From Streptomyces niger (GTDB lineage: Bacteria; Actinomycetota; Actinomycetes; Streptomycetales; Streptomycetaceae), in assembly GCF_000718305.1 (NCBI RefSeq), contig NZ_JOFQ01000022.1:1-64000 (forward strand): DNA of 64,000 nt, given 5' to 3'. Below the pieces are notes generated by a model that was not told the DNA's origin, did not search any database, and saw nothing but the letters and a program-made list of their open reading frames with translations. Of the stretch, positions 1 through 64,000 are shown piece by piece; positions within the stretch are counted from its first letter, which is position 1; every line of letters begins with the position of its first letter. A program made the translations under genes and the position numbers.

Positions 1-1410
1 CCTAGTACTGCAACGGTGTTTGTTCTGATTGCTGGGCAGTTTTCAGGGACTGTGGCCCCGTCGTTTGTAGTGACTGATGCGGGCTTGGTGTTGGCGCCTG
101 CGGCGCCATGTCGACCAATGCAGGATGTGCTCGACCGGGGTGGGACAGCGGTCGGTGAGCCGGGTGATCAGTCGTCGGATCTCGGCAAGGCTCAGGCTGA
201 TGAGCTGGGAGGATCCGTTTCTGCTTTGTCCGTGTCCAGTTCTTGCGCCCGCAGGACTGTCAGGCAGGCATGGGCGGCCATGGCGAGAGTCATGTGTCGG
301 TGCCAGCTGGGATAGCGGCGGACTTGGTAGTCGTCCAAGCCGCACTCCTGCTTCGCGGTCTGGAAACACTCCTCGACCGCCCATCGGCTGCCCGCGATGC
401 GGATCAACTCGTCCAGCGTGGTGTCGGCAGGACAGTAGGCGATGTAGTAGGAGATCTCCTCGGGCCTGCTCACGCTGCGACGGGCGATCACCCAATGCCG
501 GCGGTCCTCGCGGTGCCAGGGCCTCACCTCAACGCGGGCCCAGTCATAGATCCGCCGGCCGTGGGCTCCCTCACCACATGAACGGCGTTTCCACTTCTGC
601 CGGGGCAGAGCGGGGAACAGGTCGTGGACTGGGTGGTCGATCGACCAGCGGGTGACGACGGTGTCGTGCCGGGTGGTGGCCACGACGTGCAAGACGTCAG
701 CCTGCTCCAGCTCGATTCGCCAGCCCTTGCTGTAGCCGTAGGCGGCGTCCGCCGTCACCCAGCCGAACGGAATCCGGTCGGCGATGGCCTTGCGGACCAT
801 CACCCTGGCCATCGCCACCTTCGTCTCGAAGGCGACACTGTCGTCGATGCCCGCCCGCCGACATCGCTCACGGTCATCCGTCCATGACGTGGGCAGATAC
901 AACCGCCGGTCGATCAATGTGCGTCCGCGGCCCGTCGCGTAGGCGAGGAAGACCCCGATCTGAGAGTTCTCGGTGCGTCCCGCGGTGCCGGAGTACTGCC
1001 GCTGGACCCCAGCCGAACGGACGCCCTTCTTCAGGAAACCGGTGTCATCGACGATGAGCACGGCATCCCGGTCGCCGAGGTGTTCCACGACGTAGTCACG
1101 TACGTCGCCCAGGACCTCGTCAGCATCCCACTCGATCCGGTTCAGCAGCCGGTGGATGCGATCGGGGCCGCCATGACCAGCCTCCTCCGCCAGCGTCCAG
1201 CCATTCTTCCGCTCCAGCGGAGCGACCAGCCCGCGCATATAGGCCAGCGCCGACTGGCGCGGCTCCTCCCGGCTGAAGCGGTGCACGAACCGCTCATGCA
1301 CCGCTTCAAGCTCACCCGCCCACAACCTGACATCAGCAAGGCCCCCACCCATAACCAGACCAACGACCCAACTGGCCACCAGTCACGGCAAGCACCGTTG
1401 CAGTACTAGG
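1..1410 (-). mobile_element. IS701-family insertion sequence, apparently complete
   Basis: Inverted terminal repeats are directly visible. The left end (CCTAGTACTGCAACGGTG, 1-18) is matched on the opposite strand by 1393-1410, with further partial matching inward. A single transposase gene fills the interior. Each end carries CTAG (2-5 and 1406-1409), which fits the 4-bp YTAR target duplication known for IS701. Because CTAG is palindromic, the exact repeat/target boundary cannot be fixed by eye. The right end abuts the inverted repeat of the next cassette. Confidence 0.85.
192..1379 (-). CDS. IS701-family DDE transposase
   Basis: A 395-residue transposase that excises and inserts the surrounding element. 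The length is typical of IS701. The N-terminal region has the family signature of a helical domain (residues LAPLERKNGWTLAEEAG) and the DDE catalytic residues are visible: Asp in LIVDDTGF, Asp in WVTADAAYGYSKG, and Glu in SRWAVEECFQTAKQE. The C-terminus ends with the usual WHRHMTLAMAAHACL segment. The start is a GTG at 1379, chosen because it lies just inside the right terminal repeat. The frame is uninterrupted, so the element may still be active. It is the only intact-looking transposase gene in the window. Confidence 0.9.
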   Translation of the reverse strand: MASWVVGLVMGGGLADVRLWAGELEAVHERFVHRFSREEPRQSALAYMRGLVAPLERKNGWTLAEEAGHGGPDRIHRLLNRIEWDADEVLGDVRDYVVEHLGDRDAVLIVDDTGFLKKGVRSAGVQRQYSGTAGRTENSQIGVFLAYATGRGRTLIDRRLYLPTSWTDDRERCRRAGIDDSVAFETKVAMARVMVRKAIADRIPFGWVTADAAYGYSKGWRIELEQADVLHVVATTRHDTVVTRWSIDHPVHDLFPALPRQKWKRRSCGEGAHGRRIYDWARVEVRPWHREDRRHWVIARRSVSRPEEISYYIAYCPADTTLDELIRIAGSRWAVEECFQTAKQECGLDDYQVRRYPSWHRHMTLAMAAHACLTVLRAQELDTDKAETDPPSSSA

Positions 1411-1635
1411 GCGTTTCTTTCGGATCGCCTCGGCGGCCGGATGAAGACGGGGGCGAGCCGGAGTCTGCCGAGGTGGATGGTGGACGCGGGGCACCCCTGT
1501 CAGGCCCCGCGCGCCCCCGCGGCTGGCGCCGGTGATGAACAGGGCCTTGCCGGTGAGCAGGCCGATGGGTGCGCTGTCCGCCGCGGCCGGCCACCGCAGA
1601 AACCGCCGCTTGCCCGGGGAGATCCGCGGCCGGTG

Positions 1636-2202
1636 CTACCAGGTGCGTGCGGTGCGGCGCAGGTCCTCGAAGCTCGCGCGCAGGTGGTGCTCGAGCGTGC
1701 GGTGCTCCGGGTCGGTCAGCCACCGGGCTGTGCCGAGTCGGTGCGCGGCGGCACAGACGGAGGCGGTCAGCGTTGCCGCCGGATCGGGCAGGCCCCGCGC
1801 GCGCAGTGCGTCGGCGATCGCCTCGCCCAGGGCTGCTACTTTCGCGCGTTCGCGTTCCCGCAGGTCGGCATGCGCATCGAGGAGTTTCCTGCGGCGCTGT
1901 GCCGCCTCCCGGTGCCGGTCGAACCAGTCACTGCCGGCGGTGAAGGCCGCGAGGACCGCGTCGAGCGGGGACTGCTCCGGGGGTGCGGCGGCCACCGTTT
2001 CGCGGACCTCGGCGACGAACACGTCCTGACCGGGGAAGAGCACCTCGCGTTTGTCGGCGAAGTGGTTGTAGAAGGTGCGCTCGGTCAGTCCGGCCCGCGT
2101 CGCGATCTCGGCAACTGTCGTGCGTTCGTAGCCGCGCTCGGTGAACAACTCGATCGCGGCTTCCTGGAGCCGTTCCTGCGTGCCGCCCGGCCATCGTCCC
2201 AT
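1636..2202 (-). CDS. TetR/AcrR-family transcriptional regulator
   Basis: A 188-residue repressor-type protein. The N-terminal helix-turn-helix occupies about residues 10-55 (TTVAEIATRAGLTERTFYNHF followed by the DKREVLF turn typical of the family); the rest is the variable ligand-binding domain. The open frame extends upstream, but the ATG at 2202 was chosen because it gives normal TetR spacing to the helix-turn-helix and leaves the operators at 2216-2269 in the intergenic region. It is divergent from the LLM oxidoreductase, so it probably represses that gene and itself and is released by an unknown small molecule. It resembles the TetR at 46611 (shared TERTF/NERTF and DKREVLF segments). Confidence 0.88.
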   Translation of the reverse strand: MGRWPGGTQERLQEAAIELFTERGYERTTVAEIATRAGLTERTFYNHFADKREVLFPGQDVFVAEVRETVAAAPPEQSPLDAVLAAFTAGSDWFDRHREAAQRRRKLLDAHADLRERERAKVAALGEAIADALRARGLPDPAATLTASVCAAAHRLGTARWLTDPEHRTLEHHLRASFEDLRRTARTW

Positions 2203-2215
2203 GGCACGCAGCGTA

Positions 2216-2269
2216 GTGATTACAGAAACTGCAATCAACGTGTACGGTGATTGCAGAATCTGCAATCAC
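2216..2269. promoter_or_regulatory. Tandem palindromic operators between TetR and LLM oxidoreductase
   Basis: Positions 2247-2269 form a perfect 11+1+11 palindrome (GTGATTGCAGA, A, TCTGCAATCAC). A second, imperfect copy lies at 2216-2238 (GTGATTACAGA, A, then a diverged half). Centre-to-centre spacing is 31 bp, about three helical turns. The position between divergent tetR and oxidoreductase genes makes these the likely TetR binding sites. Confidence 0.75.
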
Positions 2270-2345
2270 TCTGGTGCTGCGGACAGTACTGCGTCCCGGG
2301 TGGACGACGCGCCTCGCGGGCCGGAATCGGACGGAGGAGTTCGTG

Positions 2346-3293
2346 ATGGACGCTGCCGGACAGCGGGTGGGAGTGTTCCTGGGAGGCCCGTTCGCGCAGG
2401 CACCCGGAATGACCAACCTCGTGGACCGGGCTGTGGACCTCGCGCACGAGGTCGCCGGCGCGGGCGTGCACACCCTGTGGTTCGGGCAGGGGTCGGACTA
2501 CGACGCGCCCCAACTCGCGGCGCTGGTGGGCCGGACGGAGACCCGGGTGCACGTCGGCACGTCGGTCGTGCCGATGCACCCTCGCCATCCCCTGCTGCTC
2601 GCGGCGGCGGCGAAGACGGCGCAGGCAGCCACCGCGGGGCGTTTCCGGCTCGGTGTCGGGCTCGGGGCACGCACCGTGCTCGAGCCGATGTTCGGCCTGG
2701 CGTACCCGCCGCAGATCCGGCACCTGCGCGAGTACCTCACCGCACTGCGCCCGTTACTGGACGGCGACGACACCGTCTTCGAAGGGGAGACGCTGGCGTC
2801 CCGTCCGGTCGGCTCGACGGCTGTGGCCGGGGCCTCCCCGGCGATCCCCGTTCTGGTGGCGGCGATGAGGCCGCGGGCCCTCGCGGCTGCCGGCGAGTTG
2901 GCCGACGGAACGATTCCGTTCCTCGCCGGGCCGCGCACGCTCGCCGAACGGATCGTGCCGACCATCACCGAGGCCGCCGCCGCGGCCGGGCGGCCGGCCC
3001 CGCAGATCGTGGCCGGGGTGCCCGCGGTGGTCACCGACGATGCCGCAGCGGCCCGCGACCGGGTGTCGGCCGCCCTCGGTTTCTACGACAGCATCCCGTC
3101 CTACCGGAAGGTCATCGCCGCCGAGGGGTTGTCGCGCGCGGCGGACCTGCTGATCGCCGGCGACGAGGACACCGTCGTCGCCGGGTTGCGTCGCTATCTC
3201 GACGCCGGGGCCACCGAGGTCATGCTCACCCACACCGACCTCTTCGAGAGGGAAGAGCGCGTACGGACCTGGAGCGTCGCCCAGCGCCTGTGA
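2346..3293 (+). CDS. LLM-class flavin/F420-dependent oxidoreductase
   Basis: A 315-residue luciferase-like monooxygenase-fold protein, probably using F420 or FMN to oxidise or reduce a small organic substrate in the cytoplasm. Family features include the opening beta strand (RVGVFLGG), the VHTLWFGQG segment, the GRFRLGVGLGAR motif and the helix YPPQIRHLREYLTALRPL. The start is the ATG at 2346, preceded by a GGAGGAG ribosome-binding site at 2333-2339; the frame is open upstream but nothing there looks conserved. It is divergent from the TetR gene, whose operators lie in its promoter region. The substrate cannot be deduced. The whole gene lies inside the inverted-repeat cassette. Confidence 0.85.
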   Translation: MDAAGQRVGVFLGGPFAQAPGMTNLVDRAVDLAHEVAGAGVHTLWFGQGSDYDAPQLAALVGRTETRVHVGTSVVPMHPRHPLLLAAAAKTAQAATAGRFRLGVGLGARTVLEPMFGLAYPPQIRHLREYLTALRPLLDGDDTVFEGETLASRPVGSTAVAGASPAIPVLVAAMRPRALAAAGELADGTIPFLAGPRTLAERIVPTITEAAAAAGRPAPQIVAGVPAVVTDDAAAARDRVSAALGFYDSIPSYRKVIAAEGLSRAADLLIAGDEDTVVAGLRRYLDAGATEVMLTHTDLFEREERVRTWSVAQRL

Positions 3294-3562
3294 GCCAGGG
3301 CCGGACCGGCTGCGGCTTCTTCTGCCATGACCGCGCCGGGCCTCGACGACCCGCTGCCGGACCGGTCACCATCAGCACGTCGCGGGGCCTGTCCCATGGG
3401 CGGTGCGGCCTTGCCGCTCTACGACAGGACCGCCACCGTCCACCTCGCTGCCCTCTCTCATCCGGTCGGCGAGGTGAACCGAAAGAAACGCCCTAGTCCG
3501 TGCAGGTGAGCGACGGGCCGCGACTGCCGTATCCGGACCCACGTGCCCTCTAGCGTGCGGGC

Positions 3563-4123
3563 ATGGAATCCACCCCGATGCCCGAGCCGCTGCGCCGCGC
3601 GGTTCACCAGCTCGTCTCCGAAGCGGTCTCCAACTGTCAGGAGGTGCTGCGGTACACCGAGCCCGACCAGGCGCACTCCTGGAAGCGGATGACGATGTAC
3701 CGGGCCACGGACGCGGCCGACACGATGGACATGGCCGCGTTGCTGATCGCCGCGTACTGCCAGCGCATGGGCATGTCGGATGTGGCGCACCGGTATCTCC
3801 AGGCCGGCCAGCAGCACAACCGGGCCGCTGGGCCGCAGAAGGCGGACCACGCCGAGGTCGCCGGCCTCCTGGGCGAGCCTGCCCCCACCACCGACGACGC
3901 CGGGTCCCGGCTGCAGTATGCATGGGGCCAGCACTACGCCGAGGACGCACTGACCCCCGAGGACGCCCCGGAGCGGCTGCTGACCGAGGCGTGCCTGCAC
4001 GGGCTGCGCGCCCGGCTGAGCGACGACATCGGCTCCCTGGACAGCTTCCTCCCGCCCCGCATCGCTCAGATGGCCCGCAAGGTCGCCGACGTTCTCGAAG
4101 TACCGCAGCCGGCCCCCGCGTAA
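3563..4123 (+). CDS. Hypothetical helical protein, leaderless
   Basis: A 186-residue protein I do not recognise. It is predominantly helical, lacks a signal peptide or membrane segment, and contains a central Cys- and Met-rich stretch (AALLIAAYCQRMGMS) and a Pro-rich C-terminus. The ATG at 3563 has no ribosome-binding site, but TAGCGT at 3551-3556 is a good -10 element placed so that transcription would start at or next to the ATG; the mRNA is therefore probably leaderless. A strong hairpin (4173-4214) follows. It lies just outside the TetR/LLM cassette. Third-position GC is high throughout, supporting real coding. Confidence 0.7.
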   Translation: MESTPMPEPLRRAVHQLVSEAVSNCQEVLRYTEPDQAHSWKRMTMYRATDAADTMDMAALLIAAYCQRMGMSDVAHRYLQAGQQHNRAAGPQKADHAEVAGLLGEPAPTTDDAGSRLQYAWGQHYAEDALTPEDAPERLLTEACLHGLRARLSDDIGSLDSFLPPRIAQMARKVADVLEVPQPAPA

Positions 4124-4172
4124 CACCGCGGGCGCACCCTCGACGGGCGCCTGGCGCGTGCTCCCAGGCAGA

Positions 4173-4214
4173 GGGCGCGGCCGTGCGGGGCATCACCCCC
4201 GCACGGCCGCGCCC
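4173..4214 (+). terminator. Strong hairpin, probable terminator of the 3563-4123 gene
   Basis: A perfect 18-bp stem (4173-4190 paired with 4197-4214) encloses a 6-nt CATCAC loop. There is no T-run, as usual in Streptomyces. It lies about 50 bp after the stop codon. Confidence 0.8.
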
Positions 4215-4252
4215 ACCTCCTGGTGCAGGTCTTCTGCGTTCAGAGCGCGGCG

Positions 4253-4640
4253 TTACCGCATGGCGGCATAGTCGTGCGGCGCCTTGCTGAGCCTCTCGAA
4301 CATCTGCTCCTCGCTCATTCCCCGCCAGGCCACCGCGGAGGCGCTGGCGATCTTCTGGAACAGGACGTTCGTGGGGATCGGGGGGGAGACCGGCGAACAG
4401 GGGGTGGTGGTCCGCGCCGGCGCCCTCGCTGAACTCGCGGTGCAGCACCCACACGATCTCGGCGAACATGGCCTAGCTGCTCTGATGCTTGTTCCACAGG
4501 CACCGCAGTGCGTCGCCACCGAAATCGCGCTTGATGAACCCCCAGTGGTACGACATCTCTGCCGCCCTGTCCGGGAACTGATCGTCACTCAGGTATCGGA
4601 CCCGGTCATTCAAGATGTCCTGCTTGGGGGGTGAGTTGCT
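4253..4640 (-). pseudogene. Hypothetical protein, broken by a stop codon and a frameshift
   Basis: Coding-like sequence can be followed on the minus strand: a segment containing DDQFPDRAAEMSYHWGF and LRCLWNKHQSS, then an in-frame TAG (4473-4475), then AMFAEIVWVLHREFSEG, then a frame change near the G-run at 4380-4388, then FQKIASASAVAWRGMSEEQ to a stop near 4253. About 120 residues can be rebuilt. I do not recognise the family. Two independent lesions suggest real decay rather than a single sequencing error. Confidence 0.5.
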
Positions 4641-4731
4641 GTGCCTGGACTGTGCTGCCTGAGGGGATTGTCCATCCCGGTCAGACGGCATTGCTGCAGG
4701 TAGATCGCGGACGGATAGGGGAAAGGGACCG

Positions 4732-5661
4732 GTGGCGGACGAGCACCAGAGAGCCGAAGGCCGCGGTCGGGGCCGACCCATCAAGTTGCAGGCGGAGACT
4801 GAGCAGGCTGCCGAGCTGGCGATGTGGCTGCAGCAGGTGACCAAGGGATGGTACGCCCGGAGACTCGCCGAGCGGTTCCCCTACAGCGAGACCAAGCGGG
4901 CTGACTTCCGCTGGGGCAAGGAGCTGATCCTGGACTGGCTTCTGGAGCAGGTGGTGCAAGCTCTGGTGCGCGAGCCGCAGCTCCGGCGGCTGGAGCTGGC
5001 CAAGGGACGGGCGCTGTTGGAAGCCGCGGAGAAGGCGGCGGCCAGGAAGCTGCCTGCTCAGGTCCGTCACCTGCCTGCCACGGACTTGCAGGCGCGGCTG
5101 GAGAAGGCTCAGCACGGACAAGAAGAGGTCCTCCAGACGCTCAACCATGCGATGGTGCTGCTCCTGGTCCTGATGAATGCGCAGCGCCAACTCACCGAGG
5201 AGTACGAGGCGCTGGAAGAACAGGCACGCCGGGACCAGCACCACATCTACCAGCTGCGGCTTGACCTGGCCCGGGAGCATCTGCGGCAGGCCCGCGCTGT
5301 GCGGGAAAAAGCCGAGGATACGCACCTGGCCAGTCATGCCCGGGCCGAGCTCTACCGGCGCCTGCTCCGGCAGGACGACCGCAAATCCTTGCCCCTGGAA
5401 CACGCCCCAGCTTTCGGGTGGCTACGCGCTGCGGTGGTACGCCCTTACGGCGCGGGCCGGCGGGCAGATTCTTGCCGGTACTGGGCAGGCCGGAGTTCCT
5501 CTCTACTGCCATGGGGGTCGTGCTCCGGCCCGGGAGGCGGTGAGCGTGGTGCCGATTTCGGAGGAGGACGGCACCGTCAGCGTCGACCGGTACGAGCAGA
5601 TCGTGGGCCGGTTACGCGAGGCCGCCGAGAAATTGTCGAAGAGTGCGTTCATCATCGGTGA
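4732..5661 (+). CDS. Coiled-coil protein with N-terminal DNA-binding-like region; 3' part probably frameshifted
   Basis: The frame starts at a GTG (4732) with GAAAGGGA about 5 bp upstream. Residues 1-75 contain a region resembling the N-terminal helix-turn-helix-like part of Streptomyces arm proteins (WYARRLAERFPYSETKRADF). Residues 80-225 are almost entirely charged helix (QARLEKAQHGQEEVLQ, EEYEALEEQARRDQ), a likely coiled coil. From about 5410 the coding signal moves to another frame that runs to a stop at 5728 and reads plausibly (LTARAGGQILAG, VDRYEQIVGRLREAAEKLS). A frameshift or deletion junction near 5410 is therefore likely, and the last 80 residues of this frame may not be real. Function unknown. 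Confidence 0.55.
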   Translation: MADEHQRAEGRGRGRPIKLQAETEQAAELAMWLQQVTKGWYARRLAERFPYSETKRADFRWGKELILDWLLEQVVQALVREPQLRRLELAKGRALLEAAEKAAARKLPAQVRHLPATDLQARLEKAQHGQEEVLQTLNHAMVLLLVLMNAQRQLTEEYEALEEQARRDQHHIYQLRLDLAREHLRQARAVREKAEDTHLASHARAELYRRLLRQDDRKSLPLEHAPAFGWLRAAVVRPYGAGRRADSCRYWAGRSSSLLPWGSCSGPGGGERGADFGGGRHRQRRPVRADRGPVTRGRREIVEECVHHR

Positions 5662-5900
5662 CGGTGCGCTGGATTTTTTACCGACCACCGGGGCCTGTGA
5701 ACCGGGCCTGAAGCGCGACGATTCATAGATCACATGTCCGCGGGCGGCGAGTTGGAAACGCTGTTGCCGCTCGTTCGTGTGGTCGTCGTGCCGAGAGCGG
5801 AAGCGTGGTGGCCGAAGCGTCGCGGCGTGAGGATGCCTGGGGCCGCTGTCCCTGTAAATCAGTCGTCCAAGAGCGTGGGACCCGACACGATACGGTCATG

Positions 5901-6620
5901 ATGGGCGATCTCTTGCTTGACCGGGCCCGGGCACTCTGGAAAGAGCTGGCGGCGAGGCCCGTGGAGTTCTCTTCCTCGCCGGACGGGGCGAACGTTGTGG
6001 TCTCTCCTGGCTCGCGGTTGTGTCCGCCGTTGTGGGCAGGGATCGTGGTCCTCGGCGGAGCCAGCATCATCACCGTGCCGAGCATGCAGGTCGGCCAGGT
6101 GATGGCAGGCGTTTCAAGCAAGCTGTCCGGTGAGGAGCTAGTCGACGAGGATCGCCTGCGTGAGGTGTTGGCCATCCTCGACGGACTGGGTCCTGCGTCC
6201 CTCTTCTATCTCGACCGCGCCGACTTCCTGCCTGCGCAAGGAGGTGCCGCTGTCGAGGAGGCAGTGGACGGTGACGATGAGTTGGCAGCACTCCTGTCCC
6301 GTGCTGGTGATGAGGACACCGGCGAAAGTGGCATGGCGGACATCACCTCTCCCGCATTCGTCATCCGTGAGTACGACGACGTGGTTGCCGCGGCCGGCTA
6401 TCAGGTTTGGCCGCGGTCGGTGGCCCACCTGAGTGTGCTCGTTGCGCCGGGGCATCGAGGACGAGGACTGGCGCGGGTCGTGGCGTCTGCGGCGGTGGCT
6501 CATGCTCTTGATGCCGGGCTGCTTCCACAGTGGAGGGCACGGCCTCGTCCGTCAAAGCGTGTGGCACTTGCGCTGGGCTTCCGAGAGCTGGGTTCTCAGC
6601 TGAGCGTCCGCATCGCCTGA
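5901..6620 (+). CDS. GNAT-family N-acetyltransferase
   Basis: About 239 residues. The C-terminal half carries the acetyl-CoA-binding motif A of the GNAT fold (HLSVLVAPGHRGRGLARVV, with the R-G-x-G pyrophosphate loop) and the later motif B segment KRVALALGFRELG. The N-terminal ~130 residues are an extension seen in a subset of actinobacterial GNAT enzymes. The acceptor substrate cannot be inferred. The frame is open further upstream, but ATG codons at 5898 and 5901 directly follow TACGGT (5891-5896), a -10 element, so leaderless translation from one of them is likely; I chose the second. Confidence 0.75.
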   Translation: MGDLLLDRARALWKELAARPVEFSSSPDGANVVVSPGSRLCPPLWAGIVVLGGASIITVPSMQVGQVMAGVSSKLSGEELVDEDRLREVLAILDGLGPASLFYLDRADFLPAQGGAAVEEAVDGDDELAALLSRAGDEDTGESGMADITSPAFVIREYDDVVAAAGYQVWPRSVAHLSVLVAPGHRGRGLARVVASAAVAHALDAGLLPQWRARPRPSKRVALALGFRELGSQLSVRIA

Positions 6621-6639
6621 AGTCGGCCGAGGTAATTCA

Positions 6640-6840
6640 GCGCACCGTTGAGTCGGCGAGGCGGGCCTCAAGGTCGACGATGCGCCGGTCCTAGAAGCGG
6701 ACGTCGGATCGAGCGGCATTGAGCCGCTTATCGAGGGTTCGGTTGTCGGCGGTCAGCTGACGCACTTGGGGGTGGTGTTCTCGGTGGTGTTCTCGGTGGC
6801 GATCCGCTGGATGCTCTCCTCCGCGCACTCGCTCTCCACG
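6640..6840 (-). pseudogene. DUF6262-type integrase-associated protein fragment
   Basis: The minus strand reads QLTADNRTLDKRLNAARSD-VRF, then a TAG where Gln is expected, then DRRIVDLEARLADSTVR and a stop. This resembles the C-terminal coiled coil of DUF6262 proteins, which accompany tyrosine-type integrases of transposons. Upstream the frame is lost in a 12-bp tandem duplication (GTGGTGTTCTCG region, 6770-6800). No integrase gene is nearby, so this is a leftover. Confidence 0.45.
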
Positions 6841-6849
6841 TGGGTCGGC

Positions 6850-7080
6850 GTCCCAACGGCTGCGGAACGGCAGGTGGTACAAGTGGTACAAGCCGTACAA
6901 GCCGTGCGGCGCCCAATCCCTCAGCGTGCTCGGCCAGCTGCCAGCAGTTCTCACGGCCGACCGGTCCCAGCAGGCCGCACACGTAGTCCCGCATCCGCCA
7001 TCGTCATTCCATCCGGCCGAAGCAACGGTCCAGCGGCTCCTCGGCGCCGGCTCCCAGCGAGGACGGCGTACGGGCCGCCT
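6850..7080 (-). pseudogene. IS701-like transposase N-terminal relic
   Basis: The minus strand contains MRDYVCGLLGPVGRENCW followed by QLAEHA, matching the N-terminal helical motif of IS701 transposases (compare LAPLERKNGWTLAEEAG in the intact copy at 192-1379). The frame then enters a 9-bp tandem repeat (GTACAAGCC-like, about 6876-6905) and loses homology. No catalytic region remains. Confidence 0.45.
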
Positions 7081-7099
7081 GTACGCCGACACACGCCGC

Positions 7100-7561
7100 G
7101 GGCCTGGTCCAACTGCCTCAGTTCACCATCGATCCTGCGGGGTATCACGCCGGAGATCAGATTCTTCAGGGCGCGCGGCATTGGTCCGAAGCTGGCGACC
7201 CAGGCCTCGACAAGGTAAATCTCACTGCCCTCATCGATACCGAGAAAGCATCGGCCGTGATCGAGCTCGCCGAGCGGGAAGAGACGTCTTCCCAAGGCGT
7301 CGCTCCACTCGGAGAACCGGTCGTCCTCTCCCCAAGCCAGCTCCGGGTCCAGTGCGAATGGCTCCCCGGCGCAGTTGATGCCCAGACCGCCGATGCTCAC
7401 GGTCAGCCCCCGAACTCCTGGAGAAACCTCTCCGCGGCGTCGTGCATGACGATACCGACCCCTTCGAACAGCGATCGCCAGTCGGCCGTGTCGCCCCGCC
7501 TGCCCGCCATCCATCCCGAAGCCTCCAAGTCCTTACGCACCGCCGGCGACCATTCGCTCAT
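7100..7561 (-). pseudogene. SUKH-3-like immunity protein, one frameshift
   Basis: Starting at the ATG at 7561 the protein reads MSEWSPAVRKDLEASGW, then WRSLFEGVGIVMHDAAERF, then LQEFGG, where a run of five Gs is one short and throws the frame. The next frame continues as LTVSIGGLGINCAGEPF, GEDDRFSEWSDALGRR and YLVEAWVASFGPMPRAL, the characteristic SUKH-3 core. SUKH proteins are known immunity factors for contact-dependent or polymorphic toxins. The start overlaps the stop of the upstream frame (ATGA), a sign of a former two-gene operon. Beyond about 7120 the sequence runs into transposase debris. Confidence 0.6.
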
Positions 7562-7925
7562 GAGCTGGCTCGGTGCTCCTCGGTCAGGGACGGCTCGGCG
7601 GTCAGCAACTCCTCGTACACCCCGGCCAGAGCGTCCTGGAGATCAGCGGCGGCGGTGCGGTGGCGGCCAGCCGGAGCCGGCCGGAGTGGTCGGTCGGGCC
7701 CTTGAGGGCCTCGTGCTGCTCGTCGGCGCGCCGGTCGTCGTCCCTCAGCTTCTCCCAGAGGGCGTGCAACTCGCGGCCGCGGGTGGGCTGGTGCTCTTCG
7801 TAGGCGGTGGAGCCGGGGTGGCGGGTGGCGTCCAGGCCGGCGGAGACCGCATCGGGAGTGTCGGAGCTGAGCTTGGCGTACTGCCGGCCCTGCCGGCCCG
7901 TGTGTGCGGGGGTGGAGGAAGGCGG
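7558..7925 (-). pseudogene. Hypothetical protein gene upstream of SUKH-3, frameshifted
   Basis: Coding-like segments on the minus strand are YAKLSSDTPDAVSAGLDA, RELHALWEKLRDDDRRAD and EQHEALKGPTDHSG, followed by a frame change near 7640 and ADLQDALAGVYEELLTAE to a stop that overlaps the SUKH-3 start codon (ATGA). The product looks like a short helical protein. Its tight coupling to an immunity-type gene suggests a toxin-related or accessory role, but no domain is recognisable. The 5' end is lost at the junction with the Lrp relic. Confidence 0.45.
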
Positions 7926-8330
7926 TGCCGTCGCTGACCTTCAGCTGCGGGAGCGTTCCGCGAGCTGTGCTTCGAAGGCGTCGACGGCGTGCAGGCCGCG
8001 GAGCCAGACCATCAAGACCAGGTCGTCGGAGCCGCTGACGGGTACGGCGAGGCGGACCTCCTTCCTCCGGGCCGGCGCGTTGCCCGTGCCGCGAGATGGG
8101 TGCGGGTAACCACCGTGCGGCGGAACACACGTCGAGAGCCCCGCGAGGGGGTTAGCCAGGTCGCAGCGGAAGATGACTGCACTGTCCCGGGCCAACCGCT
8201 GAAGTCGGCGACGGGTGGTGGGCTTGCTCATCCCGATCGCCGCCCCGCAGTCGAGGAAGCCGAGGCGTCCGTCAGGACGAGGCTGACGGATTCGAGGTTC
8301 GGGCGCGGCACCGCACCTCTACGTAGACGA
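7920..8330 (-). pseudogene. Lrp/AsnC-family regulator, frameshifted and truncated
   Basis: The minus strand shows the winged-helix part (GMSKPTTRRRLQRLARD followed by SAVIFRCDLA) and the ligand-sensing RAM-type domain (SGSDDLVLMVWLRGLHAVDA), then a frameshift after LAERS and a short continuation (LPQLKVSDGTAFLHP). The region just upstream (VTAYDVAKAATVVYVEVRC) is also coding-like but in a different frame. The gene has lost its C-terminus and cannot give a working regulator. Confidence 0.5.
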
Positions 8331-8429
8331 CGGTCGCGGCTTTGGCCACGTCGTACGCGGTGACTTTCAGACCGTTCGCGCGCTGTCGTTCCCAGTGAGG
8401 CTGCCGCGGTCGCGTAGTCGCCTCCCCGC

Positions 8430-8444
8430 TTCGAAAGTTTCGAA
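8430..8444. promoter_or_regulatory. Palindromic operator-like site upstream of xylanase
   Basis: TTCGAAAGTTTCGAA is a perfect 7+1+7 palindrome. It contains CGAAAGTTTCG, which closely matches the CGAAA-TTTCG palindromes reported in promoters of actinobacterial xylanase genes and attributed to xylan-responsive repressors (recalled from literature, not checked). It is about 340 bp before the xylanase start. A TTGACA box at 8593-8598 lies nearer the gene. Confidence 0.5.
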
Positions 8445-8783
8445 CGTCATGCACGTGCTTGCGTTATGTTCCTTCCTCATCTCATTCCACTCCTCGCAAT
8501 GGTTAGTGGGAGAAGAGGCCTGAGCAGCGAAAACATACTCACCGAGACCCCTTCTGACCTATAAAAGAGTTTCCGAAAGAATGTCGAAAGTGTTGACAGG
8601 GTCATGGCGCTTTACGAAAACTGTGGCCACCGAGCGACAGGAGACCGTTGTTCCCTTCGCGTCATGTGACCGGGGATGGCGGTCGGTCGTTGCGGCACGA
8701 CGACGGGCGACCCCCGCCGTGTTCCATGCAAGGCCGCGGGCAGCAGAAGCCGCCCGCCCCACCAGCCTTCATCGGGAGGACGC

Positions 8784-9509
8784 ATGCAGCAGGACAGCAC
8801 GCAGCAGGACCAGATCCAGCAGAACCCCGCTCCCTTCAGCGGCTTGAGCCGACGAGGCTTCCTCGGCGGCGCCGGCGCCGTCGCACTCGCCACCGCGTCC
8901 GGACTGCTGCTGCCCGGCACCGCCCACGCCGCCACCACCATCACCACCAACCAGACCGGTTACGACGGCATGTACTACTCGTTCTGGACCGACGGCGGCG
9001 GCTCCGTCTCCATGACGCTCAACGGCGGCGGCAGTTACAGCACCCGGTGGACCAACTGCGGCAACTTCGTCGCCGGCAAGGGCTGGAACACCGGCGGGCG
9101 CAGGACGGTCCGCTACACCGGCTACTTCAACCCGTCGGGCAACGGCTACGGCTGCCTCTACGGCTGGACGTCGAACCCGCTGGTGGAGTACTACATCGTC
9201 GACAACTGGGGCAGCTACCGGCCCACCGGCGAGTACAGAGGCACCGTCTACAGCGATGGCGGCACGTACGACATCTACAAGACGACGCGGTACAACGCCC
9301 CCTCCGTCGAGGGCACCCGCACCTTCGACCAGTACTGGAGCGTCCGGCAATCGAAGGTGACCAGTGGCTCCGGCACCATCACCACCGGCAACCACTTCGA
9401 CGCCTGGGCGCGCGCGGGCATGAACATGGGCCAGTTCAAGTACTACATGATCATGGCCACCGAGGGTTACCAGAGCAGCGGAAGCTCGAACATCACGGTC
9501 AGCGGCTGA
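8784..9509 (+). CDS. Secreted GH11 endo-1,4-beta-xylanase, Tat signal
   Basis: A 241-residue enzyme that would cleave internal beta-1,4 bonds of xylan outside the cell. Residues 1-46 form a Tat signal: twin arginine in LSRRGFLGG, a hydrophobic stretch, and an AHA-A cleavage site. The mature part is a single GH11 beta-jelly-roll with the two catalytic glutamates in [10 protein letters not shown] (nucleophile) and [10 protein letters not shown] (acid/base). There is no carbohydrate-binding module. The ATG at 8784 was chosen because GGGAGGA lies 5 bp before it and the signal peptide begins shortly after. A hairpin terminator follows, and a palindromic operator lies upstream, consistent with a single regulated gene. 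Confidence 0.95.
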
Positions 9510-9528
9510 CCCCTGTCCGGCGAACAAC

Positions 9529-9567
9529 CGGCTGCGGGTTCCGCCCTCGTGGCGGGTCCCGCAGCCG
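9529..9567 (+). terminator. Hairpin terminator of the xylanase gene
   Basis: CGGCTGCGGG (9529-9538) pairs with CCCGCAGCCG (9558-9567), and inner bases extend the stem around a CTCGT loop. It lies 20 bp after the stop codon. Confidence 0.85.
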
Positions 9568-9592
9568 TGGCGAACTCGCCACCACGGGATGG

Positions 9593-9631
9593 GTAGACCG
9601 GTTCGGTAGACCGGTTCGGTAGACCGGTTCG
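9593..9631. repeat. 13-bp tandem repeat, three copies
   Basis: GTAGACCGGTTCG is repeated three times without mismatch (9593-9605, 9606-9618, 9619-9631). Each unit contains the palindrome ACCGGT. It lies between the xylanase terminator and the IS5 relic. Confidence 0.95.
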
Positions 9632-9639
9632 ACAACCAG

Positions 9640-10296
9640 CACCTCCACACAGCTATCGGCGACATCCCACCCCGACGAGCACACGCCTTGTCCGCGATGA
9701 CCACGTCGGGCCTGTGACGGGGGCCGCCCGGCTCCGGCCCGGGGCACCCCAAGGCGTCCATGACCTCGTGGAAGACGGTGGAATCGTTGACGTTGCCGGG
9801 CGTGACGACGACGGCCAGGGCAGGCCCTGGCCGTCGCAGTCGAGACGGAGCTTGGTGGTCAGCCCGTCGCGGGACCGGCCGACCGCCCCGCCTCACCAGT
9901 CGCCTCACGTGCCGGATCTTCCAGTTCATCCCGCGTCGCCGCCCCTTTTTGCGGGCCCGGCGGCGTGCTGGTGAGCCCGTGAACCCGGCTGATCGTAGAG
10001 CCGACCGACATCGTCCACTCCACGGACCCGACGGAGTCGTCCCGGATGTGGACCTGCTCGAGCAGGTGAGCCCAGGTCCGTCCGCCTCTCCGCGAGCGCA
10101 CCGCTCATAGACCGTCTGCCACGGCCCATAGCGCTCCGGCAGAGATCACGCCACGAGCACCGGTTCGCAAGCGCCACAACACCCCGTTGATCACCTGTCG
10201 GTGCTCCCGCCACGGCCGACCTCGCCCATCAACACCCGGCAGCAGGGGCACTATCCGCTCCCATGCCGCATCCGTCAGCTCACCATGACCCACCAT
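9640..10296 (-). pseudogene. IS5-family transposase relic
   Basis: Reading down the minus strand from an ATG at 10296: MVGHGELTDAAWERI, LLPGVDGRGRPWREHRQ, VINGVLWRLRTG (frame 1), then WAHLLEQVHIRDDSVGSVEW and STISRVHG in a second frame, then NWKIRHVRRL and VVTPGNVNDSTVFHEVMDAL in a third. This is the order of motifs in IS5-group DDE transposases. At least three frameshifts are needed, and the C-terminus is missing, so it is dead. Confidence 0.75.
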
Positions 10297-10409
10297 GACC
10301 CACCATGAGGCGCGACCCAGAACAGTTGCGCGCGGTGAAGGCCGGCCCTCGTGCCCGCGGCGATGCCGCAGGCAGCCGCGGGCAGCCGCGCTGCACAAGC
10401 GCTCCAAGC

Positions 10410-10545
10410 GTGAGCTCACGGCGATCCGGGCGTGAGCTCGCGGCGATCCGGGCCCGGGCCCGTGCCCACGGCCTCCAGGTTGCTGACCGCGGCCTGCCTG
10501 CCCGCCAGGAGCAGGCTCGACGCCTACGCCGCCGCCCACCCGGGC
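10410..10545 (+). pseudogene. Lsr2 C-terminal domain fragment
   Basis: The plus strand reads ELAAIRARARAHGLQVADRG, then changes frame to LDAYAAAHPG. This is the pattern of the Lsr2 DNA-binding domain, in which an R-x-W/R-A-x-x-x-G helix is followed by xDRGRxPxxVxxAY. Only about 40 residues remain, and a 21-bp duplication (GTGAGCTC...GATCCGGGC, 10409-10452) sits at the start. Confidence 0.4.
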
Positions 10546-11056
10546 TGCTCCCTTACTCGACCGGCTGAGATCAACCCCGCAGTCACCCCGGCCGCGGCTG
10601 GCTGCCGCCGACCAGGGCCTGCCCGATGGGCCAGGTAACCCACCTTTCGGCCAGTCGCTCTGTCCGGTGTGGGGCGGGGTGATCTTTCCGATGACGAGTG
10701 GGCTCGACTCGAACCGAGCCTGCCCAGGAGCATTGGGCGGGGCGGACGTTGGCAGTGTCATCGGCGCGTGATCAACGGGGTTCTGTTCCGACAGCGCGCC
10801 GGCCTGCCGTGACGAGATCTTCTGACCCGCTTCGGGCGCGCCGGCGTCGGCTGACCGGTGGCCGTTCTTCCAAGTGATGTCCCGTAAGTAATCTCGATGT
10901 GCTCACCCCCCGCCACAGTCACAGCCCAAGGGCTCAACTGCACCGTTCGAGTGTCGGCGCGTCGGCCGTGGTCGAGCCCTGGAAGTTCCGTGGACGGCGA
11001 GTGCTTCGCCACCTGACGGGCGCCGACGGCAGGGAGACGCGGGTCACATTCGTCCG
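10546..11056. other. Intergenic region without recognisable gene
   Basis: No frame with consistent third-position GC or recognisable motif was found here. The right end leads into the ECF41-type promoter. Confidence 0.5.
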
Positions 11057-11083
11057 TGTCACAGGGCGTCGGGCCACCTCGTC
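11057..11083 (+). promoter_or_regulatory. ECF41-type promoter before the carboxymuconolactone decarboxylase gene
   Basis: TGTCACA (11057-11063), a 16-bp spacer, and CGTC (11080-11083) match the promoter described for ECF41 sigma factors (TGTCACA-n16-CGTC). It lies 41 bp upstream of the start codon of the decarboxylase gene, and the ECF41 sigma gene is directly downstream, so the sigma factor probably drives this transcript. Confidence 0.75.
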
Positions 11084-11123
11084 TCAGGGGGTGTAGCCAC
11101 TGACGACCACAGAGGAGCACACC

Positions 11124-11597
11124 ATGGACGCACGCCTGGACTACTTCGCCGACCCTACCGCCGGCAAGGCCCTGAAGTACTTCATGTCGGCGGGCAAGGC
11201 GCTCAAGGACTCGCCGCTGCCGGCCGCGACGCAGGAACTGGTGGCGCTGCGCGTGAGCCAGATCAACGGCTGCGCCGTGTGCATGGACATGCACACCAAG
11301 GAGGCCGCCGCTGCCGGCGAGACCACGGTGCGGCTGAACCTGGTCGCGGCGTGGCGGGAGGCCACGGTCTTCACCGAGGCCGAGCGTGCCGCGCTGGAAC
11401 TGGCGGAGGAAGGGACCCGGGTCGCGGATGCGGCCAGAGGGGTCAGTGACGAGGTGTGGTCGTACGCCGCCCAGCACTACGACGAGGAACAGCTCACCGC
11501 CCTGGTAATCCTGATCTCCTTCATGAATGCGGTGAACCGGCTGAACATCATCATCCAGCAGCCGGCCGGCAACTACGTGCCCGGACAGTTCCACTGA
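11124..11597 (+). CDS. Carboxymuconolactone decarboxylase / AhpD-like protein
   Basis: A 157-residue, all-helical CMD-family protein. The redox-type CxxC motif is in NGCAVCMDMHTKEA with the following His, as in AhpD-like peroxidase/disulfide-reductase members of the family. The segment PAATQELVALRVSQ precedes it as expected. The ATG at 11124 follows GAGGAG at a good distance. The gene is followed by an ECF41 sigma factor and preceded by an ECF41-type promoter. ECF41 sigma factors are known to sit beside CMD, oxidoreductase or epimerase genes that they control, so this is probably their target. The physiological substrate is unknown. Confidence 0.9.
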   Translation: MDARLDYFADPTAGKALKYFMSAGKALKDSPLPAATQELVALRVSQINGCAVCMDMHTKEAAAAGETTVRLNLVAAWREATVFTEAERAALELAEEGTRVADAARGVSDEVWSYAAQHYDEEQLTALVILISFMNAVNRLNIIIQQPAGNYVPGQFH

Positions 11598-11753
11598 ACG
11601 GCATCAGCGACTGGCTCGGGGGCCGGCTGCGGGCTCCGGGCCCGGGCCCGGGCGCGGTGGCGTTAGCGTGACCACCGGTGGTCCGGATGATCACAGAGGA
11701 CCTGCGCCGGCGAGTGCCGCTGGGTGGGAAGGTGCACGGGGAGGGGATTCGTC

Positions 11754-12683
11754 GTGAACAAGGTCGAGGAGTTCGAGGAGCTGCGGCCGCTGCTGTTCTC
11801 GATCGCCTACCGGATTCTGGGCAGCGTGAGTGAGGCCGAGGACGCGGTGCAGGAGACGTGGCTGCGCTTCGACGGCTCGGCGACCCAGGTAGCGTCGGCC
11901 AAGGCGTTTCTGTCGGCCACGGTGACGCGGATCTCGATCGACGTGCTGCGCTCCGCGCGGGTGAGGCGGGAGGAGTACGTGGGCCCGTGGCTCCCCGAGC
12001 CGCTGCTCAGCGATCCGTATGAGGATCCGGCGCGTTCGGCGGAGCTGGCCGACTCGGTGTCGATGGCGGCGCTGCTGCTCCTGGAGCGGCTCAGCCCGCT
12101 GGAGCGGTCGGTGTTCGTGCTGCGTGAGGTGTTCGGCTTCGGGTTCGACGAGGTCGCCGCGGCGGTGGGGCGGTCGGAGGCGGCGTGCCGGCAGCTGCTG
12201 GTACGGGCACGGCGGCACATGCAGGCCAGTCGGCCACGGTTCGAGGCGGACCGTCAGGAGCGGCAGGAGCTGGCGGCGCGGTTCTTCGACGCACTGAAAG
12301 ATGGTGACGTAGGCGGGTTGCGGAATCTGCTGGCCGCCGACGTCCAGTTGGTTGGGGACGGCGGCGGCAAGGCCCCGCAGCTCGCCAAGGCCGTCAGCGG
12401 CACCGAGAACGTGGCCCGGCTGCTCGTCTCTGTCTTGCCCCTGCTCGCCCGGATCGACGTGACGTTCGAGCCGCACGAGATCAACGGGCAGCCCGGCGCG
12501 ATCTTCCGCGACCGGGACGGCAAGGTGCTCCACATCCTGGCCCTCGAGGTGCTCGACGGGCAGATCCAAACCATTCGCTCAGTGATCAATCCCGACAAGC
12601 TCGGCCACCTCGGGCCGGTCGCCGACGCCTGGGCCATTGACCGCGAGGTGAAGCAGGCCCGGAGGCAGATGAAGTTGAAGTGA
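11754..12683 (+). CDS. sigJ: ECF41-group RNA polymerase sigma factor (SigJ-like)
   Basis: A 309-residue extracytoplasmic-function sigma factor. Region 2 is at the N-terminus (LFSIAYRILGSVSEAEDAVQ followed by ETWLRF), with region 4 around residues 110-170 (LSPLERSVFVLREVFGFGFD, then EVAAAVGRSEAACRQL). The remaining ~110 residues form the SnoaL-like C-terminal extension typical of ECF41, including the conserved WLPEP linker and the INGQPGAIF and NPDKL motifs; this extension is known to regulate the sigma factor in place of an anti-sigma factor. The GTG at 11754 was chosen over an upstream in-frame start because GGGGAGGGG precedes it. Confidence 0.92.
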   Translation: MNKVEEFEELRPLLFSIAYRILGSVSEAEDAVQETWLRFDGSATQVASAKAFLSATVTRISIDVLRSARVRREEYVGPWLPEPLLSDPYEDPARSAELADSVSMAALLLLERLSPLERSVFVLREVFGFGFDEVAAAVGRSEAACRQLLVRARRHMQASRPRFEADRQERQELAARFFDALKDGDVGGLRNLLAADVQLVGDGGGKAPQLAKAVSGTENVARLLVSVLPLLARIDVTFEPHEINGQPGAIFRDRDGKVLHILALEVLDGQIQTIRSVINPDKLGHLGPVADAWAIDREVKQARRQMKLK

Positions 12684-12689
12684 CCTTGG

Positions 12690-13012
12690 GAACGGTGTGG
12701 GCCTCACCGCGAGGCTGACCTCGATCCCCTTGGCGGCGGCCTGCGCCGTGGCCAGCCCACGCGTGATGGCGCGGTAACCGGGCTCGATGTCGTCGAGGAA
12801 CTGCCGACCGAGCGGGGTCAGCCGCACCCGTCGCGACTGGTGCGCTCGAAGAGCGGCGCCCCGACGCGGCGCTCCAGGCGCTGAATCGTCTGGCTCACTC
12901 GTGCCCTGGAGACCCGCAGCCGCTTCGCCGTACGGCCGAAGTGCAGCTCCTCGACCAGGATCACAAAGTCACAAAGCTGTCGATCTCCAGTCTCTCCAGC
13001 ACCTGGGGCACG
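12690..13012 (-). pseudogene. LysR-family regulator, N-terminal part only, two frameshifts
   Basis: The minus strand begins with VPQVLERLEIDSFV, then an exact 8-bp tandem duplication (CTTTGTGA twice, around 12965-12980) shifts the frame. It continues as LVEELHFGRTAKRLRVSRA and QTIQRLERRVGAPLFERTSR, then gains two bases and continues as VRLTPLGRQFLDDIEPGY. This is the classic LysR winged helix. The effector domain is missing, replaced by the 3' end of the sigma gene region, so the protein is truncated as well as frameshifted. Confidence 0.7.
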
Positions 13013-13046
13013 CTAATCGTGGCCGGCCCGGACGTCGAGGCGGCGT

Positions 13047-13079
13047 CGGGCCCCGGATCGTCGTCAGGTCCGGGGCCCG
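13047..13079. terminator. GC-rich hairpin
   Basis: CGGGCCCCGGA (13047-13057) pairs with TCCGGGGCCCG (13069-13079) around an 11-nt loop. No intact gene ends immediately before it, so which gene it served is unclear. Confidence 0.5.
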
Positions 13080-13199
13080 TCAGGCACGCTGCGCGTCAGT
13101 CCGCCAGGGGCAGACGCGGTTGTCCGCGGCGCACCAACTCCTCGAAACAGTCACGCACTCCTCGAAACGGTCACGCAGCACGCTTCCGACTCAACACAG

Positions 13200-13264
13200 T
13201 CCAGGGGCCGGTGAAGACCCAGTTCGGGTTCCACCTCATCGAGGTGGCCAGCCGCCAGGACTGA
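13200..13264 (+). pseudogene. PpiC/parvulin-type peptidyl-prolyl isomerase C-terminal fragment
   Basis: The last 20 residues of this frame (GPVKTQFGFHLIEVASRQD, then stop) match the conserved end of parvulin domains, where the GPVxTxFGxHxIxV strand carries the active-site His. Upstream sequence is not recognisable and includes a 20-bp imperfect duplication (CTCCTCGAAACRGTCACGCA, 13138-13175). It is a fragment. Confidence 0.5.
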
Positions 13265-13479
13265 CGCGATCGCTGCATGTGCGGCAGATCTGGCGACGCC
13301 GCGTGCGACTGCCTCCCTCCCCCGAGGGAGGCAGTTCTGCCCGGCATGGCGCCACGGCCCGCCTGCGCCGCTGCGCAGGGGCGGACCGTGGCGCCAGCAG
13401 GTCATGGAGCACTCCCCTACTTTGAGGCCGTGGCACGCCCGGCCCTGGGGGCGTCCCCGCGCGTACGGGCTGCGGCGGC

Positions 13480-13625
13480 CTCGATCACCCCCCTGGACCT
13501 GCGCGCTTGCCGGGAGCACGGCTGCTGCAGCCGCTTGAACACCGCGCCCTCGATGCCGACAGCCGACCACGACAGTCACTTCCGCGCCATCGCCTCATCG
13601 ACGGGTCTACGGGTGTCGTCCTCGG
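13480..13625 (-). pseudogene. ATP-dependent DNA ligase fragment
   Basis: The minus strand reads RPVDEAMARK, a TGA, then LSWSAVGIEGAVFKRLQQP. The GIEGxVxK segment followed by a Gln/Pro-containing turn resembles motif IV of ATP-dependent DNA ligases (usually EGxVxK). The flanks on both sides are not interpretable and no adenylation-site Lys motif is left. A ligase relic is the best reading, but the match is short. Confidence 0.35.
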
Positions 13626-13935
13626 TCGGTTCGCTGCACAGGTCCTGCTTCCTCGTCGGCCTGCTCTCGGGCAACGGACGTCCGTGCATCGGCCTCGACA
13701 AGGACACTGCGGGAGCCCGCACAACTCCTCGGTGCTCGTGGATAACCTCGACGGTGACCTGGCTCCCGTCCCGGCACAGTCGGCGTCCGATTCGCCGGCG
13801 GCCCTACTTCGCACACTGGGTCAAAAATGAGGAGTCCGAGACCTGTGAAGCCTCGAAGGTTCCGGACAGGGACGTTCCGCCGGCCGCCGGCGTGTCGAAT
13901 ACCTCGCCACCTACGGGAAGAACGAAGGGACATTG

Positions 13936-14676
13936 TCAGGCTTGTCGTGTCACGTGCTGGCGGTGGCGGTAGAGCACATACCACCCGCCGAGCAGCGCGC
14001 AGCACATCGCCGGTATCCACAATGCGCGCAGGGCGGCCGCGCTCGCCCCGTAGGCACCGGCAACGCCGCCGCCCGCGAAAGTCACCAGGGTGGTGGCCAA
14101 CAGCACGCCTTTCCAGGCCTGGCCTGACCGTTGCGGTAGCCGCGACATCCGAGCAGGACGCCGAGATCAGTCAGCGTTCCGGTCATGTGGCTGGTGCGCA
14201 GCACTATGCCACGGTAGTTGGAGGCCACGGTAGTTGGAGAAAATCCCGTTCTCCAACCCGCATGCAACGGCAGCCACGATCATGGCGTACGGCGGATTCT
14301 GCTGTTCGGTGGCCACCAGCGGGGCTGCGCCGAGCAGAGCGGCCTCCACCAGCAAGGAAACTCCGTAGCGGCGGCCGATCGTCTGGGTATGGGGACCGAG
14401 CAGGGCACCAGCTGCGATCGCACCGCCGAAGAAGGCGACCAGAACCGTTACCAGACTCGTCAGCCCGCTGAGATCACCGCCGGACACGTCCATGCTGACC
14501 TCGGACATCGATCCCGTCACGTGGCTGACCGGGAGGAGCGCCGAGGTGAGGAACACCGAGTTCACGAACCCGGCGACCGCGGCCAACACCGCAGTGGCGA
14601 TCACCACGAACCGCTTCAGTCGAGCATCCTCGGCGTAGTCATGTATCGAACGACTCCCTGTTGCCTTCGGGGTCAC
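13936..14676 (-). pseudogene. DUF1275 (YoaK) family membrane protein disrupted by a 16-bp tandem duplication
   Basis: The first 160 residues form a good DUF1275 protein: helices around FVVIATAVLAAVAGFVNSV, the VSHVTGSMSE motif, SLVTVLVAFFGGAIAAGALL and PPYAMIVAAVACGLENGIF. At 14208-14239 the sequence GCCACGGTAGTTGGAG occurs twice in tandem; 16 bp is not a multiple of three, so the frame is lost exactly where NYRGIVLRTSHMTGTLTDLG should follow. That segment is present in another frame, and the last helices (GVLLATTLVTFAGGGVAGAY and beyond, to a stop at 13936) are in a third. The ancestral length was about 240 residues. Confidence 0.8.
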
Positions 14677-15486
14677 CTTCGTTCACATACGACCTAATGG
14701 GTGCTTCTCGCGGTGCCTCCAGCAGCTCAGGCAGACCTGGGCAGGCCACCTGTCGTTGCCGTGACGGGCGACATGGAAGATACGGCCCACCCGGCCCGAC
14801 GGACAGGACGGTGCGCCGGAGGCGGGACGAAGCCCGGTACAACACATCGGGCAGCACAGTGTCCCCTTGAACTGCACAAACGCGGTCCGCTGGACTACGC
14901 AAACGCGGTCCGCTCGACTCGTCCGAGGTCACGACGTCCACACCCGCCCGGAGGCACCCAGGATCAAAACCCATGGCACGGGGCCAAGCGGATGCCGCCA
15001 GGGCGTGGCCTGGCCAGACGACATCTGCAAGACCACGCCTTGGCCCGTTTCCGGCGCATCGGGGCCACTCCCCTGGCTCAGCGTCGGTCGACTTTCATTC
15101 CATCTCTCTCAAATGGACCATGTACTGGAGTGCATGCGGGTTCCTCACCGTGCGGCCGAGGGCCGGGCGACGGCCGAATTCCCGAGGGAAACCACCCGCG
15201 CGATGGAAGAGGCGCCCCGTCGCCGTGTGAGCCGGGGGTGCGACGGCGAATCGGATCCGGGTAGCGCAACCGGGCTCGCGTCGTGAGGCGGCGTCCTTAC
15301 CTACGATGGGTAACCACGCGTTCTCAGCCGACGTCCTGAGGCTCCGCCCCAGCTCTCCAAGCCTCCAGGCCGAGCTCATGCCGGACATCTCGAACCTGAC
15401 CCAAGGACGCGTGTACAGCCGCGCCGAGAGTGCTGGCCTCCCCCACGTCGTCAGGCTATCGAGCAAGCCAAATGAGATGACCTGTA
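14677..15486. other. About 800 bp without recognisable gene
   Basis: Short frames exist but none shows a recognisable motif. A 14-bp direct repeat (AAACGCGGTCCGCT) occurs twice around 14877-14912. The right boundary is the left end of an IS630-type element. Confidence 0.5.
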
Positions 15487-15519
15487 AGTGATCGGCTCCG
15501 TACACCCTTCGGGGGTTGA

Positions 15520-16473
15520 TCACGTTGGCTGTCCGACACAGGATTCTTCCTGGTGATCGGCGGTGTGCCGGTCGAGCCTGGCCAGTAGATCGTCCAGGTC
15601 GGAGGTGGTGAACTTCCACTGGAACGGCTGTGCTGTGGCGTTGTAGCGGTCTTCGAAGGCTTGGAGCCGGTCCCTGACCTGGGCGAGGTCGGTGAAGTCG
15701 TTGGGGTGGGCGACCCTGCGCTGCACGACGGAGAAGTAGATTTCCACTTTCTCCGTCGTGCAGCTGGTTCAGCCAGGAAGCGTGCACTGGGGTATGGATT
15801 AGCACCGCATTCGGGAAGGCGGCCGACAACCGGTCGGCAGCCTTCTTGCCGCGGTGGGAGGAGCCGTTGTCCATGACCCAGAACACGCATTTCGCGCTGG
15901 CGTAGGGCTCGCGGGTCATGACCTGGGTGACCAGGATCATGAACGGGTCGATGCCGGTGGTCTTCTCACAGCGGCCGAACACCTTTGCGTCGTGGACGAC
16001 CTAAGCGGCCAGGTAGGCCAGGGTGCCGCCGCGTTCGTAGCTGTGGTTCATCCGCATCGCGCGGGCCTGGCCGGGGGCGAGGGTGGGGTGGCGGCGGCAG
16101 CGGGCCTGGATGGAGGTTTCTCGTCGGCGCTGATGACGTACTCGTCGGCGACGAGCGGGGTGCCCTGCAAGGTGCGGGCGTACAGGTCCAGCACACGCTG
16201 GGCTTTGGCGCGGAAATCGAGGTCGGCGATGAAGATTCAGAAGCGGTGCTGCCAGGGCTTGACCGCATCCTCGGCCAGCCAGCGGCGCACGGTGTCCAGG
16301 GGCAGTCCCGTCTCCTGGGCGATACGCGCGTTGGAGCGCCCGCGCGCGGCGTGCAGCACCACCTGTGCACGCACCCGCAGCCGGTGCTCGGTCTTGTGGC
16401 CGTAGGCCGTAGCCTTCACCCGCGCGCGGTCGGCGGCACTCGGGGCTATCGGGCAGGCAGTGCGGAGGGGCAT
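15520..16473 (-). pseudogene. IS630-family transposase, heavily frameshifted
   Basis: Fragments in different minus-strand frames appear in the right order: an N-terminal helix-turn-helix (RVRAQVVLHAARGRSNARIA, then QETGLPLDTVRRWLAED), the metal-binding Asp segment VFWVMDNGSSHRGKKAADR, HTPVHASWLNQL, and then IYFSVVQRRVAHPNDFTDLA with the last acidic residue. Several frameshifts and at least one stop separate them. It is related to, but clearly diverged from, the copy at 43883-45051. Confidence 0.75.
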
Positions 16474-16593
16474 GGCGGGCGAGCCGATCGGCCGAAGTGG
16501 ATCACTGGCAAGCCGCAGCCTTCCCCGCCCGCCGTGGCAGTGGAGCCCAGGCGCCGCGGCGGTCAGCGGGCGCCCAAGCTTGGACTGACCAGA

Positions 16594-17319
16594 TCACTCC
16601 ACCACGGGCATGCACTCGGCGAGCAGGTCGACGACGTCGCGCCAGGCGCGCTGCGCGTGTCGTGGGTGGTAGCCGACGCCGGGGCGCACGGTGTGGTCGA
16701 CCGGCGGGTGATGGAAGGCGTGCAAGGCGCCGCCGTAGACCGTGAGGCGCCAGTCGACGCCCGCTGCCTGCATCTCGGCGGTGAACGCGTCCCGTTGGGC
16801 GGGCGGCATGATCGGGTCTTCCGACCCGACCCCGGCCCACACCGGGCAGCGGATGTGCGCCGCCTCGCCCGGTCGGCCCGTGGTCAGTGCGTTGACTGTC
16901 CCGATCGCGCGCAGGTTGACGCCGTCGCGCCCGAGTTCCAGCCCGATGGCGCCGCCGGTGCCGTAACCAATGGCGGCGATCCGGTCGGGGTCGGTCCGCG
17001 GTTCGGCGCGCAACACGACGAGCGCCGCATGGCCAATCCCCCGCATCCGGTCGGGGTCGGCGAGCAGCGGCATGCAACGGGCCAGCATCTCCTCGGGGTC
17101 GCCCAGATAGCGTCCGCCGTGGAGGTCGAAGGCCAGCGCCACGTATCCCAGCTCGGCGAGAGCATCGGCTCGGCGGCGCTCGACGTCGCTGAGCCCCGTA
17201 CCCTCTGGTCCGAGCAGCACCGCGGGTCGGCGGTCGACACCGGCCGGGAGCGCGAGGTGCCCGATCATCGTCAAACCGTCGGCCGGGTACTGGACCGTGC
17301 GCGTGGTAATCGTCGTCAT
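16594..17319 (-). CDS. Dienelactone-hydrolase-family protein lacking the nucleophile Cys
   Basis: A 241-residue alpha/beta-hydrolase of the DLH family. Visible landmarks are the strand RPAVLLGPEGTGL, the DLHGGRYLGD segment, the Asp of the triad in VGSEDPIMPPAQRDAF and the His in YGGALHAFHHP. At the nucleophile elbow, where DLH enzymes have GYCFGG, this protein has GYGTGG (codon GGC instead of TGC), so the usual Cys is absent. It may be catalytically altered or inactive, or act on another principle. The ATG at 17319 was chosen because the family begins a few residues before the first strand. It is the passenger of the IS630-type element and reads in the same direction as its transposase. Confidence 0.85.
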   Translation of the reverse strand: MTTITTRTVQYPADGLTMIGHLALPAGVDRRPAVLLGPEGTGLSDVERRRADALAELGYVALAFDLHGGRYLGDPEEMLARCMPLLADPDRMRGIGHAALVVLRAEPRTDPDRIAAIGYGTGGAIGLELGRDGVNLRAIGTVNALTTGRPGEAAHIRCPVWAGVGSEDPIMPPAQRDAFTAEMQAAGVDWRLTVYGGALHAFHHPPVDHTVRPGVGYHPRHAQRAWRDVVDLLAECMPVVE

Positions 17320-17515
17320 GAGACTGGACTGTAGTGATCGTCGAGTCCGGTCCGGCCGGGGTTCGCCGCCGGCAGAACAGCGCGGGTGTCCCCCTGAAAT
17401 GCGGCGAGGGCCCACAAGAACCGTCACAACCCCCGTTCCCACGGCAGCACCTGCCCCGGCACCACGCACGTCACAGGTTCCGGAGTCCCCCCGAAGGATT
17501 CACGGAGCCGGCCAC

Positions 17516-18068
17516 TAAGTTGCCAATTCCGCGGGTGATCGGCGTGGGTGATGTCGCCCAACGGCGCCGCCACCGCTACGTCACGAGGTGCTGACACGGC
17601 CCCTCCTTTCCGCTCCACTTCGGTTGGGCAGGCGGCAGCAGTCTTCGCCATACATTCCGCAGCCTGCCAGACCGAATACAGCCGCTGCCGTCGACCTGCC
17701 CCCCGACTCGGGCCGGAGTCTGCTCCGACCCTGATCAACCAGGGGACTCTTCATCGGACCGACGAAGCGTGGGTCTCCTGAATGCCGGTTGCAAGCCCAC
17801 CTCCCGGGGCAGCCACCGTGACCCTCGCGTGGCGTGTGCCGCAAAACGGCAGGTGCCCTAGCGACACACGCTTTCCGCTGGAGTGCTCGCACGCTGGCCT
17901 TCGGGACCGTCGTAAAGCGACACACAGCCAAAAGGACACGACGTTCGCCGAGACAAACCCCCACTCCAACCGCTGCGACCACCCGGTCAAGCCCTCCGGC
18001 CGGCCCCGTAACACCACCCCGCCGGACAGGGAACCGCCGTGTGACCCGCGAGCGCCTTGGCGGCCGGA
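17516..18068. other. About 550 bp without recognisable gene
   Basis: Neither strand shows a frame with recognisable motifs or consistent codon bias. The region separates the IS630-type element from the EEP-family gene. Confidence 0.45.
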
Positions 18069-18932
18069 TCAGCCGGAGCTCAGGTCGGCATGCACCAGGT
18101 CGTGATCCGAGTAGTTGTCGTGCACGCCCAGGCTCGGCGCGGAGAAGGTGCCCGTCTTCCGTAGGAAGATGTAGTCGAACTTCTTCCGATACGGAGAGGC
18201 GTTGGCTGTCGGCTGGCAGGGCGGACGATTCCGGCTCGGGCCGCAGGCCGGGTCGGCGTCCCGGAACTGGTTCCACATGGGCTGCGTCTCCGAGTACTTG
18301 GGGTCGGCATTGAAGTCCCCCAAGACGATGGCGTCCTGGTATCCGCCTACGGCGCCCAGGAGTTGGTCGACCTGCTTGGCGCGGACTTTCGACTGCCCCG
18401 CCTGCGCCAGATGGGTCGCGAACACACGCACCTTCTTGCCGGCCACGGTGGTGTCAGCGGCGACATATCCGCGGGGCTCGCTGCCGCCATCGGGGTAGAG
18501 GCGGTTCACCTTGTTGGTGAGCGGAGCTGCCGACAAAATCGCGTTGCCGTAAGACGAGCCGTACGGGAAGCAGTTCCGAGCCGTGCTGTCTACGCTGCCG
18601 TGGGCAACGTAGTAACGGTATCCCCGGGCCGCTAGGACATCCCTCAGCCGCCTGGTCTCACCCACGCAGATCTCTTCCAGTGCGATGACCTGGGGCCGGT
18701 ATTTGATGATCTCGTCTGCGATCTGGTTGATCTGGTGGCCAGGGTTCGGCCACCGGCACGGGTTGCACACATTGAAGTTGGCAACGCGGTTCGGGAAGAC
18801 GGCCTCGGCCCGGGCCTTCGACTGGCGTGGCTTGGCCGGCGCGGCGTCGGCGGCCACGGTGGCGGTACCCGTGAGGGCGGCAGCGAGGCCCGCCGATAGC
18901 AGTGCCTTTCTCAGTTTCGCGGATGTGGACAT
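18069..18932 (-). CDS. Secreted endonuclease/exonuclease/phosphatase-family protein
   Basis: A 287-residue protein with a Sec-type signal peptide (charged start, LLSAGLAAALTGTATVAA, cleavage near ADAA). The mature part has the EEP metal-dependent phosphoesterase motifs in order: NFNVCNPCRWPN, the metal-binding Glu in VIALEEICVGE, VFATHLAQ, the catalytic VLGDFNADP, FDYIFLR, and the final YSDHDLVHADL with the catalytic His. It probably hydrolyses phosphodiester or phosphomonoester bonds of nucleic acids, lipids or sugar phosphates outside the cell. Four Cys residues (in CNPC and ACGP...PPC) may form disulfides. The ATG at 18932 follows GAGGTG. Confidence 0.9.
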   Translation of the reverse strand: MSTSAKLRKALLSAGLAAALTGTATVAADAAPAKPRQSKARAEAVFPNRVANFNVCNPCRWPNPGHQINQIADEIIKYRPQVIALEEICVGETRRLRDVLAARGYRYYVAHGSVDSTARNCFPYGSSYGNAILSAAPLTNKVNRLYPDGGSEPRGYVAADTTVAGKKVRVFATHLAQAGQSKVRAKQVDQLLGAVGGYQDAIVLGDFNADPKYSETQPMWNQFRDADPACGPSRNRPPCQPTANASPYRKKFDYIFLRKTGTFSAPSLGVHDNYSDHDLVHADLSSG

Positions 18933-19211
18933 GACACCTCGGATTCGTCAGGGGCGTATGTGCTGCCGTACGTGTGAGTAGTGCGGGCAGCCCTGGCGCG
19001 TGCGACGTCGGCCTTGCGCCGAGCGGTCCGGAACGGCCGGGTGACAGGGACTCTGGCGACGAGGGCCGATCCCGGTCAATGCAGGACGCCTGTCCCGGAC
19101 AGCCCATGGCTGTCCGGCCTGCTCAGAGCCTTGTCCGACTTCCGTCCGTCGCCTTGCGCGCGGAGTCACCTTCCCAGCCGGGCACGGCGCTTTGAACGCG
19201 GCTCCGGAGAC

Positions 19212-19243
19212 GCGAGGGTGGCCAGGCGCCTCGCCACCCTCGC
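19212..19243. terminator. Strong hairpin in decayed region
   Basis: GCGAGGGTGGC (19212-19222) pairs perfectly with GCCACCCTCGC (19233-19243) around a 10-nt loop. No intact gene can be assigned to it. Confidence 0.5.
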
Positions 19244-19496
19244 ATCTCGGAACACCGCCATGATCGACATGCCGGTGACATGTCGCCAACGGTCGTCGGC
19301 GACATGCTGAACATCACGCAGTGGGTCGAGTACGTGACGGATGTCCGAGTACGCGAGGTGGTGCCTCAGCCAGAACGACGGCTCCTGGCCCCCTGAGGAA
19401 GGAAACCAAGTGCGGCATTGATCAGAATGCGTTGCACGCGCGAAGCGACCCCGCCCCTGCCGAGTGGTCAAGAGCGGGGCCGTCGGGGTGCGGGAG

Positions 19497-19701
19497 TTAC
19501 TTCCCGCGGCTTGCCCAGAGGGTCTTGCTGAGTCGCCGTACGTCGTCCTCGGGCGTGTGGTCGGAGATCAGGTCGGCCACCTTCGAGACGTCTCGCCATG
19601 GCAGGGTCTTGAGGAGGAAGGAAGGGACCGGTGTCGTGCGAGCGGGAGGCGCGAGTGCCGTTGAGGTTGTGGAACAGATTCGTCCGCGTTCTTCCCGCCA
19701 C
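19497..19701 (-). pseudogene. Unrecognised short gene with one frameshift
   Basis: The minus strand has coding-like codon bias: TRTNLFHNLNGTRASRSHD in one frame, then TLPWRDVSKVADLISDHT and PEDDVRRLSKTLWASRGK to a TAA stop in another. The family is unknown to me. The surrounding 18933-20104 region contains nothing else I can support except the hairpin at 19212. Confidence 0.3.
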
Positions 19702-20104
19702 CTGCCAGGAGAAGGGCCTCAGCTACTGCGACGCCCGCTACGGCCGCGTGTCTGCCCATACCCACGGTGCGAGGTTCTCTGTTCGATCCTCGAAGCGCAT
19801 GAGTACCGGTGCTCATGCGGGGTCCGGTAGATACGGCAGCGGCACGCGGACCCACTGGCTGCGGCCCGCGTGCCGCGTCATGTCAGCCCAGCGTGTCCTG
19901 TACTACAGGCTCGTGCCGCTCATGCTGCGTTCCAGGCGGGTTCCGGGCTCAAGTGCGTGAGGCTCGTCTGCATAGACGTGGCAACTGTCCTTGATGGGAA
20001 CCAAGGACACAGGAGTAAGTGTCTGGCACTGTGGCGTAGTAGAGGCACTGGCGCCACATGTACCCAGGGCGGACGGACATTTCAGGGGGAAAGGAAAGTC
20101 CAGG

Positions 20105-20587
20105 ATGCTGTCGGAGGCAATGGCCGGGTTGGCCGCGGCGGGAGGCACCGCGGTCGTGCAGGCCGCTGGAACGGACGCATGGACGGGATTCCGACAGCGG
20201 GCAGCCCATTGGTTCGGCCGAGGGAACCCGCAGCGTGAGGCCACGGAACTGGATCGTCTTGACCGGACTGCCGGCGAACTGCAAACCGCCGCAACGGCCG
20301 GGCCGACCGAGATGGAGCGAGTGCGCATCCACCAGGAGGCGGCTTGGCAGGCCCGTATCGAAGTCCTCCTGGAGAACCTGGCCGACGCCGAGCTGGCGCG
20401 GGCCGTGGAAGAACTGCACTCGCTGCTGGGCTCACACCATCCCCCCGGCAGCGTGTCGGCCGGCCCCGGCGGTCAGGCGATTGGCGGGGACGTTGATATC
20501 TCGGCCGACCACGGATCGGCTGCTGCCTGGGTGATGAGGGATGTGACCACAGGAAACCCTTCACAGCCGGAGCCGCGCCAGGGCTGA
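20105..20587 (+). CDS. Hypothetical protein, first gene of a two-gene P-loop/TPR system
   Basis: A 160-residue protein beginning MLSEAMAGLAAAGGTAVVQ, a small hydrophobic helix that may touch the membrane, then TDAWTGFRQRAAHWFGRG and a charged helical region (IHQEAAWQARIEVLLENL). The Gly/Pro-rich tail (GSVSAGPGGQAIGGDVDI) ends in PSQPEPRQG. I recognise this layout as a recurrent Streptomyces gene that precedes P-loop/TPR proteins, but its function is unknown. The ATG at 20105 follows GGGGAAAGGAAAG. The stop overlaps the next gene's probable start (CTGA). Confidence 0.75.
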   Translation: MLSEAMAGLAAAGGTAVVQAAGTDAWTGFRQRAAHWFGRGNPQREATELDRLDRTAGELQTAATAGPTEMERVRIHQEAAWQARIEVLLENLADAELARAVEELHSLLGSHHPPGSVSAGPGGQAIGGDVDISADHGSAAAWVMRDVTTGNPSQPEPRQG

Positions 20588-22545
20588 GCGGATCCGGCGC
20601 CATTCCAGCCTCGACTTCCACTCCTCACCACACGGTCCAAGCCTCGCACGGAGGCGTTGCCGCCTCCCACATCGGGCAGCTCCACCAACACATCACCCAG
20701 CAGTCGGCTGTCGGCAGAGTTGACCGACCCCGGCCCGTCGAATCCTGGACGGCGCAGCAGCTCGGGGTGCACCCGGCTATCCGCGGTGCCACCGAGGAAG
20801 AAGACGATGGTGCGTTCGTTCTGCCGGATTACATCCAGCGGCACCACGACTGGCTGCTGCGCAAGCGTCTGGACGCGGCGGTCTCCAGTGAGCAGCCGAC
20901 GTTGATGCTTGTGCGAGGAGAATCCTGCACGGGCAAGACCCGCTCCGCCTTCGAGGCTGTCCGGACCTGCATGAAAGGTTGGCAACTGGTCTTTCCCAAG
21001 ACTGCCGGCAGGCTTCTGGCTTTGCTCGATGCGGGCGGGCCCGCCCCACGCACGGTCTTGTGGCTCAACGAGATGCAGAATTACCTCACCGGGGCCGATG
21101 GGGAGGAGGCTGCTGCGGCCTTGCGTGGTTGTCTGGAGCTGCCCGGTCCGCTCATGGTCCTGGGGACGCTGTGGCCCGAGTACCACCGCATTCTTACCGC
21201 CACGCCTCCGGCTGGACAGGACACGCATGCCAACGCCCGCGCTCTGCTGGGCCAAGTCAAGCCGGTGGATGTTCCGGCGTCTTTTCCCGCCAAGGTGCTC
21301 AAAGACCCGCGGATGCACCGTGATGGTTCGCTGGCCCGGGCCATGGGAACGAGCACGGGCAACAGGATCGCCCAAACCCTCGCTGCCGGACCGCAGTTGG
21401 TCGACCACTATCAGCAGGCCACCGAACCTCACGGCCCCTATGGCCACGCCGTCATCACGGCAGCCATGGACGCCCGGCGCCTCGGCTACACCTCACCCCT
21501 GCCCGCTGCCTTCCTGGAAGCTGCCGCCCCGGGCTACTTGAGTGGCCAGCAGCGCGCTGCCGCCGACCCTGCCGCCTGGTTTGCCGGCGCCCTGGGATAT
21601 GCCCGGGAGAAGGTCAAAGGGGTGGCCGCGGCCCTGGAACCCGTTGCGGATTCCGACCGCATGGGCGCTCTGCCTGGCGTCTACCACCTTAGTGACTACC
21701 TGGACCACCATGCCCGGGACAGCCGCCGCAGAGCGTTCCCACCGGAGTCCTTCTGGAGCGCGGTCCGCAGTCAAGAGCCTGCCCCGGACGAGCTTGCCGC
21801 CCTGGCTGATGCCTCTCGTGCACGGCACCGCTACCGCATAGCGGCAGACCTCTATCAGCATGCCATCGATGCCGGAGACACACGGTGCCTACGGCGGTTG
21901 GCGGAACTGCATGAGCAAGCCGGTCACCTCCAAGAGGCGGAGCAGCTCTACCGACGGGGCGCGGCTGCGGGAGACGCGTCGGCGCTGGTGGAGCTGGCGG
22001 TACGGCGCGCCCGGGCCGGGGACCTCGACGGCGCGGAGCGGCTCGCCCAGCAGGCCGCCGCTGCCGGCAGCCCCTATGCCTTGATGGAACTGGCAGTGCG
22101 GCGTGGGGATAGCGAGACCGTGGAAGCGCTGACTCAACAAGCGATCGACGACGGAGACCCCATGGTCCTGATGGCGCTGTCAGACCTGGCCGGCCAGGCC
22201 ATGGCCGACGAACAGCTCGGGCAGGAGGAGTGGGGCTCTACAGGCCCCCTTGGACTGACGGAGAGCGCATTACAATCGCCGGAAGACATCACGGAAGAAG
22301 AGCTTTGGGACGAAGCCGTCTACGGCGACGAGGATCTCGCCCTGAGGAGCGAAGCGCAGGCGCAGGCGCGGTCCGGTGATTTCGAAGAGAGCGAACAACT
22401 GCTTTTGGAGGCCGCCGATGCCGGTGACGCCTCCGCCCTGACGGAGCTGGCACGGCTGCGGGAGGAAGCGGGAGACTTCGAGGCCGCAGAACAGCTCTTT
22501 CGGTTCGGCCTGGAGGCTGACGGTTCCCCAGCTCGTCCATGGTGA
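20584..22545 (+). CDS. P-loop NTPase with C-terminal TPR/Sel1-like repeats, probable CTG start
   Basis: The NTPase part has a Walker A loop (VRGESCTGKTRSAFEAV) and a Walker B strand (PRTVLWLNEMQNYL). The C-terminal ~200 residues are short helical repeats (RIAADLYQHAIDAGDTRCLR, EAEQLYRRGAAAGDASALVE, EESEQLLLEAADAGDASALT) of TPR/Sel1 type. The first ATG/GTG/TTG in frame is GTG 20767, but the preceding 61 codons are clearly coding (VQASHGGVAASHIGQ, GRVDRPRPVESWTAQQLGVH) with no stop. The only sensible start is CTG 20584, overlapping the upstream TGA. If CTG is not used, the product starts at 20767 (592 residues). It may act as a signal-sensing NTPase in defence or stress; this is inference. Confidence 0.8.
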   Translation: MSGSGAIPASTSTPHHTVQASHGGVAASHIGQLHQHITQQSAVGRVDRPRPVESWTAQQLGVHPAIRGATEEEDDGAFVLPDYIQRHHDWLLRKRLDAAVSSEQPTLMLVRGESCTGKTRSAFEAVRTCMKGWQLVFPKTAGRLLALLDAGGPAPRTVLWLNEMQNYLTGADGEEAAAALRGCLELPGPLMVLGTLWPEYHRILTATPPAGQDTHANARALLGQVKPVDVPASFPAKVLKDPRMHRDGSLARAMGTSTGNRIAQTLAAGPQLVDHYQQATEPHGPYGHAVITAAMDARRLGYTSPLPAAFLEAAAPGYLSGQQRAAADPAAWFAGALGYAREKVKGVAAALEPVADSDRMGALPGVYHLSDYLDHHARDSRRRAFPPESFWSAVRSQEPAPDELAALADASRARHRYRIAADLYQHAIDAGDTRCLRRLAELHEQAGHLQEAEQLYRRGAAAGDASALVELAVRRARAGDLDGAERLAQQAAAAGSPYALMELAVRRGDSETVEALTQQAIDDGDPMVLMALSDLAGQAMADEQLGQEEWGSTGPLGLTESALQSPEDITEEELWDEAVYGDEDLALRSEAQAQARSGDFEESEQLLLEAADAGDASALTELARLREEAGDFEAAEQLFRFGLEADGSPARPW

Positions 22546-22922
22546 AGACGCGAAGCGGACGCTTCGGCGTACGACGCGACGAGAGCCTGGCCCCAGGCTT
22601 TGTACTGCGAGGGAGGCAGGAGCCAGAGCCTCCGGTGGCGACCTGGCGGTCTCCTACATGTCCGCGGCTTCCGCAAGGCGCAGGAGTTCGGCGACCTGAT
22701 CGCGGTCTGCCAGGGACCGCGAAGCGACCCGTACACGACCGACGCCGCTCCCCGCCTGGCCACAGCTGTCGATGAGGTGAGCGCCGCGTGACCACCGCAG
22801 CCCTGGATGTCAACAGCCGCTGGCGGTGGTGGCACCGGTCTCTGGCCCTCCCCCGCCCCTCAAGCGCTGGCAGCTCACCCGCTGAACGCGCCCGACCCGC
22901 CTGCCGGCCGTCGCCCCACCGA
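22546..22922. other. Intergenic region with a possible gene fragment
   Basis: A plus-strand frame at about 22600-22791 reads LLHVRGFRKAQEFGDLIAVC and APRLATAVDEVSAA and may be the tail of a lost gene. It is too short to name. Confidence 0.3.
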
Positions 22923-23105
22923 TCAGAGGTCGATGAGGGTTGAAAACCCCTGATAGATCATGATCGCGGCCATGATGAAGGCGAAGACACGGAAGAAGCT
23001 GGAGGTGCCGCCGTCGTGCGTCCGGGCGAGCCGCTCGGGATTGACGATGCCGAGCACGGCGAACACTGCCGCGAGAACGAAGAAGATGACGACAAGACCG
23101 ACCAC
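22923..23105 (-). CDS. Small two-helix membrane protein (DUF6199-like)
   Basis: About 60 residues with two membrane segments (VVGLVVIFFVLAAVFAVLGI and FRVFAFIMAAIMIYQGF) separated by a charged loop (NPERLARTHDGG). This matches the size and loop pattern of DUF6199 proteins found in Streptomyces. A longer frame upstream to 23249 is probably not translated; the GTG at 23105 begins directly before the first helix and follows a G-rich stretch that may serve as ribosome-binding site. Role unknown. Confidence 0.6.
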   Translation of the reverse strand: MVGLVVIFFVLAAVFAVLGIVNPERLARTHDGGTSSFFRVFAFIMAAIMIYQGFSTLIDL

Positions 23106-23480
23106 AGGTGCCCCCCGAGTAGTTGGACCCCCCATGCCTACCATCTGCACTCGAAGGGCTGGGCAGTGGGGGGCGGAGCGCATACCAGGGACGGTGGGTG
23201 CCTGCCGGGCACGGCGGCCGGCCGCGTCGTCGTGCGGCGGCACTGCCACGGCCGAGCGACAACTGCCGGTTCGGCGAACTGGGCACCACGCCTTGAGCGT
23301 CCGGCAGTTTCATGAAGGCGAATTCGCAGCTGCCCGTCCGCGCCCCGTGGTGGTCCAGTCGCCCCTCGGCGCCGTATCGGCCCCGGCGAGGACGGCGTCC
23401 GCGTACGCATTTACGCCGACGTACGGCGTGCCCCGGACGGTCACGAGCGGTGTCCCCGCGCCGGTCTGCCGGCGCGGGGC

Positions 23481-24060
23481 TTACGCCGGCTTCCACATCG
23501 TGACGGTGAACTCGTTCTGGTGGGGCGGGCTGGTGTAGCTGTCGCGATCTCCCGCAATGAAACGGGATGTCTCGGCCCGTACGACGTTCCCCTGGTCCGC
23601 CAGCAGGCACAAGCCATTCTTCGTCCTCAGCGGCCACTCGGACATCTGGGCATTGTCGAACCCACCGAGGTTGGCCTGCCGGGCAAAGAGCTCCGGCTCG
23701 TTCGGCACGGTGTCCATCCGGGCGGCATTACGGCCTTCCACCAGAGACAGGTAGCCCCACAGGTCGCTTCCGTAGGACAGGTCAGGCCCCGTGGGCTGAT
23801 CCTGGACCTCCGCCTCCTCTTGTAGGTGGGCCACTCATCGTCGTCGTAGAACTCGGTCTTCGGTGCATCGAAGTCGCACGTTCCAACGCCTTCCTCGGGC
23901 ACTCCACGCTGCATTTTCTGATCCTTGTAGACAGCTTCGAAGGCTGTGGGGCACCACACCTGCTCCGGATTTCTTCGCAGTCCTGCATCACGGACAGTCC
24001 GACCACGCCGACGGCTTTGCCGCGCTCTCCGGCGAGCGCGTTGCGTGCCGCAGAGCGACC
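23481..24060 (-). pseudogene. Hypothetical protein with two frameshifts
   Basis: On the minus strand three coding-like blocks follow one another: NALAGERGKAVGVVGLSVMQ then DCEEI; NPEQVWCPTAFEAVYKDQK and GVGTCDFDAPKTEFYDDDEW; and EEAEVQDQPTGPDLSYGSDL, ELFARQANLGGFDNAQMS and RDSYTSPPHQNEFTVTMWKP to the stop at 23481. Each junction needs a single-base change (near 23975 and 23818). All three blocks have good codon bias. The rebuilt product is an acidic protein of about 190 residues that I do not recognise. Confidence 0.45.
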
Positions 24061-24079
24061 GCGAGTTCCGGGTTCGCGA

Positions 24080-24197
24080 CAAGAATGAACTGGAACACGT
24101 CCGCCTCGACCTCGCAGCGAGCTACGCCTCCCTCGCCGAGTCCGGTGCCCGTACCGTCGCCGTCCGGCTGGACATCGCCGGGCCGCCCGAGCAGTGA
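24080..24197 (+). pseudogene. C-terminal fragment of an unknown protein
   Basis: The plus strand reads NELEHVRLDLAASYASLAES and GARTVAVRLDIAGPPEQ to a stop at 24197, with nearly all codons ending in G or C. The 5' part is absent, as the neighbouring DNA is coding on the other strand. Family unknown. Confidence 0.35.
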
Positions 24198-24370
24198 GCG
24201 CCCCGAAGCCCGCCGCGCCCAGGGCCGCAGGAACGTCCCAGCCCCCATGCGGGAAGCACCTTCGCCCCCCTCCCTTGCGGGAGAAGACCGCCCCGGTAAG
24301 GGAGGCGAGGGCGGCACAGGGCACGTATGTACGCGAATGGCCGCCGCGTGGCGGTCGGTGGGAAGCAATG

Positions 24371-24407
24371 AGAAGACCCCGCACCTCTCTGTGGTGCGGG
24401 GTCTTCT
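24371..24407. terminator. Perfect hairpin, terminator of the ABC operon
   Basis: AGAAGACCCCGCACC (24371-24385) pairs perfectly with GGTGCGGGGTCTTCT (24393-24407) around a 7-nt loop. The A-rich left arm and T-containing right arm let it work in both directions. It lies about 50 bp past the end of the permease gene at 24455. Confidence 0.9.
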
Positions 24408-24454
24408 TCGCTCGAGCTCTAGCTCGTGCAGGCCCGAGAGGGGCCCTTGATTCG

Positions 24455-25060
24455 TCAGTCTCCGAGAGCCAAGGGGTTTACCACTGGCCTTCCCCAGCAC
24501 AGCAGCAGGAGGCAGCCGACCAGGAGCAGGAAGCCGGCCTCAGCCAGCGCCAGGACGGAGTCGGCCGGGTGGATCGGCCAGGCCCAAGGCTGGGCTGTGC
24601 CGCCGGGGCGGCGTCCGGCGGCCGCGCACAGCAGTGGAAGGGCGGCGATGGCGATGGCTGCGATGCCCGGGCCGACCAGGGCTCGCAGAATCAGCGCTGC
24701 GCCGAGGGATCCGATGCTGTTGCGAGCCATGGACAGGACATCCGGCCGGTCGAAGAGGGCATGGACCACGGTCGCCAGCGCGGCGAGGACGACGACGTAG
24801 GCCAGGCACAGGGCCAGAGCGCGCGGGCGTGCGGGGCGGACGGCGACCTCTTCGGCCATGACATCGCCCCGTTCGAGGCCCCAGAGCAGGACCACGGCGG
24901 GCAGCAGGCCCAGGATCTGACCGAAGAGGAGCGAGCCGGAGGGCCCAATGATGGTCGGCACCGGGATGGCATGGCCCTGGGCCAGGGCGCTGAGCAGCAC
25001 GGTGGCGAGGACGGTGGCGAGGACCTGCGGTACGGCCCTGGCCTTCAACCACCAGATCAC
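24455..25060 (-). CDS. ABC transporter membrane subunit (third gene of operon)
   Basis: About 201 residues with six hydrophobic segments, for example VPQVLATVLATVLLSALAQG, LLFGQILGLLPAVVLLWGL, ALALCLAYVVVLAALATVV and LALAEAGFLLLVGCLLLLCW, the layout of an ABC-2-like permease half. The frame is open upstream, but the GTG at 25060 overlaps the stop codon of the preceding gene (GTGA) and has GGAGGAG before it, so translation is coupled. The substrate cannot be deduced from sequence. Confidence 0.75.
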   Translation of the reverse strand: MIWWLKARAVPQVLATVLATVLLSALAQGHAIPVPTIIGPSGSLLFGQILGLLPAVVLLWGLERGDVMAEEVAVRPARPRALALCLAYVVVLAALATVVHALFDRPDVLSMARNSIGSLGAALILRALVGPGIAAIAIAALPLLCAAAGRRPGGTAQPWAWPIHPADSVLALAEAGFLLLVGCLLLLCWGRPVVNPLALGD

Positions 25061-26337
25061 TGCGCTCCTCCCGCGGTCTGGCCGGTCAGCTTCAGTTGAG
25101 GCTTGGTGGTGCAGTTGTGCAGCGCGGGCTCGTTGCGCTGGAACCAGGCACGCTGCTGAGCCGCGGGCGCGGTGCGGATACGGGCGGCGAGGGCGGTCTC
25201 CTGTTGGCCGTAGCGGCCGGCGACCTCGCCCTTGCTCGCGCCAGCAGTCAGGGAGAGCCAAGCGCCCAGGGGGCCGAAGGCCACTTCGCCGGGGAATTCG
25301 CCCCTGTCAGCGCAGGCCGGCGGGTTGGCGGGCAGGAGTCCGGCGGCGATGCCGATGCGGACGTTGTCGGCGGTGGCCTGCTCCCAGGAGCCGATGTACT
25401 GGGCGCCGGTGCCGGCGTGTTCCGCCATGGTGAGCTTTGCCGGCACGTTCAGTCCGGCGTGCTGTAGGCGCTGCCGGGTGTCGGCGGCCACGCGTTGGAT
25501 GGTGGGCAGGTGGCTGCTCAGTTCGGGCCAGACGCACACCTGTGGTTCGGTTCCGCTGCAGGTCAGGGCGGTGGTGGAGCGAGGAGTGGTCGGTGTGGCG
25601 GGCAGGCCGTAGGCGAGGGCGCCGCTGCCCAGCAGTCCGACTGTCAGCAGGCCGGTGGCGGCGAGGCGCACGGCTCGCTTGCCCGTGGCGGTCAGTGCCA
25701 GGGCGGCGGCGAGGATGACGGCCAGGGCGAGGACGGTGGCGCTGGCCACCGGGCGCCAGTTGATGGTTTGGTCCAGGGAGCAGCAGCCGTTGACGCCGCC
25801 GGTGACCATGTGGCGCAGCCACAGCGGTTCGAGGGTGGCGGGGTAGGCGGTGAGGACGAAGCTGAGGATCAGGGCGAGGGGGGCTGCGATGACCAGTGGC
25901 AGTTTGCGGCCGAGGAGGAAGCCGGCCATGGCGTTGGCCAGGAGGACGACCAACCACATGGCGGCCACGCTGAGTGGGGGCATGCCGCCGGCCGGGGCGG
26001 TGGCGGTCAGGGTGAAGGCGACCGCGACGGCCATGCCGAGCAGGCCGAGGGCCAGGACGGGCAGGAGCAGGGGCCAGGCGATGGCCAGGCCACCGCGGGC
26101 CGGGGCCCAGGTGGCGACGTTGCCGCGGGCGATGCGGGAGCCTTCCCAGGCGCCGGCGGCGGCGCAGGCGGGGGTGACGAAGGGCAGGGCGAAGGTGGCC
26201 GCGCCAAAGACGCTGGGCCAGTAGCCGGCGGTCACTCCGGCGACGAGGTCATCGCGCACCAGGAAGGCGACGAAGGCGGCCAGCAGGGGGGCGAGCCAGG
26301 TGGCGGAGGAGGAACGAAGGACGGTGCGCCAGCGCAT
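25057..26337 (-). CDS. ABC transporter permease with large C-terminal extracytoplasmic domain
   Basis: 426 residues. The first ~245 contain at least six transmembrane helices (WLAPLLAAFVAFLV, LAIAWPLLLPVLALGLLGMA, LPLVIAAPLALILSFVLTA, ATVLALAVILAAALALTA among them). A final helix (LAATGLLTVGLLGSGALAYG) is followed by a ~175-residue soluble region with four Cys (CSGTEPQVCVW, PACADRG, HNCTTK) that probably lies outside the membrane with disulfides. It is the middle gene of an ATPase-permease-permease operon; start and stop codons of neighbours overlap or nearly touch. The soluble domain could interact with an exported peptide or lipid; this is inference. Confidence 0.75.
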   Translation of the reverse strand: MRWRTVLRSSSATWLAPLLAAFVAFLVRDDLVAGVTAGYWPSVFGAATFALPFVTPACAAAGAWEGSRIARGNVATWAPARGGLAIAWPLLLPVLALGLLGMAVAVAFTLTATAPAGGMPPLSVAAMWLVVLLANAMAGFLLGRKLPLVIAAPLALILSFVLTAYPATLEPLWLRHMVTGGVNGCCSLDQTINWRPVASATVLALAVILAAALALTATGKRAVRLAATGLLTVGLLGSGALAYGLPATPTTPRSTTALTCSGTEPQVCVWPELSSHLPTIQRVAADTRQRLQHAGLNVPAKLTMAEHAGTGAQYIGSWEQATADNVRIGIAAGLLPANPPACADRGEFPGEVAFGPLGAWLSLTAGASKGEVAGRYGQQETALAARIRTAPAAQQRAWFQRNEPALHNCTTKPQLKLTGQTAGGAQ

Positions 26338-26341
26338 GACG

Positions 26342-27085
26342 TCAGACCTCCTGTTCGATCAGCTGGGTGTAGGCGCCTTCGGCTCGGCGGGCTTCGGGCA
26401 GGCCGGGGTGGGCCAGGGCCAGGAAGCCGGCGGTGTCGCCCTGGAAACGGACCGTGCCGCGGTCCAGGACCACCACGTGGTCGTAGACGGCGTCGAGGTC
26501 CTCGGTCTGGTGGGTGGAGACCACCAGGTGAACGTCGGTCAGGAGATCATCGACCACCTGGCGGAAGACCTTGCGCTGCGAGGGGTCCAACCCTGCGGTG
26601 GGTTCGTCCAGCAGGACGAGTTCGCTGTGGTGGACGAGTGTGCCGGCGATACCCATGCGGCGTAGCTGGCCGCCGGAGAGTTGGTGGCTCTTGCGGTCGG
26701 CGAGGCTGCCGAGCCTGACGCGCTCCAGGGCGGGGGCGGAGCGGTCCCAGGCTTCGCGGCGGGCCATGCCCTTCAGCCAGCCGAGGTAGGCGACGTTCTC
26801 CCGGACCGTCAGCCCGGGCATGGGCTTGATGTGTTGCGGTAACCAGCCGACGGCTGCGCGGTAGGCGGCGCGGTGGCGGGCGGTGTCCGGCTCGCGTCCG
26901 CGCCAGGCGACGGATCCGCGGGTGGGAGAGTGCCAGGAGGCGGCGATGCCCATCAGCGTCGACTTGCCCGCGCCGTTGGGCCCCAGCAGGACGGTGGCTC
27001 TGTGGTTGATGGTCAGGCTGAGCCTGTCGAGGACCGGCACCTTCCGGCCGTACTGGAAGGAGCATCGGGTGAACTGCAGAGACAT
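26342..27085 (-). CDS. ABC transporter ATP-binding protein
   Basis: A 247-residue ATPase subunit with all ABC motifs in order: Walker A LLGPNGAGKSTLMG, Q-loop VGWLPQHIKP, signature HQLSGGQLRRMGIAG, Walker B ELVLLDEPTAGLDP, D-loop and the switch His in LVVSTHQTEDLD. This arrangement belongs to the export/ABC-2 type. The ATG at 27085 follows AAGGACGAG at a suitable distance; an upstream in-frame ATG at 27115 lacks one. It powers the two membrane subunits encoded immediately downstream. Confidence 0.92.
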   Translation of the reverse strand: MSLQFTRCSFQYGRKVPVLDRLSLTINHRATVLLGPNGAGKSTLMGIAASWHSPTRGSVAWRGREPDTARHRAAYRAAVGWLPQHIKPMPGLTVRENVAYLGWLKGMARREAWDRSAPALERVRLGSLADRKSHQLSGGQLRRMGIAGTLVHHSELVLLDEPTAGLDPSQRKVFRQVVDDLLTDVHLVVSTHQTEDLDAVYDHVVVLDRGTVRFQGDTAGFLALAHPGLPEARRAEGAYTQLIEQEV

Positions 27086-27163
27086 CTCGTCCTTGCTGGT
27101 CGTGGGGGATGGCAAGGCCGGGTGGGGAGTCCCCGCCCGGCAGTGTTCGTCACTGGCGGTGTG

Positions 27164-27466
27164 TTACCACTTGATCGTCACGGTCTTGGCGTTGAGGTGG
27201 AGCGTCCCCGTCTCCGACCTACCGTTGGTCCTGTTCAGGACGAAGTAGTAGTCGTCGCCCTTGAGGTGACCCCAGGAAAGAGTCTCGCTGCAGGCGTTGC
27301 TCTTCCTTTCGTGGCTCTTGTCGGGTCCGAGGGTGTCCGTCCATACAGAGATCGCTGCGGTCGTCTTGGTTCCCGGCGAGCAGGAAATCGAGCAGCCGGT
27401 GAATCTGACGGTGGTGTTGGCTTTGTCTCGGTTGGCTTCGTGCCAGCGGCTGGACTCAGCTTGTTT
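27164..27466 (-). pseudogene. Truncated gene for a small Cys-containing, probably secreted protein
   Basis: The minus strand is coding-like for 100 codons to a TAA at 27164: VRFTGCSISCSPGTKTTAAI, SVWTDTLGPDKSHERKS, NACSETLSWGHLKGDDYYF and LHLNAKTVTIKW. Three Cys and the beta-rich, Thr/Asn-rich composition suggest an extracellular beta-sandwich protein. No start codon or signal peptide remains in this frame; the 5' end is lost at the junction with the IS481 relic (stop codon at 27467-27469). It lies just upstream of, and in the same direction as, the ABC operon, so it may once have been part of it. Confidence 0.45.
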
Positions 27467-27479
27467 TCATCCTCGGGCA

Positions 27480-28204
27480 TCACGGAAAGTTACGGTCTCG
27501 CTTCGACTCAAGGGCGGTCGACTGCTCACGTCGGCCGGAGTCCAGGTTGTTGCTATGAGCCTTGGTCTAGAGGTAAGAGGCCAGGACGTTGCTGACGCCT
27601 CCCGGAACCGCGACACAGGAGGTTCTCCGGCGGCAGCGCTGTGCGGTCGGTGATAGTTGTAGTGGATGTTCCAGACACGGAGTGCTTCTCCGCGTTGGTC
27701 TTCTGAGGTCCATGTGCGGGCGTAGAGAAACTCCTCGGAGATGATCCGTTTGTAACGCTCTGCCTTTCCGTTGTGTCGCGGTGTGTGTAGGGCGTGATCC
27801 GCTGATGCCGCGATACTCGAGAAGCGCCCTCGCGAACGCGTCCGCGCGATAGCGAGCACCCTTGTCCGTAACGATCCGCTCGATGCGGGTGACGCGGTGG
27901 GCGGCGAACCACGCGCGTGTGCGGTGCATGAATGCGATTGCCGTCATGCCTTCTCATCTGCAAGGGCCTCTGTGTACGCAAGACGGGAGCAGCCGTCGAT
28001 CGCCGAGTGGAGATAGACGTACCTGGTCCGTGTGCCGCGCTTCTTCGTGCGAGCGACGCGGCTTCGTGCGAGCGACGCGGCCGGACGATCTTCGTGCATA
28101 CCGAAGTCCGTGATGTTGACGAGCCACCGGCCGCACTCAACATCCAGAGGCAATTCGTCCTGCACAGCCACTGACGAGCTACTCACCCGAAACGCTGCCC
28201 GCAC
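27480..28204 (-). pseudogene. IS481-family transposase relic
   Basis: Integrase-core pieces occur in order in three minus-strand frames: RTRYVYLHSAIDGCSRLAYT and EALADEKA, TAIAFMHRTRAWFAAHRVTR with VTDKGARYRADAFARALLEY, then HNGKAERYKRIISEEFLYA, TWTSEDQR, and WNIHYNYHRPHSAAAGEPP. These are the Asp and Glu catalytic regions of IS481 enzymes. A tandem duplication (CGTGCGAGCGACGCGGCTT, 28048-28082) near the 5' end and frameshifts between the blocks make it inactive. Confidence 0.8.
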
Positions 28205-28249
28205 TGAGCACTGTCAATAACCTGCTGGCCAGCAACATCAGGATGTTGA

Positions 28250-29003
28250 GATCCGCAGCCCTGAGGAACTGGCCGCGTTTGTTCGCGACCTGCACCAGGA
28301 GTACTTGAGCCGAGGGCAGGAGTGGGAGAACAGCAACCTGGACGCCGGCACACCCGCACGCTGGGTGGCAGGCGACGAGGTCTATGGTGACAACCCTCAC
28401 CTCCGCGCCGCGCTGGCAGAGTGTCTGATGGGATACGTGCTGGCCACGCGGATCCCGAAGCGGGCCTGGCAGCGTCTGTCCAAGGGAGGGCGCGAAAGGC
28501 GAGCGCTTCCAGGACTGGGCCCAGGTCGACATCAACAGTCCGGCTGACCGTTCCGGTCACTGGTGGCTGCTGGTGCGCCGCAACCGCCGAAGCGGCGAAC
28601 TCGCCCTGTACCGCTGCTTCTCTCCCCCGGGTCCGCCGTTGCCCGAGCTTGTGCGGGTGGCCGGACGGCGCTGGACCGTGGAGGAGACGTTCAAGGACGG
28701 CAAGGGTCTGGCCGGCCTCGACGAGCACCAGGTCCGACGCTGGACGTCCTGGCACCGCTGGTCACCCTCGCCATGCTCGCCCACGCCTTCCTCGCCGTCA
28801 CGGCAGCTGCCGAACGCCGTGACCACTCCGCGGCCGGCCACCTGATCCCCCTGACCGGTAACAAAACCCGGCGTCTGTTCACCGCGCTGGTCAGCCCCAT
28901 CCACGATCTCGCGCACCGACTGCGCTGGTCGCAGTGGCGACGCCGGCATCAAGCCCGTGCCCGCGCCTGCCACTACCGACGCCAAGCAGTCGTGCAGGTA
29001 TGA
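28250..29003 (+). pseudogene. IS701-like transposase C-terminal relic
   Basis: Plus-strand pieces read WVAGDEVYGDNPHLRAALAE and GYVLATRIPKRAW, then HWWLLVRRNRRSGELALYRC, then VRVAGRRWTVEETFKDGKGL with the last catalytic Glu and DEHQVRRWTSWHRW, then LVTLAMLAHAFLAV in a further frame. This corresponds to the second half of an IS701-type transposase of a different subgroup from the copy at 192-1379. Frameshifts separate the blocks and the N-terminal half is absent. Confidence 0.7.
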
Positions 29004-29039
29004 AGATCGCCCCTTATGCGCGTTTGTGACCGGCGATGG

Positions 29040-29342
29040 CTACCGGGGAAGGTCATGGCCGATCGCTCGCAAGACATCAGCGAGCCAGACCAGGTGAAAC
29101 GCCACGGATCGATCGCGGTCGGCAAGCAGATCCCGCAGGTGCTCCAACGACTCGGAAAGCTGCCCGACCGTCAGGCCGCTCGGCTCGTTGGCTGGGTCGT
29201 ACAGCTCATCCGACGGCACGGACCAGAAGTACTCCTTGTCCAAGGTCACCTCGGTACCCGTAGTGGTTTCAAGATGGTGCAGCAGCACGTCAAACGACTC
29301 CCGCAGCTCAGCAAGAGACACACGCAAGGGCTCACCAGTCAT
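29040..29342 (-). CDS. Small acidic protein, possible immunity protein
   Basis: About 100 residues, acidic and helical: LRVSLAELRESFDVLLHHLE, VTLDKEYFWSVPSDELYD, LTVGQLSESLEHLRDLLAD and VAFHLVWLADVLRAIGHDLP. I know this as a recurrent small Streptomyces protein without assigned function. It is encoded 31 bp downstream of, and in the same direction as, a short gene whose product resembles a toxin tail; together with its size and charge this suggests an immunity protein. The ATG at 29342 was chosen over two upstream ATGs because it is nearest the conserved-looking part; evidence for the exact start is weak. Confidence 0.55.
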   Translation of the reverse strand: MTGEPLRVSLAELRESFDVLLHHLETTTGTEVTLDKEYFWSVPSDELYDPANEPSGLTVGQLSESLEHLRDLLADRDRSVAFHLVWLADVLRAIGHDLPR

Positions 29343-29373
29343 GAGCACCATCATCCACCGTCAGGATCAATGT

Positions 29374-29625
29374 CTACGGCTGGAGTACCAGGAAGTCCGG
29401 GAAACGGAGCCGCCATAATTCAATCAGGGTTTCTGAGGCGACGTGAGCTCCTCCGCCGGCTCGCAGGAACCTCGGCTTCCCGTCGATGCCAGGCACCGTC
29501 CTGGTGGTTGCTCCGTGCTCCGTGTTCCATGGGCCGTTGAGAACGACAGTCGGAGCAGCCCAAGCTGAGCTGGCCAGCTCGGTGTGGGCTGAAAAGGCCG
29601 CAGTGCCCACGTTTCTGTCGGTCAC
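29374..29625 (-). CDS. Short protein, possible truncated polymorphic-toxin tail
   Basis: 83 residues from a GTG at 29625: TAAFSAHTELASSAWAAP, TVVLNGPWNTEHGATTR, IDGKPRFLRAGGGAHVASET and LIELWRLRFPDFLVLQP. The Gly-rich loop and hydrophobic end look like the C-terminal end of a secreted toxin or nuclease module, but no catalytic motif is certain. The GTG overlaps the stop of a preceding fragment (GTGA). It may be a real small gene or an orphan C-terminus. Confidence 0.4.
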   Translation of the reverse strand: MTDRNVGTAAFSAHTELASSAWAAPTVVLNGPWNTEHGATTRTVPGIDGKPRFLRAGGGAHVASETLIELWRLRFPDFLVLQP

Positions 29626-29627
29626 TG

Positions 29628-29800
29628 CGCCACGTAAGTGGAGAATTCGGGGTCACCGATGTCGTCGAGCCAACCTGACTTCCGCCAGTGAGCAGGGAAA
29701 GAGCGCGGTCACTGTTCCGTCTTCCTGTTGGGTTGACGGGTCACCAGTTCACGGCGCACGGGCTTTCCTTGCCCTTCAGGCAGTGCTGGTCGAAAGTTGA
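29628..29800 (-). pseudogene. Two short C-terminal tails of unknown genes
   Basis: On the minus strand FDQHCLKGKESPCAVNW ends at a TGA at 29741, and RKSGWLDDIGDPEFSTYVAQ ends at a TGA that overlaps the GTG at 29625. Both look like natural protein ends with good codon use. Repeated tails lying in series resemble the orphan C-terminal cassettes found downstream of polymorphic toxins; this is inference. Confidence 0.3.
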
Positions 29801-29920
29801 AGACCTCGTTCGGAGCGACGCCCGTGATGGAGAACGTGGCGGTACCACGGCGACAGTGACAGTCGCTGCGATTGGCGGCGGGCGCGTGGCGGTGCGACCC
29901 GTGCAGGTAAGGACGTCGGC

Positions 29921-30262
29921 GTGTCGACTGCCGGATTCGCGTCCTACCCCGTGGCCTTCGGCCTGACCGAGGATGCAGCCCACGGCACCGAGCCGGCCGC
30001 CTGGGATTGTGGCCCTGGCCGTTCCGGTGCCGCAGGGCTCACCGCCTCGGCTCTCCATCTGCGCGGTCCAGCCGACGCGGCCCTGGACATCGCCCTGACC
30101 GACATCCTCGGCGCGGTGCACTCCGCCCCGGCGCCCTGGCTGGGCGAGGGCTCACTGGATCTGCATCTGCACTCTGGAGAGGCCATCGAACTCTGCACAC
30201 CACGGCACAAGCACCTGGCGGCTGCGCTGGCATCAGCCGGCGTACGCGTGCTGAGGGCCTGA
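29921..30262 (+). CDS. Hypothetical protein
   Basis: 113 residues from a GTG at 29921 preceded by AGGTAAGGACG. Recognisable features are limited: ALDIALTDILGAVHSAPAPW and GEGSLDLHLHSGEAIELCTP, then LAAALASAGVRVLRA. The composition fits a small alpha/beta domain. Codon third positions are strongly GC-biased, supporting expression from this strand. I do not recognise the family. Confidence 0.5.
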   Translation: MSTAGFASYPVAFGLTEDAAHGTEPAAWDCGPGRSGAAGLTASALHLRGPADAALDIALTDILGAVHSAPAPWLGEGSLDLHLHSGEAIELCTPRHKHLAAALASAGVRVLRA

Positions 30263-30302
30263 CTCGACACACAACTCGACACATCGCGGAGACCGCATCC
30301 TG

Positions 30303-30782
30303 AGCCCGACGGTGACCATCCCGCGCGGGACCCAGCTCCTCATACACATCGGCCGGCACCAGCGCATGGGCCACCCCGAGCCGGCTGCGTTCCTCCGAGA
30401 GAGGGGAGCAACGCAGCCGCGCCGAGGGCGGCTTCGTGGGGTTCGGCCGGGGGCGGCGCAAGTGTCCTGCCGAACGCTTCTCCCGGGCAGCGGTAGCGGT
30501 GATCGTCCAGGAGCTGCTGAGCTCGTTCGCCGTGCACGCCCCCATCCGCCACACCCGGGCGCTGGAGGGCGGCGACCTGTGCCGTCTGGTACCCCTCGGC
30601 TTGCCCGAACCGCCGAAATGGGTTCAAGAAGATGCTCGTGCGCGCACGCGACCGCGCCGAGCGCCTTGCCTTCGGCACGGCACAAGTGTTCTGCCTGCCT
30701 CACCTGACCGCCCGGGCAGTACGGCGCTCGTCATCCAACACTGCCCGCACCGCCCGCGACGACTTCCCCTACCGCCCCTGAT
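30303..30782 (+). pseudogene. Cytochrome P450 C-terminal fragment, frameshifted
   Basis: The plus strand reads VTIPRGTQLLIHIGRHQR (the pre-heme strand of P450s), then after a frameshift FGRGRRKCPAERFSRAAVAV, in which FGxGxxxC carries the heme-ligating Cys, and then IVQELLSSFAVHAP. A second frameshift leads into MLVRARDRAERLAFGTAQV and DDFPYRP at a stop. The I-helix and ExxR regions are missing, so only the last third of a P450-like gene is left. Confidence 0.55.
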
Positions 30783-30815
30783 TCCGTCGGCACGGCAAGC
30801 AACAGCTGCGGCCCC

Positions 30816-30843
30816 GTTCCCCGGTTCCCCGCGGCCGGGGAAC
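30816..30843 (-). terminator. Hairpin terminator of the DUF4239 gene
   Basis: GTTCCCCGG (30816-30824) pairs with CCGGGGAAC (30835-30843) around a 10-nt loop, about 55 bp past the stop codon at 30899. Confidence 0.7.
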
Positions 30844-30898
30844 ACCGGGAAACAGCTGTCCGTAGGGAGCAAACAGGTGGCAGCCGGTACGCGTCGCG

Positions 30899-31696
30899 TC
30901 AGGTGGCGCGGCGCTTGCCCTGGTTGTCGCAGGGAAGTTCGGCGGTGTGGTGGGCGAGGAAGTCGCGGGTGGCCTGGCGTCCGGCCTCGGTGATCGCGGT
31001 CGGTTGGACATCGATGATGCCGCCGAAGGGCCGGTCGACGTCCCTGATGATGCACAGCGTCGTCGTCAGCAGTGCCGTGATGACCACCAGTGTGACGATC
31101 TGGCCGCGGTTGTTGCGGCGGGGCACGCAGATCCCGAGGCCCATCACGGTGATGGTCAGCGTGGCGAGCAGGAACCAGAAGATCGGGCCCGGAATGCTCG
31201 CGGTCGCCTGGGTCAGCCGTTCCTCGCGTTCGTCGGACCGCTTGCCGTCGGTGGCGACCAGCATCCCGAACACCGGCTCGCCCTCCAGGGGGCGGAAGGC
31301 GTGGCGGACGTCCGTGGACCACACACTCGGCGCGGTGGAGCCGTTGCCGTCGGCCATGGCCGGCCACTCCTGCGCGCGAACCGCGCGGGCGTAGCACACG
31401 GCATCGGCCTGGATCCGTTCCCGCTGGGCCTTGGGGGCGTACTCGGCGGTCTCGGTGAGCTGGTCCAGCGCCCGGGCCTCCCCGCGGGAGGCCACCTCGG
31501 CCTTGCCGTACGAGCCGTTGGCGGTGACCAGGACGAACGCGAGGAGCAGGACAGTGAGCGTCAGCAACGGGCCGACCAGGTCCTTGACGGCCATGCCCGT
31601 GTCGTCATCCTCACTCAACAGTCTCGGCCGCAGAAGACGGTTCGCCCCAAGGCCCGCGAGCAGAGCAACGACGGCGACGAGAATGACGAGGAGCAC
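30899..31696 (-). CDS. DUF4239 (bestrophin-like) membrane protein
   Basis: 265 residues with the DUF4239 layout: an N-terminal helix (LLVILVAVVALLAGLGANRL), a second (PLLTLTVLLLAFVLVTANGS), a soluble central part (EVASRGEARALDQLTETAEY), then helices IFWFLLATLTITVMGLGICV and VTLVVITALLTTTLCIIRDV and the short RPFGGIIDVQP segment. Such proteins are predicted channel-like membrane proteins of unknown role. The GTG at 31696 follows AAAGGTGAG. The gene appears intact and monocistronic, with a hairpin after it. Confidence 0.8.
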   Translation of the reverse strand: MLLVILVAVVALLAGLGANRLLRPRLLSEDDDTGMAVKDLVGPLLTLTVLLLAFVLVTANGSYGKAEVASRGEARALDQLTETAEYAPKAQRERIQADAVCYARAVRAQEWPAMADGNGSTAPSVWSTDVRHAFRPLEGEPVFGMLVATDGKRSDEREERLTQATASIPGPIFWFLLATLTITVMGLGICVPRRNNRGQIVTLVVITALLTTTLCIIRDVDRPFGGIIDVQPTAITEAGRQATRDFLAHHTAELPCDNQGKRRAT

Positions 31697-32211
31697 AGGC
31701 GCTCACCTTTGAACGACCAGGTAACCCTGGGGTGGGAATGGGAGGCCGATCATCGCGCGGGCCACGATGCGCCGAAACGGAAGAAACGTTCGAGCGCACC
31801 GCATGAGGTACCGGCTTTGCGCCGTTCGGACCACCTGATCAGTCAGCCGGCTCACATGCCTTGTCCGCAATGCAAACCTCACCGCCCTCGCGAAGGATCT
31901 CTCGCACACCTGAGTCGTGGCCGCCGAGATCGAGGCCGAGCGGCCTATCGCCTCCATCGCCGAATTCCGTGGGGGGGGGGTGAGTTGTTCCAGACTTTCG
32001 GCTTGCGAGGGCCTGCGGATCGATGCCCTCAAGGAGTTGAAGTTGCCTTTGGCCGCCCAACAGCCAGCCCTCACCATGTCGATGTCTGCGCTCGCGCCTT
32101 TTGCGCGCCTGGTCGTCGGCTGCCTGGTGATGGCGTAATGGCGTACGGAGACGCGGGACGACATGTACCGATGGCTTGTAGAGGCGGACAGCCGCCGTGT
32201 CCGGCGTCAGC
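31697..32211. other. Decayed region, possible transposase relic, 10-G run
   Basis: A minus-strand frame (31750-31980) contains LGLDLGGHDSGVREILREGG and EVCIADKA, distantly like an IS5-type transposase end (DLGGHDxxVCxxxLRxxG). It is too short to be sure. A run of ten Gs lies at about 31972-31981. Confidence 0.3.
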
Positions 32212-32400
32212 TCATGAGGAGACGGCTCGGTTGGGGCTCTCGGGTGCATGGGCGGTCAGGCTGGGGCGGATGGTGTCGGCGTCTGAAGCGCCCGGGCCGG
32301 AGTAGATCCTTAGGGCGACTTCCCAGCGGTGGCGAGCCTGGGCGAGGTCGACGGCTGTGTGGTGAGTGTCCGCGATGCCCTGGTGAGCGCGGGCCCCTGC
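32212..32400 (-). pseudogene. TPR C-terminal fragment of an AfsR/SARP-type regulator
   Basis: The minus strand reads GIADTHHTAVDLAQARHRWE, then VALRIYSGPGASDADTIRPS to a stop at 32212. This is the end of the last tetratricopeptide repeat in BTAD/AfsR-type or LuxR-type large regulators (A-H/Y-x-x-x-G-D-x-x-x-A-x-x-x-W-x-x-A-L). Upstream the frame is lost within 60 bp. Confidence 0.45.
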
Positions 32401-32634
32401 AGGCAAACGGCCGGACTGCGGAGGCCCTCGCCCGACACGCCGACGCGCTGGTCCTGGCCGAGCAATCCGGTGACCGGTCCCTGCGTCGCCCCTCTCCAAG
32501 GCATGGCCGGCCGACCACGAAGAGCCAGCCTGGCATGAGGCACAAGACCTCGCCGCGGCCGCCGACCGGGATCAGCTGAAGAGCGCGCTGATCACACCGA
32601 AGCAGCCCTGGACCGAACGGTGGCACGCCGGGTG
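32401..32634 (+). pseudogene. TPR-like fragment on the opposite strand
   Basis: The plus strand reads TAEALARHADALVLAEQSGD, then, after a frame change, WPADHEEPAWHEAQDLAAAA and DQLKSALITPKQPWTERW to a stop at 32634. It also resembles a TPR repeat, but its orientation is opposite to the neighbouring fragment, so a rearrangement joined two pieces. Confidence 0.3.
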
Positions 32635-33220
32635 ACCAGCTGTGCGCGCGTGATGCCTGGGCCGTCGAGCCGGAGGTCTCGGGACGGGTCCTCGGAGAAG
32701 GTGATGTGGCTCAGGGCATCCGGCGCGGTGGGCAGTTCTTCGGCGAGGACGCGGGTCGTCTCCGCGGCCAGCCGGTCGCAGCCGGCCCGGTCCACCGGCT
32801 GGCGGACCGCACGGCACCAGCTCCGGTGCTCACCGGCTGCGAGGGTGTCCACCCGGCGGCCACGAGGCGGACGCTGAATGCCTCCCACTGCCGCCGCACG
32901 GCCCGGCGGTGCGGTGAGAGCAGCGCGGCCAACCGCGCGCCCGCACGGCCGGAGGACGCGGGCCCGATCTCCGCCAGCACGTAGCCCTCGTCCTTGGCCA
33001 GGCCCACGTACAGGCCGGCCGGCCGCTCCTCGGTGAGCGTCAACTTGCTGCCCCGCCATGCGCGGGCATCTCCTGCAGGGCGGCGCCCAGGGCGACGGTG
33101 AAGGCGGTCCAGGGCGTGCCGGGGACTGGTCCTGGGTCATCATCAGCCCGGCATGGCCCGAGTGGGGCGAGGCTGTCCAGGGCATCGGCAGGCGCGGCGG
33201 GCGGAGGTTGGTGTCCTTCA
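32616..33220 (-). pseudogene. Hypothetical protein, at least two frameshifts
   Basis: Blocks in changing minus-strand frames: HAGLMMTQDQSPARP, PWTAFTVALGAALQEMPAHG, LTEERPAGLYVGLAKDEGYV with LAEIGPASSGRAGARLAALL and RQWEAFSVRLVAAGWTPS, then LAAETTRVLAEELPTAPDAL and DLRLDGPGITRAQLVTRR to a stop at 32616. The product would be about 190 residues, mixed alpha/beta. I do not recognise the family with confidence. Confidence 0.45.
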
Positions 33221-33723
33221 TGCTCCGGTTATGTCCGCTGGTATGCCGACGTCGCCGTCGCGTTTTTCCGGAACTGCGCAGATGCTGGCGGCAACGTCGG
33301 TCCACACGCGGCTGTTGAAGCCGGGGCCCTCGGACTCACCGGTCCGTCCTACGGATGACCGGCCTTTGCGCGAGACCGGTAGGAGAAGCTGGCCCATTCC
33401 GGTCGGCGACGAGGAGGTAGTTCATTCGCCGGGCGCGGTAGGCGGACAGGAGGCGAGGGCCACGCCGTAGCCGCGCAGGGGCCAGGGCAGGGGATGCAGA
33501 AGCACGATTTCCTAGACGGTGAGGTCTGGGCCGAGCAACTCCTCCTGGCGTCCGGGCGGCGGTAGTGGCCGGCCGCGTAGCGTTTCGCCAGCTACCGGCT
33601 GGTGCTCCAGGACCAATCGGTGCGGCGGTCGGGCACGGTTGCGCCGCCCCGCGCAAGCCCGATGGGGCTCTTGGACGCAGAATCGGCGTTCCGCGTCGAT
33701 CCGTGTCAGCTCTCCGTGTCAGC
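33221..33723. other. About 500 bp without recognisable gene
   Basis: Several short frames exist on both strands, but none gives recognisable motifs. The region is probably decayed coding sequence. Confidence 0.4.
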
Positions 33724-34173
33724 TCAGGGAAGCAACCCACGTTCTGCAACAGCCACAAACAATGCGGCATCGTTCACAACCCCTAGCTTGCGCATCACCG
33801 ATGCCTTCCGCTCCGAGAGCGTTTGCTTCGACACACCAAGGCGGCGTGCTATTTCGCCAATTCCGAGCCCCTGGTTGAGGAGCTTGAGCAGTTCCCACTC
33901 CTTGGCTGTCAAAGTCTCAGTGCCTGAAGGTACAGATTCCTCGGGTGTAGCCACCTTCGGTCCTTCCAGGAAGAGCAGTGCGTGCCCGAATCGAGCCGCC
34001 ATTGCCGCTTCAGGGGATCTTCCCATGATCACTTCGTATCGTGACAGTCGCTCCCCGGCCAAGCGGCGACCCCATGCCGACGCCCCTGCTCCATCGCTCA
34101 GCACCCAAGCGTCCCGAGCTGACCACTGGTGGCCGCTGCGAGCCCCGCGGCAGAACGGTGGACGGACAAGCAT
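33724..34173 (-). CDS. LuxR-type helix-turn-helix regulator
   Basis: 149 residues in the longest frame. The C-terminal ~65 residues form a LuxR/GerE DNA-binding domain: LTAKEWELLKLLNQGLGIGE, IARRLGVSKQTLSERKAS, VMRKLGVVNDAALFVAVAE. The N-terminal part (RFGHALLFLEGPKVATPEES) is not a receiver domain; no conserved phosphorylatable Asp is seen. The likely start is uncertain: ATG 34173, or the internal Met at MGRSPEAAMAAR (34026). It is isolated, and its target is unknown. Confidence 0.6.
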   Translation of the reverse strand: MLVRPPFCRGARSGHQWSARDAWVLSDGAGASAWGRRLAGERLSRYEVIMGRSPEAAMAARFGHALLFLEGPKVATPEESVPSGTETLTAKEWELLKLLNQGLGIGEIARRLGVSKQTLSERKASVMRKLGVVNDAALFVAVAERGLLP

Positions 34174-34329
34174 CGTGGGGGGCGATGAGCCGCTCGATAA
34201 CGCTCTGGCAAGGGTCGTTGCTATCCGCGGAATTGCGCTAACGCCGGTACGCCGTGGCGCTTTTGGGTCTGGAAGCGGCGGGTGTCGATGCCGTCAGACT
34301 CAACGTCGATGGCTGCAAAGCACCCGTCC

Positions 34330-34389
34330 CGCTCGGCCGCTTTGACCTCCGCTCGGCCGCTTTGACCTCCGCTCGGCCGCTTTGGCCTC
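34330..34389. repeat. 20-bp tandem repeat, three copies
   Basis: CGCTCGGCCGCTTTGACCTC occurs twice exactly (34330-34349, 34350-34369) and once with one change (34370-34389). Confidence 0.95.
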
Positions 34390-34950
34390 CGCCCACGTTG
34401 GCTGAGTGCCCAGCGGCAGCCAGGCACTCAGGTGGAAATTATGGATGCCATCACCAGTGCTCGTGGAGACCGATCACGACAAGAATCAGTCGCAGAGCCG
34501 ACAGCGCAGTACGCGCTACCGCCAAGCGAAACGTGACCCTTTGCGTCCTCTCATCTCCACACAGCCCACGTTTGGTTTCCACGGTTATCCTCCATCGTTT
34601 GCCATCGGCGCTCCCCTTGGAGGAAGTGAAGGACCGAGGCAGACGACCAAGGCTGCCGCCCCAGGTCGCCCCGTTGGCGGACATTTCGAAAGTACTGCGA
34701 GGGCCAGCCAGTCGGTAGCCACGAACTGAGAAACCTCAGCAGCACCCGAAGCATGCGCCTACGTTCGAACCGTATGGCAACTGGCGAGCACGTTTGTCGG
34801 AATCACAACAGAGCTCGCCGAAACAACGTCAGGCAACGGCGCGCGACACGTGAGCTCGGCTTTCACGGGTGCACGGAAATCTAGCTCACCGCAAAGTGAC
34901 CGACGCGCCCCGCACTGGACACGATCCGGGGCGGGGCGGCTTTCTGCGTT
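34390..34950. other. Lower-GC region without supported gene
   Basis: This stretch is visibly poorer in GC than its surroundings. A 77-codon minus-strand frame (34451-34684; for example VARTALSALRLILVVIGL near its end) has a possible membrane helix but no ribosome-binding site, and I cannot support it as a gene. Confidence 0.35.
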
Positions 34951-35427
34951 TCAGGCCCGCGAGGCGCCAGCAGGCCACACCACATCGACCGGTACGCCCA
35001 TGTGTCGGGCGTACGCCACGACGTCCGCCGTGCCGCCGTATCCGCGGGCCGGCAAGCCGTCCCACACTGCCACGAGCCGGTCCACCAGGCCGACGAGGAT
35101 CTCGCTACCGGCCATGTGCGCCTGTGCCGTCGACTCGCGCATACCGGTGGAGTGCACCTCGACGGCTTGAGCGATCAGCTTGTCGTACGTGGAATGGCGG
35201 TTCTCCGGCAGCCCATCGCGGTACTGCTCGGCTGGGATCACCACGTCGATCCGGCCGCCGTGTTCGAGGACGGCCTCGGCGAACCAGGCGTCAGGGCCGT
35301 CCGCGATGCACGACACCCCGATCAGATCGACCCCGTCGTGCTGCTGCACCTGCGTGGCGAGCTCGCTGCGGATCAGTCTCTCCACCGGGGCCGACAACCC
35401 GCGATGTCCGGTGATTCCCCATCGCAC
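34951..35427 (-). CDS. SLOG-domain-like protein
   Basis: 158 residues starting MRWGITGHRGL, the G-x-T/S-G-H-R-G-L nucleotide-binding loop of the SLOG (DprA/LOG-like Rossmann) superfamily. Later landmarks are LIGVSCIADGPDAWFAEAVL, GRIDVVIPAEQYRDGL, VDRLVAVWDGLPARGYGG and TADVVAYARHMGVPVDVVW. SLOG proteins are thought to bind nucleotides or nucleotide-derived signals, and some work in conflict systems. No effector gene is next to it, so this would be a stand-alone sensor or nucleotide-processing enzyme. The start codon begins directly at the first strand. Confidence 0.75.
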   Translation of the reverse strand: MRWGITGHRGLSAPVERLIRSELATQVQQHDGVDLIGVSCIADGPDAWFAEAVLEHGGRIDVVIPAEQYRDGLPENRHSTYDKLIAQAVEVHSTGMRESTAQAHMAGSEILVGLVDRLVAVWDGLPARGYGGTADVVAYARHMGVPVDVVWPAGASRA

Positions 35428-35445
35428 CGCTGCTCTCCTCTCGCG

Positions 35446-35514
35446 CTACGGGTACACGCCGTACAGGCCTACGGGTACACGCCGTACAGGCCTACGGGTA
35501 CACGCCGTACAGGC
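35446..35514. repeat. 23-bp tandem repeat, three copies, spanning a gene's 3' end
   Basis: CTACGGGTACACGCCGTAC-AGGC is repeated three times exactly (35446-35468, 35469-35491, 35492-35514). On the minus strand each unit encodes LYGVYP and a stop, the natural end of the XRE/TPR relic, so the last codons and the stop have been triplicated. Confidence 0.95.
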
Positions 35515-36160
35515 GGTCGTCGAAGTCGCGCACCACGCGCGGCGGGGCCCCGGAGACGTACTTCCGTCGCACCGCGCGGGCTCACTGCACGATTCAGCCG
35601 GACTTGTACCGTAGCCCTGCTTCCAGGGTCCGTGTGGTGAGAGTGAAAGCACCGTTCAGCCGTCCCGACGACAGGTGCCAGCGGCCACGTCCAGGAGCAA
35701 GCGGCCATGTCCAGGAGCAAGAGCACCCGCTGCTTGTCGTGTCCCGACGACATGACCGTGGTGGCCGAGGCGTGAGCGGCAGATATCCAGCGCGGCAGGC
35801 CGAGGCGGGCGCCACAGGGCACCCGCGTGGCGGCAACAACCTTGGCTTCGGTGAAGGAGAACACCCACGGTCGTGGGGGCGTTTCCTCCGCCGCGATGTG
35901 CTTGGTGAGTCGTTGCTGCTGCCGTGAGTGCGGCGTCCGTCGCCTCCCCATCACCCGCCGCCGCGTGTGCCAGCGCCTCGACACCGGACAACCAGACGTC
36001 GGCGATGGCCGGCATGCATGCGTTCGCCGAGCGTCTTCCGGGCCGACCGCGCGAGGTCGAGACCCTGCCGCGCGTTGCCCGCGCGTGCCTCGAACTGCGC
36101 CAGACTGCCCAGCTGGTAGGCCGGCACGCCGCCGGGGTCTGCAGCCCCCGGCAGTGTCAG
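35446..36160 (-). pseudogene. XRE-family regulator, TPR-like C-terminal part, frameshifted
   Basis: The minus strand contains YQLGSLAQFEARAGNARQGL-type repeat sequence near 36100, then IADVWLSGVEALAHAAAGDG, then PRPWVFSFTEAKVVAATRVP, then ARLGLPRWISAA, KQRVLLLLDMAA and finally LYGVYP. This order is typical of the C-terminal helical half of actinobacterial XRE regulators. Two or more frameshifts interrupt it, a 17-bp duplication (CCAYGTCCAGGAGCAAG) lies around 35686-35720, and the N-terminal helix-turn-helix is absent, cut off where the TipA-like gene ends. Confidence 0.6.
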
Positions 36161-36167
36161 CCGTCGG

Positions 36168-36929
36168 TCAGCTCAGTCGTGCGTCGGCGTAGACGGCCAT
36201 CGCGTCGCGCTGGTAGGTGGCCAGCCCGTCGGCGATCCGGTCGAAGTTCGTACGGAACTCAGGGTCGTCCACGTACGTCTGGCCCAGTCCCTTGTACGCG
36301 GCCGCGCACGGGGTCCAGAACCGGCAGACGCCCTGGTAGTGGGCGTCCACCTCGGCCTGCGCCGCGGGGTCGGCGACGGGGGTGCCGGCCACCATGAGCT
36401 CCGCCATGCGGATCATCTGCGCCGTCACCTCACGCTGCCACTGCTCCATCTCCTCGGCGGTCATCCCCGCGATGGCTCGCTGGGACTGCTCCCACTGCTT
36501 CGGCCACCGCTCGCGTGCCTCCGCCTCGTGGCGGCCGGGCTCGAATCCCTCGAACAGGTTCTCCGGCCTGTCGATCTTTGCCATGTCGCTGTTGCCCTTA
36601 CCTTCCTCCAGTTCGGCGATGGTGCGGCCGACCGTGCGGGCGAGCGTCTCCAGCCGGTCGCGTTCGGCGAGCAGTCGTCGGTGGTGCTCGCGGAGCGCGG
36701 CCAGTTGATCCACCTGACTGTCCAGGACCGCCTGGATCTCGCGTAACCCCAGGTCCAGCTCCCGCAACAGCAGGATCTGCTGCAGCCGCAGCAGCTCGGC
36801 CTCCTCGTAGTAGCGGTGCCCGTTGCTCCCGATCCACGCCGGCGGCAGCAGGCCGATCTCGTCGTAATGCCGCAGTGTCCGGGACGTCACCCCGGACATC
36901 CGGGCCACATCCGCGATCGACCAGGCCAT
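36168..36929 (-). CDS. TipA-like MerR-family regulator with TipAS antibiotic-recognition domain
   Basis: 253 residues. Residues 1-75 are a MerR winged helix (WSIADVARMSGVTSRTLRHY, DEIGLLPPAWIGSNGHRYY). Residues 75-115 form the dimerising coiled coil (LAALREHHRRLLAERDRLET). The C-terminal half is a TipAS domain (LFEGFEPGRHEAEARERW, GMTAEEMEQWQREV, YQGVCRFWTPCAAAYKGLGQ, TYVDDPEFRTNFDRIADGLA), which in TipAL binds thiopeptide antibiotics. It probably activates its own promoter. The ATG at 36929 follows GGGAGGCGGAG. The frame is open into the upstream GH4 relic, but that is accidental read-through of a broken gene. Confidence 0.92.
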   Translation of the reverse strand: MAWSIADVARMSGVTSRTLRHYDEIGLLPPAWIGSNGHRYYEEAELLRLQQILLLRELDLGLREIQAVLDSQVDQLAALREHHRRLLAERDRLETLARTVGRTIAELEEGKGNSDMAKIDRPENLFEGFEPGRHEAEARERWPKQWEQSQRAIAGMTAEEMEQWQREVTAQMIRMAELMVAGTPVADPAAQAEVDAHYQGVCRFWTPCAAAYKGLGQTYVDDPEFRTNFDRIADGLATYQRDAMAVYADARLS

Positions 36930-36975
36930 TGCTCCGCCTCCCATCACCGGGCCGGTCTCTCCGGCCACACCGAAG

Positions 36976-37006
36976 ACGGTAGAAGTTGACGCAGCGGAAA
37001 CCGCAA
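36976..37006 (-). promoter_or_regulatory. MerR-type promoter with 19-bp spacer before the TipA-like gene
   Basis: On the minus strand TTGCGG (37001-37006) is followed by exactly 19 bp and TACCGT (36976-36981). The overlong spacer is the hallmark of promoters activated by MerR proteins that untwist DNA. A partial dyad (TTGCGACTTGCGG against TTGACGCAGCGG) covers the spacer. It is about 45 bp from the start codon, so autoactivation is likely. Confidence 0.65.
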
Positions 37007-37084
37007 GTCGCAACCTGCACCGGGTTGCGGAACCACGGGCCGCCCGCCCGCACAGCCCACCCCGCCACTCCTGCCGGCCGGCCG

Positions 37085-38063
37085 GTCGCGACGAGGCAGG
37101 GCACCTCCACCACGCGGGTGTGCGGGAGGTTGTCGATGAGGCCGTGGTTGGGCAGGTTGCCGTAGACGGTGCGGGGCGTGCGGTGACGATGCTGTGGATG
37201 ATCTGCGGGGCGTATTCCATGGTGCCGTCGATGGTCAGTGGCTCGCCGGCGGCCAGTGCGTCGCGGGTGCTCTCGTACGCGGCGACGTTCTCCTCGACGA
37301 TGTCGAGGTAGGCACCCACCGGCAGGCGCAAATCGTCATCCGCTATGAGTTCACTCTCGATGAGGTCGTCGAGGCGCGCGTACAGGTCGGTATCGCCGTG
37401 TCGCAGTTCCAGGATCCATGCCTGATGGTTGACGTCCGCGGCCCGGTGGGTGACCTCCGGAAAGGGGACCCTCAGGAGGTCGGAGAGGTCGCGGATGGTC
37501 CAGTACACCGAGTGGCACAGGCCCGCCACCTTGGTCAGGCCGGTGACCTCGGTCAGGCCGGTGACCTCGGTCAGGCCGGTGACCTCGGTCAGGTACTGGA
37601 CGTTCATCGCTATGGGGTTGGTGTAGTTCAGTAGCCACGCGTCGGGACACGGTTCGGCGATGTCTGCGCCGAGCTCCCGCAGGTGCGGGAAGGTCCGCAG
37701 TGCGCGGAAGATTCCTCCGATGCCGAGGGTGTCGCCGATCGTCTGGCGCAGGCCGTAGCGTGCGGGCATTTCGAAGTCGGTGCGGGTGGCTTCGACCATG
37801 CCGATCTGGACGATGTTGATGACGAAGTCAGCGCCGGTCAGCGCCGCGCGGCGGTCCAGGTGGGCAGTGATCTGCGCGCCCGCGCCCAGACGGTCGGCGA
37901 TGTGGTGTGCGGCGGCCTCGGCGGTGTGCAGCCGTTCGGGGTCGATGTCTTGCAGCGCGATGTGTGCGTCTTGGAGTTCGGCGAAGGCGAAGAGGTCTGC
38001 GAGCAGGCCCTGGGTGAAGACGACACTGCTGGCGCCGATGAAGACGATCTTGGGGCGAGACAT
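37085..38063 (-). pseudogene. GH4-family alpha-galactosidase/6-phospho-glycosidase-like gene, truncated
   Basis: From the ATG at 38063 the protein is a normal GH4 start: KIVFIGASSVVFTQGLLADL (NAD-binding Rossmann strand), DIDPERLHTAEAAAHHI, NIVQIGMVEATRTDF, GIGGIFRALRTFPHLRE, LLNYTNPIAMNVQYLTE, LCHSVYWTIRDLSD and EVTHRAADVNHQAWILEL. GH4 enzymes use NAD and a divalent metal. After HSIVTARP a single-base deletion shifts the frame; NHGLIDNLPHTRVVEVPCLV continues in another frame and then homology stops, so the last ~130 residues are missing. In-frame 18-bp repeats have expanded the segment LTEVTG. The gene cannot make a normal enzyme. Confidence 0.8.
37533..37593. repeat. In-frame 18-bp tandem repeat inside the GH4 gene
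   Basis: GGTCAGGCCGGTGACCTC is repeated three times exactly plus a partial fourth. It encodes the repeated hexapeptide LTEVTG on the minus strand, directly before the conserved CHSVYW motif. Confidence 0.95.
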
Positions 38064-38188
38064 GACGCGGTCTTTCCGTTGCGGGTGACACGGGCGAGGG
38101 CTTCGTCCCACGTGGGTTGGGCTGAGATGCCACCGTGTGCCCGGGTGGACAGGGCACCGCAGGCGGCGGCGAACTGCAGAGAGTCCTC

Positions 38189-38266
38189 CAGCAGGTCTCG
38201 CGTAGGTAGCCCCTCAGCAGGTCTCGCGTAGGTAGCCCCTCAGCAGGTCTCGCGTAGGTAGCCCTT
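38189..38266. repeat. 26-bp tandem repeat, three copies, at the 3' end of the GH114 gene
   Basis: Units at 38189-38214, 38215-38240 and 38241-38266 differ by at most one base. On the minus strand each encodes GYLRETC; the first copy read is the true end of the GH114 protein and the next copies follow its stop codon. Confidence 0.95.
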
Positions 38267-39106
38267 GCTGCCCGCGGGAGAGACGTCCAGGTCACGACGC
38301 ACAATGCTCAGCTCGTCGCCCCAGCCCTCGCAGGCCTTCGACAGGCCCTCGGCCGCGTACTCGATCACGATGACGTGATCACCGAAGGCCGAGCTGTGCT
38401 GATCGCACTCGTCCCACCTGCCGCACTCCTCGGCGATGGCGAAGTCGAGCCCGTTGGCGACCCGGTTCCCGGACAGCTCCGAGGTGTTCTTCTGCGCGAT
38501 CGCCAAGCCCTTGTCGTGGGCGTGGGCAGAAAGCAGCTTGGTGAAGGACTTCGCCTGGGCCTTGGTCAGCAGCTTGTCGGAGCTGCTGAAGCTGTCGAGG
38601 TTGTCGGGCTCCACCGCGTCGAAGCCCTTGCTCGCACACTCGTCGATCCAGGTGCCCACCTTCGCGGCGACGCGCTGCCGCTTGTCCGCGGTGCGCACGT
38701 CGAGCAGGGCCTCGCCCCAGCCGTCGTCGTAGACGATGTCGCCGTTCGCATCGCGCAGCAGCAGATCGGCGTCCCAGTCCTTCTCCGCGCCAGGCTGAGC
38801 CTGGAAGGCGTTGACGTAGCAGATGTTGTACTTGCCCGCGGCCGGCGAATCGTTGTGGTCCCGGCTCACCACGGCCACACCGGCCGGCGGTGTGTAGGCG
38901 CCGCCGATCTGGTGGTCGAACCCGGCGTGCGCGCGAGGAAGGGTAACGTCGCTCGGTCCGGCCGAAGCGATGGCCGGCATGAGGAAGCAGGCCGCGAGGG
39001 CCGCCACCCCGGCCGCGACAAGACTCAAGTGCCCACGGTGACGGTGACGGTGACGGTGACCAACGGAGTTCAGGCTCAGCAGGCGAGCTCCACACGGTGG
39101 GGGCAC
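38240..39106 (-). CDS. Secreted GH114 endo-alpha-1,4-polygalactosaminidase-like enzyme
   Basis: 288 residues. The N-terminal signal region has a His/Arg repeat (HRHRHRHRGH) encoded by a CCGTCA hexanucleotide run, then a hydrophobic stretch (LSLVAAGVAALAACFLMPAI) and a likely cleavage near ASA-G. The mature TIM barrel shows GH114 landmarks: VVSRDHND, YVNAFQAQPG, WIDECASKGFDAVEPDNLDS with the catalytic acidic residues, AIAQKNTSEL and FAIAEECGRWDECDQH. Such enzymes cleave galactosaminogalactan-type polysaccharides. The GTG at 39106 follows GAGGCGGGG. The last seven residues belong to the 26-bp repeat, so the original C-terminus may have been altered. Confidence 0.85.
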   Translation of the reverse strand: MPPPCGARLLSLNSVGHRHRHRHRGHLSLVAAGVAALAACFLMPAIASAGPSDVTLPRAHAGFDHQIGGAYTPPAGVAVVSRDHNDSPAAGKYNICYVNAFQAQPGAEKDWDADLLLRDANGDIVYDDGWGEALLDVRTADKRQRVAAKVGTWIDECASKGFDAVEPDNLDSFSSSDKLLTKAQAKSFTKLLSAHAHDKGLAIAQKNTSELSGNRVANGLDFAIAEECGRWDECDQHSSAFGDHVIVIEYAAEGLSKACEGWGDELSIVRRDLDVSPAGSKGYLRETC

Positions 39107-39526
39107 GTCCCCGCCTCGGACACAGACAGTGATCCTGGCGACTCAGTCCGGGCTCATGGCGCAACGCCAACTACCGGCTAGGCGTACCTCTGCGTCGCCC
39201 GGTGAGCGACGTGACACGGAGTAAATTGAGCACACCCTGCCATGACAAGAGCATGAAGTTGCGCGATATTAGACGGAGTCAGCGGTGTCAGCGGAGTCAC
39301 GCATCACGCAACTCAACGTCGCGGACTCCGTTTCGCCACGCGCAGACCGGGACGCCCCCGGAGGCCACGAGTCCACCAATCCACCAGGTCACCGCGTTCA
39401 CCAGGTCACCGCCGAGGGTGAGAGGCCCGTTCCCACCGTGCCGCGCCGGGGCCAAGTTTCGCCTGCTGGTGGGCAGCCCAGGCCGGCCCGAGGTCCCGGA
39501 CGGGGACGGGGACAGGGACGACGCGC

Positions 39527-40321
39527 TCAGCAGGGCGTGAGGGTGGTGACCAGAACGTCTCGGCGCGCGGGTCGGGTGGCGTCCAGCGGGCGGATCGGGG
39601 AGACGCCGTGCAAGGTCGCACGGTCGTCCCCCACAAGGAGGGTGCCGGGCTCACTGAGCGTCGTGGTCATCAGTTCCGCGCCGTCCCGGTCGTACACCGT
39701 GCTCTCGCCTCCGGTGGCGTTGTCCCGGCCGATCAACAGCGAGGTCACCAGCGTGACCCCGTCGCGGTGTCGTCCCTCGGGGGTGGGCTGTCCATGGCTG
39801 CCGTCGTGGGCCAGGACCCGGAAGGGGTGCACCTTGGCACTCCACTCCTGCGCATCTTCCAGGCTTGCCGCGAGCCGACCGAGCATACGGAGCAACGACG
39901 CCAGCAAAGGTTCGGCCTCGAAGGCGTCGGTCAGTGGCTCGAAGTGACGGTTCACGTCCACATACAGGGGATTGCTCTTCTCCGGCTGCACGAAGGCGTC
40001 ATGGGGCAGCGCGCTGATCTCGCCTGTCCGGGTCAGGGAGAAGTGCCCATAGCGCCGCAGACGTCGTGTGCCCCGCTCAGCCGCGTACGCGTCCGATGCC
40101 AGTTCTTCCCAGTGCGCGGCGAACCGCTCCCACTCCTGACCGTCCGTTGCCAGGCACTGCCAGACGTCGACCGGTGGCATGACGTGCGAGCCCACCGCCA
40201 GCAGAGCTCGGCACGCCTGCTCGTAGGGGCGGCGAACTCGGCCCTCCGCCGTTCGGGTGATCTCGTGCTCTCCGCCCACGTCACGCAGGCCTGACTGCAC
40301 GGCGCTGTCTCCGTCTTCCAT
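39527..40321 (-). CDS. 2OG-Fe(II) dioxygenase family protein (PF10014-like)
   Basis: 264 residues. The metal-binding motif HRDGVTLVTSLLIGRDNATG gives H-x-D, and the distal His is in LLVGDDRATLHGVSPI; a basic segment (RPARRDVLVTTL) that could bind 2-oxoglutarate follows. This is the pattern of the family that includes amino-acid hydroxylases such as L-isoleucine 4-hydroxylase. The N-terminal part (PYEQACRALLAVGSHVMPPV) is also family-like. The ATG at 40321 was chosen because upstream sequence enters a 12-bp tandem repeat (CTGGTGCCCAGC, about 40420-40450). No biosynthetic neighbours reveal the substrate. Confidence 0.82.
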   Translation of the reverse strand: MEDGDSAVQSGLRDVGGEHEITRTAEGRVRRPYEQACRALLAVGSHVMPPVDVWQCLATDGQEWERFAAHWEELASDAYAAERGTRRLRRYGHFSLTRTGEISALPHDAFVQPEKSNPLYVDVNRHFEPLTDAFEAEPLLASLLRMLGRLAASLEDAQEWSAKVHPFRVLAHDGSHGQPTPEGRHRDGVTLVTSLLIGRDNATGGESTVYDRDGAELMTTTLSEPGTLLVGDDRATLHGVSPIRPLDATRPARRDVLVTTLTPC

Positions 40322-40507
40322 AGCCCCATGCTCCGCTCCGGTAGGAAACCCCGCATCCGCGGAATGTCGGAGCGCTCGGGCGCTGCGCAGCGGCGGCCAC
40401 AGCGCACCCACCTCAGGCTGGTGCCCAGCCTGGTGCCCAGCCTGGTGCCCCTCCCTGTGCACCACAGCCGCGCGGCCTACCGAGTATCCACCGGTTCTGG
40501 CTATCGG

Positions 40508-40640
40508 CTACCGCTGGAAAGGGCCGTACGGGTGGCTTTGCAGCACTCGTTCGATCAGGGGTAGCGGCCGTGGGTCCGCCCCCACCCAGTACGCGGCCCG
40601 CACCGGATCCGTGAGGCCATCAGGTGCTCTCAGGCCGAGG
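40508..40640 (-). pseudogene. C-terminal fragment of an unknown protein
   Basis: The minus strand reads LRAPDGLTDPVRAAYWVGAD and PRPLPLIERVLQSHPYGPFQ before a stop at 40508, with good codon use. Upstream frames are broken and not interpretable. From 40641 to 40986 nothing can be supported. Confidence 0.3.
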
Positions 40641-40986
40641 CTGTGACTGGCGGTTGAGACGTACGGTTGGGACGTGCGGTTGGAATGGCACCGGCGGCGC
40701 GGCCACTGAGGTCCGACCGGGTGCACTTCTCCCGAACGCGAATCGAGACGCGCCGAGCTCGCCGCCGCCCAGTTCACCCACCTCGCCGAGCTCGGGCCGA
40801 TCCGGGCGTAGCCGGAGTCTTCTGTCGGCACCACGCCTGAGCTGTCTCTCTGCCGCTCTGTCTCTCTATTGGCTCTATCGCTCTGCCGCTCAACGGGGCA
40901 GCTGGACCATCGGGAACGGCAGCGATCCGAGGTTGCTCGACGACGTCGTAGGAGCCTCATGGTCATGCTCAGGATGATCTTCATGG

Positions 40987-41127
40987 TCAGCCTCGTGGCC
41001 TGGTGGCGACGCAGATGTTGTACCGCCATGCCTCCTGATGCCGGTCCGCGTACCCGAAGCGTGAACCCAACGCCCGGTAGTAGGGCATGCCGTGTTGCTG
41101 GTAGTGCGTAACGGTCGTTCGGGTCAT
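40987..41127 (-). CDS. Small open frame of 46 codons
   Basis: From an ATG at 41127 the product reads TRTTVTHYQQHGMPYYRALG, then SRFGYADRHQEAWRYNICVA. Aromatic and His content is high and codon third positions are GC-biased, suggesting real coding. It may be a complete small protein or the tail of a lost gene. I do not recognise it. Confidence 0.35.
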   Translation of the reverse strand: MTRTTVTHYQQHGMPYYRALGSRFGYADRHQEAWRYNICVATRPRG

Positions 41128-41635
41128 CGCTCAGGCCCCCAGCCAGTCGACCCCCGACGCTAGGGATGGAGGAAGGTGGCCGTCCTCCACGCGAAGGGGG
41201 CAGGCACCCGGACGAGGGAAAGTGTTCCCGTCTTCGAGCGAACCGCCGATCGGCTCCGCGCTTTCCTTCCCGCCCGGCATCTGATGGGCAGCAGCAGACG
41301 CCGCCGGTGGGTCCTGCACCACCTCAGACTGCCACGGGCACGGTTTGACAGCGCCAGACCGGCTCGCGCTCACGCTCGTCCGGTCCTCCGGCCTCACCCG
41401 GTTCGCCGGGCGCGCAGGCCTCCGCGATGTCACTCGGATGAGAGCACTACAAACGTCATCGGGTGGTGGCGTGCTGCCGTGATCGTGTCCCAGCGTGAAC
41501 CAGCCATGGTCGTGTCAGTCGTTGTAGCTGCACCTTGGCTGTGGCTGCGTCTTGGCTGTGGCTACATCTTGGCGGTGTCGGACGTGTGCGGCGGGTGTGG
41601 GTCGGTGCCGGCCTGCTGCTAGGGCGGAGGTGCAA
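41128..41635. other. About 500 bp without recognisable gene
   Basis: No frame with recognisable motif. A short repeat (CTTGGCTGTGGCT) occurs twice near 41535-41565. Confidence 0.4.
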
Positions 41636-42665
41636 TCACGTTGCAGCATCGAGTGAGTTGGATCCCGCAGTTCCGTGGCGCCGAGTCCGTATGAGTGCCG
41701 AGACCATGGTCGCGCCCACCACCACTGCCGTGGCATGTAAAACGGCCGCAGCCGTGAGGTTCTCGGGCAGCGACGCGTCGCTGAGATGTGCCATCGCCAC
41801 GTATGACGTGAGTGGCAGCTTCCGACCGCCCCACGCAAAGAGTGAGCCCGTCCCCAGCCAGCCGAGCGTCACAGGCACCCAGCGGGGCAGGCGGGCGGGC
41901 GCACCACGGATGAGCGACCACGTGGCAGTCGAAGCGGTGAGGGCCCACAGGCCGCATACGCCATTGAGCAAGCGCCAGCTGACGTCCCGGTCGGCCGGGT
42001 GTGCGACCCCGATGGAGCCGCCGATCGCCCAGTAGAGCCAGAGCCTGCCGATGACCGAGCCGACACTCGCTGCCCACAGGGCGACGGGCGGGCGACGACC
42101 GTCGCTGTCGTACGCTTTCCGGTCCTCGCCCCCCGCTAGCGCCGCCGGACATAGGCCGGCAAGGCAACCGCAGAACCAGCCTCATCCCGACGAAGCTGAT
42201 CTGGATCAGTGCAGCTCCCCAACCCGGCATCGTCGAACTGTCGTTGCCACTGGGCTGTTCACCGCCCGACCCGTCCAGCAGCGAGTTCGAGGCGACATAG
42301 GGAAGCATGGCGACGAGGAATCCCGAGCCCACCCAGGCCCAGGCGATGAACGCCACCAGCGGCCCTGGTATCCGCATCCCCCAGGGTCGTACCAGAGCAA
42401 GAGCCATGAGGACGCCGATACCTGCCATGCCGATCGTCGCGGTATTCAACACCACCCATCCGGGCAGCCCAAATCCGTCACCGATCGGCAGCAGCCCCAC
42501 GCATGCGCCGACCACCCACGAGATTTTGATCAAGATGTAGGGCGTCATCACCAACGCAGCTCCGTACGCGGCCAATCGGCCCGCCCGGTCCAACTCGTCC
42601 AACTGGTCCAACTGGTCCAACTGGTCCAACTGGTGCCACCGATCCTGCCGACCCCACCGGCCCAT
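41636..42665 (-). pseudogene. Multi-spanning membrane protein, frameshifted
   Basis: From the ATG at 42665 (GGTGGAGGAATCTTG upstream, a good ribosome-binding site) the protein has an in-frame Gln/Leu/Asp repeat (LDQLDQLDQLDELD, 9-bp tandem DNA units), then helices AAYGAALVMTPYILIKISWV, LPGWVVLNTATIGMAGIGVL and PGPLVAFIAWAWVGSGFLVA. Near 42140, at a run of six Gs, the frame is lost. It resumes as DGRRPPVALWAASVGSVIG and continues through LLNGVCGLWALTASTATW and VPVTLGWLGTGSLFAWGG to a stop at 41636. The repaired protein would have about eight helices. Family unknown. Confidence 0.6.
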
Positions 42666-42682
42666 CAAGATTCCTCCACCTC

Positions 42683-42900
42683 ACTGTGAGGAACCCACTT
42701 TCATCGGCCACATCGCCCCACCGCGTCGTTCCCGAACCGTATACGCGTCCGCCGCAAGGCTGAGACGAGCTGTGTCACGAGCGACAGCCTGCCCCAAGAC
42801 GTCGGTCGCCAGCAGTAGGGCGATGGCGACGGTGGTGTGGCGGGAGGGGACGGAGAAGCCGGTCTTGGTGACGGTAACGACGGCGGTGGGCGGCGATGGG
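42683..42900 (-). pseudogene. PAP2-type phosphatase C-terminal fragment
   Basis: The minus strand reads TAVVTVTKTGFSVPSRHTTV, AIALLLATDVLGQAVARDTA, then ADAYTVRERRGGAMWP and a stop. The core resembles the PAP2 motif SxPSGHT, with Arg where Gly is usual. Neither the first phosphatase motif nor the rest of the gene is found. Confidence 0.4.
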
Positions 42901-42987
42901 CAGCGGTGGGCGGGTGCGATCGGCGACGTCCTTGACCAGGGGGCGGCGTGAGGGAGAGGAGGCCGCGCGCCCGGTGACGATCAGCGG

Positions 42988-43608
42988 TCATCCGCGGCTG
43001 GCAAAGGCCAACTGGGCGCCGAGGCCCACGAAAGCCACGGCAAAGGTACGGCGCATCCAGGCCAGCACCTTCGGCTGGGTGATGATGCGGTCCCGCACGC
43101 CTGCCGCGAAGGCTCCGTAGATCACGAACACGACGAACGTCATGATCATGAAAACGGCCGAGAGGCCGAGCATCTGAGGAAGCGTGTTGGCGCTGGTGGT
43201 CGGGACGAACTGGGGAAGGAAAGCCAGGAAGAACATCGACAGCTTCGGATTGAGGAAGTTGATCAGAATAGCGTTGCCGGTCACGCCGGCCGCTGACCTT
43301 TCCTTCTGCTCACCCGCGGTGTCGATCTTCATCGCGCCCTTTTCCCGCAGGGTCTGCCAGGCGAGATAGAGCAGATAGGCGACGCCGGCCCACTTGAAGC
43401 TTTCGAAAAGCACCGCGCTGGTGTGCAGGATGGCGGCAAGGCCGGCGATCGCCGCCGCCAAGTGCGGAACGATGCCGAGCGTGCAGCCGAAAGCTGCCAC
43501 AACCGACATGCGCAGTCCGCGGGTCAGACCGGTGGCCACGGTGTAGACGGCTCCGGTTCCGGGTGAAACCACGATGATGAAGGCCGTGATCAGAAACTCA
43601 ACACTCAT
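42988..43608 (-). CDS. LysE/RhtB-family amino-acid exporter
   Basis: 206 residues with six helices in the LysE layout: FLITAFIIVVSPGTGAVYTV (with the conserved SPGP/T-G-loop), LRMSVVAAFGCTLGIVPHLA, WAGVAYLLYLAWQTLREKG, NAILINFLNPKLSMFFLAFL with the NPK motif, LGLSAVFMIMTFVVFVIYGA and a final amphipathic segment. It would export an amino acid or similar small molecule. The gene is intact and visibly less GC-rich, with more A/T-ending codons, than its neighbours, suggesting recent transfer, perhaps from a proteobacterium. It lies about 240 bp outside the IS630 element. Confidence 0.88.
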   Translation of the reverse strand: MSVEFLITAFIIVVSPGTGAVYTVATGLTRGLRMSVVAAFGCTLGIVPHLAAAIAGLAAILHTSAVLFESFKWAGVAYLLYLAWQTLREKGAMKIDTAGEQKERSAAGVTGNAILINFLNPKLSMFFLAFLPQFVPTTSANTLPQMLGLSAVFMIMTFVVFVIYGAFAAGVRDRIITQPKVLAWMRRTFAVAFVGLGAQLAFASRG

Positions 43609-43882
43609 TACTGGGCGCCCCCTTGATGATGTTGTCGAACGACATTACTGTGCCAGGAGCGCCCGCGTGGCGACCTCGGCGTCGAGGACACGCATCGCAT
43701 CGAGGACACACATCGCATCGGACACCCGCCACCGCGGAACGTGTTGATCTCGACCGCGGCATACGCTCAAGGCCCCGCGGCGTACCCAGCCCGCGCGCCC
43801 AGCCCGCGTGCCCAGTCCGCCCGCTTCCGCCAACATCACGCGCGGTTCTTAGTGGTCGGCTCCGAAAGTCCTTCGGGGGTGA

Positions 43883-45051
43883 TCATGCTGTCAGGGCGAT
43901 GGAGGATTCTTGGTTCGGTCGGCAGTTGTGTGTCGGTCGAGCCGGGCCAGCAGATCGGCCAGGTCGGAGGTGGTGAACCTTCCACTGGAACGGCTGTGCC
44001 GCGGCGTTGTAGCGGCCTTCGAATGCTCGAAGCCGGTCCCGGACCTGGGGCAGGTGTGTGAAGTCGTTGGGTGAGACGACCTTGCGCTGGACGATCGAGA
44101 AGAAGATCTCGACCTGGTTTGTCCATGGGGCGTGGACGGGGGTGCGGGCCATGACCGCGTTCGGAAACGCCTTGGTCAGGCGGTCGATTGCCTTCTTTTC
44201 CCGGTGAGAGGAGCCGTTGTCGACGATCCAGAAGACGGGTCTGGCACTGGCGTAGGGCTCGGTGGTCATGACCTGTTCGACCAGGGCCATGAACGGCGCG
44301 ATGCCGGTGGTGACCTCGCAGCGGCCGAAGACTTTCGTCCGGTGGGCGTCGTAGGCGGCCAGATAGGCCACGGCACCGCCGCGGCCGTAGGTGTGGTTGA
44401 CGCGCATCGCCCTGGCCCGGCCTGGGGCCAGGGCCGGGTGGCAGCGGCAGCGGGCCTGGATCGAGGTCTTCTCGTCGCTGGAGACCACGTATTCGTCCCC
44501 GCCGAGGGGTTCGCCTTCGTAGGTTCGGGCGTACAGGTCAAGAACGCGCTGGGCATTGGCGCGGAAGTCCGGGTCCCGGATGAAGATCCAGGACTGGAAC
44601 TGCCAGGGCTTGAGCACGTCCTGGCGCAGCCAGCGGCGCACGGTGGACGCTGAGACGGTGTCGGTGACGCCGCGTGAGGTCAGTTCGGCGGCCAGTTCCG
44701 GGCACGACCAGCGTGCCAGCGGCACCCCGGTCTCGGCCGGGAGCTGGCAGGCCAGGGCCTTGGCCTCGGCGACCTGCACGGAGGTGAAGCGGGCCGGGCG
44801 CCCGCTGCGTTTGCGGTCGGCCAGGGCCGGCAGGCCGCCGTCGGCGAACCGGCCCCGCCAGGTGCGCACGGTGTCCACGTACACTCCCACCTCGCCAGCG
44901 ATCTGCGCGTTGGATCTGCCCGGGTCGCCATGAGCACGATCTGTGACCGGACCCTGGCCTGGTACGGAGTCTTGTGACCGTAGGCCGCCTTCTTCAACCG
45001 TTGCCTTTGTGAGGCGGTCAGGGATATAGGGCAGGCGGTGGCAACAGGCAA
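43883..45051 (-). pseudogene. IS630-family transposase with two frameshifts
   Basis: Beginning at 45051 the N-terminus (CPISLTASQRQRLKKAAYGH, QARVRSQIVLMATRADP) loses frame near 44925 and continues from 44890 as VYVDTVRTWRGRFADGGLPA, WSCPELAAELTSRGVTDTV and the catalytic core: first Asp VVSSDEKTSIQARCR, second Asp VFWIVDNGSSHREKKAIDR, and Glu PWTNQVEIFFSIVQRKV. At 43983 one extra G before the final TTSDLADLLARLDRH segment shifts the frame again. The core is intact. Both lesions are single-base, so the copy was active recently or has been kept mobile by another copy. Confidence 0.85.
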
Positions 45052-45376
45052 GGCAGGCAGGCCGATCAGTAGAAGTGGATCTTATCTGCGGGAGTGAGCA
45101 GCGCCCGCGCCCCGACGACCGGGCAGGTTGGACGCATACTCACCGTGTCGGAGTCGTCCAACTCCCCCTCACCCAGAACCTGACCGTCCGTGCCCGCGGC
45201 TCCTGGCCCAGCTCGCGGGCCTGGACGTCGGTCACCGCGGCAGTTCGCCTCTGCCGACAACTGGCTGACGGACGGACCCGCCGGCCCCGGCTTGCCCCGG
45301 CTAGGAACTGCGGCCTCTGCACGACCCGGACACCCCGAGGACACCGACGACGGGTGCGCGGATGGGTGTGAGGGGG

Positions 45377-46288
45377 TCAGGAGGCCGGCGTGGCCAGGTA
45401 GTCGCCGTGCTCCAGGTCTTCGAGCAGTGTCGGATGGGTGGGAGACCAGCCGAGCAGTTCCTGTGTGTGAGTACTGGAGACGGGGGCGTCGAAGCCGTAG
45501 ACCTTGGCCATGAACGGGCTGGCGTAGTGCCCGGCGGCCTGGTCGGGGGTCAGGGAGACCATGGGCAGGTCCAGGCCCCGGGCGATGGTCTGCGCGATGC
45601 CCTTCATGGTGACGCCGTTTTCGGCGACTCCGTGCAGCATGCTGCCTGCAGGAGCCTTCTCCAGTGCCAGGCGGAACAGAGCCGCGGCGTCGAGCCGGTG
45701 CACTGCGGGCCACCGGTTGGCGCCGTCGCCGACGTAGGCCGAGACGCCGGTCTTTCGTGCGGTGGCGATGAGCATGGGGATGAAGCCGTGGTCTTCGGGG
45801 CCGTGGACGGTGGGAGCGAGGCGGACCACGCTCGCGCGTACTCCCCGGGCGGCGAAGTCCAAGCAGGCCCGCTCGCCCGCGATGCGGAAGGCGGCGAGCC
45901 CCGCCGTGTCGGGCTCGTCCTTCTCCGTGGTCTCCCGGCCGGCGGGCATGACCAGCGTGCCCGAGGTGATGACGAGCGGCTTGCCCGAGTGCTCCAGCGG
46001 CTGGCCGAGGGCCTCGATCGCGGTCCGATCGCGCCTCATCATGTCGTCGAGGTCGGAGAAGTCCCCGCCGTAGGCCATGTGCAGGACGCCGTCGGCGGCT
46101 TCGGCGCCGCGGCGCAGGCTGTCGTGGTCGTCCAGGGAGCCGCGGTGTGGTGTGGCGCCCAGCGCCTCCAGCCGGGTGGCGGCGGCATCCGAGCGCGCCA
46201 GACCAGTGACGTTGTGGCCGGCCGCGATGAGCTCGGTGACGACGGCGGGGCCGGTCTGGCCAGAACCGCCGGTGACGAAAATACGCAT
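45377..46288 (-). CDS. NAD(P)-binding SDR-family epimerase/dehydratase-like protein
   Basis: 303 residues, extended/atypical short-chain dehydrogenase. The nucleotide-binding loop is MRIFVTGGSGQTGPAVVTEL (GGSGQTG), followed by VTGLARSDAAATRLEALGA. Later come VLHMAYGGDFSDLDDM, LVITSGTLVMPAGRE, and RLAPTVHGPEDHGFIPMLIA. The classical YxxxK is replaced by FRIAGERACLDF, as in several atypical members. It is divergent from the TetR gene, and the operator array lies between them, so it is probably the regulated target. The likely role is reduction or modification of a toxic carbonyl compound; the substrate is unknown. Confidence 0.85.
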   Translation of the reverse strand: MRIFVTGGSGQTGPAVVTELIAAGHNVTGLARSDAAATRLEALGATPHRGSLDDHDSLRRGAEAADGVLHMAYGGDFSDLDDMMRRDRTAIEALGQPLEHSGKPLVITSGTLVMPAGRETTEKDEPDTAGLAAFRIAGERACLDFAARGVRASVVRLAPTVHGPEDHGFIPMLIATARKTGVSAYVGDGANRWPAVHRLDAAALFRLALEKAPAGSMLHGVAENGVTMKGIAQTIARGLDLPMVSLTPDQAAGHYASPFMAKVYGFDAPVSSTHTQELLGWSPTHPTLLEDLEHGDYLATPAS

Positions 46289-46500
46289 GGAAACGCTCTC
46301 CCTGTGGGCGAGTGCACCGGGGCCGCCGAATGGGTCCAGTGCGGGTGAGGCGGGAATGGCCTGCCTATCGAGGGCAGCAGCGCACCGACGTGTCGCATGC
46401 GCGTCCTGTCAGAGCCGACGAGGGGGAGGGAAACCTGGTCACCTCGACGGTGTTCGGGCCGAAAGGCCGGGGCCGCTGCCACCAGCGGCGAACAACCTTC

Positions 46501-46592
46501 CACTTAGCGCCAGTCACTGGCGCTAAGTGACGCCAGTCACTGACTTTACGTAGCGCCAGTCACTGGCGTCAAGCGGTGTCAGTCACTGGCAT
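46501..46592. promoter_or_regulatory. Array of palindromic operators between SDR and TetR genes
   Basis: 46501-46529 is a perfect 14+1+14 palindrome (CACTTAGCGCCAGT, C, ACTGGCGCTAAGTG). The core CCAGTCACTG or a one-base variant recurs at about 46531-46542, 46555-46566 and 46580-46590, giving four sites. The last overlaps the promoter of the TetR gene (TATCTT, 46599-46604). This is the expected position for TetR autoregulation and control of the divergent SDR. Confidence 0.8.
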
Positions 46593-46610
46593 ATGCGGTA
46601 TCTTCGAGAG

Positions 46611-47201
46611 GTGCCACGAAGCGGAATGGATGCGCGCCGCCGCCTGAAGCAGGCGGCTCTGGAGCTGTACCGGGAGCGTGGGTTCGATCAGACCACCACG
46701 GCTGAGATCGCTGCCCGGGCGGGCGTCAACGAGCGCACGTTCTTCCGGCATTTCCCGGACAAGCGCGAGGTGCTCTTCGACGGCGAAGCCGACCTGCGCG
46801 CCGCGCTGACACAAGAGGTCGCCGACGCCCCCGATGGCCTGCAGCCACTCGGCGTCCTGCTGTACGCATTCCGGAAAGCCGGACGAATCCTTGAGGACAA
46901 CCGCCCGTTCTCCGAGCCACGGCTAGCGGTCATCGCCAAGACCCCAGCCCTCCGGGAGCGTGACTTGGCCAAGGCCGCAGCCCTCACCGAAGCCGTGGCG
47001 GAGGCGCTACGTCAGCGCGATGTCCCCGACCGGCTGGCCAGCCTGGCCGCACACACCGGCTGGGCCACCTTCCACCACGCCGCCCAAGCCTGGATCGACG
47101 ACCCCGCACAGAGCTTGGACGTACATCTCCTCCAAGCCTTCGACGATCTGCACGCCCTCTCCGCGACCGTCCCACCGGAACAGGCGCGGCCTGAAAGCTG
47201 A
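46611..47201 (+). CDS. TetR/AcrR-family regulator, probably leaderless
   Basis: 196 residues. The helix-turn-helix (residues about 15-55) reads FDQTTTAEIAARAGVNERTF and FRHFPDKREVLFDGE; the C-terminal part is a typical helical ligand domain ending near FDDLHALSATVPPEQ. TATCTT (46599-46604) is a good -10 element 6 bp before the GTG at 46611, so I prefer this leaderless start over ATG 46593 or ATG 46626. It is divergent from the SDR gene, with four operator-like repeats between them. It belongs to the same subgroup as the TetR of the 1.4-3.5 kb cassette. Confidence 0.88.
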   Translation: MPRSGMDARRRLKQAALELYRERGFDQTTTAEIAARAGVNERTFFRHFPDKREVLFDGEADLRAALTQEVADAPDGLQPLGVLLYAFRKAGRILEDNRPFSEPRLAVIAKTPALRERDLAKAAALTEAVAEALRQRDVPDRLASLAAHTGWATFHHAAQAWIDDPAQSLDVHLLQAFDDLHALSATVPPEQARPES

Positions 47202-47353
47202 TACCGCTCCGCCCGCGACGACCCATCGACGCAAGCAAACGGCAGCGTCCGGAGTCAACCCCCGAAGGACTTTCGGAGCCGACCACTTAGGAACCTCGCG
47301 CGCGAGGAGCTCGGCCGTGGTCAAGGTGTCTCGATGGGCTTCCGCTCACCACG

Positions 47354-47434
47354 CAGCTTCGTTCCCCAAGGTCACGTCGGCGAAGCTACGTTCCCCAAGG
47401 TCTCGTAGGCAAAGCTTCGTTCCCCGAGGTCACC
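47354..47434. repeat. 29-bp imperfect tandem repeat
   Basis: AGCTTCGTTCCCCAAGGTCA... is followed by two diverged copies (47383 and 47412). It lies between the IS630 element end and the 47.75-kb repeats. From 47288 to 47850 no gene is recognisable. Confidence 0.8.
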
Positions 47435-47749
47435 GTGCCAGCCGCTTACGGCGATCCGCTGCGCTCACGTCCGTCGGTCATGCTGCCGTTGCGGGCGGGA
47501 GCCTCCGGCGCATGGAATGAGCGGCCAGCCGAAGGCTCCCTCGGCGCCTGTTGGGTGGTACTTGTGGTTCCAGGCGCCGGACGACGAGCGGGGCGGAAGG
47601 CATCCGCAGCCGTTACCAGCGGTTACCCGACTCGTCGGCCGTACATTATGCACGCTTCCTGCCCAAGATTTTCCTCAATGAGGACGCGCCTGACGGCGTC
47701 AGCGCCTCGGCGTACCCCTGAGCAGTGCGATTCACGGGCTCGGGAGCGA

Positions 47750-47840
47750 GTTGTGTTTCACGCGCCAGCAGGTTGTGTTTCCACGCGCCAGCGGGTTGTG
47801 CTTCCACGCGCCAGCAGGTTGTGCTTCCACGCGCCACTGG
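47750..47840. repeat. 22-23-bp tandem repeat, four copies
   Basis: GTTGTGTTTCCACGCGCCAG-CAG is repeated four times (47750-47771, 47772-47794, 47795-47817, 47818-47840), with a C/T change and one 1-bp gap. Confidence 0.95.
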
Positions 47841-47850
47841 CGAGCATCTC

Positions 47851-48306
47851 CTACGCCCCTTCGAGAGCACGGGTTATCTGCTGGAAGTCCGGCGAGGTGA
47901 AGTTGCCTGCACTCAGCGCGGCGTTGCGGAGTGAGCGCGGCCGCACGACGCGTTGATGGGTGATCAGCTCTGGGACGGCCACCTGCCAGGCCGTTGCCAC
48001 TCGCCCCAGCACAATGACCGCGTCGCGTCGGATCGCCTGACGGACGAGGTCGAAGGTGAAGGCTTGGGATGGCAACGTGACCGGCAGAATACGCCACGCC
48101 TCGGAGTGGTAGCCGTGGAACCGCACGGCGATCAGTCGCTGAGCAAGGTCTTCATAGGTGTAGCCGAGTGGCAGAAGTCCGCGGAGCGTTCGGCGCCACC
48201 AGCGGCCGCCCGGCTGGTCGCTGACATCCCGTGCCAGGAAGTGGATCGGGACCCCCGCGGGCGCCGCTGTGTTGTCAAGCGCCAGACAACTGGACCTGGC
48301 TGATCA
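47851..48306 (-). pseudogene. 5'-truncated hypothetical protein
   Basis: The minus strand is open from about 48306 to a stop at 47851 and is clearly coding: PAGVPIHFLARDVSDQPGGR, WWRRTLRGLLPLGYTYEDLA, VRFHGYHSEAWRILPVTLPS, FDLVRQAIRRDAVIVLGRV and VVRPRSLRNAALSAGNFTSP. It ends with a natural-looking helix (DFQQITRALEGA). I recall this as a conserved actinobacterial protein of unknown function. No start codon lies in a plausible position because the 5' end abuts a transposase relic. Confidence 0.5.
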
Positions 48307-48570
48307 TCGCCGCCTACACCTAGCTCCGCCTTGCGCGCCCCCCCTTGCCATCGACCTGCGGCGCCCTTGGGAACGGCCCGTCGCCACGAACAGGCTCACC
48401 CCTGCCCGGGTCCGCCGCGGGTTCCGACACCTGGGCACGAAGATCTCAACGCCGGCCGGAGGCCTGAAACCCTCCAGGCCCGGCCCCGGACGCCCTCCTG
48501 GATCAAAGAATCGCCGCCCCGCCGAACGCTACGACGTGGGCCTGCTCCTGGTCACCGGCCGGCGCACTCC
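48280..48570 (+). pseudogene. Transposase C-terminal relic
   Basis: The plus strand reads WTWLIIAAYT, a TAG, then RRPWERPVATNRLTPARVRR, GFRHLGTKISTPAG and PSRPGPGRPPGSKNRRPAER with YDVG. This Pro/Gly-rich end (RPGPGRPPGSKN) is characteristic of a group of actinobacterial putative transposases. Only the last ~95 residues remain, with a stop codon in place of a Gln. Confidence 0.6.
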
Positions 48571-48687
48571 ACCGCCGACCACCCACCACAAGATCGGCAC
48601 CGAACCACGCCGCAGTGGATGAACGGCAAGCTCACTGTCTCACGCCCCACTCGCAGCCTTATCAGTGCCCGGCCGTAGAGTGCGGTC

Positions 48688-49647
48688 ATGCGGGCTGTAG
48701 TGATCGACTCCGACGGGCAATTCCATCTGGAGCAACGGCCGAACCCGGTGCCGGGGCCAGGAGATGTGGTGGTCCGCGTGCACGCCGCGGGTCTCAACGC
48801 CGCCGACCTCCAGCAGGCACGGGGGGACTATCCGGCGCCGCCGGGCTGGCCGACCGACGTGCCCGGCCTGGAAGTCGCCGGTGAAGTCGAGCACGTGGGG
48901 AGCGCTGTTACCGGGTTCTCCCCCGGAGACCGAGTCATGGCGCTGGTCGGTGGCGGCGGTCACGCTGAGCGGATCACCGTCCCTGCCGATCTTCTGCTTC
49001 CGGTGCCCAATGGCCTGTCCTGGCAGGAGGCCGGCGGCTTCCCGGAAGCCTTCAGCACCGCCTGGGACGCCCTGATCACCCAGGCCCAAGTCCGGGCAGG
49101 CGACCGTGTACTCGTTACCGGGGCGGCAGGCGGCGTGGGAACGGCCATGGTGCAGGTTGCCGCAGTTTCCGGAGTGCATACCGTGGCAAGTGTGCGCCGT
49201 CCCGAGCTTCACGACCAGGTGAAGGCGCTCGCCCCGGACGGCACACACGTCGACGTCGTCACTCCCGCCGAAGAGGCGCAGCATGGGCCGTACGACGTGA
49301 TCGTGGAACTCGTCGGCGGACAGGACTGCCTGCAACGGGTCACCCTGCTACGCAGCCGCGGCAAGGTCCTCATCGTCGGCGTACAGGCCGGCGCCACAGT
49401 CCCGTTGCGCATGTTCGACCTCATGCTGGTACGCGGCCATCTGATCGGAACGACCATCCGCGGCCGCACGCACGCGGAAAAAGCACTGCTCGCCGACCTC
49501 GTTCGCACCTCGGTCCTTCCCCTGCTCGCCCACGGTCGCCTGCGAGTCCCCGTAGACACGGCCTTCTCCCTCGACCGGTACGCCGATGGCTATGCCCGGC
49601 TCGCCGGCCCGGGCAAGTTCGGCAAGGTCATCCTGACGTGCGGATGA
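48688..49647 (+). CDS. Zinc-independent quinone oxidoreductase (MDR superfamily)
   Basis: 319 residues. The N-terminal GroES-like domain (VVIDSDGQFHLEQRPNPVPG, NAADLQQARGDYPAPPGWP, GLEVAGEVEHVGSAVTGFSP) lacks the zinc ligands of classical alcohol dehydrogenases. The Rossmann domain has the NADPH loop VLVTGAAGGVGTAMVQVAAV and later LLRSRGKVLIVGVQAG. It probably reduces quinones or enones with NADPH. TAGAGT (48676-48681) stands 6 bp before the ATG at 48688, so the gene is probably leaderless. It lies alone, convergent with the GNAT gene. Confidence 0.9.
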   Translation: MRAVVIDSDGQFHLEQRPNPVPGPGDVVVRVHAAGLNAADLQQARGDYPAPPGWPTDVPGLEVAGEVEHVGSAVTGFSPGDRVMALVGGGGHAERITVPADLLLPVPNGLSWQEAGGFPEAFSTAWDALITQAQVRAGDRVLVTGAAGGVGTAMVQVAAVSGVHTVASVRRPELHDQVKALAPDGTHVDVVTPAEEAQHGPYDVIVELVGGQDCLQRVTLLRSRGKVLIVGVQAGATVPLRMFDLMLVRGHLIGTTIRGRTHAEKALLADLVRTSVLPLLAHGRLRVPVDTAFSLDRYADGYARLAGPGKFGKVILTCG

Positions 49648-49807
49648 CAGCGCGCTGTCGAATGCGGCCTCAATGGCATCAATGGCCTCAAGAGACCATC
49701 CGCCGCGCCAGGTCGCGGCGACCTTGCCGAGGTCGACATCGAGCCGTGGCCACCAGCTACGACAGCAATTGGCGGCCGCTATAGGGCCGCCGTCCTCGTT
49801 GTCCACA

Positions 49808-50350
49808 TCAACGAGTGGTGGTGAGGTACTCGTCCGACGACAACTCGAAGACCCGGACTCGCCGACCGCCGGTGGGATGGACGGTCTCACGGACCGGATG
49901 CATCCCCATTTTGGTCATGATCCGTTCGGAGGCGTCGTTGCCCACTTGAGTGATGCTGACGATCCGCTCCAGTCCTCGCTCTTCGAACGCGAACCGTACA
50001 ACGGCCGCAGCGGCCTCGGTGGCCAAGCCCTGCCCCCAGTGGGAACGACCCAGCCGCCAGCCGACCTCGACCGCCGGCAGTACCTCCGGCAAGAAGTGCG
50101 GCACCGAAAGGCCGGTGAACCCGACCAGCTCGCCAGTGGACCGGATCTCCATAGCGAACAGGCCGAAGCCCTGTGACTCCCACTCGCGCTCCCATGCCCG
50201 GATCCCGTCACGGGTCTGCTGCTCGTCACGGACGCTGCCGTCACGGATCCACCGCATGACCTCGGGGTCGGCGTTGATGGCAGCCATGGGCGCAACGTCT
50301 TCCTCGCGCCAGCGACGCAGGACCAAACGGGGAGTCTCAAGCGTGACCAT
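49808..50350 (-). CDS. GNAT-family acetyltransferase, RimJ/RimL type
   Basis: 180 residues. It has the RimL-like layout: TPRLVLRRWREEDVAPMAAI at the start, MEIRSTGELVGFTGLSV in the middle, the acetyl-CoA loop GWRLGRSHWGQGLATEAAAA (Q-x-x-G-x-A), VVRFAFEERGLERIVSIT, and NDASERIMTKMGMHPV at the end. Enzymes of this group acetylate protein N-termini or small amines. An upstream in-frame ATG at 50368 would add six residues; I chose 50350 because the family normally begins just before TPRLxLR. Confidence 0.85.
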   Translation of the reverse strand: MVTLETPRLVLRRWREEDVAPMAAINADPEVMRWIRDGSVRDEQQTRDGIRAWEREWESQGFGLFAMEIRSTGELVGFTGLSVPHFLPEVLPAVEVGWRLGRSHWGQGLATEAAAAVVRFAFEERGLERIVSITQVGNDASERIMTKMGMHPVRETVHPTGGRRVRVFELSSDEYLTTTR

Positions 50351-50895
50351 CCCATCATTCTGGATCACTCATGGCCTCTCCACCATCGTCACCAGGCACT
50401 CTCGATACAAGCCCTGGCGCAGTGCCGGTGACATGCGTCCGGGCCTGCTCCGGGGCCGGCCATGGTCCGGCTCGTGCCGGTGGATTCCTGAGTGACGAGC
50501 CGGCCGAGGCGTAACGGTCGCGGGGGCCGCGCGCCGTGCGGGCCCCGCTTTCCCGTGACCTGGTGGCGACGTCCAGGACGTCGGAGGGCTCCCGGTTCTC
50601 GGAGCTGGAGCGGTTGCGCCTACCCGCCACGGACCTGGCCGCTGCCGGCCGCGTCCGCGCCCCGGTCACAGAGCGCGCCGGCGCGGGGCGTGCAGCGCGG
50701 AGCTTGCAACGCTGACCGCCTGACCTCCCGGCCACCTGATCGAGCCGTCGAGGGCCGGCCGGGTCCCCGGCGGAGGCGGGTGAGGTAGCTGAGGACGTGC
50801 GCGGATGGCCCGCTTTCCGCCCCTCCTCGCGCGGCTGGCTCCTTGACACCGCGGCGGCTTTTTGGCCTTTCCGGCCCTCGGTGATAGTGAGCGCC
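50351..50895. other. About 545 bp without recognisable gene
   Basis: The region between the divergent GNAT and monooxygenase genes has no coding frame I can support. The promoter of the monooxygenase (GATAGT, 50883-50888) is at its right end. Confidence 0.45.
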
Positions 50896-52458
50896 ATGGA
50901 CTATGACGTAGTAGTGGCCGGAGGCGGCCCGGTCGGACTGATGCTGGCCTGCGAGCTCCGGCTCGGAGGCGCGCGGGTGGCCGTCCTTGAGCGCCTCACC
51001 GAGGTGGACCCGACGATCAAGGGCGGGGCGATCACCACGCCCAGCGCCGAGGTGCTCTACCGCCGGGGCCTGCTGCCCGCGCTGGCCGAGGTGCAACGGC
51101 GGGCGATGGAGCGCTTCCAGGCGTTCATGCGTGAACAGAACGGCGGGGACGGAGGCGGGGCTGCGGGTCAAGGACTCGGGATCGTCGGGCACTTCGCCGG
51201 GATCATGCTGCGCGCCGACCTGGTCGATCGTACGGAGCCGGGCCTCGGCGACGCCGGGCCCGCCGGCGAGATCGCTTTCGTGGCGCAGCAGGACATCGAG
51301 CGGCTGCTCGGCGGGCGGGCGGACGAGCTCGGCGTCGACGTGCGCCGGGGAGTGGAGCTGACCGGCTTTGACGCGGACGACGGTGCCGTCACCGTGCGGA
51401 CCAGCCATGGGGCCATACGCGCCGGCTGGCTCGTGGGCTGCGACGGCGGCCGCAGCGCGGTCCGCAAGCTCGCGGGGTTCGAATTTCCCGGTACGGACCC
51501 GGAGATCACCTGTCACCAGGCGGTCGTGGAAATGACCGGCGCCGAGGGCCTGAAGGTCGGCTGGACCGCCACGGACACCGGGGTGTACGCCTACGGGCCG
51601 ATGCCGGGCCGCGTTGTCACCGTGGAGTTCGACGGTCCACCGGCCGACCGACACGCGCCGGTCACCGCCGAGGACCTCCAGGCGCGGCTGCGTCGCGTAT
51701 CCGGCGTGGACGTCACGATCACCGGGGTGCGGACCGCGACCCGCTTCACCGACCACGCCCGCCAGGTCACCGAGTACCGCAAGGGCCGGGTACTGCTGGC
51801 GGGCGACGCGGCGCACGTGCACTCCGCGTTCGGGAGCCAAGGGCTGAGCCTGGGGATCGGCGACGCGATGAATCTCGGCTGGAAGCTCGCCGCGGTGATC
51901 GGCGGCCGGGCCCCGGAACGGCTGCTGGACACGTACACCTCAGAGCGGCACCCGGTCGGTGCGTGGGTCCTGGACTGGACCCGGTCCCAGGTCGCGGCCA
52001 TGCGCCCGGACCCTCAGTCCCGGGCCTTGCGCGAGATCGTCAGCGACCTCGCGGGGACGGTCGTGGGCACCACGTATCTCACCGCGCGGCTCAACGGTGG
52101 TGGGGTGCGGTACGAGTTGCCGGGCGAGCACCCGCTGACCGGCCGCAGTACCCCGGACCTCGAACTCACCGACGGCTGCCGCCTCGCGGACCACCTCCAC
52201 GGCGGCCGGGCGCTCCTGCTGGACCTCACCGACGACCCGGAGCTCCGGGCCTTCGCTGCGGGGTATGCCGGCCGCGTCGACACCCTGACGGCCGGCTGCC
52301 CGTCCCGCCCGGAACTGGCGGCGGTCCTCGTCCGTCCGGACGGCTTCACGGCCTGGGCGGCCGACGCGACGGGGCAAGCGCCGACGTCGACGGCCGGGCT
52401 GGCGGAGGCGCTGAAGGAGTGGTTCGGAGTGCCCGAGGGTGCGGTGAGACCGGGCTGA
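50896..52458 (+). CDS. FAD-dependent class A monooxygenase (Rox-like)
   Basis: 520 residues. The FAD-binding fold shows all three group A motifs: MDYDVVVAGGGPVGLMLACE (GxGxxG), LVGCDGGRSAVRKLAGFEFP (DG motif), and VLLAGDAAHVHSAFGSQGLS followed by IGDAMNLGWKLAAVIGG (GD motif). The middle domain and the C-terminal thioredoxin-like part (RALLLDLTDDPELRAFA) are as in rifampicin and aromatic-polyketide hydroxylases. It would insert oxygen into an aromatic substrate, either for detoxification or in a biosynthetic step. GATAGT (50883-50888) lies 7 bp before the ATG, so translation is probably leaderless. Confidence 0.93.
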   Translation: MDYDVVVAGGGPVGLMLACELRLGGARVAVLERLTEVDPTIKGGAITTPSAEVLYRRGLLPALAEVQRRAMERFQAFMREQNGGDGGGAAGQGLGIVGHFAGIMLRADLVDRTEPGLGDAGPAGEIAFVAQQDIERLLGGRADELGVDVRRGVELTGFDADDGAVTVRTSHGAIRAGWLVGCDGGRSAVRKLAGFEFPGTDPEITCHQAVVEMTGAEGLKVGWTATDTGVYAYGPMPGRVVTVEFDGPPADRHAPVTAEDLQARLRRVSGVDVTITGVRTATRFTDHARQVTEYRKGRVLLAGDAAHVHSAFGSQGLSLGIGDAMNLGWKLAAVIGGRAPERLLDTYTSERHPVGAWVLDWTRSQVAAMRPDPQSRALREIVSDLAGTVVGTTYLTARLNGGGVRYELPGEHPLTGRSTPDLELTDGCRLADHLHGGRALLLDLTDDPELRAFAAGYAGRVDTLTAGCPSRPELAAVLVRPDGFTAWAADATGQAPTSTAGLAEALKEWFGVPEGAVRPG

Positions 52459-52509
52459 TCCGCCGCCCTGCTGACTGACGCTTTCGGACGCTTTCTCCAT
52501 GAAGAATGC

Positions 52510-52640
52510 TTTTGATGTTGGTTGAGGGCGGGTGCGGCGCGGGTGGTGTCGCCGATCCGGCGGCGGTGCGCGGCCGGCAGACGGGCGCGGTGGTCCACGA
52601 CCTGGCGGGGGACATCGAGCGTGGCAACATGGGTGACCAA
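52510..52640 (-). pseudogene. Transposase N-terminal relic
   Basis: The minus strand reads VTHVATLDVPRQVVDHRARL and PAAHRRRIGDTTRAAPALN. The DVPRxVVxxxARLLxxHRRRxGT pattern is the start of an IS5-group transposase. It ends after ~45 residues. Confidence 0.5.
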
Positions 52641-52741
52641 CGTGGCCTCTGGTGGTTACGGACATGACCTTGTGATGAGACCTGTCCTAGCAGTGGCCTC
52701 ACGGCAGTTCTGACTCAGGTGCATCACGACGGGGGTCAACA

Positions 52742-53287
52742 GTGCAGGAGCTCGATTCCGCGGTCGTGCTCGTCACGGGCGTCATGGCGTCCGGGAAGTC
52801 CACCATCGCCCAGCTGCTGGCCGAGCGGCTCCCACGCTCCGTGCACCTGCGCGGCGACGGCTTCCGGCGGATGATCGTGTCCGGTCGCGAGGAGTTCACG
52901 CCCCGGCCGACCGCCGAGGCCAGGGATCAGCTGCAACTGCGCTACCGGGCATCCGCTGTGGTCGCAGACCTGTACGCACAGGCGGGGTGGACCGTCATCG
53001 TCCAAGACGTCGTCCTCGGTGAGTACTTGGACGCCTACCTCGACGCCGTGACGACAAGGCCCCTGTATCTGGTCGTCCTTGCCCCCGGCCCCGAAGCAGT
53101 CACAACGCGTGAGGCCTGCCGGCGCAAAAACGGCTACGGCGGCCCCTGGACGGTCGACATCCTCAACGACGCGCTGCATCGGGACACCCCACGCCGCGGG
53201 CTCTGGCTGGACACGTCGAACCAGACACCCCACCAAACCGTCGATCAGATCCTCGCCGACCTCGCCACGGCTCGTATCGTCGGCTGA
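52742..53287 (+). CDS. P-loop kinase/phosphotransferase-like protein
   Basis: 181 residues. Walker A is VVLVTGVMASGKSTIAQLLA; the substrate-entry segment is VHLRGDGFRRMIVSGREEF and the Walker B-like strand is WTVIVQDVVLGEYLDAYL, followed by a lid with Arg/Lys (REACRRKNGYGG) and the typical LWLDTSNQTPHQTVDQI end. This is the family of small AAA kinases and chloramphenicol-phosphotransferase-like enzymes. The substrate is unknown. The GTG at 52742 has only a weak G-rich ribosome-binding site, but begins directly before the P-loop as expected. Confidence 0.82.
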   Translation: MQELDSAVVLVTGVMASGKSTIAQLLAERLPRSVHLRGDGFRRMIVSGREEFTPRPTAEARDQLQLRYRASAVVADLYAQAGWTVIVQDVVLGEYLDAYLDAVTTRPLYLVVLAPGPEAVTTREACRRKNGYGGPWTVDILNDALHRDTPRRGLWLDTSNQTPHQTVDQILADLATARIVG

Positions 53288-53657
53288 AAGAGCCCATCAC
53301 AAGGCCGCTGAGGAAAACCTCACCGACTCGACACGAGCCGATTCCACCCGCGGCCGCCGCACCCACCCGGTGTGGCGGCCGCCCGCACCCCAGTCCCCGG
53401 CCCAGCAGCAGCCCGGGGCCCTCACCGTCCTGGACGAAGCCGGGATCGAGGACCCGGTCGTCTTCGAGGAGGACCCTGCACGTCAGCGCCACCCCGGCAG
53501 TCCACCGCCAGCTCCTCGCCCGCTGCCAACCCCTCGACGGCACTCAAGGCGCTCCAACCGTCCCGGCACAGCGAAAGGCCCGACGCGAATTCGACAACAG
53601 GGTCAGCGCCCTTGTTCCGACCGAACCGTGATCGTCGCCAACAGCTGTACCGATGTG
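53288..53657. other. About 370 bp without recognisable gene
   Basis: A plus-strand frame is open here but has Pro/Arg-rich, unconvincing composition. No motif was identified. Confidence 0.4.
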
Positions 53658-54620
53658 TCAAGGCCGGTGGGCGTTGTCGCCGAGCCAGGCCAGGACCTGG
53701 TCGGCATGCTTGTCCGGCGGGAAGATCGGGTAGAAAACGTGCTCGATCACGTCGTCTTTGATGATCAGCGTGAGCCGCTTGTACAGCGTCAGCCCGCCTG
53801 TGGTGAAGGTGGGAAGGTCCAGCGCCTGGGCCAAGCGCCGTGCGGGGTCGGACAACATCTGGAACGGCAGGCGGAGCCGCTCGGTGACCTCACGTTGGTA
53901 GTCGCTGTCCTGGCTGGAGAGGCCGTACACCCTGGTCGCGCCGGCCGCGAGCAGGTCCTGGTGGTGGTCGCGGAAGCCGCATGTCTCGGCGGTGCAGCCA
54001 CGGGCGCCGGGGATGGAGTCCCAGCCCTCGGGCAGATCGGTGCCGGGGCGGCCCGTCAGCGGGTAGATGTAAAGCACCGTGCGGCCTGCGCCCAGCGCGT
54101 CCAGGCTGATTGTGGCGCCGTCGGTGGCGTGGAGTCGCAGCTGCGGCATTCTCGCACCGCGCAGGTGGGCAGCAGCGCCGTCGTCCTTGGGAACGGGCAG
54201 GTCGGCAGGCAGGCTCGTGTAGTCGGTCATCGGTTCCTCTCCTTCGGTAGCCGGTGCGAAGCGGCTGTTGCGGTGAGCGGCCTCGTGCAGGTGCGCCATC
54301 AGTACCGCCCGGCGGGCGGTGAGGTCATCGATCCGCTGCGTGAGCTCATCAATGGCGTCCCGGTACCCGGCCAGCGCGGCCGGGCAGTCGTCCGCGTGCC
54401 GGTGTCCCAGGGCCAGGCATTCCAGGAACGGCCGTGTCGCCTCGACAGGGATGCCGAGGCGACACAGCGTCCGGATCTCCTGCGTGAGCCGTACGTCGTG
54501 CTCGTCGTAGTCCCGGTAGCCGTTGGTCAACCGCACCGGCGCGAGCAGCCCCAGCGATTCGTAGTAGCGCACCGCCTTGGTCGTCACACCCGCTCGCCGG
54601 GCCAGCTCACCGATCCGCAT
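53658..54620 (-). CDS. MerR regulator fused to a peroxiredoxin
   Basis: About 320 residues in one frame. Residues 1-120 are a MerR protein (MRIGELARRAGVTTKAVRYY, SLGLLAPVRLTNGYRDYDEH, a dimerising helix LTQRIDDLTARRAVLMAHLH). Residues 130-320 are an AhpC/TSA-type peroxiredoxin (LPADLPVPKDDGAAAHLRGA, GRTVLYIYPLTGRPG, peroxidatic/resolving Cys in GARGCTAETCGFRDHHQDL, VYGLSSQDSDYQREVTERL, LPFQMLSDPARRLAQAL). An internal ATG (peroxiredoxin MTDYTSLPAD) is preceded by GGAGAGG, so a free peroxiredoxin could also be made. The fusion could sense and remove peroxide. The ATG at 54620 was chosen; a GTG at 54629 could be a leaderless start. Confidence 0.88.
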   Translation of the reverse strand: MRIGELARRAGVTTKAVRYYESLGLLAPVRLTNGYRDYDEHDVRLTQEIRTLCRLGIPVEATRPFLECLALGHRHADDCPAALAGYRDAIDELTQRIDDLTARRAVLMAHLHEAAHRNSRFAPATEGEEPMTDYTSLPADLPVPKDDGAAAHLRGARMPQLRLHATDGATISLDALGAGRTVLYIYPLTGRPGTDLPEGWDSIPGARGCTAETCGFRDHHQDLLAAGATRVYGLSSQDSDYQREVTERLRLPFQMLSDPARRLAQALDLPTFTTGGLTLYKRLTLIIKDDVIEHVFYPIFPPDKHADQVLAWLGDNAHRP

Positions 54621-54638
54621 GCCTCTCACCTCGAAGAA

Positions 54639-54669
54639 CGCTAAACCTTGCCCTTGAGGGTAAGGTCAA
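54639..54669 (-). promoter_or_regulatory. MerR-type promoter with 19-bp spacer and dyad
   Basis: On the minus strand TTGACC (54664-54669), 19 bp, and TTAGCG (54639-54644). The spacer is filled by a dyad, ACCTTRCCCT/AGGGYAAGGT, at 54645-54666. This is the classic MerR-activator architecture and lies directly upstream of the MerR-peroxiredoxin gene. Confidence 0.75.
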
Positions 54670-55658
54670 GCGCTTCGCGGGGATGCCTGCACGCCCCGCA
54701 GACGAACACAGCCGCCCGCTGGTTCCGGCGTTCTCACTGCTTTCACGAAGCCCGCCATGGGTCGAGGCGCTGTGCGCGCTCATCGACACCACCCGGCCAC
54801 GATCGTTCTCACCGATAACCGCTGTCCCGATGTCCCCCCGAGGCCGGACGACGACATGGACGCTGTGCATGAGCGGGTCGTATGCCTCACGCTGCTCCGG
54901 CCCGTCAGTCGCTGGTCCTCATCGGCGATACACGCTCGTCCGGCGGCTGCCGGGCGCCCCGGATCACCTCGCAGGACCTGGCCCACCGTGCTGGAGGTCG
55001 TCGACGTGCTGGAGGTCGCCTATGTGCTGGAGGTCGCCTACGGGCATGTCCGGCGGCTCGTGGACTGCGCGACCGGGGGGAGCTGCTCGTTCGGCACGGC
55101 GGCGTGGGCGCCGAAAATTCCCATCAGATGCGACCCGCCATCTTCACCGAACCCGCCACACCCGCGCAGGAGGACGCTTTCTCCCGGCCCGCGCACCGGG
55201 ACGTTCACCTCCTACGCAGCTGCGGTCCGGCGCAGTGCCCGCGCGGCGGTAGGCGCGCTGCTCGTACACAGACGCGGGGCTCCGGACGCCGGGAGGCCGC
55301 CGGAGCACCCAGCCGTCGACGGGTGTGCGTCACGGCAATGGTCGCCGGTACCGACGGCCGAAGACAGCCGACGACAGCCGAAGACGGCCGATCCTGCAGA
55401 CTCTCGACGAACCAGATGACCTCTCACTATCGCCGGCACCCGGTCGAACGCCTGGGTGCCGAACACTCACGCCCAGTGCGCTGGCCGTACAGCACGGCGC
55501 ATCATCAACTGTCGCGCCTCCGAGCGGACCACCGAGTCACTGCAGGCCGCTCTCAGCGTGCGGTAGCGTGCGTTCGCCCCGACACCGGGCCACACCTTCA
55601 CGCACCACCACTACGCAGCGCCGAATCGCTTCGGCGGCGCCTGAAAAAAGGGGGCACT
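54670..55658. other. About 1 kb without recognisable gene, short tandem repeats
   Basis: Frames are open on the plus strand but show no recognisable motif and poor codon consistency. Imperfect 18-bp units (GTGCTGGAGGTCGCCTAY) occur three times at about 54989-55045, and a short repeat (ACAGCCGAAGACGGCCG-like) at 55365-55395. Confidence 0.45.
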
Positions 55659-55931
55659 ATGACGTATTCAGTCACCGAGCAGCAACGTGCACTGGGCGCA
55701 GTGATCGCGTTTGCCCGGCGCCACCTCGACTCCAACGAGGCCGATGCCGAAGCGTTTGCCCCCGGCGACCGTCACAGCCAAATGGCACACCGCGTTGCCG
55801 GGCTGACGAAAACCCTCCAACTCCTCCTCGAAGCAGCCGAGCCGCTGACCGCACCGATACCCGCACCCACTGCAAGGCAACGCGAAGATGCGTCCTGCAC
55901 GAAGTCACCTTCACAGGGACCATCCGACTGA
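55659..55931 (+). CDS. Small hypothetical protein
   Basis: 90 residues from an ATG at 55659, preceded by GAAAAAAGGGGG, which may be the ribosome-binding site. The product is helical and acidic (TEQQRALGAVIAFARRHLD, HRVAGLTKTLQLLLEAAEP) with a Pro/Thr/Ser-rich tail. No known domain is recognised. It lies about 250 bp upstream of the Trypco2 gene and in the same direction, so a link with that system is possible but not shown. Confidence 0.5.
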   Translation: MTYSVTEQQRALGAVIAFARRHLDSNEADAEAFAPGDRHSQMAHRVAGLTKTLQLLLEAAEPLTAPIPAPTARQREDASCTKSPSQGPSD

Positions 55932-56179
55932 CAGGCCGTCGCCGGACCGCTGGCCACGAACTGAGATCAGGGCGCGCGCAAAAGGTACGGCTCCGAGGCT
56001 GTGCGCCACGTCCTCAGTCGCTCGCCCCCGCAGCGCGTCAAGGTAGGACGAGTTCGTCCCGCATACGAACTCCGTCCCGCCTACGAACCCCGTCCCGCCA
56101 CCGAAACTCCGACCCGCATACGAACAAGGTGGCCACCTGGCAGACTTCTTGATATCGACGTACCTGGAGGCAGCGACTG

Positions 56180-56491
56180 ATGAGCGATCCCGACGGCGTG
56201 CCCCTGGCCGACTACATCCGCGTACTCCGCGAACAGTTGGAGACGGCGCAACAGGAATCGGTCGGCCGCGGAGTCAAGTTCGGCGTCGGGACCGTAGAGC
56301 TGGAGTTCGAGGTCACGATGACGAGAGAGGCAAGCGGGCGCGGCGGGCTGAAGCTGTGGGTGGTCGAGGCGGGCGCCGACGGTAGGCGCAGCGGCGGCCG
56401 GACGCAGCGCGTGCGGATGACCCTTACGCCTACCGATGACGCCGGCCGGCCGCTGTCGGTCATCGACCGGCTGCCCGAACTCCCGCGCTGA
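56180..56491 (+). CDS. Trypco2 (trypsin-co-occurring domain 2) protein
   Basis: 103 residues with the Trypco2 signature: VPLADYIRVLREQLETAQQ, then VKFGVGTVELEFEVTMTRE and a second strand LKLWVVEAGADGR leading to TQRVRMTLTPTDDAG. The domain is known for its genomic association with trypsin-like peptidases in proposed anti-invader systems. The ATG at 56180 follows GGAGGCAGC. The stop lies only 5 bp before the trypsin-NTPase start, so the two genes form an operon. It may be the regulator or the substrate-handling partner of the protease; the mechanism is not known. Confidence 0.88.
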   Translation: MSDPDGVPLADYIRVLREQLETAQQESVGRGVKFGVGTVELEFEVTMTREASGRGGLKLWVVEAGADGRRSGGRTQRVRMTLTPTDDAGRPLSVIDRLPELPR

Positions 56492-56496
56492 GAACC

Positions 56497-59400
56497 GTGG
56501 TGAGGGATTCCCTTACCGGGCGGTGTGTCGAGGTCCTGGTTGAGCAGGACGGCGGCACCGGGTACGGCTCGGGACTGCGGCTCGCGACGTCCTTGGTGGT
56601 GACGGCGGGGCATGTGGTCGGGCACGGTGGGTCGGTCAGGGTGCGTCTGTTCGGCGGCGCTGCCGATGAGATCGTCGTCACCGGCCGGGCAGTGTGGCGA
56701 GGTGCCCGGCTGGACGTCGCGTTCATCGAACTCGCTCCGGACGTCCCCCTCGACCCCGCTCCGGACGTCCCCCTCAGCCTCGCTTCGGACGTCCCCCTCA
56801 GCCTCACTTCGGACGTCCCCCTCAGCCTCGTCCCGGACGTCCCCCTCGACGAGATCGCTCCGATGACTGTTGGAGTGGTATCAGGGGAGGCCGACGGCCA
56901 GCTTCCGTTCACCGCCATCGGCTTTCCGCGCCATCAGAGCTGGACCGGCACGGACACCGCGACGTGGCGCGACAGCGACCAGATCACCGGGATGATCCCG
57001 CTCGGGTCGAGTGTGAAGCGGGGCCGTCTGCTGCTGCATCGGGCGGATGGCCGCCGTCTGGAAGCACGCGACTGGAGCGGTTTCTCCGGCGCGGGCGTCG
57101 TCTGTGAGGGGACGGCTGTCGGCGTCGTCGTGGAGTCGACCCACTCGGGCGGGCTGGAGGCCGTGCGGCTGGCGGCTGTGATCGGCGCGTACGAGCCGCG
57201 TGCGGAAGGTGAACGCGAGCCCGAGTCGAGCGCCACCGCCGCACGTGAGCTGCTGGCCTCGCACGGTGTCGTACCGAAACCCCTGCGGGGGCAGGAGCGG
57301 CGTCGCCCGGCCTATGAGGCGATGTTGCGGCAGTACGCGGCCCGATGCGCCGAACTGACCGACCGCGAACGGGAGATCGCCGACCTCCTGGCGTTCGCGA
57401 CCGGGCCGGACCCCTACCTGATGCTCGTCGCCGGCCCTTGGGCAGGGAAGACCTCTCTCGTCACCCACTTCGCCACGAGGGCTCACCCCGGGCTGGACGT
57501 GGTGTCGTTCGTCATTTCCCGGCGTGATGGGCAAATGCGCGTCCAGCAGTTCCACCGGGCCATGTGTGACCAGCTCGCGGCTCTGCTGGGCGAGTTTCCG
57601 CCCGCCGAACCGGACGCTGCCGCCTTCCTCAGCCTTTGGGGGCGCGCGATGCGGATCCCCGGACGTTCTCTGCTGCTGCTCGTCGACGGCCTGGACGAGA
57701 ACGACTATCGCGAGCTGGCTGAGCCGAGCATCGCCGCGCAGCTGCCGACCGCTCTCGGTCCGGCGGCCCACGTACTGGTGACGAGCCGCCACTCCGACGT
57801 GCCGCTCGATGTGGACGGCAGCCATCCGCTGCGCACCTGCCGCCGCCAGGTGCTGTCACCGTCCTCGGCGGCGACGAGCCTGCTCCTGCGCGCCCGCCAA
57901 GAACTGGATAACGTACTCGCCGAGCCTGTCCCGCGCACCGTCCTGACCACGATGGCGGTCGCCGGCGGCGCACTGAGCAGCAGGGACATCGCCTCGATCG
58001 GCAACGACTCCGCGCTGGCGATCCGCCGGACCCTGGAACGGGGGCTCTCCCGTGTCGTGGAGCCGCGTCCCGGTACGCCGACCCGGTACACCCTCGCCCA
58101 TGACACGCTGGCCGTCGCCATCCGGGAGGACCTGGAACCCGAGGAGTTCACCCGTACCCGCACCGCGATCGACGACTGGGCCCGCGGCTTCGCCGCGGCC
58201 GACTGGCCCGACAACACTCCGGACTACCTGACCGAGGCCTACCCGACCCTCCTGCTCACCGAAGGTGCCGGCCGGACGCTGGCGGCCCTGGCCTCCCCCG
58301 CTCGCCGCGCCCTGCTCCGCCGCCGGACCGACGGCGAGCTGAGCGCGCTGTCGGAACTGTCCAACGCTGCACGGCTCCTCGCGGCAACTCCCGACTGCGA
58401 CCTCACCCTGTTGACGCGAGTGTCACTGCTCCACAAGCGCATCGAGGACGATCACTTCACCGTGCCCGCCACGTATCCGCTGTTGCTGGTACGCCTCGGC
58501 CGAGCCGAGGAGGGCATCCAGCTCGCCCGCACTCCACAGAACGTCTACGTACAGGCCGACGCGCTGCTGGCGATCGGCGAGCATCTGCTGGAAACCCAGC
58601 CGATCGAGGCGCGGAACCTCATCCACGAAGCCATGGCCATCTCAGGAAGGCTGCCGCTGGAGCAGGTGGAACACACGGTGCGCGCAGCCCTCGTACTTGC
58701 ACGGTACGGCGAACCCGGCGCAGCCGACATCGCTCGCCGAGCCGTCATCGAGAGCGGCGATGAGCGGGGCTGGTCCCTCACCACCACCGCCGACGCTCTG
58801 GCCGAGATCGATCCAGCGCTGACGCGGACTCTCATCGAGGAGGCCATCGAACGCGTCGATGCCGAGGACCGCGCCGACTTCTGCGGCCTCCTCGCGCCGG
58901 CGTTCGCCGCTCTCGGCGACCTCGACCGCCTCCTCCAGCACGTCGCCCACCTGGACCGGGACGGCAGGAAACGAGCTCTCCTCACCGCCTGCGGCGAGTA
59001 TGCCGCCAAGGGCGGCCGTCGCCACGTACCCGACGCACTCCTCACGGCCCTGAACGATGAGTTCCCCGCCTCCGAACTCGTGGAATCGGCCGCTTACCAG
59101 AACGAGGACCGGGCCCGCCACCTGCTCGCCTCAAGCTCTCCCGATGCCGACCTTGTCGAGCTCACCTACACCGCCCTTGCCGCCCATGGCCTCGATCCCC
59201 GACAGCCCGGGGCCTCCGACGAACTGCTCGCCGGCGCCGCGACGTCCGCCCGGGTCAACGGCCACCTTTCACTGGCGGTCTCCCTGGCCCAGGACGTCGT
59301 CAACCCCGAGGTCCGTGCGGACTGCCTCGCGGAGATCGCCCTGGCCCTGCTCGACTCCGACACGCCCCAGGACGCCGCTCCGGTGGTGCGCGAGGTGGAA

Positions 59401-60795
59401 GCGGCCCTCGACAACGCCAGGGACACCCCGCCGCCCACCGTCTTGGCGGCCTTCGCCCAGGCGGCCGCCGGCACCGTAGGGCGAACGGAGCTGGCAGCGC
59501 CCGCCCTGGAACTGGCCCTTCACACGGTGCTGCAGGCCAACGACGCCGCAGGTGCCAAGTGGGCCACAGGTGCCAAGTGGGACGCGCAGGCTGTGGCAAG
59601 CACAGCCGCCCGGCTCGGCCGTCTCGACCACGTCTTGAGGATCGCAGCGTGCTTCGAGGCGGACCGGATCGACCGCATCGACATCCTCTTGAACGCCGCG
59701 AGGGCCATCGAAGCGGACGCCGCTCACCGCTCAGCCGACCTCGACCTGCTCATCGCCCGGGTGACAGAAGGCATCGAGGAATCCACGGACCCGAGCGTCG
59801 CCGGCTGGCGTACCCGCGTCACCCGCGAGCTCATCTCCCTCCATCTCCGCGCTGGGCACTCCGATGCGGCTCATGAACTGGTCCGCCGGCTCCCCCGGAC
59901 CGACCTCCCCGGCCTCACCCTCGAACTGCGCGCGCACCTGCTGGCGGACGACATCCCCGCGGCGATCTCCTTGATCCGTGAAGCGGCACTGACCACGCCC
60001 GCGAGTTCCCCGCAGGACGGTGCCAGCAGGCGGGAGCAGGTAGCTGCGATGGCCCACAGGCAGGAACAGGTGGCTGCGATGGCCCACAGGCAGGAACAGG
60101 TGGCTGCGATGATCGTCGAGATGTGCGACGCCGGTCACCAGGCCCTGTGCCGCGACGTCACGGCTCAACTCGCCGGAACCGCAGACCCAGGCATGACGCT
60201 GGACGGTGGCCTCTGGGCCTACCCGTGGCTCACCGCGGCCTGCCAAGCCACCGGCCTCACCGAGGAATCCACCAGACTTTTGGACACACTGCAGCACGCC
60301 GCCCTGGTCACGGGCGCCCACTACGCAACGAACACCGTGCCGCTGGAAGCAGTCGTCCGCCTGCGCCTCTGGGACCGTTACCACGCCGAAGCCCGCCGAC
60401 TGAGCGACGTGCTGGCCGAGGACGTCCTCACCAGCCTGGTCGAAGCGATGCTCGACGCAGACCTTCGATCCGAGGCCCTCCCCCTCATCGACGACCTCGA
60501 AGAGGACGACGCCCGCTGCTTGGCCCTCGCCGCGGCCGTCACCTCCCCACCGTCCGCCGACCTGGTCAAGCGGTCCCTCGCCCGCGGCTTCACCGACGCC
60601 GTCATCGCCCCACTGGCCGCCCTGGAACCGGCCTGCCTGGAGGAGATCGCAGCCCAGCTGAGAGTTGTCCAGCCAACCGCGGATCTGTCGAACGAGTCGA
60701 ACGAAGCATGCAGCCCGAGCGTTCGGGCCCCCTCGCCCCGGCCGGCCCCGCGCTCGCAATCCGGCTGCCCCGGCCGCGCCGCCCACCACAGCTGA
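56497..60795 (+). CDS. Trypsin-like peptidase / P-loop NTPase / helical-repeat fusion protein
   Basis: 1432 residues. Residues 1-235: trypsin-like domain with His in SLVVTAGHVVGH, Asp in RGARLDVAFIEL and Ser in DWSGFSGAGVVCEG, a complete triad. Residues about 265-560: STAND/AAA-type NTPase with Walker A PYLMLVAGPWAGKTSLVTH, Walker B SLLLLVDGLDENDYRE and a following VLVTSRHSD sensor. Residues 600-1400: helical repeats (EEGIQLARTPQNVYVQADAL and many more), the likely sensor. The architecture is that of NTPase-gated effectors; activation of the protease on sensing a signal is inference from the family. Three in-frame tandem repeats interrupt it (24, 18 and 30 bp units). The final ~25 residues (Pro/Arg/Ser-rich) look like read-through after a natural end near SNESNEAC. 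Confidence 0.9.
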   Translation: MVRDSLTGRCVEVLVEQDGGTGYGSGLRLATSLVVTAGHVVGHGGSVRVRLFGGAADEIVVTGRAVWRGARLDVAFIELAPDVPLDPAPDVPLSLASDVPLSLTSDVPLSLVPDVPLDEIAPMTVGVVSGEADGQLPFTAIGFPRHQSWTGTDTATWRDSDQITGMIPLGSSVKRGRLLLHRADGRRLEARDWSGFSGAGVVCEGTAVGVVVESTHSGGLEAVRLAAVIGAYEPRAEGEREPESSATAARELLASHGVVPKPLRGQERRRPAYEAMLRQYAARCAELTDREREIADLLAFATGPDPYLMLVAGPWAGKTSLVTHFATRAHPGLDVVSFVISRRDGQMRVQQFHRAMCDQLAALLGEFPPAEPDAAAFLSLWGRAMRIPGRSLLLLVDGLDENDYRELAEPSIAAQLPTALGPAAHVLVTSRHSDVPLDVDGSHPLRTCRRQVLSPSSAATSLLLRARQELDNVLAEPVPRTVLTTMAVAGGALSSRDIASIGNDSALAIRRTLERGLSRVVEPRPGTPTRYTLAHDTLAVAIREDLEPEEFTRTRTAIDDWARGFAAADWPDNTPDYLTEAYPTLLLTEGAGRTLAALASPARRALLRRRTDGELSALSELSNAARLLAATPDCDLTLLTRVSLLHKRIEDDHFTVPATYPLLLVRLGRAEEGIQLARTPQNVYVQADALLAIGEHLLETQPIEARNLIHEAMAISGRLPLEQVEHTVRAALVLARYGEPGAADIARRAVIESGDERGWSLTTTADALAEIDPALTRTLIEEAIERVDAEDRADFCGLLAPAFAALGDLDRLLQHVAHLDRDGRKRALLTACGEYAAKGGRRHVPDALLTALNDEFPASELVESAAYQNEDRARHLLASSSPDADLVELTYTALAAHGLDPRQPGASDELLAGAATSARVNGHLSLAVSLAQDVVNPEVRADCLAEIALALLDSDTPQDAAPVVREVEAALDNARDTPPPTVLAAFAQAAAGTVGRTELAAPALELALHTVLQANDAAGAKWATGAKWDAQAVASTAARLGRLDHVLRIAACFEADRIDRIDILLNAARAIEADAAHRSADLDLLIARVTEGIEESTDPSVAGWRTRVTRELISLHLRAGHSDAAHELVRRLPRTDLPGLTLELRAHLLADDIPAAISLIREAALTTPASSPQDGASRREQVAAMAHRQEQVAAMAHRQEQVAAMIVEMCDAGHQALCRDVTAQLAGTADPGMTLDGGLWAYPWLTAACQATGLTEESTRLLDTLQHAALVTGAHYATNTVPLEAVVRLRLWDRYHAEARRLSDVLAEDVLTSLVEAMLDADLRSEALPLIDDLEEDDARCLALAAAVTSPPSADLVKRSLARGFTDAVIAPLAALEPACLEEIAAQLRVVQPTADLSNESNEACSPSVRAPSPRPAPRSQSGCPGRAAHHS
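56734..56853 (+). repeat. In-frame 24-bp tandem repeat, five copies, in the trypsin domain
   Basis: Units of 24 bp around CGGACGTCCCCCTC (56734-56853) encode five consecutive octapeptides of the type PDVPLSLA. They lie just after the catalytic Asp, so they form an extra loop in the protease. Confidence 0.95.
60031..60113 (+). repeat. In-frame 30-bp tandem repeat in the helical region
   Basis: Units CAGGAACAGGTGGCTGCGAT plus GGCCCACAGG at 60031, 60061 and 60091 (last one partial) encode repeated REQVAAMAHR. A separate 18-bp duplication (GCCACAGGTGCCAAGTGG-like) lies near 59550-59580. Confidence 0.95.
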
Positions 60796-61308
60796 GGAGG
60801 GCGTACACCAGGAAGGCTGTGAGGTGAGCGGGGTGACATCACGGTGCACGCTCGCCCCCCTCGGGCCCCTCAACTCCCTCGTTCCCCTAGGTTGGTTGCG
60901 ACATGGGGCGGCGCCGCTCCGGTGGCCCCCCGTCATCCATCGGAACAGCGCCTGCCGTACCCCTCCCGACCGGCCGCGAGCGCTTGCGCGGTCACCTTCG
61001 GTGTGAGGCACCGCTTCCACCATGCAGGACGGCGTTGCACGACTGCTTGCAGTGAGCGCTGCACCGGACGCAAGCCGATCCGATGGGTGTCGGCCAAGCC
61101 CCGCACCACTCGCCTGGTTCGATCCTGGTGGCCGGCGCTCATCGCGCACACGCCAAGTTCCGGCGCGGCCCGCAGGTTCATGCAGCCCCATGCAGTCCCA
61201 TGTGGCCCTATGCAGCCTGTGTGACAGGTCGTCGTGCAAAACCACTACCACTACGCGGCATCCGCACCCGAGCGGTGAGCTGCCGTACTCGGTCGGAAAA
61301 GGGGGCGA
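60796..61308. other. About 510 bp without recognisable gene
   Basis: No coding frame supported. A short imperfect repeat of CATGCAGYCC occurs at about 61181-61217. Confidence 0.45.
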
Positions 61309-62139
61309 TCAGGCCGCGGCGGTGCTGTCCCACAGTTTCCGGAGCGCGGCGTTGACGCGTTCCGGCTGCTGGGTGTGCGGGTAGTAGCCGGGAACGATGA
61401 GGTGCCCGGCCCCGATGGCTTCCGCGATATGTGCCGCACCGGCGATCAGCGGCTCCCCTGCGTACTTCCGATACTGCTCGGGCGCGCCTTCCCAGTCACC
61501 GGAGATCATCAATTTCGGGAAGGGTGCATCGGCCAGCGAGGTGAGCGGGATGTCCGCGTCCCAACAGGGAAGTTCGGTCATCGTGGCGGCCGCGGCACGC
61601 AGCCGCGCCGGCGTCGCTTCGGGCGTGGCCATGCCGACCGACTCGGTGGCCCCTCGCAGGAACTCCTCCGGCGTGAGGTCGCCGGGCAGCGCCGCGGTGG
61701 CCGCGCGGGCCCTCGCCAGTGCCTCGGCGACGACGGGGTGGCGTTCGGCCGGCCGCAGCGCGCCGGGCTGGATGAGGGTGAGCGAGCGGATAAGGTCGGG
61801 GCGGCGTACGGCGGCGGCCAACGCGCCGACGCCACCGTAGGCATGCCCGACCAGATGCGCGCCGTTCCCGAGAAGCCCGATGATGTCCTCGGCGTCCACC
61901 GCCCAGTCGCTGCGTTCGACAGCGGGACTGCGCCCGTATCCTCGGCGGTCCATCAGCAGCAGCCGGTACCGGTCCGCCAGCGGGCGCTGTGCCGTGAATC
62001 CGTAGCGGTCGTCGTCACCCCAGGTGAGGATCCCGTGGACGAACACGGCGGGCGGGCGGTCGGTGTTTCCGTCACCCCACACGGTGACGTGCACGGAACC
62101 GGACCCCGCCGGGCGCCGGCCGGTGGATGAGTCAGTCAT
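61309..62139 (-). CDS. Alpha/beta-hydrolase-fold protein lacking the nucleophile Ser
   Basis: 276 residues. Fold landmarks are PPAVFVHGILTWGDDDRYGF (oxyanion region), LLLMDRRGYGRSPAVER, DIIGLLGNGAHLVGHAYGG and LMISGDWEGAPEQYR, with a late His in IGAGHLIVPGYYP. In the nucleophile elbow G-H-S-x-G-G the Ser is replaced by Ala (GHAYGG, codon GCC, one base from TCC). Members without Ser are sometimes non-hydrolytic or pseudo-enzymes. The frame is open far upstream, but the ATG at 62139 follows AAGGA and starts a normal-length protein. It lies downstream of, and in the same direction as, the carboxylesterase. Confidence 0.85.
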   Translation of the reverse strand: MTDSSTGRRPAGSGSVHVTVWGDGNTDRPPAVFVHGILTWGDDDRYGFTAQRPLADRYRLLLMDRRGYGRSPAVERSDWAVDAEDIIGLLGNGAHLVGHAYGGVGALAAAVRRPDLIRSLTLIQPGALRPAERHPVVAEALARARAATAALPGDLTPEEFLRGATESVGMATPEATPARLRAAAATMTELPCWDADIPLTSLADAPFPKLMISGDWEGAPEQYRKYAGEPLIAGAAHIAEAIGAGHLIVPGYYPHTQQPERVNAALRKLWDSTAAA

Positions 62140-62168
62140 TCCTTGCCCCCTCGCTCTCGCCCTGTCCC

Positions 62169-62213
62169 CTTCCTCTCCCTTCCCTCTCCCTTCCCTCTCC
62201 CTTCCCTCTCTCC
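62169..62213. repeat. Polypyrimidine 11-12-bp tandem repeat
   Basis: CTTCCCTCTCC-type units occur four times, giving a strand with only C and T for about 45 bp. It sits just upstream of the hydrolase start and is followed at 62220-62285 by degenerate TCGRACTGMAT units. Confidence 0.9.
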
Positions 62214-62335
62214 CGGGCTCGTCGGACTGAAGGGACTGCATCGGACTGAATCGGGTTGCATCGAACTGAATCGAACTGCGTCGGACTGCATCCGACCGAG
62301 CTTCGGGATGCAGCGCAGACGTCCTGTCAGCGCGA

Positions 62336-63787
62336 CTACGGGCGACTGTTGGGCCGGCAGTCCCAGATCGCGCCGGAGGTCGCCGTCGGGTCAGCACGCA
62401 CCGCAGGAGGCAGCTCCCAGACCCGGGCGAGCCAGTCGTCAGGTTCGTAGCGGGGCCAGCCGGGGTCACCGGTGGTGGCGAACGAAACCCAGGCGTCGCG
62501 CATGGCGGCAGACAGCGTCTCGAACTCGTCGGGCACCGCCACGCCGAGAAGATCCGCACCCAGCGGGCCGGTCGGGACTCCGAAAGTGAACGGTACGTCG
62601 AGGCCATGGCAGGCGCCCAGCGCAGGGTTCCCCACCCAGGCGAACTCGTACAGGTAAGTGCGTCCGCCGCTACCGGCGTGGGCTTGCGCGCACCAGCGTG
62701 CGGGCATCCGGAACATCGCGTCGGAGGCGATCAGAGTGGTCAGGTCGGCATCGGTGATGCCCGGAAAGGCTCGACGGTAGTCCCGTACCTCGGCAGTGTC
62801 CAAGCCCATGCTTCGGGCGGCCCGGACGGGGTCTGCCTCGGCCGGGTCCTGGCCCGCGGTGAAGATACGGGCTTCCTCGGCCGTGGCGCCGCACAACAGG
62901 TCGATCGATCGCCCGGCCCCGGTCCGGCGCATCGCCGCCCACGGCCGCTCATCGAGCAGTTCGCCGTCGAGAACGCATGCGTACGGGCTGTGCGGATGAC
63001 TCCAGGCACTCGGCTCTGCGGACATGACCAGCACCGGGTTCCACTGCACGGCGTGGATAGCCTCCGGCGATAGTGCCGCCAGCGCCTCGGCCGTCGGTTG
63101 GACACCAAGCTCTTCGGTGATCATCTTCGAGACGGCGCGTGCCTCGTCGAAAGGGACGAACACATTGCCAGGGCTCTGGGCGATCGTCCTCTGGAACAAC
63201 CCGTGCGAGTCGCCACCGCACATCAGCGCGGCGATCGACGACGCGCCTGCAGATTGACCGAACACCGTCACCCTGCCCGGGTCTCCGCCGAAGGCGGCGA
63301 TGTTCTCCTGCACCCAGCCCAACGCGGCGATCTGGTCCAGCACGCCGCGGTTGCACGGGGCGTCGGCGACCCACCCGAAACCTTCGTACCCGACCCGGTA
63401 GTTCACCGTCACCAGCACCACACCCTGGCGGGCGAGCGCTGTTCCCTCGAAGTCGGGGCTGTTGGCGGAGCCGCCGATGAATCCCCCACCGTGCAACCAC
63501 ACCATGACCGGCAGATCGCCGCGTTCCGACCGGGGCGTCCACACGTTCACGGTGAGGCACTCCGGACTCGCACCGGCCCGAGGTGCCTGAGGATGCGCGG
63601 GCTGGGGAACCGACGCCGCGAACGATCGCGCATCACGCACGCCGTCCCACCCCGGCGCAGGCAGCGGCGCCTGAAACCGCAGCGGCCCGCGCAGCGGCGC
63701 CGCGTAGGGAATCCCGCGAAACACCGACACCCCGTTCTCCGACAAGCCCCTGACCGCACCGGACCTTGTCCTTACCACTTCGCCCAT
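62336..63787 (-). CDS. Type-B carboxylesterase/lipase
   Basis: 483 residues. The family pattern is complete: VRGLSENGVSVFRGIPYAAP, ECLTVNVWTP, VMVWLHGGGFIGGSANS (oxyanion hole), and NYRVGYEGF. The nucleophile is Ser in VTVFGQSAGASSIAAL; the acidic residue is probably in LCGATAEEARIFTAG and the His in LGACHGLDVPFTFG. It hydrolyses carboxylic esters, probably in the cytoplasm as no signal peptide is present. The ATG at 63787 was chosen because MGEVVRTRSGAVRG is the normal start of the family; a G-rich ribosome-binding site precedes it. The upstream region holds a 23-bp repeat that may be regulatory. Confidence 0.92.
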   Translation of the reverse strand: MGEVVRTRSGAVRGLSENGVSVFRGIPYAAPLRGPLRFQAPLPAPGWDGVRDARSFAASVPQPAHPQAPRAGASPECLTVNVWTPRSERGDLPVMVWLHGGGFIGGSANSPDFEGTALARQGVVLVTVNYRVGYEGFGWVADAPCNRGVLDQIAALGWVQENIAAFGGDPGRVTVFGQSAGASSIAALMCGGDSHGLFQRTIAQSPGNVFVPFDEARAVSKMITEELGVQPTAEALAALSPEAIHAVQWNPVLVMSAEPSAWSHPHSPYACVLDGELLDERPWAAMRRTGAGRSIDLLCGATAEEARIFTAGQDPAEADPVRAARSMGLDTAEVRDYRRAFPGITDADLTTLIASDAMFRMPARWCAQAHAGSGGRTYLYEFAWVGNPALGACHGLDVPFTFGVPTGPLGADLLGVAVPDEFETLSAAMRDAWVSFATTGDPGWPRYEPDDWLARVWELPPAVRADPTATSGAIWDCRPNSRP

Positions 63788-63865
63788 ACCCACCCAGCCC
63801 TGCGTCCGCGCGCCTGACCCGCGCGACCCGATGCCGCCCGGGAGGACCTTCACCACGGTCTCCGA

Positions 63866-63911
63866 TAACACCAGGGAATCCGTACAAGTAACACCAGGGA
63901 ATCCGTATAAA
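63866..63911. repeat. 23-bp direct repeat upstream of the carboxylesterase
   Basis: TAACACCAGGGAATCCGTAC plus AAG occurs at 63866-63888 and again, with two changes, at 63889-63911. It lies about 80 bp before the start codon, so it may be a regulator-binding site or another slippage product. Upstream to 64000 nothing else is recognised. Confidence 0.8.
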
Positions 63912-64000
63912 TACCAGCAGTCATGGACGGACGAACGTGGCACGGACATGGTGCCGGTACCGGTGCCTGCCCACGCAAGGACGCGGACGAGGACGAGGAC

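What the first reader, a model, noticed from the sequence alone, without database searches (positions are those of the whole stretch)
43851..47287. IS630-type transposon carrying its own regulated oxidoreductase cassette
Identical 30-bp inverted repeats bracket not just an IS630 transposase but also an SDR gene and a divergent TetR gene with an operator array. IS630 elements normally hold only the transposase. Here the transposase's usual right end near 45.05-45.08 kb is followed 2.2 kb later by an inverted second copy of the left end. The unit could move as a self-regulated detoxification module. The repeats and gene order are seen directly; mobility and function are inferred.
Basis: partly seen in the sequence, partly recalled or inferred. 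Interest (0 to 1): 0.85.

Follow-up and report, generated by a model that had tools for sequence, protein, structure and literature searches.

The report
IS630 transposon with swappable cargo genes
The stretch is one member of a family of small jumping DNA elements in Streptomyces and related soil bacteria, in which a similar transposase module is followed by a slot holding different genes in different copies, so the element works as a general carrier of genes.

Summary
In detail: 43852-47286 is bounded by a 33-nt inverted repeat (97%; its 29-nt core occurs nowhere else in the window) and by TTA on both sides. It is one case of a family. After removing six duplicates, 79 units with both ends were found: 19 shorter than 1.8 kb, 58 of 2.0-6.1 kb with cargo and a transposase or its remains, and 2 without transposase. 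Where both outer flanks are TWA, they agree in 53 of 57 (39 of 43 long units; about 52% expected), so the whole unit, cargo included, inserts in one step. At 60% identity the 60 cargo units form 41 groups; this unit's SDR+TetR cargo was seen in no other unit. Transposase modules at least 90% identical carry different cargo in 24 of 29 pairs. This copy's transposase has two frameshifts, so it probably cannot move unaided. SDR-TetR pairs are also common without the element. Best filed as a modular cargo-carrying IS resembling IS231-MIC231 but with an IS630 transposase: a new variant of a known kind.

The parts
43849..43851 (.). left target-site copy TTA (C-TTA before the element)
   Evidence: WIN1 left flank ...ttctta|GTGG, right flank CCAC|ttagg; matched
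43852..43884 (+). left end (LE); one T shorter at the inner edge than the family form (GGGGGTGATCA against GGGGGTTGATCA)
43883..45051 (-). IS630-family transposase gene, two frameshifts (near 44.92 and 43.98 kb); DDE core in the ORF 43883-44890
44920..45271 (.). transposase 5' region plus truncated remnant of the basic form's divergent ~107-aa gene (positions 2-294 of the 541-position model of the basic spacer)
45272..47201 (.). cargo: SDR gene, operator region, TetR gene (no match to the basic spacer; edges approximate)
45377..46288 (-). NAD-dependent epimerase / SDR-type oxidoreductase, 303 aa
46502..46588 (.). operator-like array, palindromic CCAGTSACTGGC motif every 23 bp; a similar array lies between the homologous genes of three element-free relatives
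46593..47201 (+). TetR-family regulator, 202 aa (TetR_N; MftR-like C-terminal domain)
47202..47286 (-). right end (RE) with 3' remnant of the basic spacer (model 455-541); terminal repeat 47258-47286
47287..47289 (.). right target-site copy TTA
15488..17515 (.). second, decayed family member in the same window: broken transposase, dienelactone-hydrolase cargo 16594-17469(-), TAA on both flanks

Best explanation
The unit is a cargo-carrying IS630-type transposon of a family that works as a gene carrier, mainly in Streptomycetaceae. The IS630 DDE transposase recognises about 33-bp inverted ends and moves everything between a suitably placed inverted pair into C-TWA-G sites, leaving TWA on both sides (shown as a pattern, not as a reaction). 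The ancestral element is LE-transposase-small divergent gene-RE (about 1.67 kb). Cargo forms arose many times when DNA between the transposase 5' region and RE was replaced or invaded, usually destroying the small gene. Inferred capture route (about 0.45 by itself): two family ends come to lie on either side of a chromosomal segment (a neighbouring copy or solo end), transposase pairs the outer ends and skips the inner one, and the inner ends then erode. In this copy the captured segment is a TetR-regulated SDR gene, taken with its operators as a complete cassette. The transposase has since decayed, so the copy is probably immobile unless helped in trans.
For: Matched TWA at the outer flanks in 53 of 57 deduplicated units with TWA on both sides (39 of 43 long units; 52% expected). 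End-motif control in 806,371 bases: 116 real hits, 2 for the reversed motif, 0-3 for each of 20 shuffled motifs. Near-identical cargo units at different sites: L005/L046 (module 98%, cargo 97%), L014/L061 (98, 97), L035/L043 (96, 96), L004/L166 (93, 93) (flanks). Modules at least 90% identical with different cargo in 24 of 29 pairs (the pairs are not independent); 41 cargo groups in 60 units. Junctions lie at many positions of the 541-position basic spacer (left 40-517, right 148-511 in 39 units). Capture intermediates: L036 and L147 keep an inner right end; L017 and L134 end in an inverted second LE with a transposase fragment, L011 and L060 in an LE-like end. Transposase-less units L159 (TAA/TAA) and L160. 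A site aligned through, without the 2.46-kb unit of L163, in G023. All 7 tree rows outside the large clade (Mycobacterium 3, Nocardia 2, Nonomuraea, Actinoplanes) are basic, while 50 of 61 rows in the clade carry cargo.
Against: No reaction was observed. For this unit no empty site was found in the 99 other genomes, no other unit with the same cargo was found, and its genome showed no other clear end. At the L163 empty site the letters are GGGGAAT where TAAG would be expected, so the 3-nt duplication is not proven there, and its flank relative is 1 of 150 genomes searched. 25 of 79 units lack matched 3-nt flanks; 4 of these have TWA on both sides but differ (L004, L133, L151, L164). One of the first ten relatives, L003, shows no far end within 4.1 kb, and 31 of 57 end-motif loci gave no usable pair. 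The capture route rests on a handful of intermediates; most units show no inner end. Whether T and A of TWA belong to target or element is formally ambiguous. Cargo grouping depends on the cut-off: 21 groups without an identity limit, with chaining.
Confidence: 0.85

Rival explanations
1. The far repeat is an independent solo end or miniature element that landed beside an IS630 next to a chromosomal SDR/TetR pair; the unit never moved as one.
For: Ends without a detected partner are common (31 of 57 end-motif loci gave no usable pair). SDR/TetR pairs exist without the element. No second unit with this cargo was found.
Against: Outer TTA/TTA here, and concordance 39 of 43 in long units against about 52% expected. 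The same arrangement with different cargo in 58 transposase-bearing units, and some cargo units at different sites.
Confidence: 0.05
2. Ordinary composite transposon: two complete IS copies flank the genes and moved them.
For: L017 and L134 carry a second, inverted, truncated transposase at the far end.
Against: The window unit has one transposase and a right-type far end. In one search only L011, L017, L060 and L134 of the transposase-bearing units have an LE-like far end.
Confidence: 0.06
3. Concerning the capture step only: cargo was inserted into or beside the small gene of a single basic element by illegitimate recombination, without any role for a second family end; the transposase then carried it along.
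For: Six of 39 units (L002, L015, L023, L033, L066 and this one) keep pieces of both edges of the small gene around the cargo, and 24 of 39 keep its 3' edge (my reading, edges approximate). L012 keeps model 1-125 and 148-541, that is the whole small gene, beside its cargo. Junction positions vary.
Against: L036, L147, L017 and L134 show second ends, which this route does not need.
Confidence: 0.35
4. A dedicated capture device: the slot between transposase and RE is a site where the element's own machinery inserts cassettes, as an integron does.
For: A conserved module beside a very variable slot, with fast cargo turnover.
Against: No common junction sequence or position and no integrase domain among the 60 proteins given to Pfam.
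Confidence: 0.04

Closest known systems
IS231-MIC231 elements (IS4 family, Bacillus cereus group)
   Same: IS ends and transposase plus variable passenger genes between one end and the transposase; transposase-less cassettes with the same ends (PMC2266710 and PMC3913671, passages read).
   Different: IS4 transposase and Bacillus; here IS630 transposase, C-TWA-G targets, actinomycetes, and an ancestral small divergent gene that the cargo interrupts. [quoted passage not shown]
Transporter IS (tIS)
   Same: An IS with passenger genes unrelated to transposition inside its own ends (PMC9330008 and PMC3129680, passages read).
   Different: No IS630-family tIS was seen in the listings of the paper searches made here; most listed papers were not opened, and ISfinder itself was not available.
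Typical IS630-family IS
   Same: Transposase family, DDE core, terminal inverted repeats.
   Different: Described as short (about 1,250 bp with one or two ORFs in PMC11092175; 237-1,128 bp in Ralstonia, PMC7371123; passages) and duplicating TA in general (PMC10045372, passage). Transposase-bearing units here are 1.5-6.1 kb with TWA flanks.
Composite transposons
   Same: L017 and L134 have an inverted second LE with a transposase piece at the far end.
   Different: The window unit has a single transposase and an LE/RE pair.

Membership tests
IS630 family | transposase of the family (curated model) | tested here: met
   NF033545 144 bits against cut-off 100; DDE_3
IS630 family | terminal inverted repeats used by that transposase | tested here: inconclusive
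   same ends around basic and cargo forms with related transposases; use by the protein is inferred, not tested
IS630 family | 2-bp TA target duplication | tested here: inconclusive
   flanks repeat TWA (3 nt) in 53 of 57 TWA-flanked units, and TCA/TCA in L123; the share of the outer T/A between target and element is ambiguous
IS630 family | only transposition gene(s), about 1.1-1.3 kb | tested here: not met
   short form 1.5-1.75 kb, mostly with an extra ORF; cargo form 2.0-6.1 kb
Transporter IS (tIS) | passenger genes unrelated to transposition between the IS's own ends | tested here: met
   SDR and TetR between LE and RE
Transporter IS (tIS) | whole unit transposes | tested here: inconclusive
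   matched TTA flanks here, other cargo units of the family at several sites; no transposition assay
IS231-MIC231 | IS4-family transposase | tested here: not met
   IS630 model above cut-off
Mobile insertion cassette (MIC) | ends and target duplication without transposase | tested here: not met
   not by the window unit; met in form by L159 (3,897 bp, TAA/TAA, no transposase hit)
Composite transposon | two complete IS copies as flanks | tested here: not met
   one broken transposase in the unit

The most novel reading that the evidence does not exclude
A lineage of IS630 transposons has become a standing gene carrier of Streptomycetaceae. An LE-transposase module pairs with whatever family end lies beyond the neighbouring genes, so that cargo is exchanged faster than the transposase diverges, and complete regulator-plus-enzyme cassettes (oxidoreductases, hydrolases, transferases, efflux) circulate between genera on small single-transposase units, with transposase-less satellites moved in trans.
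Probability: 0.5. Interest if true: 0.78.

Novelty: new variant of a known kind. Interest (0 to 1): 0.68.

Why it matters
IS elements are usually counted as carrying nothing but their transposase. Here an actinomycete lineage (exact end core in 53 of 392 sampled Streptomyces genomes) carries many different metabolic and regulatory genes in units of 2-6 kb. In the annotated plasmid records read here such a unit appears only as 'IS630 family transposase' or 'transposase' beside ordinary-looking neighbours (for example). That gives a concrete, testable route for horizontal spread of regulated enzyme genes in Streptomyces, and lets one ask how an IS gains and swaps cargo by comparing basic forms, intermediates and cargo forms with very similar transposases.

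Tried and rejected
Target hairpin: the joined WIN1 flanks form a good hairpin (z -2.2), but the median over 54 matched units is z 0.09, so hairpin targeting is not a family trait.

Programmed frameshifting of the transposase: rejected as the likely reading, because many relatives align in one frame over the full 368 residues (L004 is annotated as one CDS). The window copy needs two shifts. Other broken copies exist too (for example L001, L007, L052, L061, L101).

A common cargo junction (integron-like site): rejected, junction positions scatter.

Function of the basic form's small protein: 78 homologues, the named ones nearly all 'hypothetical protein'; no Pfam hit for the L001 copy; AlphaFold model of the L038 copy, pLDDT 84, but no PDB fold with E <= 0.001 among 942 weak matches. 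Left unexplained.

Empty site of the window unit: none in the 99 other genomes.

Possible fusion of GNAT cargo (L032, L102) to the small gene: suggested by clustering, not reproduced, so not claimed. In one search the detector of small genes was too insensitive (it found 1), and L032/L102 were not grouped although their cargo is 95% identical DNA; one search replaced it.

Own genome: one search counts six matches but lists only the two in this window. With up to 2 mismatches the 18-nt end core has only the window's right end and one doubtful place; the window's own left end lacks one T and is missed by that pattern.

Ascertainment: units came from transposase-based searches and an end-motif search, so the ratio of short to long units is not a population estimate. 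From I did not fetch places already held (G019, G038, G075, G090, G119, G146) and took only two of the G167 places. Of 109 transposase entries, both ends were found in 59. The other 50 include contig ends, loci fetched with only about 1.5 kb of flank and decayed copies. Of the 57 end-motif loci, one search gave 26 units, one per locus. Six of the 85 units were dropped as having the same flanks. 'Basic' means shorter than 1.8 kb; it includes L170, whose content is decayed.
Full report
What is there. The unit runs from 43852 to 47286 (3,435 bp). Its ends are an inverted repeat of 33 nt at 97%; the 29-nt core has two places in the window and none in 100 shuffles. TTA stands outside both ends, inside C-TTA and TTA-G. 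From left to right it holds a minus-strand IS630 transposase (NF033545 above cut-off) broken by two frameshifts, a truncated piece of a small gene, a minus-strand NAD-epimerase/SDR gene, a 23-bp-spaced operator-like array, a plus-strand TetR gene, and the right end. The genome is very likely a Streptomyces: two genomes of the same genus have contigs with the lengths of named Streptomyces records (G019, 1,601,525 bases, as NZ_CP108509.1; G075, 1,759,228 bases, as NZ_ML123044.1).

A family with constant ends. A megablast of the unit against plasmids gave 16 records, none matching most of the unit. Of ten that I read, eight clearly show an inverted far end behind other genes; L008 is degenerate and L003 shows none. 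A scan of genome contigs kept the best 80 of 178 loci, and a search of 150 Streptomyces genomes added 20 loci. An exact 18-nt end core was found in 53 of 392 Streptomyces genomes; 57 regions around it were fetched. Among 109 transposase entries both ends were located in 59; the end-motif regions gave 26 units. Together these are 85 units, 79 after removing six with identical flanks.

The whole unit inserts in one step. The three letters next to the ends are the same on both sides in 54 of 79 units. Restricting to units with TAA or TTA on both sides, 53 of 57 agree (short 13 of 13, long 39 of 43, transposase-less 1 of 1), where 52% would be expected (binomial p 2e-11, treating units as independent). 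L123 has TCA/TCA. Against this, 25 units are not matched, 4 of them with TWA on both sides (L004, L133, L151, L164). The letters before and after are C and G in 69 of 79. Shuffled end motifs gave 0-3 hits and the reversed motif 2, where the real one gave 116. The same cargo with nearly the same module sits at different sites: L005/L046, L014/L061, L035/L043, L004/L166. A relative of the L163 genome, G023, aligns through the site without the 2.46-kb unit at 86% over 600 bases. It is the only one in the list for 150 genomes that did so, and its target letters differ. For the window unit no such genome was found among 99 others.

Short and cargo forms. 19 units are shorter than 1.8 kb. Of the 17 listed (two of them the same insertion), 16 have, divergent to the transposase, one ORF of 107-167 residues; L040 does not. 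L125, L126 and L170 were not in that list. A model of the spacer (11 sequences, 541 positions, small gene at about 152-478) was matched to 39 cargo units. The left part is kept up to positions 40-517 and the right part from positions 148-511. In 24 of 39 the 3' edge of the small gene remains; in 6 pieces of both edges remain (this unit among them: 2-294 and 455-541); L012 and L017 keep it nearly or wholly. Cargo as read by Pfam (60 proteins given, not every ORF) includes dienelactone hydrolase, carbon-nitrogen hydrolase, methyltransferases, GNAT acetyltransferases, PEP mutase, S66 peptidase, SDR with TetR, aldo-keto reductase with a regulator, alcohol dehydrogenase with TetR and hydrolase, amidase, beta-lactamase-fold proteins, multicopper oxidase, MFS transporters, mycothiol-S-transferase, ice-binding protein and TPR+MerR; four cargo proteins had no Pfam match. 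At 60% identity the 60 cargo units (58 long, 2 transposase-less) form 41 groups, 30 of them single, WIN1 being one of these; without an identity limit chaining reduces this to 21.

Turnover and phylogeny. Of the pairs of cargo units with modules at least 90% identical over 900 bases, 24 carry different and 5 the same cargo; many of these pairs come from one branch. A tree of 68 modules places WIN1 beside L122 and L148 (support 100/95 and 100/99), which both carry an aldo-keto reductase. A 32-row branch (100/100) consists of cargo forms only. The label short/cargo needs 7 changes (shuffled mean 16), so cargo state is partly inherited while cargo identity changes often. The seven rows from Mycobacterium, Nocardia, Nonomuraea and Actinoplanes are all short, which fits a basic ancestor; the root is a midpoint.

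How cargo may be caught. L036 keeps a nearly complete right end (model 468-537) between transposase and cargo, and has a second right end outside. L147 has an inner end with 7 mismatches. L017 keeps the basic element almost whole (model 1-517), then cargo, then an inverted transposase fragment and LE, with TTA outside both ends. L134 is built likewise but without matched flanks; L011 and L060 have LE-like far ends. L159 and L160 have no transposase. These fit a rule that any two inverted ends can be paired. Most units show no such trace, so insertion of cargo into a single element remains a rival for them.

The cassette of this unit. G032, G055 and G077 have an SDR gene at 87-89% and a TetR gene at about 82%, with motif CCAGTSACTGGC at mostly 23-bp spacing between them; in G032 about 1 kb more lies between the two genes. 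These three regions hold neither family ends nor the transposase and share with each other only the cassette. In the listed part, 26 further genomes show adjacent matches to both genes at lower identity, so such divergent pairs are common in the genus. The regulated pair is therefore not peculiar to the transposon. That TetR binds the array and that the SDR enzyme detoxifies anything are inferences from family knowledge.

Comparison with what is known. IS elements with passenger genes are called transporter ISs (PMC9330008, PMC3129680; passages). The nearest well-described system is IS231-MIC231 of the IS4 family; [quoted passage not shown] IS630 elements are given as short elements with TA duplications in general (PMC10045372, PMC11092175, PMC7371123; passages). 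In the listings of six searches of the paper library no title or abstract describes an IS630 element with passenger genes in Streptomyces; most listed papers were not opened. Subscription journals and ISfinder were not searched, so novelty at the level of a named IS is not settled.

Verdict. A real cargo transposon family with an IS630 transposase, whose cargo units have inserted as wholes at many sites, and of which the window holds two decayed members; a new variant of the tIS / IS231-MIC231 kind.

Noticed in passing
window 15488-17515: Second family member in the same window, with dienelactone-hydrolase cargo and a decayed transposase, TAA on both flanks; L162 carries related cargo.
   Followed up: partly
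L038:8527-8850 and other short elements: Conserved ~107-aa protein divergent to the transposase; no Pfam hit, no confident PDB fold; 78 homologues, nearly all unnamed or 'hypothetical'.
   Followed up: partly
genome G167 (loci L174, L175): 28 exact end cores in one Streptomyces genome; listed places lie near contig edges where this could be judged, as expected of a high-copy element.
   Followed up: no
Williamsia sp. 1135, L074-L086: Thirteen contigs that begin or end in the same more distant IS630 element, again a high-copy member.
   Followed up: no
L164:6021-6023: Two family ends back to back sharing one TTA: one element apparently inserted exactly at the flank of another.
   Followed up: no
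L158:5685-11792: 6.1-kb unit with TTA/TTA whose transposase is split in two pieces and which also carries another DDE transposase beside a kinase-like cargo gene.
   Followed up: no
window 47352-47438: Three 29-bp direct repeats just outside the right end.
   Followed up: no
window 43834-43851 + 47290-47304: The joined insertion site forms a strong hairpin around CTTAG; not a general feature of the family.
   Followed up: yes
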